A stretch of 64,000 nucleotides of DNA, taken from contig OZ038464.1 in the NCBI GenBank assembly GCA_964036295.1, positions 6,806,001 through 6,870,000 of the forward strand, in the 5' to 3' direction. Below are positions 1 to 64,000 of the stretch, piece by piece. The notes under the pieces were generated by a model, which ran no database searches, had not been told where the DNA came from, and saw only the letters and a list, made by a program, of their open reading frames with translations. The position numbers were made by a program, and so were the translations under genes. The DNA comes from Plumapathes pennacea. Lineage: Eukaryota; Cnidaria; Anthozoa; Antipatharia; Myriopathidae. How positions within the stretch are numbered: the stretch's first letter is position 1; each line of letters begins with the position of its first letter.

Positions 1-290
1 CGACAATATCATAAGTGCCATTGATCAGAGCCAAGATGTGAAAAAGCATAATAAGACTGTAAGTTGGTAAGTAAGGTGTCTGCTTAGAGAGAGTTGACTG
101 TTTTTTCCAATTACTGCTACATGTACCTTACGGTTAGAAGTAGCACATTATAACATGGTGATCACAACCATAACAGCCATAATGGTGTCACTTCACATTA
201 GTTCAATGCATTGTCCAGAGCGAGAATTTAGGCAATGTACAATTAAATAATTTCATATGATTACCACAAAACCTTGTGAATGTTTTCTGC

Positions 291-1294
291 AATGACCTAC
301 ACTTCAACGTGACCAAAGCCGAACTCAACACCTTTGCTGATGACAACCACTGGCCCAATTGGCCCCTGCCAGATCATCAGCTGCAGATTTCCAATTTCGA
401 GCCGAGGGCAGGCAACTTAAACAAAAAAAGTATATCAAGCTCTTGAGTGTCACAATAGACGACAAATTGAACTTTCACGATCACATTGCCAATCTATGCC
501 GTAAAACCAGCAGACAAATTTCAGTTTTAAACAGGCTTAAACGTCTTGTTCCCATGGATGCAAAACTGAAACTTTATAACTCCTTCTTTCTATCGCATCT
601 AAATTACTGTTCTATTGTCTGGCACTTTTGTCTGAAAAGAGATTCGGATAAAATTGAAAAACTAAATGAAAGAGCACTGAGAAGCATATTTCAAGACAGA
701 TCAAGTGATTACGGCACATTGTTAAAGATGGCAGGAAAGACCACACTATACAGTCGTCGAGTCCAAGACATTGCTCTACTGGTCTATAAGGCACTACACG
801 ATCAATCGCCGCAATATATCAAAGACTTCTTTAAACTGCGGATCTCAAACTATAACCTTAGAGGAACGGACATCCTGACTCTTCCCAAGCCAAGAACCAC
901 TACCTTTGGATTACAGTCACTTAGATACATGGGACCTAAAATATGGAACACTCTTGCAAACAAAATAAGATCGGCCGAAAACATTGAAGTTTTTAAAAAG
1001 AGTATTCGTAAATGTACTTTTTAACTTTTATAGATTATCTTTTTTAGAGAAGGTTGGAGGGGGGAGGTTCAGGGGCTTTTGTAATTAGTATACCTTTGTG
1101 ATTATATTTAGATATTTTAGGCTTAATTTAACTAGTATTTAGTATTCTAGTATTACTTTTAACCTACATTTTAAAATTTTATAGTAAATTAGTATACCTT
1201 TGTTATCACTTTGAATATTTTAGGCTCAGTCTAACTAGCACATATGTGCTATATTACATTACTGAGGGTAAATAAAGATTATTATTATTAATGA
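291..1294 (+). mobile_element. LINE retrotransposon 3' end (reverse transcriptase C-terminus and 3' UTR)
   Basis: This is a 5'-truncated non-LTR retrotransposon. Positions 291-350 read NDL...TFADD, the reverse-transcriptase active-site region. The frame then shifts, and 359-1024 encodes the typical thumb and C-terminal part: YIKLLSVTIDDKLNFHDHI, then LSHLNYCSIVWHF and a final PKIWNTL block. AATAAA at about 1270 is followed by an (ATT)n tail, as in CR1/L2-type elements. The frameshift between FADD and the long frame shows a dead copy. Clade assignment is tentative; LINE identity is secure. Confidence 0.9.
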
Positions 1295-1296
1295 TA

Positions 1297-2028
1297 TTAT
1301 GTTCACTCTTAGTTATGTTGGCAAGGAAGGGAAGGTTGGGGCTGCTATGGTACTGGTGGTCATAGGTTGGTCATCAGCTACCAATACAGAAGAGAGGCAC
1401 CACATCTTAAGGTACAGTATAGAACTGCAAATGTCATTGAACTTTCACATACACTAAAATGACATGGAACTCAGACATTGCACTTGACACAAAATTCTGC
1501 CCAAATATTGCATGTTTAGTGCTGTCTATGCATCTTTACTGAAAGTCTATGCGTACACATTTTGAAACATTCCATTTGCGGGCACTGTGCTATTTTTATG
1601 TGTATGCACACGTTAAGGGCACAATACCATGATTGAGCAAAACTGAAAGTCGGACTTTTGTCTGACAGAAAAATGTGTTGTGCTTACCCACAATTGTATA
1701 TACTACAAAGTGAAAACAATGTGCTGAAATTAATGTGGTTAATGAGCTGGGTTAATGTACAGTCATCTGGCAACACCTGGATACACCATGCTACAGAAAT
1801 AGAATCGAATATTATTAACTTTTCTAGGTCTCCGCGCCCCAGAAGACAAAACCAATCCACTGCCTCCAACACACTGGCACCACATCCAAGCCTGAAGAAA
1901 ACAGCCATCCAGCCCTCAAACCACAAACAAGTGAACCAGCAGCCCGGCTACCTGAACAACTAAAGAACCAGAAACACTTAAAAACCAAAAAGAAAAAATT
2001 TATAAGAAAGTCAAAGAAAAAATTCATC
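1297..2028. other. Stretch with no supported gene
   Basis: No recognisable domain, splice-consistent exon series or terminal repeat was seen. Short open frames here lack any motif. The stretch is A/C-rich toward its right end, leading into the duplicated block that follows. Confidence 0.5.
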
Positions 2029-2444
2029 CAACATCATAAATGTGAGATGCAAGTTCAAATCAAGAAAAGTCCACAAGAACCTCACAGCAACCCAGAAGCT
2101 CAAGTGGATCCCAACCAGAGCTAAACAACAGCAAACACCGGATCCAAATAGAACTATTCCAACTACTCCTATGTCAACAAATGGTATTCTCACTTTGATT
2201 CAACTATATATAAGGTACTTCCTTCATCAAGCCAAACAAATATACTCATTCAATCGTAATAGAAACCAGAGATAAAAAATTCTACAATGAAATCCTAAGA
2301 TAGACAATCATTCAACAACATAAATATGACATGCAAGTTCAAATCAAGAACAGCCCACAAAAACCTCACAGCAACCCAGAAGCTCCAGTGGATTCCAGCC
2401 AGAGCTAAATAAGAGCGAACACTATATCAAAATAGAACTATTCC
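2029..2444. repeat. Local duplication: two ~132-bp copies, 284 bp apart
   Basis: Positions 2029-2160 and 2313-2444 are near copies. Both contain ATGCAAGTTCAAATCAAGAA, a stretch on ACCTCACAGCAACCCAGAAG, and both end TAGAACTATTCC. Differences are scattered substitutions, so this is an old tandem-type duplication with about 150 bp of unrelated spacer. Neither copy holds a convincing coding frame. Confidence 0.8.
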
Positions 2445-4345
2445 AAATCAAAATTAATCAGTACTCTTGTTCCCAAGTGATATTCTCCCTAACTATGCAA
2501 AATCACAATTTCTCACAAAATTTTCATTACACAAACCATAGTAAACCACAATGTAATTTCCGTTTTCATTCTGTATATATTCCACTACTTTCAATAAACA
2601 AAACAAATGTATACATATATTTCATTTTCACCTTAATTCATTTACAACAACCAGTTTGTACATCAATAAAAACAGATTATTCTACAAATTTCAAACACTA
2701 CCAACCCTTACAAATCTTACCTCTTTATTGTTCTACCATCCACGAGATGTTACACGTGAACAAAGATTCAGCCAATCCACAAAAAATTAACACTGGCCTC
2801 CTCAATCTCACTTGACGATCATTCAAACACTGCAGGCTTCAACGACGAATCCGCTGCACGCAATATCTATCATAAACGAACAGTTACACTTGCTCGGAAC
2901 AAAATGGTCAACCAAGTCATTTCTTGCAGGATACGATCACCAACCCACGAGCGGCTCAACTAAACAGAATTCCATTAGTCTTTTCACACACAAGATGGCC
3001 GAGCCCTAACGTTATGTCCGTGCACTACCGCTGACCTTGATCATGTGCACTGCAGACCCGTACGGACAACACCGTCCAGAATGATGTAATGCATCGAACC
3101 AAAAACCCTCTGCCCCCTTCCACCATCCATAGTCGTTAATAATTATCAGTGCGCACTCCCTATTGGTCATAACAGCACACGCCCTCCTCAAACCAAACAC
3201 AACTTAGCGTCCCACACACCCCTGTAACGACCTCACTTGCTGCTGCCTGCCATGCAGTCAACTAAAGACTTAGCAAAGCGCCTGAACGCCATCAGGAAAT
3301 ATCGACCTTTGGGGATATATCGAGGTAACTTTCTTTTCCTATTTCCCCCTCCCCACCCTGTGTTGAACTCTTGACCATTGACCCCCAGTTTTCTCCCTCA
3401 CCCTCAACTCGGCCAGGGCCAAAAGTTCGTAACCACCGAACGTGTCAGGCATGGATGGCGCACGCCTACAATTTCGAAACACATACCATCGAAGGAACTT
3501 TACACCTTCATGGAGCAACCGCGTTACTATGCCCCTGATGAGAATAGCGCGGTTGCTTCAACGGATGAACCACTCATGATGGTCATCTGTTCACCACATA
3601 TTTTCAAGCACTCTCCCCAACCACCCGCTTCCACCCTTAAGTTAAATATTTATTAGGTTTTACTCTACGTACAGGCCGATCCCTCTGTTTCGCCGCTTTC
3701 CTTTTCGCTTTGCTTGGTTTTCTGTTACAGTAACTCCCATTCCCATTGTTTCAGAATGCACGTGTGCACCATAGGTCACCAATTCCACATTTCTGCCCAT
3801 TTACCACGTTCCCTACATTTCAACAACCCAACCACAACTGCATTTTAGTGCTGCAACATGTTATCACACACTAACATGCACAATTTTTTATTACAACCAT
3901 ATTCGCCAGTTTATCACCCCCATAACCCCATATATCACTCACCCATTGTTAATTTCCACGCATTAGCACAGGGGTCAAAATACCCGCAATACAATTGATA
4001 TTATGTTCATGCTGCGTCCATGTTTGCTTCACAGGATGTTAATCAGGCGTTTTCTTGCTCAGTGTGCCCAACGAATAGGAAGTAGATGATATTTGTGAAA
4101 GCTATCGTTATATTTACACAAGGCTGTCTGGCAGTTAAAATAACTTGATGTTTTTTGTTTGTTTGCATATAAACGCCGCCTGCAGCTTCAAAAGCACAAA
4201 GCGATGTACAACAGTATAAATTCATATTTGCAGGACATTGTGGCTGCAGGGAAGAGTTTAAGCCTTTTAACGGTGTTGAAAACCGCCATACACCTTCACC
4301 AGAGGCAGCCCAAAGTCGACGGAACATTAACGACAACTACAGCCT
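2445..4345. other. Long stretch with no supported gene
   Basis: Nothing in about 1.9 kb reaches the standard for a gene. Small frames near 2.5-3.0 kb and 3.4-3.65 kb are low-complexity and motif-free. An ACAAGATGGCC box near 2992-3002 resembles ATGGC-type start sites, but no gene follows it. A possible splice acceptor (TTTGCAG) near 4230 precedes sequence leading toward the ORF at 4346. Confidence 0.4.
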
Positions 4346-4461
4346 ATGGCTCAACAACAATTTGACAAGAAACTAGAAAGGTTGAAGAAAGTCTTGCCGT
4401 TGGTGTCAGAGGTGAAATTGGTCTCACTTCTAGCCAAGAAGAAAGGGAACATGAATGTGGT
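4346..4461 (+). pseudogene. 5' part of CUE-like/SIM/zinc-ribbon ORF, split by transposon E1
   Basis: ATG at 4346 opens a frame whose first 38 residues look like the start of a CUE-type ubiquitin-binding helix bundle (LERLKKVLPLVSEVKLVSLL). The frame is cut at 4461 by E1. Skipping 4462-9313 (E1 plus one 5-bp target copy) joins this part in frame to 9314-9734, giving 178 residues. The CUE-like pattern then runs across the junction (KKGNMNVV + HHILHSP). There is an in-frame stop upstream of the ATG, but an upstream exon cannot be excluded. The domain call rests on pattern only. Confidence 0.6.
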
Positions 4462-4495
4462 CACGTCGGGCTGGAGTGGACTGAATTTGTTTCTT
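4462..4495 (+). repeat. E1 left terminal inverted repeat
   Basis: Starts CACGTCGGGCTGGAG and pairs with the reverse complement of 9275-9308. The first 15 bases are identical, followed by GG and an ATTTGTTTC/ATTTTGTTTC stretch. Confidence 0.8.
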
Positions 4496-4602
4496 TTTGA
4501 TTCAGCCACTTGGGAGACTGAGGCGAGCGCGGTCCAGTTCTCCCGTCCCTCCCCCCCTCATCGTTAATTATTGTAAGGTTCAAATAAACATCTACCACTC
4601 CC

Positions 4603-7600
4603 ATGGGATACGATTTTACGCTGTTTTGGCGGGATTTTCTAAAAGATGAGGATACGCTGTTTGTTTTGATATACTGTTTGTTGGAATTGAGCAAGAATTC
4701 GCCGTACAACAAGACCCGCACTGTGGCCACTCCGATGGCTGAGATGGAGGAATCGTAAGTGTGTTTTTGAAGACGTTGTTCTTTGAAATGAATGCGAAAT
4801 AAAAAAATCCGAAACGATAACTTTGTAGAGTGGTTTATGTTCTTTCCAAAAATGCGTTCGATCTGCAATTTCCTTCTAAAAATATACATCTTACACCAAG
4901 GGCTGTGGACCAGTATCAGACTCCACTTCCAATGCGGCGGCCGAAGGGTCGATTCAACATTGGGTTGTACGCGAAACGGAGGAAACTACATTTTGAAAAC
5001 TGCGCGAAGGAAATGGTCGAAAATAATTCAAAAGTCAAGCATATGCTAAACCGCATAAACTATGCTAAGAGAAAGGTGGGTGAGGAGCTTTCCATCGTGT
5101 TTTATATTTTAATTTAGTGCGTGTCGAGTACTGCCTCTGGAGATTGTGGAGAGGAATCAATGAGGTTATTGATCACAAACACGTCTATTGACATCAATAT
5201 AGGAATTTTGCTTTGTTGAATTTGCACAACAATGTTCTTATGATGAACACATGATGAAGTCGAACGGATAAATACATTATCAATTGTTGTATGGTCATAA
5301 CTTCAATGATGAAAATGGTAATATTATATGAGCCATTCAGAAAAGGGTCATATGGTGGCCCCAATAGGATTTCTTCAATGGATGGGGGAGACTGATACAA
5401 ATAATACAGTGCATGGAATATCAAAAAAAAAGAAAAGAAAAATAGTTAAAGAATTTTTAGACTCATTGTGCCTCAACATTTTTGAAGGCTGAAAAACTTG
5501 AGGCTTGTGCTGCAGACGAGTGGCCACTGACAGCAACACCCAAGCGTCCAAGGATGCCCAACAAAGAAAGTATTGCTTGCAAAGAAAATAGTGACAACCT
5601 TGATCTGTCAAAAGTGCAAAATTGGCGAAGGAGGAAGGCGAGTGTCATGGCACTCAAGGAGATTCACTGCACGCCTTCTTCTTCAAACAATGACCCTATT
5701 TTCAATGGGATGTGGTCAACACTGATGAACGAGTGTTCTAGTAATCAACTGGCAACATTCATCAAATCTTCCAAGGTCTGCACTGAGAAAGTACTACCAA
5801 GTGTTGTTAGGGACAAGGTTCAGGAATATGAGAAAAGTGAACAGAACATTATTCGGAGTGCAACCTTGCTTTACAAGGGGGGCATTTTGAGTAAACGAAA
5901 GTACAAAGACATGAGGAAGGATCAAGTGAGCTTTATGCCTGGTGTACCAGTTCCAAGGGCTCTGCCATATGACCGCCTGCTGTCTTACATCAAGGGTATC
6001 AACATGGGAACTGTGAATGATTTAGAGGTAATATGTCAAGGTCAGGTTTCATGTAAACGTAAACAAGGATTTCTCATTCATACAGTCTCATGTAAGTCAT
6101 TTCACACTTTCATTCTTGTCTCGTGGGGTTACCAGTTTGAGTTTGGTGAGTCTCATGTAATTGCCCCTATGGGCACCATGTGAATATGTGTGCAAAAAAA
6201 AGGAAAAAACAAATAAATACATACATACATAAATAAATACATACATAAATAAATGAATGAATGAGTGAATGATTTGAATAAATGGACTGGTATAAGTTTA
6301 GGGGACAGGACTACTATAAATTATTAGTGCAACATGCCGAATTATATTGCTATACATTTGGTGTAGATGCATTACATACCCATATATAACAATACTGTAG
6401 TTTGGATCAATAGCTATAGCTTAATATTATCATTCCTGTTCCATAATAAATTCAGGATTTTGCATCAAAGCTGGGAAAGCCTGGTGTAACTGGTGTGTAC
6501 CGTCCCTTGGAAGAATTCCTGCTGCGTTTAGCTGAGATGTATTTGCAGGTAGATGAACACAACAAAATCCTGCACTGGTTTCATGGAGAGGAAGGAAAAT
6601 TCTTCATTGCCATTGGAGCAGATGGAGCACCTTTTGGTAAAGATGACACTGCCACATCCTTCCTTGTAAGCTTCTTGAATCTTCTTGATGGAGTCCAGAG
6701 CTGTGACAACAACTTCCTCCTGATGGGAGCTAACTGTGATGAGACCCATGAACTCATGTATGAGTACACAAAGCATGTTGTTCAAGAAATGGTTCAAGTT
6801 GAAGAAAAGGAGTATGAAGTTAGAGGTAAGAAAGTTTCATTCCAGTGTAAACTAGTTCCCAGTGACCAGAAGTGGATGGCTTCAATGGCTGGGGAACTGA
6901 ACAATGCAGCAACCTATTTTTCAACATTTGCAAATGTGACCAAAAGCACAATGATGTCCATTGGAAGTTCTATTGGTGAAGATGGAAGGTCAACATGGAA
7001 GCCATGGACCCATGAGCAACGTGTCAAAGATGCAAAGGAGGTGGCTGCATTCAAGAGGAAAAACAAAATCCCTCCAGATTGTAAAGACAAGAAAGACAGA
7101 GGCAAAGTAACTACCTTCATTGCAACTCATCAGTCAAGACAGGAACAGGAACCTCCCCTTGGTAAATATGTGGACACATTAAAACCAGAGCCTCTCCACA
7201 ACACTAACAATGCTTGGCAAAAATGGAATCTGGACATCATGAACATTGCTTTGACACTAACAAATCCAAATGACTTGAAGAAGGCTGAAGGTAACACTGA
7301 CAAACTTCCTCCCAATGCCCCCCTGGTCAAGTACATCAAATGTGTTGAAATGGTCTTCAAAGCTGGAAGACTGGTGAAGAATGTAAAGAAGTGGCTCAGA
7401 GAGAAGAAGAATGCTGAATCTTTCCAGTATAGATTTACTGGGAAGGAATCCAAGCTTTTCTGTTGGCACTTTATGCATTTGTGTCAGACTTTGATTAGAA
7501 TTGAAGGCATCGACAATGGCAAACTACTTCATTTGCATGCACTTGCATATTCAGGGTTGTGCTTACGTAATGCTGTTTCTCTTTACAGTAGGGTCCACAT

Positions 7601-8129
7601 TAACCAAATTGATTTAGATGATTTAAAATATCAATCTGAGCAATACTTCAATTGCCAAGTTCTGTTTTTGCGCCCAAGTCCAACAGTGTGGACCATAGGA
7701 AAGGCCATTCCTTTTTACACATGTAAGATCTTTCAGGAGCTAGGATTTGGACTTGGCCTAAACAGTATGCAAGGAAGAGAGGCCAAACACTCAAAGCTGG
7801 CATCATACATGAAGAACACAACAAGAGGAAAGCGCTTGCGGTGGTGGCAAATATTCAGGCATGATTTCATGGAAATCATTTGGCTGCGGGAGAATAATCC
7901 AAAGCTCACTGCTTACAGAAGGGGAATGGTTGTTGGCGAGAGCACACCCAAGCCAGTTGAGAAGGACAAATTTGTCCCTCATTTCTGTGAGAAGGAAACC
8001 TACTGCCACTGTGGCCTATCAAAGAGGAATGTAGAGCCTCTCTGTGAAATTTGCAGTTCAAACCTGTTCACACTGATCAAGTCAAGCTGCCAGCAGGGAG
8101 AAATTGACAGTCAAATAAAATCAGGTTAA
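4603..8129 (+). CDS. E1 gene A: putative DDE transposase, four exons, 879 aa
   Basis: Exons 4603-4754, 4829-5075, 5461-6027 and 6456-8129 join with all phases matching (880 codons including stop). Donors are GTAAGT, GTGGGT and GTAATA; acceptors are TTTGTAG, TTTTTAG and AAATTCAG. The start is ATG in CCCATGG. The frame has no internal stop. Candidate catalytic acids are D378 (GADGAPFGKD), D459 (VPSDQKW) and E764 (MQGREAKHSK), with a large insertion before the glutamate, as in RAG1, Transib and hAT cores. The C-terminus has a Cys/His cluster (CHCGLSK...CEICSS). I recognise this as a repetitive cnidarian-type protein family but cannot name the superfamily. The DDE role is inferred from motif order and from being the only large gene between inverted repeats. 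Confidence 0.72.
6200..6275. repeat. Tetranucleotide microsatellite in intron 3 of E1 gene A
   Basis: Interrupted ATAC/AAAT/GAAT repeats (AAATACATACATACATAAAT and similar) inside the intron 6028-6455. Confidence 0.85.
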
Positions 8130-8603
8130 GCTTCTCTTTCAAAATTTGTAAGTAGTAGGCAGGGGTACAAAATTATTTTATTACCAGTATGTACACAACC
8201 AAGGGATTTGCAGTCCCAGCATACCAGTCCATGCATCTATGAACATTGTTCAATGTACAGCAAAAATAATATTATTGCTACAAAACAATATTTTAATCAA
8301 CTCAGCTGCCAATATTATTCTTATGATCACTGATTAGTGAGAAATACAATCATGTAAGAACCAAACACTTTTTGTACATATTTAAAAGCTGCTGCATTCA
8401 TTGTCACAGATAATAATGCAGGATTTGCGTGTATTTTTAACACATTAAATGAGTATTCTCAACTGAGATAACTGAGTATTAAATCATAACTGGAGCCTTT
8501 ACAGTACCTTTTTTACGATGATGTTGCTTCATTTGCACACAGCACTTCTCACACAGTGGTGATTGGCATGATACATAACTTATATAATATGGTTGCATTC
8601 TGG

Positions 8604-9230
8604 TCAGTGTTGAGGTATGCCATAACTGTTCCAAAAACCATAATTAAATTCTGTGGTTAGTACTTCACTGTTCTTGTTGTACTTGAGAATAATCGGTTTC
8701 TCATTTGAAACTAGAACCTCAGCGAATCCCTTTCCCGGAAACTGTTTCTTCAACAGCAGCTTTTTCTTCAACAGAACTCTTTCGTCATTCATCCGGTTAA
8801 ATACGTACACCAATTTCCTCTTGTCCGTGATACAGATCTTGACATATGCAGGGGTTTCTGTTGCATGGTGTCCGAAACTGTTGTGTTCTATAATCTCCTT
8901 CCAGATAACTTGGAACACTTCTTGTGGTATTTCCCGCGTAAATGAGCAGAACCAAGGCGTTGTTGATGTCGGCGTGGACCGTAGTCTTCGACCAATAGCT
9001 TCATGGAGCTTGAACAGCGTTCGCTCCGCGATAGGCCATATATCGACCATAGGATGGCACTCTTCGTGTCGAACCGATCCACTGTGCTTGTTGCACACGG
9101 CCGCCACCAACCCATCCAGTTCCCGAAACACGTTCCTAATGAATATTTCATCTTTTTCGCTGTCTGCTGCTACAGATAATTTACATTTCAAGAGCATGGC
9201 GCGAACTTTGCGCTCCACTGAAGACGCCAT
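8604..9230 (-). CDS. E1 gene B: 208-aa protein of unknown function
   Basis: A single open frame runs from ATG at 9230 (context CAAGATGGCGTCT, an ATGGCG-type start) down to TGA at 8604. It faces gene A tail to tail and starts about 45 bp inside the right inverted repeat, so it is an internal gene of E1. The protein has a basic, helical N-terminal half (SSVERKVRAMLLKCKL) and a C-terminal half with alternating hydrophobic strands and a Lys/Leu-rich run (VLLKKKLLLKKQFPGKGF). I do not recognise a domain. It could be a DNA-binding or transposition accessory protein. Its position matches RAG2-like genes in ProtoRAG elements, but no Kelch repeats are visible, so no such identity is claimed. Confidence 0.55.
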   Translation of the reverse strand: MASSVERKVRAMLLKCKLSVAADSEKDEIFIRNVFRELDGLVAAVCNKHSGSVRHEECHPMVDIWPIAERTLFKLHEAIGRRLRSTPTSTTPWFCSFTREIPQEVFQVIWKEIIEHNSFGHHATETPAYVKICITDKRKLVYVFNRMNDERVLLKKKLLLKKQFPGKGFAEVLVSNEKPIILKYNKNSEVLTTEFNYGFWNSYGIPQH

Positions 9231-9274
9231 CTTGTTTTGATTGCATAATACCCAGGCTGCATTGCGCGCCTAAG

Positions 9275-9308
9275 ATGAAACAAAATTGGGCCTCTCCAGC
9301 CCGACGTG
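9275..9308 (-). repeat. E1 right terminal inverted repeat
   Basis: Reverse complement begins CACGTCGGGCTGGAGAGG and matches the left end at 4462. It is followed on the plus strand by GTAGT, the second target-site copy. Confidence 0.8.
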
Positions 9309-9313
9309 GTAGT

Positions 9314-9734
9314 GCATCATATATTGCATTCCCCTCCCCCCCCCAACCCGGAAGAACAACAGGCAAGCGACACCAAAGTAATAGACTTGACAGAAGACGG
9401 CGCAACCACCAAACTGTTATATTCCGCACCTACTTCAGCCAATGCGATCCGTCAGCTGGCAAGCATCAACGTCGACACAGATATGTTAAAAGGTATAGTA
9501 CAGAATGTAGAGAAATGTGAAGCTGCTCCAGCGCTCCTGTCATTCCATCGACCAAATGACAGAATTGAAGGCGGTTTTGCAAACCACAAAAATGCAAATT
9601 CTAATCTCCTCTCGCATATTCAGTCAATTCCCAGCAGGTGTTCACATTGTCACCATAGCCTTCCTATGCTGTCGGATCATCAGGAGTGGTATTGCAAGTT
9701 TTGTGGAGGGCTTTTTGATAAGAATTTCCGATAA
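9314..9734 (+). pseudogene. 3' part of CUE-like/SIM/zinc-ribbon ORF
   Basis: Continuation of the ORF begun at 4346. It encodes a proline-rich linker, a SUMO-interaction-type motif KVIDLTEDG (hydrophobic core followed by acidic residues) and a C-terminal zinc-ribbon pattern CSHCHHSLPML...WYCKFCGGLF with two CxxC pairs, ending at TAA 9732-9734. Together with a CUE-like N-terminus this suggests a ubiquitin/SUMO-binding adaptor. The function is inferred from motifs only. Interruption by E1 makes the present copy non-functional unless E1 is lost. Confidence 0.55.
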
Positions 9735-9845
9735 ATATCGTGAAGGTAATTTTCGTATTGAACAAATGAATGCTTGCCACGTTATTTTGTGAGGTTTGTC
9801 GGATGAAGTGGATATAGAAAGAACATATTAACCCCTTCACTGCTA

Positions 9846-9906
9846 GTATGACGTACTCAGTACGTCTTTTTTCAACAATTTGCCAGCATGACGTACTCAG
9901 TACGTC
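9846..9906. promoter_or_regulatory. Subterminal palindrome pair in piggyBac 5' end
   Basis: Two copies of GACGTACTCAGTACGTC, a near-perfect palindrome around a central C, lie just inside the left terminus, about 40 bp apart and each preceded by [AT]GCNNG/AT-type sequence. They are likely transposase-binding or end-pairing sites; this is inference from position and symmetry. Confidence 0.6.
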
Positions 9907-11653
9907 CAAATTAACTGAAAATGTATGGAAACGCCCGCATATGAGAAAACAAAAGGATCGCATATCACTAAAGTTTTAATAAGTTGCAAAAGAATGGGTA
10001 CTAATTTGTCCGTGTATCGAGTGATACATGAGGTATTTTCTTCAATCATCATTTTGCGCACGTTTCGTCGCCAGATTGAAAAATATTTCAAGATTCACGT
10101 ATCTTTACCACTAAAAATGAGCCGCTTTACTACGAATGACGTTTTGGATAGGATTTGGAATGAGTCCGGAGATGAGGAGGATTATTCTGACGATGACGGC
10201 CCTTGGAGCATCGAAGATGCCAATGAAGAAGAGTATTTTCCCGAGGAAGACGCCAATGAAGAAGTGGTAGAACAGGAGGAACGAGACCATGTGGACAGTT
10301 CTGATGCAGACGCTCCTTCTGACGATGATGAAGAACCTCCCAGAAACATACCATGACGTCGGCAGCAGGAAAACCCTCGGTGTTGGGTAAGAGCTAATCT
10401 TTCACCTCCACGTGATATTCCGTTCACTGGTAATTCTGGCATTCAAATCGACACAGAAGATTTCGAACCATGTAACTTTTTCCAGTTATTTATCAACGAC
10501 GATCTGTTGAATTACCTTGTGACTGAAACAAATACTTTTGCTGAGCAATTTGTCAGAGATAATGTTCAAAGTAGAAGATCAAGAGTGAAAGAGTGGTTTC
10601 CAACCACAAAGAAAGAAATGAAGCAGTTTCTTGGCTTGACATTTCTGATGGGTATTATCCAAAAACCAAGCATCCAGCTGTACTGGTCGAATGATCCAAT
10701 GTATTGTACTCCAATTTTCAAGCAAGTCATGAAGAGGGATAGATATCTGCTGATTCTGAAATTTCTTTACTACAACAACAATGAGAGAATGCCTGACAGG
10801 AACAACCCAAACAGTGACAGGCTGTTCAAGATCCGCCCTTTAGTTGACCACTTGTTTGAAAAGTTTCAAGAGATGTACACGCCCACCCAAAATGTGTGCA
10901 TTGATGAGTCACTTGTTGCATGGAAAGGAAGACTGCATTTCAAACAATACATACCACTAAAACGGGCACGCTTTGGCATAAAGTTGTTTATGCTGTGTGA
11001 AGATGGAGGATATACCTATCGATTCAGGATCTACACTGGCAAGGGAACGCAAGCTACACAGAACCTGAACTTTTCTATTTCAGAAAGAGTTGTGGTTGAC
11101 CTGATGAGTCCTTTGCTTGGCAAAGGATACAATCTTTGCACTGACAACTGGTACACAAGCATTCCCCTTGTACAGCACCTTTCTGACAATGACACATTGG
11201 TATGTGGTACCATCAGGAAGAACCGGAAGGGTTTCCCGGAGGAAGTCAAGAATGCAAGGCTTCCCTTTCATGGTATGATTGCCTACCGATCTAATGAACT
11301 TCTTGCTTTAAAGTTCAAGGATAAAAGAGATGTCTTCATGCTCACATCAATCCATGATGACAGCATGAGCAATGTGAGAAACAGAAGAAATCCAAGAAAC
11401 CCCCTGGCAAAACCAAAGTGTATTGTCGAATACAACAAGCATATAGGAGGGGTAGATCGCACAGATCAACTGATTGAGCCCTTCACAATTGCCAGGAAGA
11501 GCCTGAAATGGTACAAGAAACTTGCCATTCACCTGATCCAGCTTTCCTTTCTGAACATTTTTATCCTGTATGCAAAGGATGGGGGACGGAAGTCATTTCT
11601 GGAGTTCCAGCACAGTGTCGTTGGAGCACTTCTGTTTGAGGGCGACACTCCAG

Positions 11654-11885
11654 TATGGTGGCCGAGGAGTGTCACCTTTGAAATGTCATTTTATGTCGAT
11701 TATTTTTTTTTCTTTAATATTTTTAATTTAATTTTCTTTTTTTTTTTTTCTTTCGTTTCATTTATGTTTAGTTTCGGTCTTTTTGAAGTTAAAATAAAAT
11801 CGAAACAAAAAGAAAATCGAAACAAAATTATTTTTAAATGAAAATGAAATGAAATTCTTCGTGGCCGAGGAGTGCCACCCCACCC
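11654..11885 (+). repeat. E3 left terminal inverted repeat
   Basis: Starts TATGGTGGCCGAGG and is AT-rich inside. It ends with a second copy of the terminal motif: GTGGCCGAGGAGTGTCACC at about 11659 and GTGGCCGAGGAGTGCCACC at about 11861. It pairs with 15714-15948. Confidence 0.95.
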
Positions 11886-11957
11886 ACGCCAGTCCACTTT
11901 GTTCTCGAGTACCCGTCGTTCCGTAGGGGCTTAGCTTGTTTTTGGCGGGCTTCCATC

Positions 11958-13338
11958 ATGTCGGGAGGCAAGCGATCCCAATCAGAAATTTTTAGAGACT
12001 TGAACAACGTCTGAGAGCGAAGAGGACAAAGAAAGGAGGAAAAGGGAAGGAGCAAGCCCCCAAACGAAGAATACGAACTAATTGTTCAAAGGTTATCATC
12101 GGAAGTTTCGGGCAAAGCCCAGAAGTACTGAAGAATAGGCCCAAGGGAATTCGTTTCACTGTCCGAGGGTGATGAGGTCGAGCTCACCATGGACTTGGCC
12201 AAACGCGCTTGCGAGAAGCACTTCAGGCCGCAACTTGGAGCAAATTTAATCTGCGATGTATTGGCCGGGGAGCAGGGCCCGTCGTGCAGCACAATCGAAC
12301 AAATTCCTGACTTACGAGTAATACATGTCCGCTTCGTGGCACGACGTCCACAGGAAGGCAGTGTGGAGCAAACACGTTCAAGACAAAGTACTGAAAGCCA
12401 GAGACCTTACCACTTCGATAGCGTCAGATTTGGAAGTTCTCCTTTACGAGAAATAGCGAAGAGTGACGGACCTCAACGAGCTGCAGCCCTGGCAAAGCAT
12501 ACTGCCCCAAGTACAAGCGAATTCGTGCCTATGAGTTTGTCTGTTGCAGACATGATAAAGCTGGGACAGTTGGGGGCTCCTAACCGGACGACAATTGTGA
12601 AGCTCTATTTGTTTGACTTGGAGTCCCAGACATGGGCGCAGGTGCCAATCACGGTTGAGTTTTTGGAAGAGGAGCAACCAATCGGCAAGGGGGGCTTCCA
12701 TACTGCATACAAAGCCAAAACAAGACATCCTCAGTTCAGGTCTACGAATTGGGTGATCAAAAGATACCTACCGAGTGCAGTTGAGGGCATTCACTCACTT
12801 GGGCAAACAACGGAACAGCACACACGCAAGGTGGTTCAAATGCACCTCCTTGCCAGGAACTTTGCCTCCCAGCTGGAGCAGAAGATTGCACAGGAAGACA
12901 TGAGTGAACTATTCGGAAAGTGCCTGGCATTCAAAAAGATATATCATGGAGAAATCGGTGTGGGTGAAGGGGAAACCAGATGTCACTGTGGAGGAATTCA
13001 TTGGTGGCTGCTTCAGAAAGTACACCAACAACAATGGTGCCAAATGTTTCGATGACACCGATGCCATTGGCCAGAAGGCTGAATGTCTTGCACATTTCTC
13101 ATACGAAAAGTCTGAAAGGAAGCTGCTACTGGTTGATATTCAGGGTTGTGGGTACCACCTGTTTGACCCCGAGATTGCTTCTGCTGATCTTTACAGTGCA
13201 GATGGAGATGGCAGAGAAATTCTTTATTGTGCTGGCAACCTCTCAGCAAGGGCCATTGACAGATTTGTTTCAACTCACAAATGCAATGCATTTTGTGGCA
13301 TTCTTGGACTTGAGACTCTGCCTGTATTAATGCCATAG
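11958..13338 (+). pseudogene. Alpha-kinase (eEF2K/MHCK-type) gene, broken
   Basis: ATG 11958 (CATCATGTCGGG) opens a frame with TGA at 12012 and 12129, each one change from CGA; the first could instead mark a pair of frame slips. The kinase domain starts near 12640: glycine-rich GKGGFHTAYKAKT, ATP-site lysine in NWVIKRYL, then after a one-base frame slip near 12955 VTVEEFIGGCFRKYTNNNG, LLLVDIQGCG and the zinc-module GNLSARAIDRFVSTHKCN..C. These are the standard alpha-kinase landmarks in order. The N-terminal ~220 residues are unassigned. Ser/Thr kinase activity is expected for the family, but the stops and frame slip make this copy inactive as assembled. Confidence 0.88.
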
Positions 13339-13590
13339 CTACAAAAACAGTATGTAAATGAGTAAGTTGCCTTATTGTGACACTTATCTTGACATGTACA
13401 AGTTAGGCCAAGTTTTTCAGATTTCTTGTTCCTGTTCAAAACATTTCATTTGGCATCACTTTAGGTGGGCCAACACATCTAACAACACGTTATGCAATGG
13501 ACATAATTGCCCCAATGTCCAAATGTTACCCTAACAAGGTGGGGGAGTAAACACTGCATCATAAACAACAATACTGAGTATAACAGAGCA

Positions 13591-15664
13591 TCATGATGAG
13601 GGTGGTAATCTGAAGTTTCTTTTAAGGTGCATGTAAGCTGCAGCACAATTCTTGGGCTCTGTCTCTCCTGGATTTGGGATGGTACGCTCACACTCCCTTC
13701 TAAATGCTGGCTCCAGGAAGTCTTCTTCAATCTCCAACACACCCGAATGAACTGCAGCTTCTTCCAGTTGCTCTTTAGTGAGTGGTAGACCTAATAAAAT
13801 AAAAACAATTCCATGAGGAATGGAACATTTGATATTACTGTCAAGCAAAACCTTCACATACCACATTCTTCTAGGCCATATTTATCTGGGAAAGAGTGTA
13901 TATGTTCTGGGACACCATCTGGCAAAATAGTATCTTTCTGTGCACGTATTCTGTGGTTGTTCCACACAAAATCCTTGAGTTTATTCAACTCTTTCTGAAG
14001 AATCGGTATCATCACAAACGCCAGGAGCTTCCTGTTTATGATCCAAAGCAATTATAGTAAGTGCCAAATTCTACCAATACATACTAATGAATGCTGCTAA
14101 AATTCTATGTTTCTTTTTTTTTCCATATCTCCAAGAGAATCCTGTTTCAAGTAGCATTGTTTATCAGAAATTTACTGTTCATACTGAATAGTTCACCTAT
14201 GGTTTATACATCACTGAACAATATTAGAGAGTTTGAGATAAACCTAACCCCAACCCTTTACTGCAAACTGTTAATAACATCCCGCTGCATTGTACAATGT
14301 ATGTTCAAGGTACACTAGACCAGTGAAAAGGGTTTTCCTTTGGTGGGCAGGATGGGATGATACTGTACATACATACATAAAATGTATTTCATCTAGAATT
14401 TAAGAGTAGCTTTTGACAAGCTAATGTGTTAGTCAAATTGCTGGTATGTACACAAGCTGACCAGCTTGTCCTTGACCCTTGGCAATTACCCTAACTTGTG
14501 GCTGTTGCTCTGTGGTTGTTATAAAGACACAAACCTGTCAGTATCATCATGTGGATCATAGTAGCCTTGATCCTTCAACAGCATGAAATATTCTTTGAAA
14601 TACTTCTCAAGCCTTTCATGCAGCTCCTTCCACCACCTTTCAATCTGTTGTCAAAGTAACAAATCAAAGCTACTTTCATCACTTACCTACAAGCAAATTC
14701 AAGCAACATTTATGCCATCCGTCCATGGAGGAAAAGTAATGGGGAGAAATCATTTTTCTCTGGCCATGCCAATTTTGGTATCTCTTCATTAGGGATCAAA
14801 AGGGGTAAGGGGAGTTTCTGATGAGCATCCCTAGAGTGACATGTTCATGTACTGCATCAAAAAGAAAAAAAAATGATGATGATGATGGTGATGATGATGA
14901 TAATACTGTATCCTTACTTGATTTGATGTTGATGGACCATACAAAACTGTGTCAGTTGGATCAACATTATCCTCATGGTTCCGTCGTAGAAAGGCATGCA
15001 TGGCAGCCATGGTTACTGTCTCTGTACCCTTGTCTACTCTTATCATGTTGGGCATGATTCCCGTTTCTATCAAATACTCCAAGTACCACCGTCCAATTAC
15101 TTTTGGGTCGGAATTGGTAGTCCATATCCGCAACCACATGATTTTTTGACTGGCCGTATCAATGCACCCATAGATGGCTAAGGGGAACGTACTGCATTGG
15201 TACCCCATGAGCTTGTCATGGCCATCTAACGAGTGCACCCAGTTGGGCCCTTTAGAGCTGAAGTTGCCTTTTTTTCTGCGATTCTTCGCTCCAATACCCC
15301 CTCGTGCTTCAAGTCCTTCTGGATCAAGTTCTTTCATCACCGTGTATACCTCATCCCTACTCACACTGAGACCATACTCTTGCCGCACTTTTTTATGCAT
15401 GGCCCGGTACCCGAGAAGTCGCCCAGGGCCGTCTAGTTCCTTCTGAACGGCATCTCTCACGGCCTCCGTCGAAGCACCTCGGTTATAGTAGATTTCGAAA
15501 AAGCGCAAACGACGATTGAGGGAGGTAAGGCTCCACTCGTACATTGGGAAATCTCTCCCCACAAAATCGAGAACTTCGCTGCGTTGCAGACCTCGTAACA
15601 TGTGCGTTTCCAAAGCTTCTCGTAACCCATGATCGTTTTTCCACGGAGCTGATGAGTCCGCCAT
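13591..15664 (-). CDS. E3 integrase-type transposase, four exons, 408 aa, intact
   Basis: Minus-strand exons are 15664-14918, 14644-14535, 14031-13862 and 13790-13591. Phases match throughout (409 codons with stop). Donors include GTAAGG and GTATGTG; acceptors end TTGACAACAG, AAACAG and TTTTATTAG. Start ATG follows CCAAT. The rve/RNase H-fold core has D147 (HSLDGHDK), D211 (IRVDKGTET) and E251 (SNQIERWWKEL), with GPSTSNQ just before the glutamate. The glutamate codon lies at the start of exon 2, so intact splicing is needed for activity. The N-terminus has a helix-turn-helix-like stretch. This integrase family occurs in fish and cnidarians. Complete catalytic triad and no stops suggest a functional gene. 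Confidence 0.88.
14868..14904. repeat. GAT trinucleotide microsatellite
   Basis: (GAT)n with one GGT interruption, inside the first intron of the E3 transposase. Confidence 0.9.
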
Positions 15665-15713
15665 ATTGGAACTCACTACCAGGGTCTCTCGTTCTACAAA
15701 AGGTTCCCCACTA

Positions 15714-15948
15714 GGGTGGGGTGGCACTCCTCGGCCACGAAGAATTTCATTTCATTTTCATTTAAAAATAATTTTGTTTCGATTTTCTTTTTGTTTCGAT
15801 TTTCTTTTAACTTCAAAAAGACCGAAACTAAACATAAATGAAACGAAAGAAAAAAAAAAAGAAAATTAAATTAAAAATATTAAAGAAAAAATAAATAAAT
15901 AATCGACATAAAATGACATTTCAAAGGTGACACTCCTCGGCCACCATA
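15714..15948 (-). repeat. E3 right terminal inverted repeat
   Basis: Reverse complement of 11654-11885 with only length changes in A/T runs and about one substitution. It ends CCTCGGCCACCATA, followed by target copy CTCCAG. Confidence 0.95.
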
Positions 15949-16577
15949 CTCCAGACATCCCAAGAGAGGAATCAGTGGTTCAATTGACAGAAAGGCACTT
16001 CATGGCCCCAATTCCACCAACAGACAACAAACAGAAGCCCCAGAGAAGGTGCAGGGTGTGTTTCAAGAGGAAAGTTCGGAAGGAATTGCGCTACTACTGC
16101 CCCAGTTGTCCCAGCAAACCTGGACTCTGCTACTATCCGTGTTTTGAAATTTACCACACCCAATACATCTATGGCTAGTGACACTACTATGCTGAGAAAG
16201 TGTTGATAAACAGTAGTTAAGTGATTTAAATACTTCTGTATAGTTTTTTACAGCCTGTGAATATTTTTTAAGTGTCAATTGTAAAGTTTGTTAAATTTTC
16301 CAAAAATGGCTCCGCACAGGGGTAAAAAAAGTGTCCGCAGCGAAGGGGTTAAAAGTGGATGGACAAAATAGCTAAAGACAGAGATGTCGGATGGAGCAGA
16401 TATAGAGAGAATAAATTATGATTATAATTTGTATATATATACTGTATATATACAGTCAATCCCGAAAACGTCATATAAAATATATAAATAGGCAAATATA
16501 CCTAACACGTGACCAGATATAATTGTCACGTGACCTTGCTAACAACATTACAAAACCACGCGCATGGCGAATTTGAA

Positions 16578-17120
16578 ATGGAGTCGAAGTTTTCAAGTCA
16601 AGTAATTCTGGTGATAGTAGTGCGTGTGCTCAACGCAGCGAAGAAGAGCAGCTTCAAAATCCGTCACACATCCAATTTTCCAGTGGTTGAAACTCATGAA
16701 GAATTTCGCGCAGCACTCCTCACTGCATTCCCAGACCTGGCCGCAATCACACAGCCAGGTTTTATTGTTGGATATGATCTAGAACGGAATAAGATTACTA
16801 TAAACAGCAACTTGGAACTGGAGTCTGTTTACGACACCCTTATTGGAGGCCATGATGTTTGGATTGATCCACATGAGGCTCCATTACAAAGTAAACGTTC
16901 GACCAAAGTGAAGCATGAGTACATTAGGTTTACAATGATTGGAATAGTTGTTAATGCTGAAGCTGTGAATCTTGCATTTGACGTTTGTCTTTATATTTAA
17001 AGGAACAGTACCGGAACAAGCAAGTAACAAGCAGGAACAGATGCACGAGTTAATTTCTCTCCTCAAGGAGCGGTACAGCCAAAGCTACCTACCTTCAAAT
17101 TCCGACTTTGGGCCGAAATG
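16578..17120 (+). CDS. Two-exon gene, possible PB1/ubiquitin-like fold, unknown function
   Basis: ATG 16578 opens exon 1 to 16890 (donor AAAGTAAAC). An acceptor TTTAAAG gives exon 2 from 17003, and the phases agree, ending at TGA 17118-17120. The protein is about 143 aa. Residues ~20-95 alternate strands and helices (FKIRHTSNFPVVETHEEFRA ... ITINSNLELESVYDTL ... HDVWIDP) in a way that recalls PB1-like domains; this is a weak call. The C-terminus is a short helix (EQMHELISLLKERY). A further open exon at 17209-17334 with good splice signals could be an alternative 3' exon. The promoter region contains two CACGTGAC boxes (near 16506 and 16528). Confidence 0.45.
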
Positions 17121-17208
17121 ATTGCGAGTGGTAATTTTAATTACTGTTTTAAGACTTCTGCTCTATTTGATCATAATGTCAATGTTTGCATCATATATTT
17201 TCACATAG

Positions 17209-17334
17209 ACTCTTGGAACAGCAAGCCTGGAACGGGTTCCAGATGTACCTATGCTCAGAACTCCAGCAAAACGGCCAAGACTAGCCGAGAAGCCTACCTC
17301 AGGTGTGACAGAACAGCAAACACACAACACTACT
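17209..17334 (+). other. Possible alternative exon of the gene at 16578
   Basis: The acceptor TTCACATAG and donor ACTGTAAGT flank a 126-bp open segment encoding a short basic, nuclear-localisation-like stretch (LRTPAKRPRLAEKP). How it joins the upstream exons is not settled. Confidence 0.35.
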
Positions 17335-17998
17335 GTAAGTGGTGCCAATTTTTCCCGCCTTCCTCAGAGTATGAGCATATTTATCATGCATTGGTCATAA
17401 AAAATTCTTCTTAACAAGGATTATTCGAGGAGAGTTTTAATTCTGGATCGTGAATAATAAGACAGTGCGCAAAAAAAACATGGTGTATTCAGCTTGAATA
17501 TACCAACTAGTGCAAATTTATAAGACAAATTCAGGCTGCGGTCACGTCTGAGCTAGAAGCGCGCGCCTACCTTTGTTTAGGTTTTCTGGAGCATTCGCGC
17601 AAGAAACGTGCCTATCGTGTCAATTTTTTGCACAACACAATCAAACTTGAAAAGGAGTACCATGCTAAGGCCTGGTCTCCATATGATCGCAAATATGCGA
17701 AGTTGTTGCAGTTTTAAAAGCTGTTTAAAAAATGCACCTTTTTCAATTCATGTAAACTTTGAATGAAGTGAAATGTGTGTCACATTGCACGAGCGGAATC
17801 CAGATACAAACCTTATCATAATAATTGCCAACGAGTGATCCGAGCCAAAAGGTGAGGATCGTGAGGCGGCAGCATTATAGAACCGCACACGAAAGTATCG
17901 AACTGCAGGCAAAAAAAATCTCGAGTGATCCAGAGAATAAAGTAATGTAATGTAACAATAGAAAAAATAAGCCAATCACATCGCGGAAATTTTGTTTG
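17335..17998. other. No supported gene
   Basis: Non-coding by inspection; short frames without motifs. Confidence 0.4.
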
Positions 17999-18073
17999 TG
18001 ACGTCATGGGTTCCCTCGCTTCCATGTGACTTCCAGAGCATGCCTCGTGCAACTGGAGGTGGGAGAGCGAAAG
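17999..18073 (+). promoter_or_regulatory. CRE-containing start region with short first exon
   Basis: TGACGTCA (17999-18006) lies about 35 bp upstream of ATG 18040. The ATG opens MPRATGGGRAK and meets a consensus donor AAAG/GTGAGT at 18073/18074. This looks like a promoter plus first coding exon of a gene reading into the helicase region, but the connection cannot be proven here. Confidence 0.4.
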
Positions 18074-18109
18074 GTGAGTTAAATCAAAAGTTTTATACGC
18101 TTGTTTGCG

Positions 18110-18345
18110 TTCTTTTTGTGGTACTTCAACTGTGTGCACTTCAATAGAGTGCCCTTTCTTTGTTCTTGAACCAGCGTGTTCTAAATTGAGCGAAAGTGCT
18201 CAAAAAGTGAACAAGCGTGTTCCCCCTTTGCCGAGCGTGCCGCATTTGTTCAGAGAAACTCGATCATACAAAACCAAAACAAACACAAACTAAATCACCA
18301 ATAGTGAACCGGCCAGTGTGCCATCAATCAAAGAACAAATTGAAT
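18110..18345. repeat. Direct repeat copy 1 (partner 21578-21811)
   Basis: About 235 bp sharing GAACCAGCGTGTTCTAAATT, AAACAAACACAAACTAAATC and the end ATCAAAGAACAAATT with the block at 21.6 kb, in the same orientation, with scattered substitutions. The two copies lie 3.47 kb apart and bracket the helicase remnant. Confidence 0.8.
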
Positions 18346-18754
18346 CACTTAAATATTAAACTGTCGAGCGTCCACCACTAACAAAACGGTCACAAAAGTC
18401 GAAAACAAATTGCATAATCAAGCTGATCGCGTGGAAGTTCAAAGCCCAGCTAGACTACAAGCCAAAAAGTGCACATCTCAGTTACAAATTGAATGCAGAC
18501 AACTATGATGCTGACCCTATTGTATATGGTGTTATTCTTGGCCAACCAGTATTGCACATTCCGCCTATTGTTTAGTAAGGGTAAGCTTAGTAATGAATCA
18601 GTGTGTAATTTGGCGTGTTCTTGTAGTTGTGGATATCAAAATGTCTCTGTCACCTTTAGATACAGGCGAAAATATTTAATGAGACTGATATCTTATCCTT
18701 CTAACGGAAGTTTCAATCCCTATGTTATTTCAAATAAGGAAGCTCACACTGTGA

Positions 18755-19162
18755 ATGGAAATATATTTAATGGAGGTGAAGCTGCTAAAAGTGGGAGAAA
18801 GAAACTTTTCAGTGATATGTGCTAATGGCAGAGAGCACTTCCGCAATTATTGCTTAAGCCACGTGGGAAAGTTTTCATGTGCAGTTGATTGCTTTCTTGA
18901 ACTTTGTTTTGCTGTTTTTAAAAATCATCTACAGAATGTCAGTAGATATAAGTTTTTTGACATTGCACACCAGTCGTGTATACAAAGGGAACACCTCGGT
19001 GCTATAGAGATTGCCAGAGAACCTGTTTGGTCTTGGCTGCGAGATCATTGTGCATCATTTACTACAATGTCTGCCGATGCTGTATTCAGTGATATATTTA
19101 GGACAAATACTACTCAAGGAAAAATGTCAGGTACTAGCTTATACTGGAAAGGCATCTTGTAA
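18755..19162 (+). pseudogene. Fragment with Cys-box-like motif, upstream part of helicase gene remnant
   Basis: An open frame encodes HVGKFSCAVDCFLELCFAVF...REPVWSWLRDHCASFTTMSADAVFSDIF. The GKFSCAVDCFLEL motif resembles a cysteine-protease-like box found beside PIF1-type helicases in repetitive cnidarian genes. That comparison is from memory of family patterns, so function is unproven. The reading is broken from the following helicase frame near 19110, where a segment including the helicase Walker A motif is missing. Confidence 0.4.
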
Positions 19163-20095
19163 TGTAAATGGTATAACCTTGCATTCCTTTCTGAAATTAC
19201 CAATTGGTACCAAAATGCTTTCTGAACTAGAAGGAATAGCTTTACAGCAGCTTCAAAATAATCTTGAAAATGTTAAGTGTATCATTATAGATGAATATTC
19301 ATTTGTTGGACAGAGTTTACTTGGATGGATTAATTGTAGATGCAGGCAAGGAACAGGCCAAGCAAACAAAGCTTTTGGTGGTCTTTCTGTTATTCTTGTT
19401 GGTGATATAGGACAGTTATCCCCTGTTGGTGACAAACCACTCTTTCATACTATGCCAAATTCAGGGTTACCTGATGTATCAAGAGTTCAAACAAGTTGTC
19501 ACATTAACAGTTAATCACTATGAACATATGGACTGAGGTTGGTCTTTGCAATGGGGCATTGGGAACCGTAATAGATTTCGTTTATACTAAAGATCAAGCT
19601 CCTCCAACCCTACCAATTTGTTTTCTTGTCCACTTTGATGAAGATTATAGTGGGCCTTCTGCATCTGAAAGATTTCCTAGATGTAATCCAATTTCCCCAG
19701 TTACACAGGTTTAACAAAACACAGGGAAAATATGTGAAAGACAGCAGTTGCCATTAAGGTTAGCATGGGCAATGACTATTCATAAAAGTCAAGGACTGAC
19801 TCTAAAAAAAGCCTGGGTTGATCCTGGAATGTCAGAGAAAACGTCGGTTATGACATATGTTGCACTTAGTAGGGTTAAGAAACTTGAAGATCTTGTCGTT
19901 GAGCCAATGACACTGGAAAGACTGCAAGCTTCTAAAAAATCAACTAATTTAAAGTACAGATTACAAGAAGAAATGCTACTCGATTCTCTAACACAATTTC
20001 TCAAAACTGTATATCATTCCAGATGGACAGTAAACCACAGAACATTTAGTATACAAAATCATTGTGCACCAATAGAAATTATGCAGCTCGTATGA
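19110..20095 (+). pseudogene. PIF1-type DNA helicase, broken
   Basis: Three pieces in order belong to a PIF1-family SF1 helicase: motif Ia (VLAYTGKASCNVNGITLHSF), Walker B and motif III (CIIIDEYSFVGQSLL ... LVGDIGQLSPVGDKPLF), then after an internal deletion and stop the 1B/2B region (VGLCNGALGTVIDF), and finally motif VI (LAWAMTIHKSQGLTL ... MTYVALSRVKKLEDLVVEP). Walker A is absent. Stops near 19512 and 19712 separate the pieces. This is a decayed copy of a transposon-linked or host PIF1-like gene. A Helitron origin is possible, but no Rep domain is seen. Confidence 0.85.
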
Positions 20096-20479
20096 AGCAC
20101 AGAGCTGTAAGTAGCAGAAACCCTTCACGGGGACAATTCATTGTGACATTTCGTTACTTTCCATGTGTTGTAATTTGATGCCTATTTCATCTGCTGTAAA
20201 TTCAAAGGTCTGTCATTCGTATCAGGAATTCCAAGTAGTTGCCTTTAGTTGTTCTTGGTATGACACATTGTTTGAATATTGTGTCATATGCACCAATGTA
20301 CAAGTATTTTTGGTACATGATACTTATCACAAATTTTCATAACGTCTTCTGAATTCTTTTCAGGATTTTGTTCACCCTTAAAATCCAACATCATGTCATC
20401 AACAGTTAAAGAGACAAAAAGTAAGTTCAATAATCGCAATAACTGCGATTACACGACCCGATGTAAACCCCCTGGGTCA

Positions 20480-20591
20480 GGTTGTTCAAAGTTGGTTTAG
20501 CGTTAACCCAGGTTTAATCACCATCGTGATACAATGGTTTTGTTTGGAGTTAAACCTGGATTAGTTATTTTAAACCAGCTTTCAACAACCC
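20480..20591. repeat. Small inverted-repeat (MITE-like) element
   Basis: Arms 20480-20518 and 20548-20591 are imperfect inverted copies: GGTTGTTCAAAGTTGGTTTA on the left versus the inverse GGTTGTTGAAAGCTGGTTTA on the right, then CCAGGTTTAA in both. The total is about 112 bp. No target duplication was resolved. Confidence 0.65.
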
Positions 20592-20757
20592 AGCCCTGAT
20601 GCCTAAGCAGAGTTTGCCTAGGTAAACAACCTCAGCATCAGGCTAGCTAACCAATCCCCCTGGTTCTCATCCTGAAATAGGGTTCAGTCCAGCAAAAATA
20701 TGGAGTTTACCTAAGCAAATCAGGCTACTGTAACCATAACTGTTGTAAGAGTTAAGC

Positions 20758-20769
20758 CACGTGACGTCA
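20758..20769 (+). promoter_or_regulatory. Overlapping E-box and CRE
   Basis: CACGTGACGTCA combines CACGTG and TGACGTCA. A second CRE lies at 17999. No clear gene starts here; the frame at 20799 lacks motifs. Confidence 0.4.
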
Positions 20770-21490
20770 TCTGTGGTCATGCGCCGTTTAGGAATGGAGT
20801 GAGACCTCGTGGTTCGGTGTCGGTTTTCCTTGAGCGTTTGGGTGTGCTCATGTTCATATTTGCTTTATGTGTTCCTTTACGCCCTCTAAGCCAGGAAAGA
20901 GGTAAGAGAAATCTATACGAGGGTTATTTTCGTGGTTTATTTAGGTTGCTTTGTTTGTCTTTGATTATTTACTACACTCACGATTCATAGATTTCTTTGT
21001 TATTGTATTCCTCATTTGTTATTTCCATATCGCTTAGATTTCGGACACTCAGTCATTGTTTTGCTATGTACTCGTTACAGTTTTTACGTACTGGAATTCA
21101 TCGAATTAAAGACTTAAAGGATTACAGTTCAGTAAAACCATCTAGCGCCCACTACAGTAGAAAATCTCCCGATTAATGACTCGCGTTGGGCGATTGAGGG
21201 ACGAATAATAACATGGAAGCAGCCGTCAAGTTTTTACATTTGCCGACGGTGATGGCATAAATGGTCGTGTGTAAACACATGAACACAAAACAGAAAATAA
21301 TGTTATTGTTATGGTGTGCACCTGCATTAGAATGTGCTGATGTTGACATTTACAGATTTAAACTCTGTCTATATTATACTGTATAAGTCGTTTGACGAAG
21401 GACCTTAAGCACATATATGTAGAACACCAACTACGTAGGTTTTGTGCGTGCTAGAGTTCTACCTATTTGCATGCTTAAACACTACCTCGT
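20770..21490. other. No supported gene
   Basis: No motif-bearing frame; mixed AT-rich sequence. Confidence 0.4.
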
Positions 21491-21492
21491 TG

Positions 21493-21880
21493 AAGCCATG
21501 ATGGTTAAGTTTGTTTTGTTTTAAACGTTAGGTTTCCAAGAACTTGAATAAATCCAAAAATAAATCACAAATTTCGTTCTTTTTGTGGTATTTCAACTGT
21601 GTGCAATTCAATACAGTGCTGTTTCTTTGTTCTTGAACCAGCGTGTTCTAAATTGAGCAACAGTGCTCAAAAAGAGAACCAGCGTGTTCCCCATTAGGCA
21701 AGCGTGCCGCAAATTTGTTGAGAGCAACTCGACCATACAAAAGCAAAACAAACACAAACTAAATCACCAATACTGAGCCAGCCAGTGTACCAACAATCAA
21801 AGAACAAATTAAAGCCGTGATGGTTAAGTTTGTTTTGTTTTAAACGTTTGGTTTGCAAGAACTTGAATAAATCGAAACTA
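21493..21880. repeat. Direct repeat copy 2 with flanking short duplicates
   Basis: The ~235-bp block (21578-21811) matching 18110-18345 is itself flanked by two copies of a ~65-bp unit, GCC[AG]TGATGGTTAAGTTTG...CAAGAACTTGAATAAAT, at 21496-21560 and 21815-21875. This suggests a tandem array with a ~317-bp period that has lost units. Confidence 0.75.
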
Positions 21881-22304
21881 CGTAAAATAGTGTACTCTTC
21901 TCACTAAACTTTCTCGTTGGCACTTAGCGAGAGCTATGTCTAGTAATAACTAGACTGGCCTTCCCAGTGAGCTCGCGGCGTGAGTTGGGTCGAGACCAGA
22001 ATATAAAATGGAAAGTAGGGGACAAGAGCGGAACTCCCAAGAGAGACTTCCAATTTCTCACCATAAAAATATCACACAGTATAGAGAACTTGGCTTTTGA
22101 CACCTTGCTCTTTTGACACCTTGATTAAACTAAAAATTATTAATACAACACTCATACACTTGCTTCTTAAAGGTTGAGCGACCCTGCATCTTGAGAATGC
22201 GTGACATCTTTTCATGCACAATCGATTATGACAGTTTGACCTCGACTTTTATTTCTAATCAGAGGCCACGATTAATCCAGCCTTCGCTTCACTACTTATG
22301 TGTT

Positions 22305-23314
22305 TTCTTTCATTAACTCAATACGTTTCTTCTATCAGGCTTTCGAGTATTCGTGCTCTGTAACAAATATAAAATTGAAAGCGAGGAATGTCACACGAGA
22401 GATGTTTACAATATTATTGCGGTTTTTGCTCACAGTGTGTTCAGTCCATTTGTGACTGCAAACTCAATCCCCAGAATTATTTCGGTGTATTTTTCATTTC
22501 TGGTATTCAATGAACATTGCAAAACAATCCCCCAGCGGTATCCCTCAAACATTAGTTTACGGCTATTCTCAAAGCTTCCACGGTGAACGCGAGCCAAAAT
22601 CTTTTCCTAAAATCCAGTTTATCCGTTCATATTCCACAGAGCCAAATGGTGATGGGTTTGAATGGGATGCAGTTAACTTTTTCGCTTCACTACTTCTGTG
22701 CTTTCTTTTATTAACTCAATATGTTTTTTCTACCAGGCTTTCGAGTATTCATGCTCTGTAACATATATAAAATTGAAAGCGGGGAATGTCACACGAGAAG
22801 ATGTTTACAATATTATTGCGCTTTTGTTCAAAGTGTGTTCAGTCCATTTCTGACTGCAAACTCAATCCTCAGAATTATTTCGGTGTATTTTTCATTTCTG
22901 GTATTCACTGACCATTGCAAAACAAAGGCTACATGATCGAATAAAAGAAACACTTCAACAGGCAATGTACGATACGCAGAAGAATTTTATGAGGCAACAG
23001 ATGTCATGTACAGAGTAAAGCATTAAGCGTCATTGTTTTACAGCTAAAGCTCACCGTAGCTTTGGTTTCTGTTTTCGCCCTGTTATCTTCCCAAAAGTAT
23101 CTCGTATCGCCACAGAAAGTTTCGTCGGGACCAAATATTTATCGGCGACAGAGATATTAGCAATCCCCCAGCGATATCCATCAAATATTTGTTTACGGCT
23201 ATTCTCAAAGCTTCCGCTGTGAACGTCAGCCAAAATCGTTCCCGAAAATCCAATTTATCCGTGCATATTCCACAGAGCCAAATGGTGTTGAGTTTGGATG
23301 GGATGCAGTAACTT
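22305..23314. repeat. Mosaic A-B-A-x-B duplication
   Basis: Block A (ends ...GTATTTTTCATTTCTGGTAT) occurs at 22305-22525 and 22707-22925. Block B (contains TTTACGGCTATTCTCAAAGC and ATTCCACAGAGCCAAATGGT) occurs at 22528-22676 and 23161-23314. Copies are about 90% alike. The second B follows unrelated sequence. No gene is apparent. Confidence 0.85.
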
Positions 23315-24436
23315 TTACACACAAGTAACGAGCAATTCACTGGCCACATCTTGAGTTCTTTACCGAAGTCAATTACGTCATCGCTTAGCACGTGATAATA
23401 TGAACCAATCACCGTGTGCTGATTCTCGACCGACAAAAAGGAAAGAAAAAAAATGAAAATTTGCATTTTTAAGCTCGCATTGGGCCCCAGGCCCCCGCAA
23501 GCAAAAATACTGGATGACATTGAGATCGGAGACTGACGCCCCATAAACAGGGAGGCCATACGTAAAATTAGGTAAAACTAAAGATATAAATAGGTGGTCT
23601 ATCTCTGCCCGAGTGTATTGTTCCCTTCTAAGCGTTCTTAAAATATGTAGGCATCTGTTTGCTTTAACTAGTTTCTGTCTGACTGTGGAATGTTGTTAAC
23701 AGGCTCGTATTTTGTAGTACAATTCTTCTTTCTCACAATGAGTTCCTTACACTTGCTGGGGTTGCAGGAAATGTTGTTTTCTTTAGTCCAAATTAAAAAC
23801 TGTTCCACTAAGCTCGCCAAAGGATCATTACCGTTGTAAACTGGTGAAACTATAGTGGAATCATCTGCATACTTAAAGAGGGCCAGGGTGCCATTGTAAA
23901 ATTCTAAATCGTTAAGAAAGATCTCAAAAAGATATGGCCCACTTACACTGCCTTGAGTCGTTCCTTTGTTGACTGCCTTCCAGCTACACTGATAATCACC
24001 AGAGGAAATGCGCTGTTGTTTACCATACAGGAAACTTTGATACCAGTTTACTATGTATGGGTTTAGAGGTAATTGTTTCAGTTTAGCTGACAATAGGTTG
24101 TGATTCACTGAATCAAACGCTTTACTAAATTCCATCATAAATAAGCGGACTGCTTTGCAGTCCCTATCATCTAGATATTTACATACTTGGTGCTGATTGG
24201 AAATTTTACTTCATGCTTTAAAATGCTTTAAAAAGCATTCGTACAGTTAACCCCCTCTCCGTAAGCAAACTGGGTAGGTCTCAAGTTCTCCTCAATGATA
24301 TCCTTTGCGTGGGTGCGATAGATGACTTTCTCGAACACCCTGGCAATGACTGGCGTGATGTTGATGCCTCGGTAGTCGGAGTCCTCTATAGGGATGTCGA
24401 TCTTTGGTAATGTATCAGTCAATTTGAAACTCGCAC

Positions 24437-24465
24437 ACCCCCCCCCCCCCCCCCCCCCCCTCCCG
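24437..24465. repeat. Poly-C tract
   Basis: A run of more than 20 C residues followed by TCCCGGGC, at the left subterminal region of E6. Assembly length may be unreliable here. Confidence 0.9.
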
Positions 24466-24657
24466 GGCATCCCCCGGGCATTTGACCCTCTACTTTGTCC
24501 CGGAAGGCGGGAATTTGACAGACCACAGCGTCCCTGGGGTGGGGCATTTGATCACTACATCGGAGAGGTGGGGAATTTGATTCGGGTGCCTCGATTTTAT
24601 GTTGCAAGCCACATTGCGCACGGCAGCACGTGTCGATGCTTTAAATAGACTGGCAGA

Positions 24658-24792
24658 ATGTCTGGAAACGGGAATTCTTGCTTAGATGATTTTAGAGGTC
24701 AAAGTAACACCTTTGCTAGCAAGTGGCTGGATAACAATGGACTGGGAAAGCTTGCTTCTGTATTTAAAGGTACAAGTGATTTCAGTAGATGA
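24658..24792 (+). CDS. E6 small ORF 1 (44 aa), unknown
   Basis: ATG 24658 encodes MSGNGNSCLDDFRGQSNTF... and ends at TGA 24790-24792, overlapping the next ATG (ATGA). A possible donor AAAG/GTACAAG is inside it. No domain is recognised; the overlap may mark a one-base slip in a formerly continuous frame. Confidence 0.35.
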   Translation: MSGNGNSCLDDFRGQSNTFASKWLDNNGLGKLASVFKGTSDFSR

Positions 24793-25157
24793 ATATGAAC
24801 GGTTTTATTGAGGACGACAGCTATCATACACGCCGTGATGAATGGTGTGAAACTTTGGGGAGTGATTGTAATAGCTGTGGTGGCAACTGCACTGGTCATC
24901 ATGTGACAGACGTCAACCAATTGTTAGATCTGCGCAAACACAACAAGGCAATACGGTCTCTCCCACCCAGCGTCATCAACAAAGAAGCGTTCAAGGGTTC
25001 CGATCCTTTAGACACACTAGCTTTAGCAAGGAACTGCTGTCTCTCCACAGACGAGGTTGAAATGTGGCTCGCCTATCTTCAAAAGAAGACAATTACACAC
25101 CGCCAAGCTGTTCAGAAAGCAAAAGAAACAAGAGAGAGAAACGAAAGGAAACAATAG
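24789..25157 (+). CDS. E6 small ORF 2 (122 aa), unknown
   Basis: ATG 24789 to TAG 25157. The middle has a Cys/His-rich stretch (SDCNSCGGNCTGHH). The C-terminal third reads LALARNCCLSTDEVEMWLAYL followed by a basic helix (AVQKAKETRERNERKQ), which recalls a homeodomain-like or small DNA-binding helix pair. No family is recognised. It is the best coding candidate in E6, about 370 bp with no stop, but one ORF of this size could occur by chance. Confidence 0.45.
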   Translation: MNMNGFIEDDSYHTRRDEWCETLGSDCNSCGGNCTGHHVTDVNQLLDLRKHNKAIRSLPPSVINKEAFKGSDPLDTLALARNCCLSTDEVEMWLAYLQKKTITHRQAVQKAKETRERNERKQ

Positions 25158-26280
25158 GCCTATAAAGTGCTTGTTTCACGCACAAATCTTTCAAGAAGTG
25201 TTATGGCCAGAACATATTTTTGCAAAGTATTTATCGCTAATTATTAAATAGACAATCAAAATCCGCTGTTGCGTGTCTGCATTCAAATATTAAAAGCAGC
25301 TATTAAGCACATCCTTCTGTAAATAAACCGTTGGTAAATCGGTAATTAATGTCATGGAAGTTGCGTTTTTTGTTCTGAAACAAAATATGGAAAAGAATGA
25401 GGAACCGATTTCAACGCAATTAATACCTGACCTTCCGCGGAAGACGGTCCAGGGGTGGGACATGTGACCACTGAATTCAGCCTTGACGTGGGGCATTTGA
25501 ACGGGATTTTGACCTGGGGGTGGGGAATTTGACCTCCATTAAACTGAAAAGTTCAAATGCCCGGGGGGTTGCCTGGGGGATTGCCTGGGGGGAGTTTCGA
25601 ATTGATCAGTACATAAGGAGTTGATGTTCGCCCTTTTCCAGGAGCCGGCCACGTGTGGGTTGACAAAGACAGGTTCCAAACTTGTGTGACAACAGGCACA
25701 AACAACTCCGCAAAGTCCTTCCAGATCCAGTAGGGTATGTCGTCTGGGCCAGTTGCAGTCTTCTTTAGTCTAGTGAGAGAGTTCCAGACTAGCCTTTTGG
25801 ATACCTTAGGCACGTCAACACCTTGCTCTATCCGCACATCAGTCGGTCGTGTATAGTTCTCATCAAAGCATAGTTGCCCAAAATAATTGTTCAGGCGGTC
25901 TAGCGAGTCATGATCCAGGCTGATGTAGGTGGAGTTACGGCGTTGTGATGTCAAGTCAACGTTTTTCCACCACTCTCGGCTCCTCATAATGACAGTAGAA
26001 TTCCTCCTGTTTTCGCATATCACCTCCGAAATTCAGTCTTCGTTATCAGGAGAGATTCTGGCTTATGTAATGAGCCTTGTGTCTTTTCGGTGCTTGACTA
26101 AGACATTTCGGAAAGTATTGATGTGTACACACTGTATGAGAACAGAAAGATTGCAGTCAAAAAAATTACGAACAAAACAACAAAATTAAAACAAAGGACA
26201 AAGAAAAAACATGTACTTCAAAGCAGTGACTGATGATTTTAGAGTGACTGTTATCTCTGCACATATTGTTTTGTTTTTAG

Positions 26281-26403
26281 GCTTCCTTGGACGAGCGCTT
26301 AAGGGTCATAGCTCAAATAAAACAGCTTCAAGAGCTAAAGGAGGTTGGAGCTTTGACAGAAGAAGAGTTTAGTGAAAAGAAAACCATTCTTCGTGATTTT
26401 TAG
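26281..26403 (+). other. Orphan terminal exon with SHOCT-like motif
   Basis: A strong acceptor (TTTTGTTTTTAG) at 26280 opens a 40-codon frame ending TAG 26403. It encodes ASLDERLRVIAQIKQLQELK followed by EVGALTEEEFSEKKTILRDF. The pattern L..L..L...G.LTEEEF..KK..LL is the SHOCT short C-terminal helix pair. Upstream exons are not identified; a LINE and E6 lie immediately upstream and may have separated them. Confidence 0.55.
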
Positions 26404-27014
26404 AATGTCCTACCTGGTAGCAGGCTGGTAGTTGCTTTTCGGAGATTAACTGAGGAATGCATACCAATCAGTTAATATTGGATAACAGATGAATGTCCTC
26501 AGAGACCTGAGTTACTCTCCTATTAAAGTAAGCTCAAACGCACCAACTATGTGTGCATGTCTAATAAATCTAATGCGCGTCATTCAGTTACGAATCAATA
26601 AGCAAAGTTCACGGAGTGGCATTCTACTACTCTGCCATTTCAACCTTTGAATCACGAAAGGACTCAAAGGCAAACGAAACAGAAGACCTAGATTCAAGTG
26701 AAGACGAACAATAGGAATCACCAAACTCGTCACAAGTGCTGGCTGGAAATTATGGAAAGAAGAAAAAGGTGCACCTAGCAGTAAGCTATTAGATTGCCAT
26801 CCACTCACCAAATGGTACGCCAGTGTTGCCTCGAGTGATTCATTCTGCTCTCACGATGCGAGATGGAAATATTCCCGCAGCGATCGTGCAAAACGTCAGA
26901 CAGAGAAATAGCATCACTCTGCCAGATATTGAAAGGTCCCGAGAATAGCTTTATTGGCGACTCGGACACCTCATACAACTACTGCTACACACAAATCATC
27001 CTAAACATCACTGA
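26404..27014. other. Low-quality possible coding remnant
   Basis: Around 26590-26930 a plus frame with two stops has plausible composition (acidic LDSSEDEQ, then a run ending IVQNVRQRN). It may be the 5' part of the SF3-helicase gene downstream. Not callable as a gene. Confidence 0.3.
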
Positions 27015-28469
27015 TTGTGCTGTTATCAAGAACTACCTAATCAACAATATCCAGTTGAAACTGACAAAGTTGTCCATCTTCATGTAGTGGACAAACAACT
27101 TTGCACCGCCATCTCCGCGGCCACCAATGAAATGGCTAAAGCTGGATTACAGCTTCAGAAGTTTTGCATCGCCATGGAGTATTCGCATCTTGCAGTGTCC
27201 AAATCCTACAAGCCCTTTGCAGGTCCCATCTCCATTCTGTGCAATGACATAGAAACGTTGATGAAGGCACTCGGATATCGTTGCCACAGAGGAAACATTT
27301 TCAGAAAAACTCCTGAGTCCAGATGCACCTTCACATATCGGGGTAGTATGCGATCATTCTTGCACAAGTGAGCCACAAACGATTTGCTGAAGGACAGAAC
27401 GGTGTGCCACATTTTGAGCGACGCCGACTGCGAGGTTCTGCCAACCATCAGCATCAATGACTTGATTGAAGTGTCCAATAGTTGGTTTTTGTGTTTCCCC
27501 CAGGGAGAATTTCTTAAAGAGGCAATTGCCAAAGAAATGGTTGGAAAAGTCAGCCCAAGGGCGTTTATCAACTACCATCACGATAAACCCCAATACACAA
27601 AGTTTTTCAGAAAAATTCTCAAGAATAGCCTGGAAGAGTCGCAGATATCTCGATTCCGTGCCTACCTTCTGGGCCTCTTTGCAGTCAACAAAAAGCAGCA
27701 CAAAGAGAAAGTCCCTTGCCTGATTGGGGAAAGTGGCAGCGGAAAGACCAGTCTCTTCTTCCCAGTCTTGGCTATCGTTAAGCCGCAGGTGATTGCCAAA
27801 GTAACCAAGCAGAAGTGCTTCAACAAATCAATGATCAGTGCAGACACTCAGGTTATCTTCCTGGACAAAGCCAGTGAAACAACTATGGACATAGATGACT
27901 GGAAGATCTTAACCCAGGAAGGCTTTACAGCCCATGACTCCAAATACGCCAAGTCGAGAGGCTTTACTAACAAGTGTCCCATGTTAATAACCTGTCAAAG
28001 GGAAATGCAGTTTAAAGATCGCAAAGCCATGGATGCAAGATTGAACAAGTATTTCTTTAAGAGTCTTCAATCACTCAACCAACATAAGACAAAGTGCCTC
28101 AAAACTCATGCAATGGACTCCATTGTGTGGGCCCAAGAAAAGGCATCTGCCTTGCAAGCGGGGGATAGTGATAATTGCAACCAGGTGTCTGAGTCCTCGT
28201 CAGACGAAATGCACTTTGGCGAACATGTCGCTGCCATTAGGAAGGTGTCCGTTATTGCTGGCGCCCAAGAGTCAGCCCACGAGCTCCTGACAAAGAAACG
28301 AGTCAAACAGTGGAAACTGAAGGGCAGCAGGAGAGCATCCAGGATATCTTGGCCGAATGGGAAGAAGATTCTGATCTGGTTCGTTTCTACACCTGGCGAG
28401 CGAAACTTAAGATGGCAGGTCCTTGTAGCCATCAAGGCGAACTTTGAAGGGTACCTTCAAAGGACGTGA
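27015..28469 (+). pseudogene. SF3-helicase-like replication protein, broken
   Basis: One frame runs from about 27088 to 28469 with a TGA at 27369-27371. The P-loop domain has Walker A GESGSGKTS (about 27726), Walker B VIFLDKAS (about 27851) and motif C CPMLITCQ, followed by an arginine-bearing stretch (AMDARLNKYFFKSL). This is the order of superfamily 3 helicases of small DNA viruses and some transposons. The usual Walker B glutamate is lysine here (AAA codon), so ATP hydrolysis would be lost. The frame appears to slip near 28310. The element or virus of origin is not determined, and no nuclease domain is seen upstream. This copy is dead. Confidence 0.7.
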
Positions 28470-28481
28470 GACAATCAAAGT

Positions 28482-28898
28482 ATGGGAGTTATGATGGCAT
28501 GCAGGAACAGAGGACAACATTTACTCGACATGGTAGTAGCAGAGGACCTTGTCCAGCGAATTCCTGACAATCAAATGGTGCCATATCCTGCCACTCTTCA
28601 ACATGCAGTCGACAGTTGCGTTGCCAAGACTAATGCAGCCAGTTATGGACAGAGAGCAATGTGTGCCAAACAAATATTCGAAGGTGTCTGGCTGCATACG
28701 AAGGAACACAAATTGGTTCAACTGGTAAAAGATCTGGAAGGCTGCCACAAACTGGACGTCAAACAGGCCAAGGAGTACTGCCTGGAGGTTGCCAGCGACG
28801 CCCTGAGGGGACACTACATATCCGAAGGCACTGATCCACAGTTTGGCCTTGAAGTTGGCAGGAGGTTAGGTAACATACAGGTAACCATCCCTCTCTAA
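28482..28898 (+). pseudogene. Possible downstream coding remnant
   Basis: Open for 138 codons in the same frame as the helicase after a TGA at 28467-28469. It is helix-rich (VQLVKDLEGCHKLDVKQAKE) with no recognised domain. It could be the C-terminal region of the SF3 protein or a second gene of the same element. Confidence 0.35.
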
Positions 28899-28899
28899 G

Positions 28900-29290
28900 T
28901 AAGCTTCTCCAACAAGGTCAATTTTAGAAATCTGCCTCTCTCAGTCTAATAAGCTCCTCCCCCTTTCCCTTGCTATAAATAATAATACATATACTATTAT
29001 GAAATGTATATAAACAGTATGATGTTTCAGTAAACTAGAAATTATTATGAATGATTATTTTATCAATTTGGCATCAGGAAAAGAAATGTAATTTATTGCT
29101 GCATTTCCATTTGCTTTTTTGAATTAGCTGTTTAGCTGTACTATTTACATTACTGTGTATAAAATAATGTTCAGAAGAGATTAACTGTATTTAGTAGATG
29201 GTGTAGGCACAAAAAAACTGCCATGATCTAAACGTTAGTTCAAATTAGATAACACTGACAAGTCAATGCCTTCAGTGTCTGAATATCGCC
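28900..29290. other. AT-rich stretch, nothing supported
   Basis: No frames with motifs; AT-rich. Confidence 0.5.
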
Positions 29291-29299
29291 ACGAAATCG

Positions 29300-29395
29300 C
29301 CGGTGGTTTACACATGCGATTTGAAATCGCATCGAAAATCGTCATTTAAAATCGCACCAAAATCGCATCAAAAATCGCATGTGTAAACGGGCCTT
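29300..29395. repeat. Small palindromic MITE-like element
   Basis: GGTTTACACATGCGATTTGA on the left is mirrored by AAATCGCATGTGTAAACGGG on the right, with further ATCGCA units between (AAATCGCATCGAAAATCG). The total is about 95 bp, with hairpin potential. Confidence 0.7.
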
Positions 29396-29399
29396 TATG

Positions 29400-30560
29400 G
29401 AATAATAAATGGATACTAGCAAATGGAAAGTCCGTTTATAATAGGCAGTTAGCCGGGAGAGGCATAATTAGAATAGGAGATCTGTTCACGGAAAGAAATG
29501 AGTGGATCACCCAAAACAAATACCCAGAGCTTAATCTTTCGCCTAGGGAGTTCTATGAACTGATGGTCATCCTCGATGCCTTGCCTGCACAGTGGCGTCA
29601 ATCAGTGAAGACACACGGGAATGAAAATAGAAACACATTTGAGTTGCAAGAAAGGTTACAGTTGTATCTGAACGGTAAACAAGTTACCCTCCTCAAAGCT
29701 GATGCAAAAAACATTGGTACCGAAATTCAGTCAAAAGTAGAAACTCTACCAACAGCCAGACTGAGGTATACAACACAACATAAAGATCATGACCTAAATT
29801 GGAAAAACATTTATCAACTACCCTTTCAAGTTGCGAAGGACTCCAAATCACGCAAATTTCAGTATAAAATCCTTAACAAATACTTAGCCACGAACGCTTT
29901 CCTACACAAAGTAGGTATCAAACCCTCTCTCTGCTCTTTTTGCAAGGAGGAAGACGAATTCCTGGAGCATTTATTTGTATCTGGTCGCCATACCAAAAGG
30001 TTTTGGAATGATTTCACCACTTGGTGTAAAGAAATTGAGATAGACATTGACCTTATTTCAGAAATAGACATAATATTTGGAAAGTGGAAAGAGAAAGATT
30101 ATTTTCTATTTAACCACTTACTGATTATTGCAAAACAACACATGTATCACTGTAGATCAAGAGATATCCAACCTTTTCTTAAAATTGTGTCTTAGTAAAT
30201 TAGAATCGGTATTTCATCTGGAAACCGAAATAGCAGCATAAAGCGATAAAAAACCCCTTTATCTGAAGAAATGGAGTAAACTAATCAAAAGATGTGGGTG
30301 GACTCGTTCTTGAGGGGTGCCTGCCTGATGTCTGAGGCGAGCGAGATAGCCCGTATATCTTTGATTGTGTATATGTGCATAGCTGTATTTTGTGTGTGCG
30401 TGTGTTTGCTAGTTTGTTTGTTTGTTTTTTGTTTTGTTTTTTGTTTTTGTTTGGTATGCTCGTTTTTGCGTGTGGTTGTGTATTATTGTTTCGAAGTACT
30501 TATTAAACTGTTAAGTGCATGATTATTGTAAAAAAATGAAATGAAATAAAATTTTGAAAA
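29400..30560 (+). mobile_element. LINE (L1/Tx1-type) 3' fragment with zinc-finger RT tail
   Basis: One frame from about 29400 to TAG 30195 encodes the C-terminal zf-RVT region of L1/Tx1-like LINEs: WILANGKSVYNRQLAGRGI, FQYKILNKYLATNAFLHKVG, and the cysteine cluster PSLCSFCKEEDEFLEHLFVS..RFW. It is 5'-truncated. The 3' UTR is GT-rich and ends in an A-rich tail near 30540. The frame is open, so the insertion is fairly recent. The family differs from the other LINEs in the window. Confidence 0.85.
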
Positions 30561-30573
30561 TACAAAAAGGAAA

Positions 30574-31011
30574 AACAACACACTGGTTCAGGTCCTACCT
30601 TACTGATCGCAAACAGTTGGTCAATCATCAACTACTTGAGCTGTCACAGCAGGAGTGCCCCAGGGATCAATCCTAGGTCCCCTTCTATTTGTAATGTTCA
30701 TCAATGACCTGCCTTTGTATATAAATACGGAGGTAGATCTGTTTGCTGATGACACAACTCTTCTAGCGTCGTCCAACTACAAGTGCACAAATGAGCTGAA
30801 GGACAGGTTATCGCGTGAGGTACTAAATGTTGATCACTGGGTAACTGCGAATAAGTTGCTGCTTAACTCTTTAAAGACCAAGATCATGTTAATCAGTCAC
30901 AAACGTTTGAAAACCAAGCTTGCTACTACAAATCGAGAGCTTCACACTGAACTAAATGGACTCGTTTAGAACAAGTCAATCATGTTAAGTTATTGGGTCT
31001 TGAGCTAGACG
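30574..31011 (+). mobile_element. LINE reverse transcriptase fragment
   Basis: HWFRSYLTDRKQLV, then in the next frame [20 protein letters not shown] and the active site [12 protein letters not shown], followed by [16 protein letters not shown] later short frame shows VKLLGLELD. Broken at both ends; CR1/L2-like. Confidence 0.9.
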
Positions 31012-31185
31012 TGGACATGCCTGCCTATCAACCAATATATATTTTCATTTATTTATAACACAATTTATTTTATATTTGAATTCAAGTACAAAAACCTACA
31101 TTTCAACAGTTTTACGTAGCAATAATATTTTAGCAAAATAATGCAAATCTTTATCAAAGTTGTGTCTTCTTGCCTGCTTTTTCAG

Positions 31186-31913
31186 GGATTTTCCAGCGAT
31201 ATTTAAGTGGTCTAAAAATCATGATCTATTGTTAGTCCGAGAGATATTGGTATGTGAACCATTCAAATTCAAGTCAAGAAGTAGGGAGAGTGGCCAGGCA
31301 TGGCAAGTCATTGCCAAAAACCTTAATGCCATTGAAATACCACACTTTAGGATCTCAGAGAGAGCTGTCAGGGACAGAGCAAAACTTCTGCTAAAGAACT
31401 ATGCCTTTAAAATCAGAGAAGAGGAAAGAGCCTAAGGCATTGAAGTACCTGAACAAACAGAGCTTGATTTAGCATTAGAAGAGATCCTTGCAAAGGAAAA
31501 GGAGGTAAAGGCAGGGCTGGACGCTCGGGAACAAACTAAGCAAAAGGACCTGAGAGACAAGGCGAATGCTGAACAAATGCGCCTACAAGCAATGGAAAAA
31601 TTGGGGAAACAAAAGGTGACGATGTGGCTGAGATTCCAAAAGTGAAGAGGACCAGAAGAAGCGGCACATATACGTTAGATTTTATGAGACAGAGAATGCA
31701 GAGAGATGTCCAACTGAATGAAGAGGAATTGGAGAGAAGGAAAGAAATGGGATGCACAGATTGCTGAGCAACAAAAACGTCATGAAGAGCACACTATGCT
31801 TCAACAGATGCATCATCAGCAGCTGAATCAAAGGCAGCACACACGATATGTTAGCAATGTTTGCACAACAGAGTCAACAACAAAATCAGACTGCGCTGGC
31901 AATTCTGGATAAA
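31186..31913 (+). pseudogene. PIF/Harbinger Myb/SANT-like accessory gene, broken
   Basis: An acceptor TTTTTCAG opens an exon encoding a Myb-like domain: KWSKNHDLLLVREILVCEPF, then AWQVIAKNLN..ERAVRDRAKLLLKNY. TAA at about 31433 interrupts it, and the same frame continues as a charged coiled coil (ELDLALEEILAKEKEVKAGL). A glutamine-rich tail is reached after frame slips. This DNA-binding partner is paired with the transposase on the opposite strand, the standard Harbinger two-gene layout. Confidence 0.75.
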
Positions 31914-32560
31914 TTAGTGCACAAGTAGAGCATTTAGAGACTGGGTGAGAAAAGGAGACACTTGAATATTTTGCCACCTCCCACCCCCCATTACTTTTTT
32001 GATTTTCTCAACCAATAGCCACTTATTACGGTTTTGGGTGGTGGGGATTAGTCTCTTATGGTTCTATGATGCTTACAGGCAGTCAAGTCAGTTCTTACAT
32101 GTTTTGTTTTCAGTTCTTTGCTAGTTATTAGACTTCATGTAGTTTTTCAGGGAACTGATACAACTGATAGCACCTTCTAAGACCAGGTTTGATGTTAATT
32201 GAAGGCAGTATTCCAAAAATTCAAATTGCTGAGGACAAACCAGTATTTTCTAGTGGGAGGGAGGGGGGGTGCATAGGAGCAGCACTGTTAGAAAATGTTT
32301 GTGAGGCCATGTTTCTTACTCCTCCATCCAAGAAAAGAATGGTTTATCCTTTATTGTTGGGTTATATATTTGTTTGGTTTGTTTTTAGCTTTGCAGGAAA
32401 CTCAGTACAGCTAAAAAACTTTGTAGAAGACAGGTTTTGACATTTACTGAAAGTGGTATTTAATAAAACCACATTGCTTAAATGCATCAGTTTGAATTTT
32501 GCCATACTTATGCAAAGTAATCCTCTAGGCCTGGAAGGTTAACATAAAAAAACTTAGAAG
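31914..32560. other. Spacer between convergent Harbinger genes
   Basis: No coding evidence. Contains a short C-rich then G-rich stretch (CCACCCCCCATT near 31981, GGGAGGGAGGGGGGGTG near 32257). Confidence 0.5.
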
Positions 32561-32565
32561 TGCTA

Positions 32566-33671
32566 TTACCATAGAGACATGTCAGAGCATTGCGAAGGAG
32601 GGCACACAATGTGCATCTTTCCCACACTACTCAAGCAAACCTTCAGATTTTTCTTGAAATCCATGAACTTAAAACAATTAACAATATCTGCAAATAGCCA
32701 TTCTACAGATATTCTTACTGCACTCACTGATGAATTAAATTGCTCCATCTGAGGAATTAGAATGCCATGTTTGAATGGTCCCTGCAAATGTACTCGTAAA
32801 GGGTAAGCCGGGTCTCCATATATGCACATTGGCTGTTCTGTTGGAGAATATGCAAACTGCTCCAGTTGCCTCAAGAGTCCAGAGTTTGCTAGCATGCATG
32901 TTTATATGTAATGAAAATATTTATTTGCAGTTGATTAATAACAGAGCTTTTGTAGATGACAAATTGTTTCCTCCCCCTCCAATATCGATCAGTCACTTTA
33001 CTACTTACCAACTGGACCATAGATGTTGCCAATAAGACCATTTGGTAATGCAAGGGATTGAAACTTTATGGCATGTACCCTCTTGTGGCCATTGTACATC
33101 GTTCGTTGTCTTTGCCCTGGCCTGCAAATTGGTCTAACATTCCCGTCAATGAAGCCGAAACAGTTGCCAAAGGGTGCTCCTTTAGCAGAAATTGCATCGG
33201 CGTACATTTGCATGGAAGGAGGGTTCAAAATATCGTGGTTCCAGTTAACTATCTTGTGACCATGAGTCTCGTATATGTGGTCCAAGACTGTGTTGGTGAT
33301 CATGCCTATGACAGGGACTCGTCTGCCAAAGCGATGAATAAGATCAGAATATCTGCAAGGGTAGGCAAGTCTTTTCAGCAACATGCACAGTCCTTCTGTC
33401 CCATTAAAAACCGAACGCTGTTGGCACTTCATTAAAGGTGGGATGTGTAAAACTTCCTGAAGCAATAAGATATGTCGCTTCTCAAAGCGAAATTCAGCAA
33501 TGCACTCGGATTCGTCAATATCTTCAAGGTTGAATTTCTCGTACGCACAGTACAGGAGTCAAGATTCTGAGAGCAGTTGAGATCGTTTACAATAAGGAAT
33601 TCTTCGTCATCTATTCATCTTGCGCAGTATGCAAGAAGTAAAAGCTTCCTGAGTAGTTCTTAGAGGCGCCA
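32566..33671 (-). pseudogene. PIF/Harbinger transposase (DDE_Tnp_4), broken
   Basis: Minus strand from a possible ATG at 33671 (GAAGATGGCGCC). Catalytic landmarks are GFIDGNVRPICRPG (first D), then after a short gap and lost splice junction YGDPAYPLR (second D) and SVEWLFADI (E). LLKRLAYPCRYSDLIHRFGR lies upstream as in the family N-terminal helical region. Frameshifts near 33555 and 33600 and the missing HDS segment near 32900-33000 mark inactivation. It pairs with the Myb-like gene at 31186. Confidence 0.88.
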
Positions 33672-33726
33672 TCTTCAGAGGTCTTTTGAAGCAAAAATGG
33701 CGTCGTCTGCAGTTTGCTTACGTTTA

Positions 33727-33738
33727 TTTTTCGCGCCG
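33727..33738. promoter_or_regulatory. E2F-like site upstream of Harbinger transposase
   Basis: TTTTTCGCGCCG lies about 60 bp upstream of the minus-strand ATG at 33671. It fits the TTTSGCG-type consensus; function is inferred. Confidence 0.35.
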
Positions 33739-33739
33739 T

Positions 33740-35360
33740 AACACAACCTTGACCCAGTTCTCCCTTGGCATGGCCGTCGTCATCAGGACCGTCGTCGTGA
33801 GTTGCTTGAAGTCTCTAATGTCAACTTTGGAAGCCCACGTGGTTCTCGCATGAGACAAAAATTCCAGTCCCGCCTGTCATCCAACAACCTTCACCAGATC
33901 ATCAAGGAACCTACAAGAGTATGCGAGTCTTCGCAAACTACGATTGACTTGATATGCGTCAATTCCGAGCACAAAGTGGTCCAGTGTCAGGTCGTACAGA
34001 GCCCCATAAGTGACCACAGTATTGTCCTTTGCGTGTGGAAAGGTGGAGTTCCTAAATTACTACCTCGAACATACAAATCAAGATCATTCAGAAACTACTG
34101 TAAAAATTATTTTGTCAGTGAGTTGAAGAATGTACCATGGAATGCTATTGATGCGGCAGACTCAGTTGATGATGCTGTCTTCCTTTGGGAACGCTTGTTT
34201 TGCGGCATAGTTTATTGCCACACTCCAGTCAAGAAGAAACGTGTGAAAGAATACCAAACACCTTGGGTTAAAACGAAGTTGTTAGAAATTCGCCATAAAC
34301 GCGATTACCACCATCGCAAAGCCCATGCACGTAACTTGCAGTATCACTGGAACAAGTACAGGAAAGTGGATAACATTGTGAACCGGGAAGAGAGGCAATT
34401 AAAGTCAGACCACTTCTCTAAACTAACTGAGGAATCGAAATCTGACAGTTCACAGATGTGACAGTCATTTAAACAGGTGCTTCCCTCTAAGTCAATGAAT
34501 GACACTCCAACAATCAGGCAGATAAACAAGCTCTTCACTAAGCCCAGAGGCATAGTTGAAGTCTTTAATAAGCATTTCCCCACTATTGGCCAGAAGCTCA
34601 GTAAGGTTTTTAACCGTTACCAGAAAGCTGTGCTGCCTGAGTTCAGTCACATCACTGGACTTTGTACTTACTCAACTCCGCAGCCTAACGACAAATAAGG
34701 CTACTGGTCTCGACAAAATCAGTGCAAGACTGCTGAAAGATGCTGCTGTTGTTGCACCTGCAATCAAATGCAAAATGGTTGAGACACTCACAAAAAAAGA
34801 CCCAATCTTCTCTTCTATTCCCTCACTCTTATCTGGATTTCGTTTGACAGCATCTTTCCCCCCTCCCCCGTTTCAATGTTGAGTATCCAATATCGCACGA
34901 CGATATTTCAGGCCCGAACAACATTGAGACGGGGGGAGGGGGGGCAGAAATGAAGAAACTTAAAAACCGATAAATTGCTCAAAATATGCACAGTGTCTCA
35001 ACTACTTTTGCATTTGATTGTGTGCTGGTGAAGCTAATCAACCTCTCGTTTGAACAAGGGTGTTTTCCCGGACAACTGGAAATCGGCTAGAGTTGTGGCT
35101 GTTTAAAAGTGGTGACCCAAGTGATTGCAACAATTATCGACCCATTTCTATTTTGCCAACGGTAAGCAAAGTAGTGCAACGGGCTGTTCACTCGCAGCTC
35201 TACATTCCTTCAAAATAACAATTTGCTTTATGCCAAGCAATTTGGTTTTCGTTGCGGAAGATCCACATCTAGTGCCCTGCTGAATTTACTGATGAACTTC
35301 TGGGCAGCATTGACCACGGAAAAGTGACTGGTGTTATATACCTCTGTCTTCGATCTTCTA
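33740..35360 (+). mobile_element. LINE endonuclease/reverse transcriptase fragment, broken
   Basis: The frame 33802-34461 holds the end of an APE endonuclease (SNVNFGSP, IKEPTRV..TTIDLICVN, SPISDHSIV). Next come a pre-RT region and LTTNKATGLDKISARLLKD. After an interruption containing a C/G-rich hairpin, NNYRPISILPTVSKVVQRAV and QFGFRCGRSTSSALLN follow. The element stops near 35360 before the RT active site, where Gypsy-related sequence begins. Multiple stops; inactive. Confidence 0.85.
34858..34944. repeat. C/G-rich hairpin element, copy 1
   Basis: CCCCCCTCCCCCGTTTCAAT..GTTGAG on the left and CAACATTGAGACGGGGGGAG..GGGG on the right form a ~26-bp inverted repeat with a 30-bp loop. A second member lies at 42532-42640. 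Confidence 0.75.
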
Positions 35361-35374
35361 CTTCACTGGTACTA

Positions 35375-35700
35375 AAAGAAGGGGAAGATTAACGTAATAT
35401 ATGTCAGTCGGATATTTCTGTCAAAATCATTTAAAAAAGTAAGGGGGTAAAATATTGCTCTTCACTCGTTACCCATTAACCTTAACCTCAACTTTTTACC
35501 TTAGACTTGTGATTGAACTTTGATTCGTCAATCTAGACAATGACTCCAGATCCCCCTAATGGTGGTATTGAGTGAATCCTCAATGCCTCCCAACACACTT
35601 CTATGCAGGAAAGCACTAGTTTCACATGGGTGCTCTTGCTTCCTATTCCTTCGAACTCCATATTCATCAGTGAGCCTTCGTTTAACTATTTCATAAGAAA
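35375..35700. other. No supported feature
   Basis: Between the LINE break and the first recognisable Gypsy codons. No LTR is recognised. Confidence 0.4.
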
Positions 35701-38700
35701 ATTGATGTATCTCTGTATGACAAGATCAAAAACACTGTATGACAAGATCACAACAAAGCCACTGCAGCCATCCTCAGCCAAACTGGAGAGTTATACCAAA
35801 ACATGCATCAAACCTGTTGGAAAGTGTGAGCTGTCCTGTTGGGTGTTCGGGAAGCAGCACCAGGTATGCTTCCAAGTTGTTGATGGCAACTATGCACCCC
35901 TTCTGGGTAGAGTGTCCTGTGAGCAGATAGGACTAATCCAACGTATCAACACAGTTAGAAGTGAACGTATTCTGGATGAATTCTTAGAGGTGTTCCAAGG
36001 ACTTGGACTGCTGAGGTGTTCCAAGGACTTGGACTGGATGCTTACCAGGGAAATACCACATCACTATTGACGCATCTGTGACCCCGCAATACATCCACCA
36101 AGAATTGTTCTTATTATACATTAATGATATAGGGGTAGGATTATCGTCCAACATTAAATTATTCGCAGATGACTGTTTACTCTATAGAACAGTCAACTCC
36201 CAAGATGATGCCAAACAATTACAATCAGATCTCGACATCTTAGTAGAGTGGTCAAAAACTTGGCAAATGCTGTTTAATCCAGCTAAGTGCTACACCCTTA
36301 GAATATCTAGGCTTCACTCTGAAACTGTACATAACTACCACATATCAGGGACAGCACTAAAATCAGTTAGTGAGCATCCTTACCTAGGTGTGCACCTGTC
36401 AAACAGTTTAAGGTGGAACGCGCATATTGCTGAAATAACCAAGAAGGCAACCAAGCAGTTGAATTTTGTCAGGCGTAGTCTATCCAAATGTTCCACCCAG
36501 GTGAAATCGATGGCATATAAAACACTAGTAAGGCCACACTTAGAGTATGCTTCAGCAGCATGGGACCCCTATACTAAGGGGAACATAGAACAAATTGAGG
36601 CAGTCCAACGCAGATCTGCACGTTTTGTAACCAACTGTTATGATAGGTATAACACTAGCATAACTAGTCTTATTAAGCATATAGGGTGGGAAAGCCTCGA
36701 AGTTCGGAGAAAAGTCAATCGTCTAGCAGTTTTTTATAAAGCCCTTAACAACCAAGTAGCTGTTCCACTACCAAAGGACCTTTTAACACCAGTAAGATCT
36801 ACCAGACACCAACACTCCCGGTCCTTTATTCAGATGCCCACTGGTCCAGATTATTATAATTATAGTTTTTATCCTAGAACCGTAAGAGATTGGAATGCAC
36901 TACCTGAATATGCAGTTCAAGCAATTAATGTAGAGAGTTTTAAAATGGCCATTGTACAACATTTTGGGAATTAGGATTAGGATTAGGATTTACAATTAAA
37001 TATTTTAGGATTTTATTTCTCTTAGTACTTTTAACTTTTAATTGACTACTAGTTTTGCTAATTAGATAATTAGATATTTTGTATTTAGGTAATTAGATAT
37101 TAATTAATTGATTTAGTTGACTGGTTGATTGGACAGAATGCTAGCCATCCTATGACCTATTTGTTTTTTTATCAATTTATTTGTATTGGAATTCTACGTG
37201 ATGCTGTAAGGCTTTGTAGAAAATAAACATAGATCTAGAGAAGGGTGCCCCACTCTAAGCAAGAACCATTACTGAAGGAGCTGGATCGTATGGAGAGTGT
37301 CGGCATCATAGAGGAAGTTCCCCTGAATAAGCCAGCAGATTGGGTGAGCAGTCTCGTGTGTGGACAAACCCAATGGATCCCTTCCTGTATGTTTGGATCC
37401 AAAGGATTTGAATCGGGCCATTAAGCAAGAGCGTTATCACCTGCCAACAGTGGAGGATATCACTGCCAGTTGCACAGGATCTAGGAAGTTTTCAACTCTG
37501 GATGCTGAAAAAGTTTTCTACCAAATCCAGTTAGATAAAGAAAGCAGCAAACTCTTGACATTCAATACCCCTTTTGGGAGGTATCGGTACTTGAGGATGC
37601 CAATGGGTATTAAATCTGCCCCTGAAGTCTAACAACGAAGGATGGAACAAATCTTTGAAGGACTGCCAGGTGTGCAAGTCATTATGGATGACATTTTATT
37701 ACATGGGCCTGGTGACGAGGACCATGACACCCGTTTGAGAGCTGTACTACAGCATGGCAGCATGCCCAAGACAACAAACTTCGACTAAACAAGTCAAAGT
37801 GCCACATTAGTCAGGACAAAATGAAGTTCCATGGGCGCATCTTCACCAAAGATGGTTTGAAGACTCCGAGAAGGTCAGAGCAGTTGCTGAAATGCCAAGA
37901 CCAACAGACAAGGCTGGTGTACAAAGGCTACTGGGAATGCTGAACTATGTTAGCAAGTTCATACCAAACATGGCAGACATTACAGCACCACTAAGGCAGT
38001 TAATACTCCAGGATGTGGAGTGGCACTGGCATAAGCAGCAGGAGCAGAACTTCAAAAACAATCAAAGAAACCCTTTCAGCAGCGCCTGTGTTGGCCTACT
38101 ACGATGCAAAGAGCTAACACTACAAGTTGATGCTAGTTCAACTGGTCTGGGTGCAGCTTTGATCCAAGAAGGCCGACCAGTAGCCTATGCCTCGAAGGCC
38201 CTTACCCCTACCCGACAAAGCTACACCCAGATTGAGAAGGAACTTTTGGCCATTCTATTTGGGTGTGCCAAATTTGCAGAATATATTGTGGGTTGGGACA
38301 CAGCAGTTGAAACTGATCACAAGCCGCTGGAGGCTATAATGAAGAAACCCTTGTACACCGCACTGTTAAGACGACAACGGACGTTAGTCCAACTGCAATG
38401 GTTTACAAGAATTTCGCTGGTCTATAAGCGAGGCGTAGGTCTTCACTTGGCTGATGCTCTGTCCCGAGCCTACCTGAACGAACCACTCCAGAATGCAGAA
38501 CTCCTTGACCTCAATCTTGTGGAGCACACGATTTTGGACTCACAGTTGACCAGGTTTGTTGAAGCCACCAAGGTAGATAAGGAGCTGTCCTAGTTGCAGA
38601 AAGCCATTTTGTCTGGATGGCCAGACACCAGAAATCAGGTCCCAACTAAGATGGAAAAGTACTGGAACAACAGAGAGGAACTGACCCTAGCCCAGGGACT

Positions 38701-39822
38701 GATCCTCAAGGGCCAGAGAATTCTGGTGCCAGGGAGTCTGAGAGGGGAGATGCTGGAGAAGTTACATGAGGGACACTTGGATATCACCAAGACACTAATG
38801 AGGGCAAGGGAAGTTTTGTTTTGGCCAGGGATGAGTGCAGATATCACTGAGAAAATCAAGAAGTGCTCTGTGTGCCTGGAGAGTCGACCAAGCCAGCAGT
38901 CTGAGCCACTCAAGTCACATGAGATACCACCCCTACCTTTGGCCAATGTGGGTACAGATCTTATGTACAAGGATGGCCACAATTACATCATCACAGTCGA
39001 CTACTTCTCCAGTGGCCAGAGGTGACCCTGCCACATTCTCTGACGAGTAATGCAGTTATCACTGCATTGAGATCTCAATTTGCCAGATATGGCTTCCATC
39101 TGTCCTTGTGTCGCACAATGGCCCATGCTACAGCTCAGAAAAGTTCAGGCAGTTTGCCTAAGAGTGTTGTTTCCAGCACATCACCTCAAGCCCGGGATAT
39201 CCAAAGTCCAATGGACAGTCTGAAAGAACGGTTCAGACTGTCAAGGCAATGCTAAAGAAGGCTGATGACCCCTACAAGGCCCTCTTATCTTATCATACAG
39301 CCCCCCCTTGATGAGGTAAACTTGTCTCCAGCTCAGATGTTGATGGGCCGGCGCTTGAGAACCACCATTCCAGTGCTGAAGGAAATGTTGAAACCCCAAG
39401 CACATCACCCTGAAGAGGTCCTTCCCAAGTTGAAAGAAAGACAACGGCAGCAAAAGCTCAAGCATGACAGATCAGCGAAGGAGCTGCCCCAACTAAAAGA
39501 AGGTGAAATTGTGCGAGTAAGAGAGGGTACGAAGTGGAAGCTAGGCAAGATTACACAAGTCTTCCTTTGCCTCGATCCTACAAGATTGAAACAGAGAAGG
39601 GGAGTGTATCGAAAAAGCCGCAAACACCTGTTGAAGACCGGGGGAGTTCAACCACCTCCAGAAGTAGGACTAAATGACTATCCAGAAATGGAAGAACAAA
39701 CCCCTGTGGTTACTACTCCAGAGCTACCAGTTATACAACCAACACTGAAGTCTACCAACACCACCAGGTTAGGTCGGACAGTCAGAGCACTCAGTCGATT
39801 CCAGGACTATGTGAAGTACTAG
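35700..39822 (+). mobile_element. Ty3/Gypsy pol, no LTRs seen, split by a LINE
   Basis: In order: post-protease region (FQVVDGNYAPLLG, then GKYHITID), LINE insertion, RT (VPLNKPADWVSSLV, NGSLPVCLDPKDLNRAI, RYLRMPMGIKSAPEV, IMDDILLHGPGD), RNase H (LTLQVDASSTGLGAALIQEG, YTQIEKELLAILFG, VETDHKPLEAIM), integrase H2C2 (HEGHLDITK..CSVCLESRP), core (GTDLMYKDGHNYIITVDYFS ... GYPKSNGQSERTV) and C-terminal chromatin-side region (LSPAQMLMGRRLR). Stops at about 37630, 38591 and 39130 plus frameshifts make it inactive. Upstream gag/protease and both LTRs are not seen. Confidence 0.92.
36093..37235 (+). mobile_element. 5'-truncated LINE nested in the Gypsy pol
   Basis: An open frame from about 36100 to TAG 36974 carries the RT active site IKLFADDCLLY, YLGVHLSNSLRWNAHI, KTLVRPHLEYASAAWDPYTK and YPRTVRDWNALP. 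The 3' UTR starts with (GGATTA)3 and ends with AATAAA near 37222. Gypsy sequence resumes immediately (AGAAGGGTGCCCC). The frame is uninterrupted, so it is younger than its host. The target duplication is short or unclear (AAGA/AGAG). Confidence 0.92.
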
Positions 39823-40024
39823 TTCATTATTAGTTAAGGACTGGACTATCCAATGAACATTTTATGATTAGCCTTTGTTTACACTTTTGGGTCATTGGAT
39901 TGAGACTCTCCCAGCTTATTTGTTTATCAGTTAATTTTTTTTTAATCTAGTACCATGACCTGGATACTATCGTTTGCTAGAGAAAAAGTTTGATCGGCCA
40001 TCTTGGTAGCCCACTGTTCTTGTC
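39823..40024. other. No supported feature
   Basis: AT-rich; possible 3' flank of the Gypsy element, but no LTR pair was found. Confidence 0.4.
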
Positions 40025-40036
40025 CGGATCACCACA

Positions 40037-40297
40037 CTTGCTATTTACAAAAGAAGCCACAAACACCTCGCAGAAGCCATAAGGGATTTCCTGGGGATGT
40101 GCGAACTAAAGTCGATAGACGAACAGAAAAACGGAGAAACCATTATGAAAATTTGGAAGGAAAAAGCAAAACCTTCCGTGAGGGTCTTTGAGAGAGCCTG
40201 CCGGCTAGCATTAATGAAATATTATGAAGTGAATGAAAAAAAGCATATGAAACTCCTCCCGATCATGACACAAAAATCATTCTTTGAAGATCAATAA
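40037..40297 (+). other. Possible exon or small ORF, unknown
   Basis: A frame open from at least 40037 encodes TLAIYKRSHKHLAEAIRDFL...KSIDEQKNGETIMKIWKEKA...ERACRLALMKYYEVNEKK, a strongly helical sequence of natural composition ending TAA 40297. No domain recognised and no clear start; it could be a terminal exon. Confidence 0.35.
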
Positions 40298-40804
40298 TAG
40301 TGACACTTGAAGACATTCCCAATCCCCGTATGGAAATTTAGTTACAATTTGGATACAATTCAAATCTTTTTCAAAAACTGAAACCAATCTCAATATTTCG
40401 ATACTCTCAAAATATGCGTAGTTTTAATAAACTGCGACATCTATTTTATTATTAGTAATCAACAAACCATTTAATAATCGGGTTTGCTCTTTATAGGTCT
40501 CTTTAATAGACAAGTGTTCAAAACTAATATAACTGTCACTCGATGGTCGGTCGACTGTTGGTCGACGGTTGGTCCACAATTTGCAATTACATATTCAGGA
40601 GTGAAAGGGTTTAATTCTTATTCAATCAGCTTTGAATAGTTATATTGTCAGAGTATATAGGACATAGTTATGTGAATATTATATACATTTTTTCACAATA
40701 TTTGTATCAACTAAACTTTAAAAATACCTTTTGGGTTCTTGACATATAATATAATTTGAAATATGTGATATGTCATGAATAAAATGTCCAAAGGATTATT
40801 GATG

Positions 40805-41050
40805 TCACCTTGATTTACATGATTGAATGACCAAACAAGTCTTTTCACGAAATTTCCACCATCCAAAAATTCGTTGGAGAGCACCTCCAACCTTCACAGG
40901 CTTAAAACAATTCAAGGTTACTGAGTTCGGGCCCTCCAGCACATCCAGACCATACTGAGTACAACCCAGGACTGTTTTGTGGAAGACCGTGAACATTTCC
41001 TGTGGCATGGCCACATCAAAACAAATTAGCCAAGAATGCAGCTTGTTCAT
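40805..41050 (-). other. Possible exon on minus strand, unknown
   Basis: An 81-codon frame (WLICFDVAMPQEMFTVFHKT ... GGALQRIFGWWKFREKTC) has protein-like composition with Trp/Phe-rich segments, but no family is recognised and splice signals are ambiguous. Confidence 0.3.
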
Positions 41051-41230
41051 TTTTGGGCTCAGCTAACGTACAATAGTGCTGTGCACTTGCTTCATCTGGG
41101 GCTCCAGCATAAATGGGTAAATGCTTGCAACTTCATGTTTATGGCGCCCTCGAACACTCCCATACTTTCCCTTCACAACCTCTCCTGCGACTCGATTGAG
41201 CCCACTATTCTAAGCGGTCTCCCCTGAGAG

Positions 41231-41237
41231 TATATAA
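41231..41237 (+). promoter_or_regulatory. TATA box upstream of gene at 41338
   Basis: TATATAA in GAGAGTATATAACAGC, about 100 bp before the ATG at 41338; a rare clear TATA element in this window. Confidence 0.6.
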
Positions 41238-41337
41238 CAGCTGAGCAACCTAGCCTCTTGACCATTCATTTAGAGATTTCGCAGCGACAAGAACAGTGCT
41301 CTGGTCTTGGCTCTAAAAGTTTGTCTCTTCCACGGAT

Positions 41338-44300
41338 ATGGCTTCCAAAAATCCCTCTCAAACGGTAAAACGTCTCCCCAAGTCCCAGACGTCACTGTTG
41401 TCCGGCCTCCACTCTGCCAAAGCCTCTACCTCGCTTGTCACTATAGAAGTAGTCCAACCACCACCTTCAAAACGTCCCAAAAAGCCCTCGACGTCCTCCT
41501 CCTCGGTGCCAGTTTCAGCGCCTGTTGAAGCTCCTTTAGAGGTATTATTTTGTTTACTCCGTTCAATCCTTCCTCTTCTTTGCTTCCTTCCCGTTTACCT
41601 CACGTTTAGTCTTCTAGCACGTGCTCTCTGGTCGGCATTTTTGTTCCTTGTCACCTTTTCGTGTCGCTTTCTCATGTTTATTTAGCCTTTCCCTTTGCGT
41701 TCTCGTATATTATTCCCGCCCTATTTTCCTTCATGGTTCTAGTTCTTTAATATCCAGGTGTCTGCCTCGTTCAGTTTCCCCCATATATCTACACATCTTT
41801 TTCCTTCACCTTTCTGCTTTACTCGTCTTTTCTTCCTTTGTACATTTGCATATCGGTCAGCACGTGTTTGGCCGCATACTCACGGGCCACTCATCCCACT
41901 GCACACTCTCCTTTGTACCTTTTCTTAGCTTTATTCTTTAGCTGTATTTCATGTATTTTTGTCATGTTTCGTTATCAGCGTTCCTGCATACCAGCAGTCA
42001 TGTTGCATTTTCCTGGTGGCCTTCTATATTACTTGTGTTCTTACCCTGTGCTCATCATTTTCCTGTAGTTTCTGTTGGCTTCAGTTCAGTTCAACATCCG
42101 CTAGTTTCTGTTTTCTGGCACTACTTTCACTGTAGCTTCACGCCATGTTCACATTTCTGTTTCCCCTTGTTTTGTTTTGTTTGTTGGTTGGTTTTTTTAT
42201 GGCAATCGGTATGCCAGCTGGCTGTGTGTCCCCTGACTGGCCTATTGGCTGGTGCAGGTACTATTAATTTTTGTACCAGCCTTTCTGTCCTTTAACCGGC
42301 CTATTGGCCGGTGCAGGTGGTTTTACTTTGTGTTAACTTTTGTGTCCCCTAACCAGCCCTTTGGCCGGTGCAGGCGGTATTGTATTGTGCCAGCTTTGTA
42401 TCTCCCAACCGGCCCATCGGCCAGTGCTGGTGGTAATAGATTGTGCCAGCTTTGTGTCCCCTAGCCGGTCCTTTGGCCAGTGCAGGCGGTAACAGTTTGT
42501 GACAGCCTTCGTTTCCCCTTGTTGACACATTCTCCCCTCCCCCCATTCAATGTTGATAAATTAATTATTTAGCAACGGTTTTCCATCAAAGTCTAACTGG
42601 AACTCAAATTCAAGCTACAACATTGATATGGGGAGGGGGATGATTAAAGCAGTTTCCTTTGGAACTGGATGACTCACAGCATGGTAGTTTTGACAAAAGT
42701 ACGACATTTAAAGCATGTGTCAACACATTTTGTCCGGGATTGTAGCTACAGATCCTTGCAGAGGAAAAGCAGAAACCACAAAAGTGCCCAACAACCCCCA
42801 GCCACTCCTCCTGACTGTGCCCTACTCCAGGCCAAATTAAAGGAACTACAGGCCGTGATGAACACTTTTCAAAACTCTAATGTATCTTCTTGTAATAAGA
42901 ATAAAACTAGAGTTTCAAAGTACCCAAGTGTCTGTCTCTTACTCACATCGCACCAACCCTGCACGACCACACCCTACACAAGAGTCATACATAAAACACA
43001 CAACTGATTTCATCAACGTTATCGAGAAAACATCTTTACCAGAATCAGATGCTTCAGCTTCACAAGTCATCTTCCGAAATTGTTTTTCTCGTCACTACAA
43101 TATACCCACAGCAAACGTTTTAGATGTTCAAACATTTTTAAGCCGACATAGACCTTCCAGTACGTCTACTCAGTGCCAACTCTGTTAAAGAACTGTTCGA
43201 AAAACTCAAAAGGAAATTTGAATCTCGCCTCCACCTAAGAGGCTATCCACATAAACTCGTTCAAACGGTTCTTAAGGTAATTCCCTGGTTTTGCACTGTG
43301 CACCTCTACTGCGCATAACATTGCGCCATCCAAAATGGCGGCGGCTTTTAAAGCCGGCCGTATAACTAACGGCAATAAAGGCCGGTTTTGCAGTATTGGT
43401 AAGCTAAAATGGAGAAAAAATGTATCGGATACTATGAAAGAGAAGTGGTCTGTTAGTAGAAGTGAAAGTTCGGAAATCTTGGTTAACGACACTGGATTTC
43501 GAGACGCATTTCAACTGAGCAGAAGACGAGTTGTCGAGCTGGGTATCTTGGCTGAAGGACTTGATGGGGGCTGCAAAGCGTGCAATATGCCACTCAGATT
43601 GTCCGATTGTGCAGATGAGACAGTGTCTGGCCTGGGGTCTTTCCTCTACATAGTCTGCTCCAACTCAGAATGTGGGGAGACCAACGTTTGCTACACAAGT
43701 AAGACCCATCGTGTTACCGGTACAACATGCGGACGACCAATCTTTGATGTCAACACTAAACTCGCGGCAGGTTAGTATCTTTTCGTGGCTACTTCACAGC
43801 CAAATGCTAGCTTTCTAAAACTCGACCACTTAACCAGGTATATTTAACACCTTTTAGGAATGCTACATGCAGGAATGGGGCCCACTCACGTGAACGCGTT
43901 ACTTTCATCGATCAATGTACCAGTTATTGGGGATTCCACATTGAAGGCGAGGGAACGTGAGATTGGACCAGCGATAGAGGAGGTCGCAAAGTTATCGTGT
44001 CTAGCTAGTATGGAAGAGGAGAAAAAGAAGTGGGAGCTGGACAAGCCAGGGCAAGACAATGGAAAAACATCGATCGGGGCATCTTACGATATGGGATGGC
44101 AAAAAAGAGGGAAATGGCACAATAGCCTTACAGGTACAATTCTTTCTTTCGACTTGTTTACCTAGCATACTAAAATATTACAGAAGCTAATCAAACAGAA
44201 GCGGTCAATAAAATTGACATCCTCTCAACTTCATCTTTTTAAATCTATCTATTGAAGCTTGTTTTTCTGTGATGCTGTAGTATAGATATTGTAAATGATT

Positions 44301-47300
44301 ACAGGTTCAATCAGTACCAATTATCCGATTGAAATCAATTGATTTTTTAAATAAATTGAACAAGCTGGGTTCCAATGCACAATTTCAATCAAAATATGTA
44401 GTATCCCCACCATTTCTCACACATGCCTCAACAAATTGGTGTCACATTAAAGGTGTTATGATTCAGTTTATTCCTCTAATTCAAATCTCTGTACTACCAT
44501 ATGTTAATATAGTGACCATAGAACAAAAGAAGAAATTGAACCCTAAAAAAAACAATATACATGGACATGGACAAGCTTCCATTTAATTTGTTGTTCTTTT
44601 TTCTAGGAGTTGGTTCAATGATCGGAATAAAGTCAGGGAAGGTGATTGGTTATGGAACAAGGACTAAACGGTGTGCAATTTGTGAAGCAGCTGGTCGAAA
44701 TGCAAAACAGCCAAGAAAACATGACTGCCGTCTCAACTGGAGTGCCTCATCAAAAGCCATGGAGCCAGATGTGTGTGCTGATCTTGTCCAGGCTTGCAGT
44801 GCAAAACATAACACCCAAGTTACAATTCTAGTTGGTGATGATGACTCGTCTACAATAAAGAAAGTGAGGGACACTGTGAACCATGAAGTGGAGAAATGGT
44901 CGGATATAGTCCATGCCAAAAGATCCTTTGGAAGTGCCTTGTACAGTCTTCAGTCCAAGCATAAAGGAAACCTCAGTGCTAAAGTGATTGAATACCTGCA
45001 AAGATGTTTTACTTATGCACTGAAGCAAAATAAAGACAATCCTGATGGCGTAAAGAGTGGTTTGGGTGCTATAATTCCCCATGCATTTGGAGATCATGAC
45101 ACTTGTGACAGCTGGTGTGGTTACTTGAAGGACTCATCGAACTATAGCCGTGCATCACTACCATATGGGAGAGACCTTCAGGGGGACAGCCTTAAGCAGG
45201 ACCTGCAAGGAATAATGGGAGTCTTCATCAACAATGCTGAAAAGTTAGCTCCCCTGGGATCAAGCCAGGCAAATGAGGCCCTAAATAACACCATCGGAAG
45301 CAAAGCACCCAAAATTAGGCACTATGCCTCAAGTGAAAGCAATGACTATCGGGTAGCCTGTACTGTTAGCCAAAAGAATATTGGTCATTCCTATGTGACA
45401 CAGGTTAGTATTAAGTATGATTTAATAAGGCAGGTTTCTAGGTTTGTGATCAAATCAAATTGAATTTTTATTTCAATTTCAAGGTTTCAGGAAGATCCCT
45501 CCAACTTTCTTTGTTGCATTGTAGGCTCTTGAAAAAATCCAGCTCTCACCAGGAACCCACTGTGAGAAGTACTCCAGTAAGATAGACAGAAAGATTAGAC
45601 AGCTGAGAGCCAGGGAGAACACAAGAGAATTCAAGAGAAAGAGAAGAACAAGAAAGGAACAGCGACTGACAAAGAAGAAACAGTTTGAGACCAGAGAAGG
45701 CCCTCAGTATGAAACTGGCTTGGGATACAGATGTGATCATGAAAGTGGAGAAATCCCAACACCTAATCAACCATCAGAGAGCAAAGAAGTCATAAGGCCG
45801 AAAGTACACACAAAAGTAGTGTTTGACTTGGAGACATCCTGACGAGGTAGTTTTTCAAAAGAAAAATTAATTCAATTAGCAGTCGTGAGCCTATCAAAAA
45901 GATTGTGCATCAGGGAATTTGAGAGGGCTTTATACGTTATATTACCAGAGGATAAATTGGATAAAGAAAAAAAAGATTTTCTGAGAATTGTAATAATGAA
46001 CTCCTTTTGAGCAGGCTAAATAATATTATCTAAATGCCAATTTACAAAATATACTACATTCCTCAAAACACAATGTAATGTTTTCTTAATACTTTTTAGG
46101 TAATAACACTGAAATCCTCCAGATAGCTGCTACCGATGGCAGTGAGGAATTCAATGTTTATGTCCTGCCACAACATCGAATATCACCAGCAGCATCAGCA
46201 GTCAACAAACTTACCTTTCTACATGGCACTCTGTTCTACAATGGGAGACCTGTGACAGCAGTTCAGATATCCAGTGCCCTGAAGGAGTTTGTCAGTTGGT
46301 TACAGCCAAAGGCTCCATGTCTGCTTCTGGCTCACAATGCCAAATCATTTGATGAAAAGCACCTGATGAGAACCCTTGGGGAAAACAACTTGTCGGGGGA
46401 CTTGAAAGAAGCAGTGCTGGGATTTTCAGATACCCTGACAGCATTCCGGAAACTTCTCCCAGAACGGAATTCACACAGTCAACAAAATCTGGCAAAAGAC
46501 CTGCTTGGTGAGAGCTACGAAGCCCACAATGCTCTGGCAGATGTTCAAACATTACACAAGCTGACATCCAAATTCCTGAACAGAAACCTGCTGATCAAGC
46601 ACAGCTTTACGATTCCTTGGATCACAGAGCACACCACCTTCCTCAATCAGAAGAGGGACAACCTGACGACTTTGTAACCTCTCATCAATGCAAATGCAAT
46701 CTCTGCAGGAATGGCAGGCAAAGCTGCGGCTTCAGGCCTCATACTACAGCCCCTAATGTTGGCATTTCAGAGAGGTGGTGTGGATGGCCTTTCTCATGTT
46801 CTAAGAGAAAAATTCAATGGAAAGCCAAGGGTTACAAGAAATAAGCGAATAATAGCGCAAATTTGTAAATATTTTCAGTCCAAATGGGCGTCAATTCCTG
46901 GTCACTGAAGTCTTATTATCCTGTTAGTGAGATAGTTGCATGTACATCTGGCAAGGTTCCAATATTGTAAGCCTAAATCAGTTTGTATGACAACTGAGTC
47001 AGCGAATCGAATAACGAATCGAATCATGCCCTCAGTAATTCGCAATCATACCTTGCATGTGGCTGCTAAGTTCCAAGAGCAAATCACGTTTGATTGTAAG
47101 GTTTTTATCCCAATGAATATTGCCTTCTTTTTCTTCTTCGGTACCGAGGGTAGACTAATTTGTACAAGACATGAGAAAATTATCTATTGTATCGTATATC
47201 AAGCCAAAATAATTTCTTCCTCAAAAACGAAACAAAGCTTACAGAACTCCTCAAAGTACTGGCTTACCGTGTTTAACTTCTCCATTCATTGGTTTTGTTT

Positions 47301-48927
47301 CCGTGATCAAGTGAACTCATGGTTGTAAACAATGCATGCGTTCGGTGCTTAATTCGTTCCTTGTGCGACGGCCATCTGGAAAGTTGAAACTCGTCCCAGT
47401 CCTCTCTCGGAAAGACGTATTTGAAGTGAATTCGCCCTTTCCTAGACAATTGCGCAAAAACGAGCATGGTGCCCCCCTTTTTTATTTCATGTATTTTAAG
47501 AAAATACGACTCCCCATGATATATCGAAATTTAGACAAGATATCTTTACTCAATCTTGAAATACCATCATTGAATCACTACTACAATATGTTTTTAGGCG
47601 TTTCAGGGCAAGCGTCCAGATGATCAAATTGCCTATTTTTTCATGGTGACCCCCTATTTTTTTTTTTAATGTACTAGAAGTAATTAATAATTGTGTAAAG
47701 TTTTAAGAAAATTCAATTACTATTTCTTTTTCGATGGAATCACCTTAACAAAGTCCAGTTCTCATCAAAACAATTGGCTTTTAGTAACAAAACCCGAACA
47801 TCGAGTAGGTCAGTCCTACCGCTTGTCACAACTTTTAATCCGGTGATACCGAATCTCAAAAAAATTCTTATGAAACACTGGCATTTGATATCTAATCAGC
47901 CGAACCTTGCTAAAATCTTTTCAGATTCTCCCATCGTCTCTCACAGAAAGGAAAACTCACTTAAAGAGTATTTAGTCAGAGCGAAGATTCCCTCAAAAGA
48001 CTAATTAAACCAGCCCCCGGTAACAATGTAGAAGGTGCAGCAGTGGCAACTTACACAAGTAACTGGCCCATTGGCCAGTGCAGGTGGTAATAGACTGTGC
48101 CAGCTTTTGTGTCCCCCAACTGGCCTGTTGGCCAGTGCAGGCAGTAATAGATTGTGCCAACTTTTGTGTCCCCCAACCAGCTCTCCGGCCAGTGCAGGTA
48201 GTATTGGATTGTGCCAGCCTTCGTGTCCCCTAATCGACCCTTTGGCTGGTGCAGGCGGTATTAGATTGTGGCAGCTTTGTGTCCCCTAACCAGCCCATCG
48301 GCCGGTGCTGGTGGTTATAGATTGTGCCAGCTTTGTATCCCCTAACTGGCCCTTTGGCCGGTGCAGGTGGTAACAGATTGTACCAGCTTTCGTGTCCCCT
48401 ATCTGGCCCATTGGCCGGTGCAGGCAGTAAAACATTCTTCCAGCTTTTGTGTCTCCTAACCGTTCCATCGTCTGGTGCTGGCGGTTAAAGACTGTGCTAG
48501 ACTTTTGTTTCCCCTCAGCGGCCCATTCACCGTTTCAAGCGGCAACAAATTCTGCTAGTCTCTTATGTCCCTAATTGGCTCAAAGCCAATGTAGGTGGTA
48601 AGTCATGTGTCACTTTTTGGTACCCCGATCGGCTTTGGACCGGGGAACATGGTAATCAGTGTGTCAGCCGTTTTGTCTCTTAAGCTGTCTATTGTGGGTA
48701 CTGGACACTAGTAGTGTGTCAGTTCATATGGCGTACTATTCGCCCAGGCAGGCTGTTTATGTGTAAATTTCTTTCCCTGTATGTCTATTCTGCTGTTTTG
48801 AGTATATTTCTCCCAACGCTTTTCCCATGTTAATCCCCATCGTTGCACTTTCAGTTGGATGTTATCAAGGCGCTCCAGACCCGCATTGTCGCCCTGGAAG
48901 AATCTACAATCAATCAATCAATCAATA
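41338..48927 (+). CDS. Two visible exons of a repetitive coiled-coil gene with a 7.3-kb intron
   Basis: Exon 1 (41338-41541) starts MASKNPSQTVKRLPKSQT, is Ser/Pro/Lys rich (PPPSKRPKKPSTSSS) and ends at donor GAG/GTATTA in phase 0. The acceptor TTTCAG at 48854 opens exon 2 with LDVIKALQTRIVALEES, a leucine-heptad coiled coil, before running into an (AATC)n repeat and TAG. The intron holds two minisatellite arrays, a Penelope-like fragment and E4. The pattern (basic Ser-rich N-terminus then short coiled coil) resembles an ORF1-type nucleic-acid-binding protein of a retroelement; this is inference. E5 lies just downstream, so the rest of the gene is missing or displaced. Confidence 0.5.
42214..42521. 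repeat. Minisatellite array 1 (about 61-bp units, five copies)
   Basis: Units carry ACCGGCC..TTGGCCGGTGCAGG, then a GGTAATAG-type spacer and TGTGCCAGCTTTGTGTCCCC. The GGCC..GGCC core is an inverted repeat in each unit. The same unit makes up array 2 at 48.05 kb. Confidence 0.9.
42532..42640. repeat. C/G-rich hairpin element, copy 2
   Basis: CCCCTCCCCCCATTCAATGT on the left and ACATTGATATGGGGAGGGGG on the right form an inverted repeat with a ~57-bp AT-rich loop. It shares termini with 34858-34944. Confidence 0.75.
43335..46908 (+). pseudogene. Mutator-like transposase fused to DnaQ-type (DEDDh) exonuclease, two stops
   Basis: Exons 43335-43770, 43858-44133, 44607-45403, 45525-45846 and 46100-46908 join with matching phases (about 879 codons). 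The transposase part has CKACNMPLRL, FDVNTKLAAG/MLHAGMGPTHVNALLSSINV, ASYDMGWQKRGKW (first D), GDDDSSTIKKVR (second D) and SQANEALNNTI (likely E). The exonuclease has VFDLETS (motif I), LLAHNAKSFDEKHL (II) and AHNALADVQTL (III). After it comes a helical tail (AAASGLILQPLMLAFQRGGV). TGA 45840-45842 falls directly after motif I, and TAA 46675-46677 removes the tail. The DEDDh acids are otherwise present. The inactive state is visible; the family pairing of transposase and exonuclease is recognised from cnidarian and arthropod proteins. Confidence 0.88.
46909..47744. other. Right part of E4, no gene seen
   Basis: AT-rich. Unlike E1, E3 and E5, no convergent partner gene could be supported here. 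Confidence 0.4.
48050..48690. repeat. Minisatellite array 2 (about 61-bp units, about ten copies)
   Basis: Same unit as 42214-42521 (GGCC[CT]NTTGGCC[AG]GTGCAGG then TGTGCCAGCTTTTGTGTCCC), degenerating at the right end. It lies in the same intron, 3' of the Penelope/E4 block. Confidence 0.92.
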
Positions 48928-49810
48928 GTTCATTTAGCACCGCATTTAGCTTTGTTACATTAATACAAAAGAAGTTACACTTATTAATTGGTGCAAACTA
49001 ACTGTAATAACCATAAGGCTAGACTGCACAGTTAGCTTAATAAAAAAAATTATACATGAATAAGGTCAAAAGATAAGCGAGTAACAGAAGAGTAAATAAA
49101 TAATCAATTAAATAATTAGTTAATTAAGGTATTCCTGGAGGCTATTTTTGACAATTTTGGTCAAAGTTTTTTTTTTTTTTTGAACCTGATTTCACGAGAT
49201 CAGTATCCAAAAGGGCTTTATATCGAAGTACTACTAGTAGTCAAACAAATAAAAATGTTTTCAGGGTGAGAACGTGGGAAATTCTGTAATTTGAGCTATT
49301 TCTAATTAAGAAGTCAAAATGGGGGAAATTTCCTCTTTTTCCGTATTTCTTCGTCTGTATTTGATAGCTTATTCTGAAACTTTCACATACAAACGAGGCC
49401 TACAATACGCACATTTAATACCTGTGTCTGCCAACGGGGAGTAATTTCCCTCGTAATTATGACCCTGTCTTTTGACGAAAATTTTGAAATCAGAATTACG
49501 CCTGGTGATCGAAAAGTATAAGTCGCCATCTGGCGGACACGGGTCAGATTGTTTAAAACTCATATTTCTAGCTTTGAGCAAAATCTTGTGCCTATACCTT
49601 GATTACTTTTAAAGCCAACGAAGCGATACGTCCTCTCTTTCAAAATTTGGGACCAATAAACGTCGATTTGCTGCAAAAAAACTTATTCTCCGATAAACAC
49701 GCCACGGTCTTGTTGTCCGCCATGTTTGAAAGCCCACATGCAAATGTCAGCGGTTTGCACCCATTATTTGTCCCTCGAAAGGCTTTGTACCCCAAATACG
49801 GCTCAGAATA

Positions 49811-49822
49811 TTTGGCGCGAAA
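49811..49822. promoter_or_regulatory. E2F-like palindrome upstream of E5 transposase
   Basis: TTTGGCGCGAAA, a double E2F-type core (TTTGGCGC and, on the other strand, TTTCGCGC), lies 134 bp before ATG 49956. An identical 12-mer lies at 54650-54661 near the other gene. Confidence 0.6.
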
Positions 49823-49955
49823 ACACATGAGCCAACCAACTGTTTGTTTATGTAGCAACGGAGTAACATTGACACATCCGGTTTAACGAGGTGTGAAACG
49901 CCATCTTGGATCTCAGCGTGTGACCCCATGTTTGTGTTGCTGTGCTTGATCTTTT

Positions 49956-52900
49956 ATGGCAAAAAGTTATGGTGCTGCCCCGGGAGCTGTTCTGAATGTT
50001 TCGCAAGGGATCGGTGTTGCATCAAGGTTCTCATTCGATACAGAAAAGTTACAGAAATTAGGATGGAAAATCCACAAGAGAGAAAGCTGCACTGGCGGTC
50101 GGCAACGAACCATACTCGCGTTCAAAAGCCCAACAGGGAAAAGAATCAAGACAGGAAAAGACGTAGAAGGCTTATTGAAAGAGCAAAATTTGTGGGAGGA
50201 AGTACAGTTTTCTGACGGCAGTGACATTACCACGTCGAGTGCCGAATCTGAGACCTCCGATCCACCTAGTCCTAAAAGAGCAAGATCGACTTGTGAAAAG
50301 TGAGTTGGTCGTATTTTGTGCTGTTTAGAAGTTTGCAATTTGTGTTGTAATCCAATTGATTGGTTTGTAAACATCTTGCGATGAGGATGAAAGTGAATTT
50401 CAGTTGTGCATCTTTGTTCTCAGATTGGATGTGACAGAGAGGCCGGACAGCATGTTCGTCGGGACAACTTCATCAATGGCGGAGCTGATCAAAGACTTCA
50501 ACAGATATTTCAAATGCCCTTCAAATTATGAGACTTGCCAAGGTTCGAATCTTTTATGTTAAGGACGGGAGGGTTGGTGCAATTGGACAAGCATAGTCTT
50601 TGTAGTTTTTGTAAATGACCCCCTCTTCCCCACGTTCAAAAGGCTGATCTGAAGACCACTCCATTTGTCATTTATTATGTGCCATCATTTTACATCTAAG
50701 AAGTGATTACATTTGATAAATATACAGTGGCAGGAGGTCAAAAAGTTTACACACGTATACTTTGATCAACAGGAAATCTTGTGATTGTAGCAACAGAGAA
50801 AAAAGGCTATGGTGGAGCAATCAAGTTCCAAATCCAGTGCAATGGCTGTTGGGTAACAACCATGGACTACAAAAGTTCTCAGCTGGCAACGGATTCAAGG
50901 GGACATCTTGTGTCACTTTCCCTGTGTCTTGCTTTCCTAGTGAGTGGCCACGGATATGCTTCTTACAGAAAAACTCTTGGTCGAGGACTGGGACTTTCCA
51001 CTTTGACAGAAAAGCCATTCCTTGAAGTAATTGACTTAGCATTCCCACACATAAAGGAAATACTTAACCAGATGTGTGCCGATGCAAAGCAGGCCATGAA
51101 AGACCAGCCCCAAAATCAACTTGGCAGCTGTTCAAGAGCTGTCACGACTTGCGATGGTTGCTGGCTGATAAGGGGACATTTCAGTCAAAACTGCACATTT
51201 ATTGTGAAAGATTATATCACTGGTGGTCTTCTGCTCTATGGCCATCTCTCCATGAGAGGAGCTGACAACATATGTGATGAAGAGCTTTGGCAGGGCACAG
51301 CCAAGTCATCAGAAGGTCATTTGGCGCACACAATTTGGGGAAAAGCCAAAGCAGAAGGCATGGTGGTTGCCCTGAACTGGCAAGATGGGGATTCTTCTTC
51401 TGCCAAGGGATTCAGGTACTGGTTCCCTGATGATCAAGAATCTAAAGTCATGCTTTGTGGTGGCCATGCGGGCAGAGCCCATGGTAAGAAACTGGCAGAA
51501 TGCAAGGCAATGCACTCATTCTCTTCACAGTTCATCTCCCTTCATCACAAAGAGTTTTCCAAAGTCAAGACTGTCAAATGCCATTCTCTTGGGAAGAAGC
51601 ATCGAGCTGGATGCAGTTGCATTAGTGATGCCTTCATCCAAGGTGCAAAAAGAAACCACTACTGTGCATTGGTGCAAGCTGGAACAGACCCAGAGAAATA
51701 TCAGGAAACTATGCTGACTTTGGGGAAGTACCATGCCAGAGGAATTCACGAGTGGAAAGGAGGCTCCTGCACTTTCCATCCAAAGACTGTTTGTTCCTGT
51801 GGTGAGTGCAAGAAGGGCCCAAATGAGGAAGAGGAACTGAAGTGTGCTGGAAAACCCTACAAGTCAGCACATAACCTGACCTGTGAATTCCATGCCTTGG
51901 CATACGAAATCGAGTGTGCTGCTCGAGCTGCAAAAGCAAATGATGTAATTGACAAAAGCTTGGGAAAGGGCCATTCTAATATTCCAGAATCAGAATTCAG
52001 TGCACTTACCAAGTTCAGACCGAAAGACACCAACCTCCACCAGAAGCACTACAGTGCATCAACAAATTTAGGTTTGATCCAAGGCAACATGACATGGGCC
52101 TATCAGAACAGGGGATCTGGGTACCACTGGATTCCTGATCTCCACGAGCGGATGGGCCTCCCCTTGATTCAGGATATTGTGGAAATGGTAAGTGTGGTAC
52201 TCATTTTGTTTTTGAGGAGTGAGTAAGAACTGGTCCCACCGGGGGAAGCATAAAATTCCAGGTAATATGACTTCCGAAATTAGGAATACACCTTCATCTC
52301 ACCCAATTTCAGCCAAACTTGCAGGATAAGTTGTCCTGATAACAAGCTAACTCTCTGTACTTCATTTTTAAATTTACTACAAAATTGCTTGGAGAGCTTT
52401 GATTTTTTCTAACTGGTAATTATGCAATTGACTGCAAGAAGGGTGTCTGATTATTTATTTTGCCCACCAAACCTTATTATTTTGATTCATTGTTGTAGTG
52501 TGAGAACGACAATTTGGAGTGGATGAAGAGGCTCCAGAAACAGAAGGAATCTGCAGAAAAGAACAAGCGAGTCCAAAGAAAAATACAACGAACAGAGGAA
52601 CAGAAGGAAAGGTATTTAGTCAATCTCTGTAACTTTTTTTACATGTGAGGGGTGGATTGCACATGCATTTTTTAAAATCTTTGTTGCTCAGTGCAATGGA
52701 TACATTGATTATTGAATACTGGCAGTGATCATGGCTTGCTGTTTGACCAGCGTAGATAATATGATTTGGCTTATCTTATTATTCACACAGGAAGAAGTAC
52801 ACAAAGTCTCTAAGCATAAGACATTATTATGGCAATGATAACATTGATGACCCACTACCAGACAAAGCCTCCAATCAAACAATGGCAGAGCAAGCGATTG

Positions 52901-53061
52901 CTAAGGGACATCAAGCTGCTGCAATGCAAGATGACATCCAGACAGTTTTACCTGTGAATGCTGTCATGGATGTTGGGGGCAACAGGTGTAAATGTGGAAG
53001 TACCACTCATTCCCGCAGAAGCCATAGGGATTGCCCTTTGAACAACAAAACTTGTGCTTAG
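49956..53061 (+). CDS. E5 transposase: MBD-like domain plus Mutator/Kolobok-like DDE core, 753 aa, intact
   Basis: Exons 49956-50299, 50424-50542, 50773-52187, 52499-52611 and 52791-53061 join in phase (754 codons with stop). Donors are GTGAGT, GTTCGA, GTAAGT and GTATTT. Residues ~31-75 form an MBD-like domain (LGWKIHKRES..SPTGKRIKT). The core has TTCDGCWLIRGHF (first D, residue 282) and ALNWQDGDSSSAKG (second D, about residue 359-361), then a zinc-ligand-rich segment (CSCGECKKG) and STNLGLIQGNMTWAYQ. The C-terminus has a basic coiled coil and a zinc-knuckle-like CKCGSTTHSRRSHRDC. The likely role is DDE transposase with methyl-CpG or GC-rich DNA targeting. The MBD assignment is by motif; the third catalytic acid is not placed with certainty. 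Confidence 0.8.
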
Positions 53062-53612
53062 TTCTATATTCAAATGCAGTGTTGCTTTTTCTTGCTCAAA
53101 GATTTTTACTGAGAGGAATGCTTCCCTTCAACATGAATCAGCATAACATGTTTGCTCATAGTTTTTGCACAGCGCTGAAAAAGGGAACAAAAATATAAAG
53201 TTTTTGTATTGAACAAAATTTGCACTTACTGACAACTGAACCCCCTAGTCAAGTCATGGGGCTTTCTTGTAAAATATTTATTCAAAAATGTCAACAAAAA
53301 ATATATATATTTCTTTGCATAGTTGGTTGCAGTTTGAACAAGGTCCCTGAATTCTTCAAAACTATCTTGCTATTCTTGCTATAATATCAGATGTAATACA
53401 ATACTTTCACCAGAATAAATAACAACAGCTGTTTATCTCTGAATCCAAGTTTTTATTTCCACCATACTGAACCATGTAAAAAATGCAAATGTATACATGT
53501 GTAAAATGACTAAAACTGCGGGCTTGGTGGTCGTCGGTACTCCCTCACCAGCTCTTCCAAAAAAACTTCATAAAAACGTTTTCTCTGCGAAATGAAAAGA
53601 TGATCACTGTTT
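53062..53612. other. Spacer between convergent E5 genes
   Basis: AT-rich, presumably the two 3' UTRs. No coding evidence. Confidence 0.5.
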
Positions 53613-54443
53613 TCATAAACCACTCCAATACTTGGGTAACAGAGTAAAGTTCTTGGAGTACAGAGGTGTCCTATTTTGTCCAAGTGAAGTGAAAAAAGTT
53701 GTTTTATCCGGTTGGAAATATGCACATTTCTTTCTCATAAAACAAAACAAAAATATTGTAGTACCTTTCCAGGCTTGGGAGGGTAATTCTTGACGCCATC
53801 AGGGTACATGGCCCTGATGGCGTCAAGAAGTTCATCCGGGTAAATCAATGAAGCTCCACCGCCGACTCCTTTTTCTCGCTGAAAACAATGTACCAAGAGA
53901 TTCAAGTTCATGTAATCTAGACGGTGCAAACGATACGTGTCGGTCGAAATTGACCAATTTCTCACACCGCATTTTCAAAATCAAAGCTAGGAATATCCTG
54001 CGATCAACTGTCGTACTAATAAGTTTTAAGGAGCCAGTTCAGACCTCCTATTCCTCACCAATAGGAAATCAAAGAGACGGCGGTAAATAAACCGCCGCGT
54101 CTCTGAATCTGAAGGTGGCCCTTCCTTCTTCTCGTCTCGCTGGATTTGCATCTTTTTCGCGGACCAGAGGAGGCAGCGAAGTGGTTCCGATAAATCTTCT
54201 CCACTATGAAGAAAAAAACGCATTACTATTACTATACAGATAACCCGACAACAAGCGGTGGACAAAGCAGAACTCACGTCATTTTCAAAACATCGTCTGC
54301 GAACTTCTCAATTGTGAGGAGCTTGAAATCGCTTGATTCTGAATATCAAAGAAGCAACTTTAGTAAGATCCAAATGTTATTTGGGGAAAATCAAAGTTGC
54401 AAGCCGTACAAAGCGATTGATCGTCTGCCTTACCTGAAGCCAT
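53613..54443 (-). CDS. E5 accessory gene, five exons, about 148 aa, unknown function
   Basis: Minus-strand exons 54443-54434 (MAS), 54338-54278, 54203-54059, 53878-53765 and a last exon near 53729 join in phase. Splice sites include CAG/GTAAGG, GAC/GTGAGT, TTG/GTGAGG and AAG/GTACTA. The protein reads MASESSDFKLLTIEKFADDV, then helices, ETRRFIYRRLFDFLLREKGV and YPDELLDAIRAMYPDGVKNY. Two acceptors are possible for the last exon: one gives KCAYFQPDKTTFFTSLGQNR to a stop at about 53613; another frame stays open to 53510. No domain recognised. Its promoter-proximal E2F-like site and tail-to-tail layout with the transposase suggest a dedicated transposition partner. Confidence 0.62.
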
Positions 54444-54649
54444 GGGGAAGATGTCACAACGAGTTAGGCGAATACGATGAAAGGCGAAAAGCTCTCGTTC
54501 CCTTCCAGATCCACGTGCGTAAGTGTGACAAAAAATCTGCATGATGGCATTGACCGCTGAATGCCCATCACCCAGAGGTGCGAAGTGCTGTCAAGAATCC
54601 CGGTTGGAGGCACTCTAATTATAAACCAGAACTGTCATGGCCGTCCAAA

Positions 54650-54661
54650 TTTGGCGCGAAA
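54650..54661. promoter_or_regulatory. E2F-like palindrome upstream of E5 accessory gene
   Basis: TTTGGCGCGAAA, identical to 49811-49822, about 207 bp upstream of the minus-strand ATG at 54443. Confidence 0.6.
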
Positions 54662-54806
54662 GTACGAAACTTTGGTCAAATATATCTTGCAAAATATAGC
54701 ATGCCCGCATCTAAAACTCTGCATACCAGGTTTCTAGTAATATATCTCTTTGATGGCAAAAAATTACTGTGAAGAGACAAGGTCGAAATAGCCTCCAGGA
54801 ATATGG

Positions 54807-55077
54807 TTAGGTAATGAAAAGAGTCAAAAACACATACAGGGCTCACTTATATCTGTGATACTTGAATGATAATAATAATATACATTGAGGTGAATGATGG
54901 GTAGTATAATGAAGTAATATAAATATTATGTACATAATAAATATCTCATGAGATAGACTCAATATAAATTGGCAATTTGTGGAAGATAATTTGTTGGAAA
55001 AAGTTTCTAAACAACAGAAATTGTATATATAAATAATAAAATTGTATATATAAATAATATTATATATGTAGTGATTT
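54807..55077. other. AT-rich flank, nothing supported
   Basis: Repeated TATATAAATAAT motifs near 55011-55070. Confidence 0.5.
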
Positions 55078-55398
55078 TTAGTAGCAGGAGAACTTACAAC
55101 AAATGTGAAGAGAGCACCAAATAGATTTTAACTTTACATAGAAATCCAGCAAATCACCTTTCAGTGCTTGTCTGAACTTCGGTTTACTTTTGCTTTTCAA
55201 TTGTTCATTGATTTTCTTCCACACTTTTACACCAGCAAACCTAACATTAAATTTTCCATAATTAGTTCTTGCTCGAGGAAGACAGTATGATGATCTTGAA
55301 GCAAATCTGGTGTTATAGTTATGTTTTTGGTTTACTGGAAGAAAGAATGAATCAAACACGTCAGGAAGATTTCCTGAGGGATAGTCATACATAAACAT
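55078..55398 (-). mobile_element. LINE reverse transcriptase C-terminal fragment
   Basis: Minus-strand frame with NQKHNYNTRFASRSSYCLPRA..TNYGKFNVRFAGVKVWKKI, the standard C-terminal block of CR1/L2-like LINEs, ending near 55078. An A-run lies beside it at 55409-55425 on the plus strand. Confidence 0.8.
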
Positions 55399-55610
55399 GG
55401 CATTGTGAAAAAAAAAAAAAAAACAAGATCATGGAATTTAAGCAGTTTAAGTTTAATAAAAAGAGGATTAGTATGCCTTGATAGACAGAAAATGTTATCT
55501 GACGAATAGCCTTTTTCTGTAGGATAAATGAGGGGGTGACTGTGGTGTAGTAAGTGTTACCCCATGGTTGTGTTAACAGTCCAAATGCAAACTGATGACA
55601 AAGGGGAAAG

Positions 55611-56205
55611 ATGTGTATGATAGACTGTTCAGAACTCATGCAAAGATTTGAAGCTGTGAAAGTCACCATTAAAAAGCTAGAAAACTCAAATGATGCCCAC
55701 GTTGATGCCTCATACATGCATGACCCAACCAAGAAGTCCCAAAGAAAAGGGTTCAAGGAAACAGAGTTCAAGTATAGGTCACAAATACACAGCAAGAGGT
55801 CGAATCAAATGAAATCCTGTATCTGTTGCACAGAAGACATTCATTCTTGCAACAAGTGCCCCGCCAATTTTGCAAAATACAGATTCTGTGGCAAGCAAGG
55901 ACACTTTGAGTGAGCCAGCCTCAAAAACAGAAGCAAAACAAGAAAAAAAATCCAAGCACCAACATGCTGTAAACATCACATGCGACCGGGACAACAGTCT
56001 GATGATGACTTCAGCAGGTGCTGCATCAACTCATGCAGTAGACAACTGCAAATCATGTGAGCTATTTGCTTCAGTATTTCATCCAGAAGGTGACAGCAGT
56101 TCATCCCTTAAGATCACAGGCAAGGTTGACACTGGTGCCATGGTATCCTGCATGCCGACTTCCATGCTCCCACAGATGAGGCCATTCAAGGACAACCGTA
56201 AGTAA
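55611..56205 (+). mobile_element. Ty3/Gypsy gag zinc knuckle and protease fragment
   Basis: The first frame ends with CNKCPANFAKYRFCGKQGHFE, a CCHC nucleocapsid knuckle cut by TGA at about 55911. An overlapping frame continues to LKITGKVDTGAMVSCMPTSM, where DTGA is the retropepsin active site. It matches the part missing from the Gypsy at 35.7 kb, but the two need not be the same family. No LTR was identified. Confidence 0.8.
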
Positions 56206-56826
56206 CCGTAACCGTAAGTTTTATTATTGACTTAAGGTGACCATTATTTTATATTCTGTTATTGGTATTTCCCTGATACATTCAATCCAGCTGTATTAAC
56301 ATGTATTAAAAATGTCATAAATCAAATTAAATAAATCAAATTGGCAGTAATTGTTGATAAGCCAGAAATCATTGTCATGCCAATAGACTGTTGAACAAAC
56401 CAAATCGATTGGTAGGCTGAAATAAAGTGCAAGTCTGCACAGAATTCTATGAGGACCTCAAGAAAAAAAGGAACAAAGCGGTGTGGCAGAACATCACAAA
56501 GCAGTACAATGAGATCATTGCCAGAAACCGAAAATCAAAAATCTGACAGATGCGTACAAGGAGGCCAAAGGCAAGAACTCAAAATCAGGGCCTTGACAAA
56601 GTTCTGCACTCAAGGAAGGGGATGTGGCGACAACTCTTCTTGAGAGCTGTGAGGCGAGTGAAGTAGTCAAGATAGATGCTTCACTAGAAGACAGAAAAAC
56701 CGACAAAAGCCTGGAAATTGAAGAGGAAAAATGTGAAGAACAAACTGGGTTTGATGATATTCAGTTGGACGTTGAGTCGGACGGACACAAAATTTTTGCT
56801 CCTTCCAATTTATCCGCTATTTTTGA
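56206..56826. other. Gypsy flank and LINE 5' flank
   Basis: Short frames at about 56450-56640 and 56624-56869 are acidic or basic without motifs; possibly the 5' UTR of the LINE that follows. Confidence 0.35.
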
Positions 56827-57723
56827 ATGGCCGAAGAGAAACAAACGAAAGCCACAGTTAAGTCTCTAAAGAAAGAGAATGATAGTCTGAAAGAACAAGT
56901 CAATGCTCTGACACAAGACTTCAAGAGAATGGAACAATATTTATTGCTTGGGCAATGCAGAGCCTTGGTGACCAAAAATGGCGGCAAAGGTCTGAAATAG
57001 ACACAAAGCCAACGTGAAGCACCGACAACAGATAATGGCGGTGAGAATACGGTAGAAACGTTGGAATCCCTCGAATTCCTAAGCAATGAATACGATGAAT
57101 TACACTGCTTTCGTAGCATGTCAAGACAAGAGCTATTGAAGCTCTCCACCTGATTGAGCAAACTGGCTTGCAGAGTGGACGCCATCGGGGAAACGATCGA
57201 AGAACTGCAACGCCATAGCTACCAGTTTAACTTCAAGATTCTCGGAATCCCAGAACTTTCTCCTAGAGAAACGGCGCTCGACATGAGCTGCCTATGCGCC
57301 AAGCTATTCCAGGCAATGGGAGCAGATTCTGTCACACTCCAAGACATAGACATCATGCACCGAGTCCCACCCAGAAAGCCCAGCGTGAATCCACAGCCAA
57401 TTGTCTGCAGATTTACTAGAAGACCCGCAAGAGAAGAAGTTATGAGGTCAAGGAAGGGTGCTTGCAAGGTGCACGTGAGTACTATCGGATTTCCCGAGGA
57501 AACAAGCCTGGCTAAGGTTGTAATCTTGGACCACCTCATGCCCAGAACACAACAACTTCTCTCTGATGCGAAGAAATACAAGGAAAGGAACCAATACAGA
57601 TTCTGCTGGACCAAAAACTCAACAGTGTTCTTGAGGAAAACAGAAGACTCTCACCCTCTCAAGATCGCCTCGCAGGACGACCTCGCAAGACTTGCAGAGC
57701 ACAAAGGGTCAAGGATGCGCTAA
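56827..57723 (+). pseudogene. LINE ORF1 (L1 ORF1-like coiled coil plus RRM), two stops
   Basis: ATG 56827 begins a coiled coil (KSLKKENDSLKEQVNALTQD). TAG 56998-57000 and TGA 57151-57153 interrupt the same frame. After the stops come FNFKILGIPELSPRETALDM, IDIMHRVPPRKP and IVCRFTRRPAREEVMRSRKG, the RRM and C-terminal RNA-binding region of L1 ORF1-type proteins, ending TAA 57723. It would act as the RNA-packaging chaperone. ORF2 starts 51 bp downstream. Confidence 0.8.
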
Positions 57724-57773
57724 TTAGCTGTTCTGTAAGATAAGTATCTCATATTTTCTCCTTAGACGGTAAA

Positions 57774-60150
57774 ATGGCTAGCAATGCGAGTACTCGCACT
57801 TATACATCGGCTAAAGAGATATTCCACGAACTTCCATACTGTGGCCTCAACTTTGTTCCCTACCATGGTCAATTTACCAATAGTATAAATTCAAATTTGC
57901 CTACGAAGAAGTACCTTGAAAGCTTATCTAGTCTTCATGATTTAGATTTATTTAGCTTAAATACTGATCCTAACTCAAACCCGGATTGCAATTTATCTGT
58001 CCAACCCATCCGCAGCAACTATTATTCTCCCCATAGCGTTAGCAGGCTATCAAAATCAGCAAGGTTTGATAAATTTACGGACGGGCTTTCGATCATCCAT
58101 AACAATGTAAGAAGCCTGAAACGTAATTTAGAAAATTTTCAAACTCATCTCCTGAACAAACTAGGCTATTGCTTTACTGTTATTGGCATAACAGAAACTA
58201 GACTAAATCATGCTAATTTTAATTTCAACCCAGAAATTCTGAACTACAATTTTGAATACGTACCAACGCCTCTTGCTGCAGGTGTTGGCATGTACATTGA
58301 TGACACACTAAAATATACATTTATTGAGAGAATATCCAATGAATCCTTTCAGGAACTCTGGATTGATATTGGTCTTCAAATATCTGGCAGATATGCTAAT
58401 GTCATCTATAGACAACACAACTCCCCTGAGAAACTTCAGGCGTATTTTGATTAAACTATAGACTCAGTGCATCTGGCAAAACAATCTACTTGATGGGCGA
58501 CTTCAACATAAACCTACTCTCCTCCGAAACCTGTACACAATGCATGCACACAATTTCCTGTATTCCACTGAAAGCGCCAACTTACTGCCAACAATTGACA
58601 AACCAACCAGAGTTTACAATAACTCAGCGACTCTCATTGACAATATTTTTGTTAATAACTTAGAAAACGACTGCCTTATTGGTAATATTATTTCCGACCT
58701 TAGTGATCACTACACTCAATTCTATGTTTCTATGTCATTAAGAGATAAAATCAAACCCCCAAAAAACCTAACACGGGATTATTCGCGCTTTTCAGAAACA
58801 AAATTCTTGTGTGATATGTCAAAAATAGACTGGAAGCACCTGGTCCCTGGAAATAATAGTAAGATAGACCAACTGTTCTCAGCGTTTTACAGTGAATTAA
58901 ACAAAAGAGTTGAGAAGCATGCCCATTAAAACCATGTTCAATACGTAAAGCAAAACAGCTCACCAAACCATGGATAACAAATGGGTTAAGAAAATCTATT
59001 AGAATAAAAAACAAGTTATTTTATACAGGCAATAAGGATAAGTATAAGTTTTACAGGAATAAAATCCTGTTGCTCACACGCCTCAGCAAAAAGCTCTACT
59101 ACCACAAGTACTTTGACATCAATCTACACAACATGAAAAAGACCTGGCATAGCATAAATAGTCTTATAAACCGTAATAAAAAAAACCCGGAAAATTTATA
59201 AATGCTTTGAAACGTCCCAACAATAAAGGATTAGCATGAACACCGTCCGAAATAACTAATATACTTAATCAATATTTTGCCTCGGTGGGCCAAAAACTTG
59301 CCTCCAACATTCCAAATTCTTCTGAACCATTTACAGCCTACCTGCCAGCAATCGATATGCCAGGATCTTTCGTTTTTGAACCAACCACCTCCAACAATTT
59401 CGAATTAGAAATAATGAAGACCCCACTAAATAAAGCTTATGGTGAGACTTCTTGTCCCACCCGGATTTTAAGATGCACAAGACATATTATATCAGAGCCC
59501 CTATCTGTTCTGATCAACAACTCTATTAGCCAAGGAGTTTACCCCAGTAAATTGAAACACGGTAAAGTTACTCCTATTTAGAAAGGCGAAGATGCTACAG
59601 ACCCCAGAAATTACAGGCAATATCTCTCCTTTCCACTTTTAAACAAATCTTTGAAAAAGTAATGTACAATAGACTTAAACCATTCCTCAATAAGTCAGAT
59701 GTTCTGTATAAATCACAGTATGGATTTCGTGAGAAACACTCTACACAGCATGCACTCCTCGATACTGTAAGCCAAATCCAGACAAATATGGATAGACGGT
59801 TATTCACATGTGGCGTTTTCATCGACTTACGGAAAGCATTCGACACTGTATATCACGCCATTCTACTAAAAAAACTCCACCACTATGGAATAAGAGAAAT
59901 AATTAATGAGTGGTCTTCTTATCTCACTGACCGTACCCAGGCGACTCAAATTGCAGATAAAGTATCAGGCAAAGCAAATATATAGTGTGGCGTTCCACAG
60001 GGCTCTGTGTTAGGACCCTTACTCTTCCTTATCTGTATAAATGATATTTATAATTCCTTTGATAAACTTAACTTCCATCTGTTTGCTGACGATACAGGCC
60101 TGCTTTTTAGCATTGGAAGACACAGCTATGCTAATAAAACATGATTTTTG
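57774..60150 (+). pseudogene. LINE ORF2 (APE endonuclease plus reverse transcriptase), broken, 3' end missing
   Basis: ATG 57774. The APE endonuclease shows SIIHNNVRSLKRNLENFQTH, VIGITETRLN and, after TAA 58452, MGDFNINLL and IDNIFVNN..ISDLSDHYTQ. RT follows: [58 protein letters not shown] and [12 protein letters not shown]. Matching sequence stops just after FADD near 60110, so the thumb and 3' UTR are gone. Several stops and frame slips are present. ORF1 plus APE plus RT makes this the most complete LINE here. Confidence 0.9.
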
Positions 60151-60511
60151 TAAGGCTATTGCCAGAAAAGCAACTGAATTCATCAAATTTCCAGTGGTCA
60201 ATTTAAAGTGGTCAAGCACACACCATGGGAAGTGAAATATTATGCCTCCACAAGCTGAATAGCTGAAATGTCACCTTGACCTCGGTTTACCAACCCAAAT
60301 CATACCTGATCACAGGTTCATTTAACCTTTTACCTTCGTCAAATTTCTATTGTCTATGGTGGCGTTTACTGCGCTATCAGATGACGTTTACACACAAAGT
60401 GTTTACATAAGTAAACTCTGCTACCTCGGTATAACGCTCCAGTCTAAACATGGCATGAGGGGCCCATACTTGGGTAGCATAGCCCAGATGTGAGCACACT
60501 AACTAAGGAGT
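60151..60511. other. No supported gene
   Basis: No motifs seen; contains the junction where the LINE loses its 3' end. Confidence 0.4.
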
Positions 60512-60694
60512 TTGACTCCCATAAAAGATTCTATGAAGACTGGTGGAGGGAAGGCTCCCAATTTCCCAGGCCAAATAAGCGAATTAGTTGCTGATGTCTT
60601 TCCTGTGTTTGTTCGCCCACTATCAAACAAATTTGATGAGCGCGTAGCAGCTTTGGCATCATATACTACAAAAGTCGAGACTAGTGTCTCGTAA
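60512..60694 (+). pseudogene. Harbinger Myb-like accessory fragment
   Basis: A short frame with MKTGGGKAPNFPGQISELVA resembles the GGG-containing tail of Harbinger Myb/SANT-like proteins. The transposase fragment on the opposite strand at 61258-61509 supports the reading. Confidence 0.45.
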
Positions 60695-61257
60695 AATAAA
60701 GTTTTATCTATCTTATATTATCTTAGTGTCTAGAGTGAAGCCGGTCTGAGCAGTATAGATGTATGTAGAGATGTACAGATTGGCAAAACTTCCAGGGAAA
60801 AAAACAGTTGATTTGAGGTAACGAATTGTTTTTATCACAAAATGTTGACTTAGTTCCTGATTGGATCTATTTGCATGTCCCCTTCCCTATGCATCAGGGC
60901 AAAATTGTGTTGTGCTCAACTGCTACAATGATCACAATGGGGTTTTTGAGAGCAGTGCGCATTCCAGAGTGCAGACAAGGAAAGCAACTTTTTAAAACCC
61001 CAAAGCATTTTTCTATTATGCATCTAGTACGTCTATAGGAGGTATTGTAGCGCCTCTTAGCCTCATTTTGAGATTAACAAAAATGGCTCCACAATCGCGC
61101 TGTTCTCAAAAATGCAAGCGTCATGTGTCGAGCCCGGCCATTGAGTTACGATGTTCGTGATACACATCTTACTATTACAGATAGCCCACACATTCATTGA
61201 ATAGTACTGTTTCCTGTTTACAAAAGACATTGCGTGCTCCTGATCTGGACAAATTAT
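60695..61257. other. Spacer between Harbinger remnants
   Basis: No coding evidence. Confidence 0.4.
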
Positions 61258-61509
61258 TCACACATGGCAGCAATCAATGGCTCCAACAATCCATGAAAAT
61301 CCCACAATGTCATATAAATTTTGCTTCACCTCGTGTAAGTCACCTGGGAAGGAAATGAATTCAGATTTGCGCTTTGCAATCTCCAGTGAAATTTTGTGTA
61401 TGACTGTGCAGGCAGTGTTCACAGTAACACCAAAAAGATCCCCACAAACTCTTTCAAAACTTCCCATTGCATAAAACTGAAAGGCCATAAGTACTTGTTG
61501 CATTGGCAA
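61258..61509 (-). pseudogene. PIF/Harbinger transposase fragment
   Basis: LMAFQFYAMGSFERVCGDLF, TACTVIHKISLEIA and FSWIVGAIDCCHV, where the aspartate is the first catalytic acid. This is the N-terminal third of a Harbinger transposase. The rest is absent. It is a different subfamily from the copy at 32.6-33.7 kb. Confidence 0.85.
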
Positions 61510-61899
61510 GAGTGGCAGTCCTCTTCATGTGTGATGCTCGAGGTTGTTTCGTAAAGCATCCTTTCTCAACTGGAAGCATTAACGGAAATGTCCTCATTAT
61601 ATTCTTCAAGGAAATTTAATCGATCCTTTAGATGTCTTATCTGTGGGACACATCGACAATTAGCACATCCTGCAATATAATTATTGATATATATATAAGA
61701 CAATTATTGTCTAGAGTGTGCTATGCTGTCCATTTTCTACAGTCGGACATGAGCAGGTTTAACTTCCCATTGTTTATTAGTACGCCGTCTAGACATGGTT
61801 TAAGATCAATCATGTTTAAAAAATTGGACTCCTCAGTTTAACCTTGTTTAAACCAGGACTTTCTTACCTCGGTCTTAACTTTGTTTACAACTCGAACCA

Positions 61900-62165
61900 C
61901 CAAATCCAGTCAAACATATGCCCAATTCAACAGCCTTAGCAAGAAAGCGGCACAGATCATGAAACACATCCTCAAGAATGCAGATGACTTGTATATTGGC
62001 TTTTTGGCATACAGAAATACATCTGTAACTAGAATGACATTCTCCCCTTTCCAACTCAATGCAAGAACCAAGTTAACAACTACCGAGGTACTACAACCAT
62101 GTGTAGCAGCCAAAGTCCTCCAGCAATTGGAACACTGCCAACAGCAACAGAAGAAACACTGACTA
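61900..62165 (+). pseudogene. Gypsy integrase C-terminal fragment
   Basis: AAQIMKHILKNADDLYIGFL, AYRNTSVTRMTFSPFQLNAR: the end of an rve core and the SP-x-Q-L-x-x-R motif typical of Ty3/Gypsy integrases. No flanking LTR; truncated on both sides. Confidence 0.7.
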
Positions 62166-62429
62166 AAGCTCGAAGCTCTTTGAACCACTACAAAACCTAA
62201 GAACCTGCCGTGGCATCTGACAAGGGACATACCCCCAGATCACACATCATTAATATGGCCAGTGGCCAGTAGTACCAGTGAAACAATGGCCACTCCGAAA
62301 AACTTGAGAACCAACCAGCCCAGAACCAACCCTGGACAAGGAGGACCAAACAAGACACACAACCATTTTATTATTGCCCCCACAAGGTTTTGGCCCAGAG
62401 GTCAAAACCCGAGGCACTCTAGGAACCCC
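62166..62429. other. Gypsy integrase 3' flank
   Basis: No intact frame; likely further decayed integrase C-terminus. Confidence 0.35.
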
Positions 62430-62437
62430 TGTTACGC

Positions 62438-62660
62438 CGCAAAATGTAATAATCAACGCAAAATGTAATACTAACGCAAAATGTAATAACAATCGCCGCA
62501 AAATGTAATACTAACGCAAAATGTAATAAATCTTTTAACGCAAAATGTAATAACATTTTGACGCAAAATGTAATAAATCTTTTAATGAAAAATGTAATAA
62601 TATCTTAGCGCAAAATGTAATAACTTTTTGAGGTAAAATGTGATAAATTTCTTGATGAAA
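62438..62660. repeat. Subterminal array of CGCAAAATGTAATA
   Basis: Eight exact copies of the 14-mer CGCAAAATGTAATA, plus two or three degenerate ones, are irregularly spaced (about 17-26 bp) just inside the Ginger-like terminus. Confidence 0.92.
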
Positions 62661-62665
62661 AATGA

Positions 62666-63096
62666 AACTGATACTTTCGCTGGTCAAATACTTTAACGGT
62701 AAATAAGGACATTTTGCATTCAGAGGTAAGTGAGACGTATAGTCAATTCGGTCGAATCTTTGCCATCGTTTTCTTTTTACTTATCCAATTCGAATAATTT
62801 GGATCTTCTCAAGTGTGTCGGGCAAATAGTTTTGGCAATTACTATCTGGATTGACGCTGCGTTTTTGAAAGATCGTCTGTTAGGTCATAGACTAAAAACA
62901 AACTGTGTAAAGCTGGATTTTCAAACGTGCCTGTTTATTAACTCTCATAACAGCGCTTCGCAGTTTACCACGCCTGCTGTCATTCAGCTTGCATTCCACA
63001 AGCGTTTCACGCAGGTGCGTGTTGTACAAAATCTAAATATCGTGGGAACAAAATGTAAACAAGTACATTTGCTCCGCGGCTTGGAGTAAGATAATT
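62666..63096. other. Leader between repeat array and integrase gene
   Basis: Open frames exist but lack motifs; probably the 5' region of the integrase gene. Confidence 0.4.
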
Positions 63097-64000
63097 ATGA
63101 AGTTCTCCATTCTCTGCTTTTTCTTTCTTCTGCTGGAAATTATCAGCAGTCATAGCTTAGCTATATCTAAGCTCGACGATGAGACGTACAAGATTTTCCT
63201 TCAGCTAATCAAAGGGACATTTTCTGTCCCTGTTGGGCAGAGAACGACCAAGCAAAAAACATCTCTCGTCAGGTTTTGGAGAAACCGAGATAACCTTAGC
63301 TTACGTGACGAAAAGTTGTTCTTCCATGACAAAGCTATTGTTAAGGAATCTGATGTCGGAGGCATCGTGAAACAGACATTCAAAGCTATGAAGGTATCTG
63401 GGACAAGAAAACTATACCATAGGCTGAGGGAAAACTACAGTGGTGTTTTGGAAAGGGAGGTGCAGAAAATCTTGCTAAAGTCATCTGTTCATCAGAGGTT
63501 GAATGCCAGATTCCAAAACAAGGCAAGACTACGACCAGTACGAGCTCGCGCCGTTCAAGTTCGTCATCAAATTGATCTTATTGATATGTCAAACTTGCAA
63601 ACAAAATGGAAAGGAAAGGTATTCAAATAAGTGCTATCCTTAATCGACGTATTCAGTCGCTATCAATGGCTTTTACCTCTGCATCGAAAAAAAAGCACTC
63701 ACATTGCGCGAGAACTAATTGGTATCTATACTGAACATGGGGTACCCAGGGTTCTACAGCACGACCAAGGTCCAGAATTTGATGGCGCAGTGACAGCTTT
63801 ATGTAGGAAGCTCAAGATCAAAGTCATTTAAGGCCGTCCCTACCATCCTCAGTCACAAGGAAAAGTGGAGAGAGCACACAGATCCTTCAGGAAGAAAATT
63901 ATGTATGACTTTCTAGTCATGAAAAAGGCTGGAGTTAATTGGGTTAAACGACTGCCAGAATACGCAAGGACATTAAATCAGGACGCAAAAGAAGAACTTG
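63097..64000 (+). pseudogene. Ginger-like integrase (rve) transposase, partial, two stops
   Basis: ATG 63097 (ATAATTATGAAG) starts a frame with a hydrophobic beginning that could alternatively be non-coding leader. The rve core shows RHQIDLIDM (first D), LSLIDVFSRYQWLLPL, VPRVLQHDQGPEFDG (second D) and PYHPQSQGKVERAHRSFRKK (E). TAA at 63628-63630 replaces a codon just before VLSLIDVFSRY, and TAA 63829-63831 lies before GRPYHP; the same frame resumes after each. The gene runs off the right edge. Confidence 0.82.

Follow-up and report, generated by a model that had tools for sequence, protein, structure and literature searches.

IS3EU DNA transposons are described as having TA..TA ends, in detail TAYGG..CCRTA, and 6-bp target-site duplications (PMC12730594 and PMC10045372, in the sections of each that were available). 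In the available sections of PMC10045372, the IS3EU/GingerRoot elements have a DDE core of the IS3/IS481 kind that lacks the HHCC zinc domain, and the main text there does not use the word kinase. The same source gives duplications of 4–5 bp for Ginger1 and Ginger2 and of about 4, 15, or 25 bp for IS481EU. The closest parallel to the element described here comes from fungi. In the available sections of Kojima (2025; PMC12730594), all fungal TET+ IS3EU families hold a transposase gene and an alpha-kinase gene in opposite orientations, and they add a gene for a TET/JBP dioxygenase between the two, which the author reads as a means of escaping silencing. Among PMC12730594, PMC10045372, PMC5295586, and PMC4469406, again in their available sections, only the first describes an alpha-kinase gene in a transposon. 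We found no paper on the transposon kinase itself in the literature covered, which excludes most subscription journals and Repbase. Because Kojima reports an alpha-kinase opposite the transposase in fungi, a kinase-bearing IS3EU element is an already known kind, and the statement in the initial annotation that no described DNA transposon family carries such a kinase is contradicted. What is new here is the members from an animal genome, the linkage statistics, the selection, a young family, and possibly a ubiquitin-like N-terminal domain in the kinase.

The element, a complete DNA transposon, spans 4295 bp at positions 11654–15948 of the window (the whole 64-kb stretch of Plumapathes pennacea DNA that was analysed). 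Its left terminal inverted repeat (11654–11885, plus strand) starts with TATGGTGG and its right one (15714–15948, minus strand) finishes with CCACCATA; both were found by a mechanical repeat search and an alignment of the ends, in which 232 of 246 columns were identical when the terminal 240 bp of each end were compared. The end signature is TATGG..CCATA. Exact copies of CTCCAG, which have no strand, flank the element at 11648–11653 and 15949–15954; both were read from the sequence, and the left one also from a paralogue of the site without the insert. The description of a 4.3-kb element with inverted repeats of about 232 bp and 6-bp duplications was thus correct to the exact coordinates.

The insertion splits a piggyBac-type transposase ORF on the plus strand (10357–11653, resuming at 15955–16178; Pfam DDE_Tnp_1_7, 1.4e-87), and removal of the element and one copy of the duplication leaves a frame that is open across 506 codons of the joined flanks. 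The paralogue without the insert (L040) is 94% identical over 298 compared positions. A second piggyBac paralogue (L041) has a deletion at the insertion point, which makes it uninformative in this comparison of two paralogous stretches. Stretches related to the interrupted ORF lie on contig C2. Upstream of the ORF lie two 26-bp direct repeats (9841–9866 and 9881–9906) that are 92% alike and each contain GACGTACTCAGTACGTC. Mobile elements are plentiful in the window, which also holds a Mutator-like transposase ORF at 44540–45460 (Pfam Mutator, 1.4e-54) and ORFs at 29350–30192, 33742–34458, 36015–36971, and 37811–38590 that match zf-RVT, endonuclease, reverse transcriptase, or RNase H, two of them under the Pfam cut-off.

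The transposase of the element is intact. It is encoded on the minus strand as 408 amino acids in four exons, separated by three GT-AG introns. Exon 1 (14918–15664) contains an HTH-like region and D147 and D211, exon 2 (14535–14644) contains E251, and exons 3 (13862–14031) and 4 (13591–13790, with the stop codon) complete the gene model; the alignment leads us to read D147, D211, and E251 as the probable catalytic residues. In Pfam, the protein matched rva_4 (1e-23; 84.5 bits against a cut-off of 26) and fell short of HTH_21 (26.7 bits; cut-off 28.1), and the HHCC zinc domain was absent from the result. The integrase-like transposase noted initially therefore stands as an intact gene. Non-E letters appear at the third catalytic place in L027, L028, L030, L031, L033, and L035; this position lies at an exon edge, and the letters are probably the ends of matches that run into introns. 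The highest-scoring rva_4 matches in the genome form a separate set (G000 C1:16291107, C1:18089174, C1:12446269, and C2:17887853) with near-equal scores and open frames of 408–525 codons, and this set is absent among the loci matched by the window transposase.

Because of its ends, its duplication, and its transposase, the element fits superfamily IS3EU: TATGG..CCATA agrees with TAYGG..CCRTA, and a DDE integrase-type enzyme without the HHCC domain agrees with the rva_4 match and the D147/D211/E251 triad. The 6-bp duplication does not fit Ginger1, Ginger2, or IS481EU, for which the available part of PMC10045372 gives the other lengths cited above, and the IS3EU/GingerRoot features cited above from that source are found in the window element. 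We regard it as very probable that the element is an IS3EU transposon with a structural kinase gene.

The second gene of the element, an alpha-kinase on the plus strand (11958–13338, defined by Pfam, ORFs, and protein matches), is broken in the window copy. From the ATG at 11958 onwards, the first part is interrupted by stops, the reading frame changes near 12.97 kb, and the Pfam Alpha_kinase match is split over two reading frames (0.0014 and 1.7e-26). These matches and the convergent layout bear out the initial placement of an alpha-kinase on the strand opposite the transposase. The two genes lie tail to tail with stop codons just 252 bp apart, which leaves no room for a TET/JBP gene. The element thus shares the duplication, the end signature, the IS3EU transposase, and the opposed alpha-kinase with the fungal TET+ families, and differs from them in lacking the intervening gene (PMC12730594, in the sections available).

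Although the window copy is broken, the kinase itself is conserved. Alignment to TRPM7 and comparison of 94 aligned relatives showed that a lysine, an aspartate, and a His-His-Cys-Cys site are present and conserved. We take the lysine and the aspartate to be catalytic and the His-His-Cys-Cys site to bind zinc. In one locus, L032, F replaces C421. Omega is low between kinase families, where synonymous sites are saturated, and from these alignments the kinase appears to be under purifying selection between families. The within-family dN/dS of the window's family was left out of our conclusions because pieces of broken frames make its values unreliable.

The N-terminal part of the kinase protein consists of a basic helix followed by a conserved domain, for which neither Pfam nor fold comparison gave a clear match; the domain is possibly ubiquitin-like, with a beta-grasp fold. 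The best solved relatives of the kinase, in a comparison that included TRPM7, myosin heavy chain kinase A, and eEF2K, are only about 20–27% identical to it. The kinase was therefore not copied recently from one of these genes, and the comparison gives no support for its recent descent from any host kinase that is solved or named. One scan of viral contigs yielded no viral relatives.

A search for the window's family gave 89 matches (40 of 104 candidates scored), and we examined the window and ten copies (L009–L018). L009 is full-length, at 4472 bp, and has the gene order of the window. L010 retains the kinase and has lost most of transposase exons 1 and 2. In the eight other copies (121–2534 bp), the kinase is missing, as are transposase exons 3 and 4 at least, and several of these copies have the transposase end in a fold-back arrangement. 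The initial annotation asked whether the kinase is present in all copies or only in some; both full-length copies (the window and L009) have it, and the eight copies without it are internally deleted. Exact 6-bp duplications, as expected of IS3EU, flank 8 of the 11 copies (the window and L011–L017, with L016 and L017 sharing a flank); the duplication of L009 is off by one base, and L010 and L018 each have a single end. L011–L015, which have exact duplications, are short fold-back copies built from the transposase end, and L011 and L012, which sit at different sites, share one inner structure.

All three kinase-bearing copies examined in the window's family (the window, L009, and L010) have a broken kinase gene. 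In other families the kinase frame is open from end to end, namely in L019 (450 codons), L020 (442), L021 (444), and L031 (467). The initial annotation asked whether any kinase copy is intact; among the copies examined, open frames thus occur outside the window's family and not within it.

To these families belong ten loci with pieces at about 66–78% DNA identity (L019–L028), six of which were reached through the kinase part and four through the transposase part. In tblastn, the kinase matched at 10/10 of these loci and the transposase at 9/10; in L026 the transposase lies just outside the fetched stretch. Five of the ten (L020, L021, L023, L024, and L028) have the exact 6-bp duplication of IS3EU, the duplication of L019 is off by two bases, and no terminal pair was found in L022, L025, L026, or L027. 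Ends of the TATGG..CCATA type (TAYGG..CCRTA) also recur in further families. Within L021, a second, inverted kinase fragment occurs in one element, where 4690–5602 and 6031–6943 form a 913-bp inverted repeat that is 99.8% identical. We also analysed six of 14 loci that had been chosen by their transposase only (L030–L035). A kinase match was found in four of them (L030, as a fragment, L031, L032, and L035) and none in the other two (L033 and L034).

One family is young. L036–L039 are four full-length copies of 5410–5418 bp, three of which are 99.5–99.8% identical to L036, and their 6-bp duplications, again of the IS3EU length, are exact in all four and all different (GTTGAC, ATACAG, CTTGTG, and CTACTG). 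Their kinase gene has one GT-AG intron and stop-free kinase-domain frames, and every part of the transposase was matched. As near-identical copies with their own duplications have unbroken kinase-domain frames, the kinase travels with recently moved elements.

In the genome (290 Mb in 24 contigs), the L019 kinase gave 103 matches, with 97 of its 152 candidates scored, and the window transposase gave 115, with 102 of 390 scored; these matches merged into 69 kinase loci and 91 transposase loci. A transposase lies within 8 kb of 40 of the 69 kinase loci, against a chance expectation of about 0.5% per locus, and 38 of these 40 pairs are convergent. Many of the 29 kinase loci without a transposase within 8 kb are fragments. 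Among transposases at least 44% identical to that of the window, 38 of 64 are linked to a kinase, compared with 0 of 27 below 44%, a cut chosen after the list was seen; 10 of the 26 unlinked loci in the closer group are pieces of the deleted copies L011–L015. In this genome, one transposon lineage has the kinase as a standing gene. The view that the element is an integrase-type transposon whose alpha-kinase is more than a chance passenger therefore holds, while cargo, a word also used initially, is the weaker term for a gene linked at this frequency.

FastTree trees of the kinase and the transposase from seven families had three of four internal splits in common; by count, 9 of the 945 unrooted seven-tip trees come equally close to a given tree, and the comparison is weakened by partial sequences in L027 and L032 and by L035, whose position differs from one tree to the other. 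In a Mantel test on identities, in which the L019 transposase is a long branch, kinase and transposase were uncorrelated (r = −0.05, p = 0.57).

Protein searches at E 0.001 or better gave 272 relatives for the kinase of one lineage and 293 for that of another. Most of the best 120 in each of these two sets are unnamed, and those with names are cnidarian, except for one hemichordate sequence (Saccoglossus). For the transposase there were 467 relatives; the named ones in the best 120 are cnidarian, plus a few from Ciona and a single one from Patella. In Exaiptasia, a kinase (LOC110237033) and a transposase (LOC110237035) have neighbouring numbers and come from contigs of equal length (374,143 bp), and equally long contigs also pair kinase and transposase matches at 338,010, 3,650,991, and 3,130,359 bp; the members of each pair presumably sit on the same contig. 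A further pair, on contigs of 1,503 bp, was set aside as probable chance.

We consider it probable that the element is an IS3EU transposon with two tail-to-tail genes, a DDE transposase and an alpha-kinase, in which the kinase acts for the element in trans. Given the anatomy of the element, the transposase would bind the long terminal repeats, excise the element, and insert it with a 6-bp stagger. The kinase, kept by selection, would work in trans, and its most likely substrate would be either the transposase or some host factor in control of transposition; the basic helix at its N terminus and the domain after it would perhaps form the docking part. The recurrence of the kinase–transposase pair in many related transposons of the genome suggests a phosphorylation step in the life cycle of the transposon, and we give about even chances to the narrower proposal that the kinase is a regulator or helper of transposition. 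Against this reading stand the broken kinases of the window's family beside an intact transposase in the window, the kinase loci without a nearby transposase (29/69), the closer transposase loci without a kinase (26/64), the two loci without a kinase among the six chosen by their transposase, the uncorrelated identities, the saturation of synonymous sites between families, and the scoring of only 97 of 152 and 102 of 390 candidates in the genome searches.

A less likely explanation is that the kinase leaves the transposition reaction itself untouched and helps the element to evade repression by phosphorylating host proteins of silencing, chromatin, or repair. This would parallel the proposed role of the TET/JBP dioxygenase in fungal IS3EU elements (PMC12730594, in the sections available). 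It would also suit a gene that is conserved and yet separate, and that can be lost where the transposase stays intact, as in the window. However, the presence of the kinase in many families regardless of site is compatible with both explanations.

We think it improbable that the kinase is a passenger, an old captured gene kept by linkage with no benefit to the element. The three broken kinases of the window's family and the closer transposase loci that lack a kinase, 10 of them deletion pieces, are what a passenger would leave, but the conservation of the catalytic residues across the 94 relatives, the low omega between families, and the shared position and orientation of 38 among the 40 linked pairs argue against it. 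The idea that one transposon once captured a host kinase lying close by has nothing in its favour beyond the presence of the kinase, and it is ruled out by the kinase matches at all ten distant loci L019–L028, the transposase linkage of 40 of 69 kinase loci, and the low identity to solved kinases.

With the trans-acting kinase as the preferred reading, a kinase that is a standing transposon gene would equip the element with a signalling enzyme of its own, and the role of the kinase can be tested directly in the young family of four copies. The result also carries a warning for annotation, in that cnidarian proteins named eEF2K, TRPM6-like, vwkA-like, and myosin heavy chain kinase are among the close relatives of the transposon kinase. 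More tentatively, the alpha-kinase may be the obligate second protein of an ancient animal and fungal transposon lineage, a phosphorylation switch for when or where the transposase works. An expansion of alpha-kinases has been described in rust fungi (PMC4469406 and PMC5295586, in the sections available), and it may likewise stem from transposon kinase genes. If the kinase is such an obligate component, the apparent expansions of alpha-kinase genes in cnidarians, and perhaps in rust fungi, would be largely transposon-derived.
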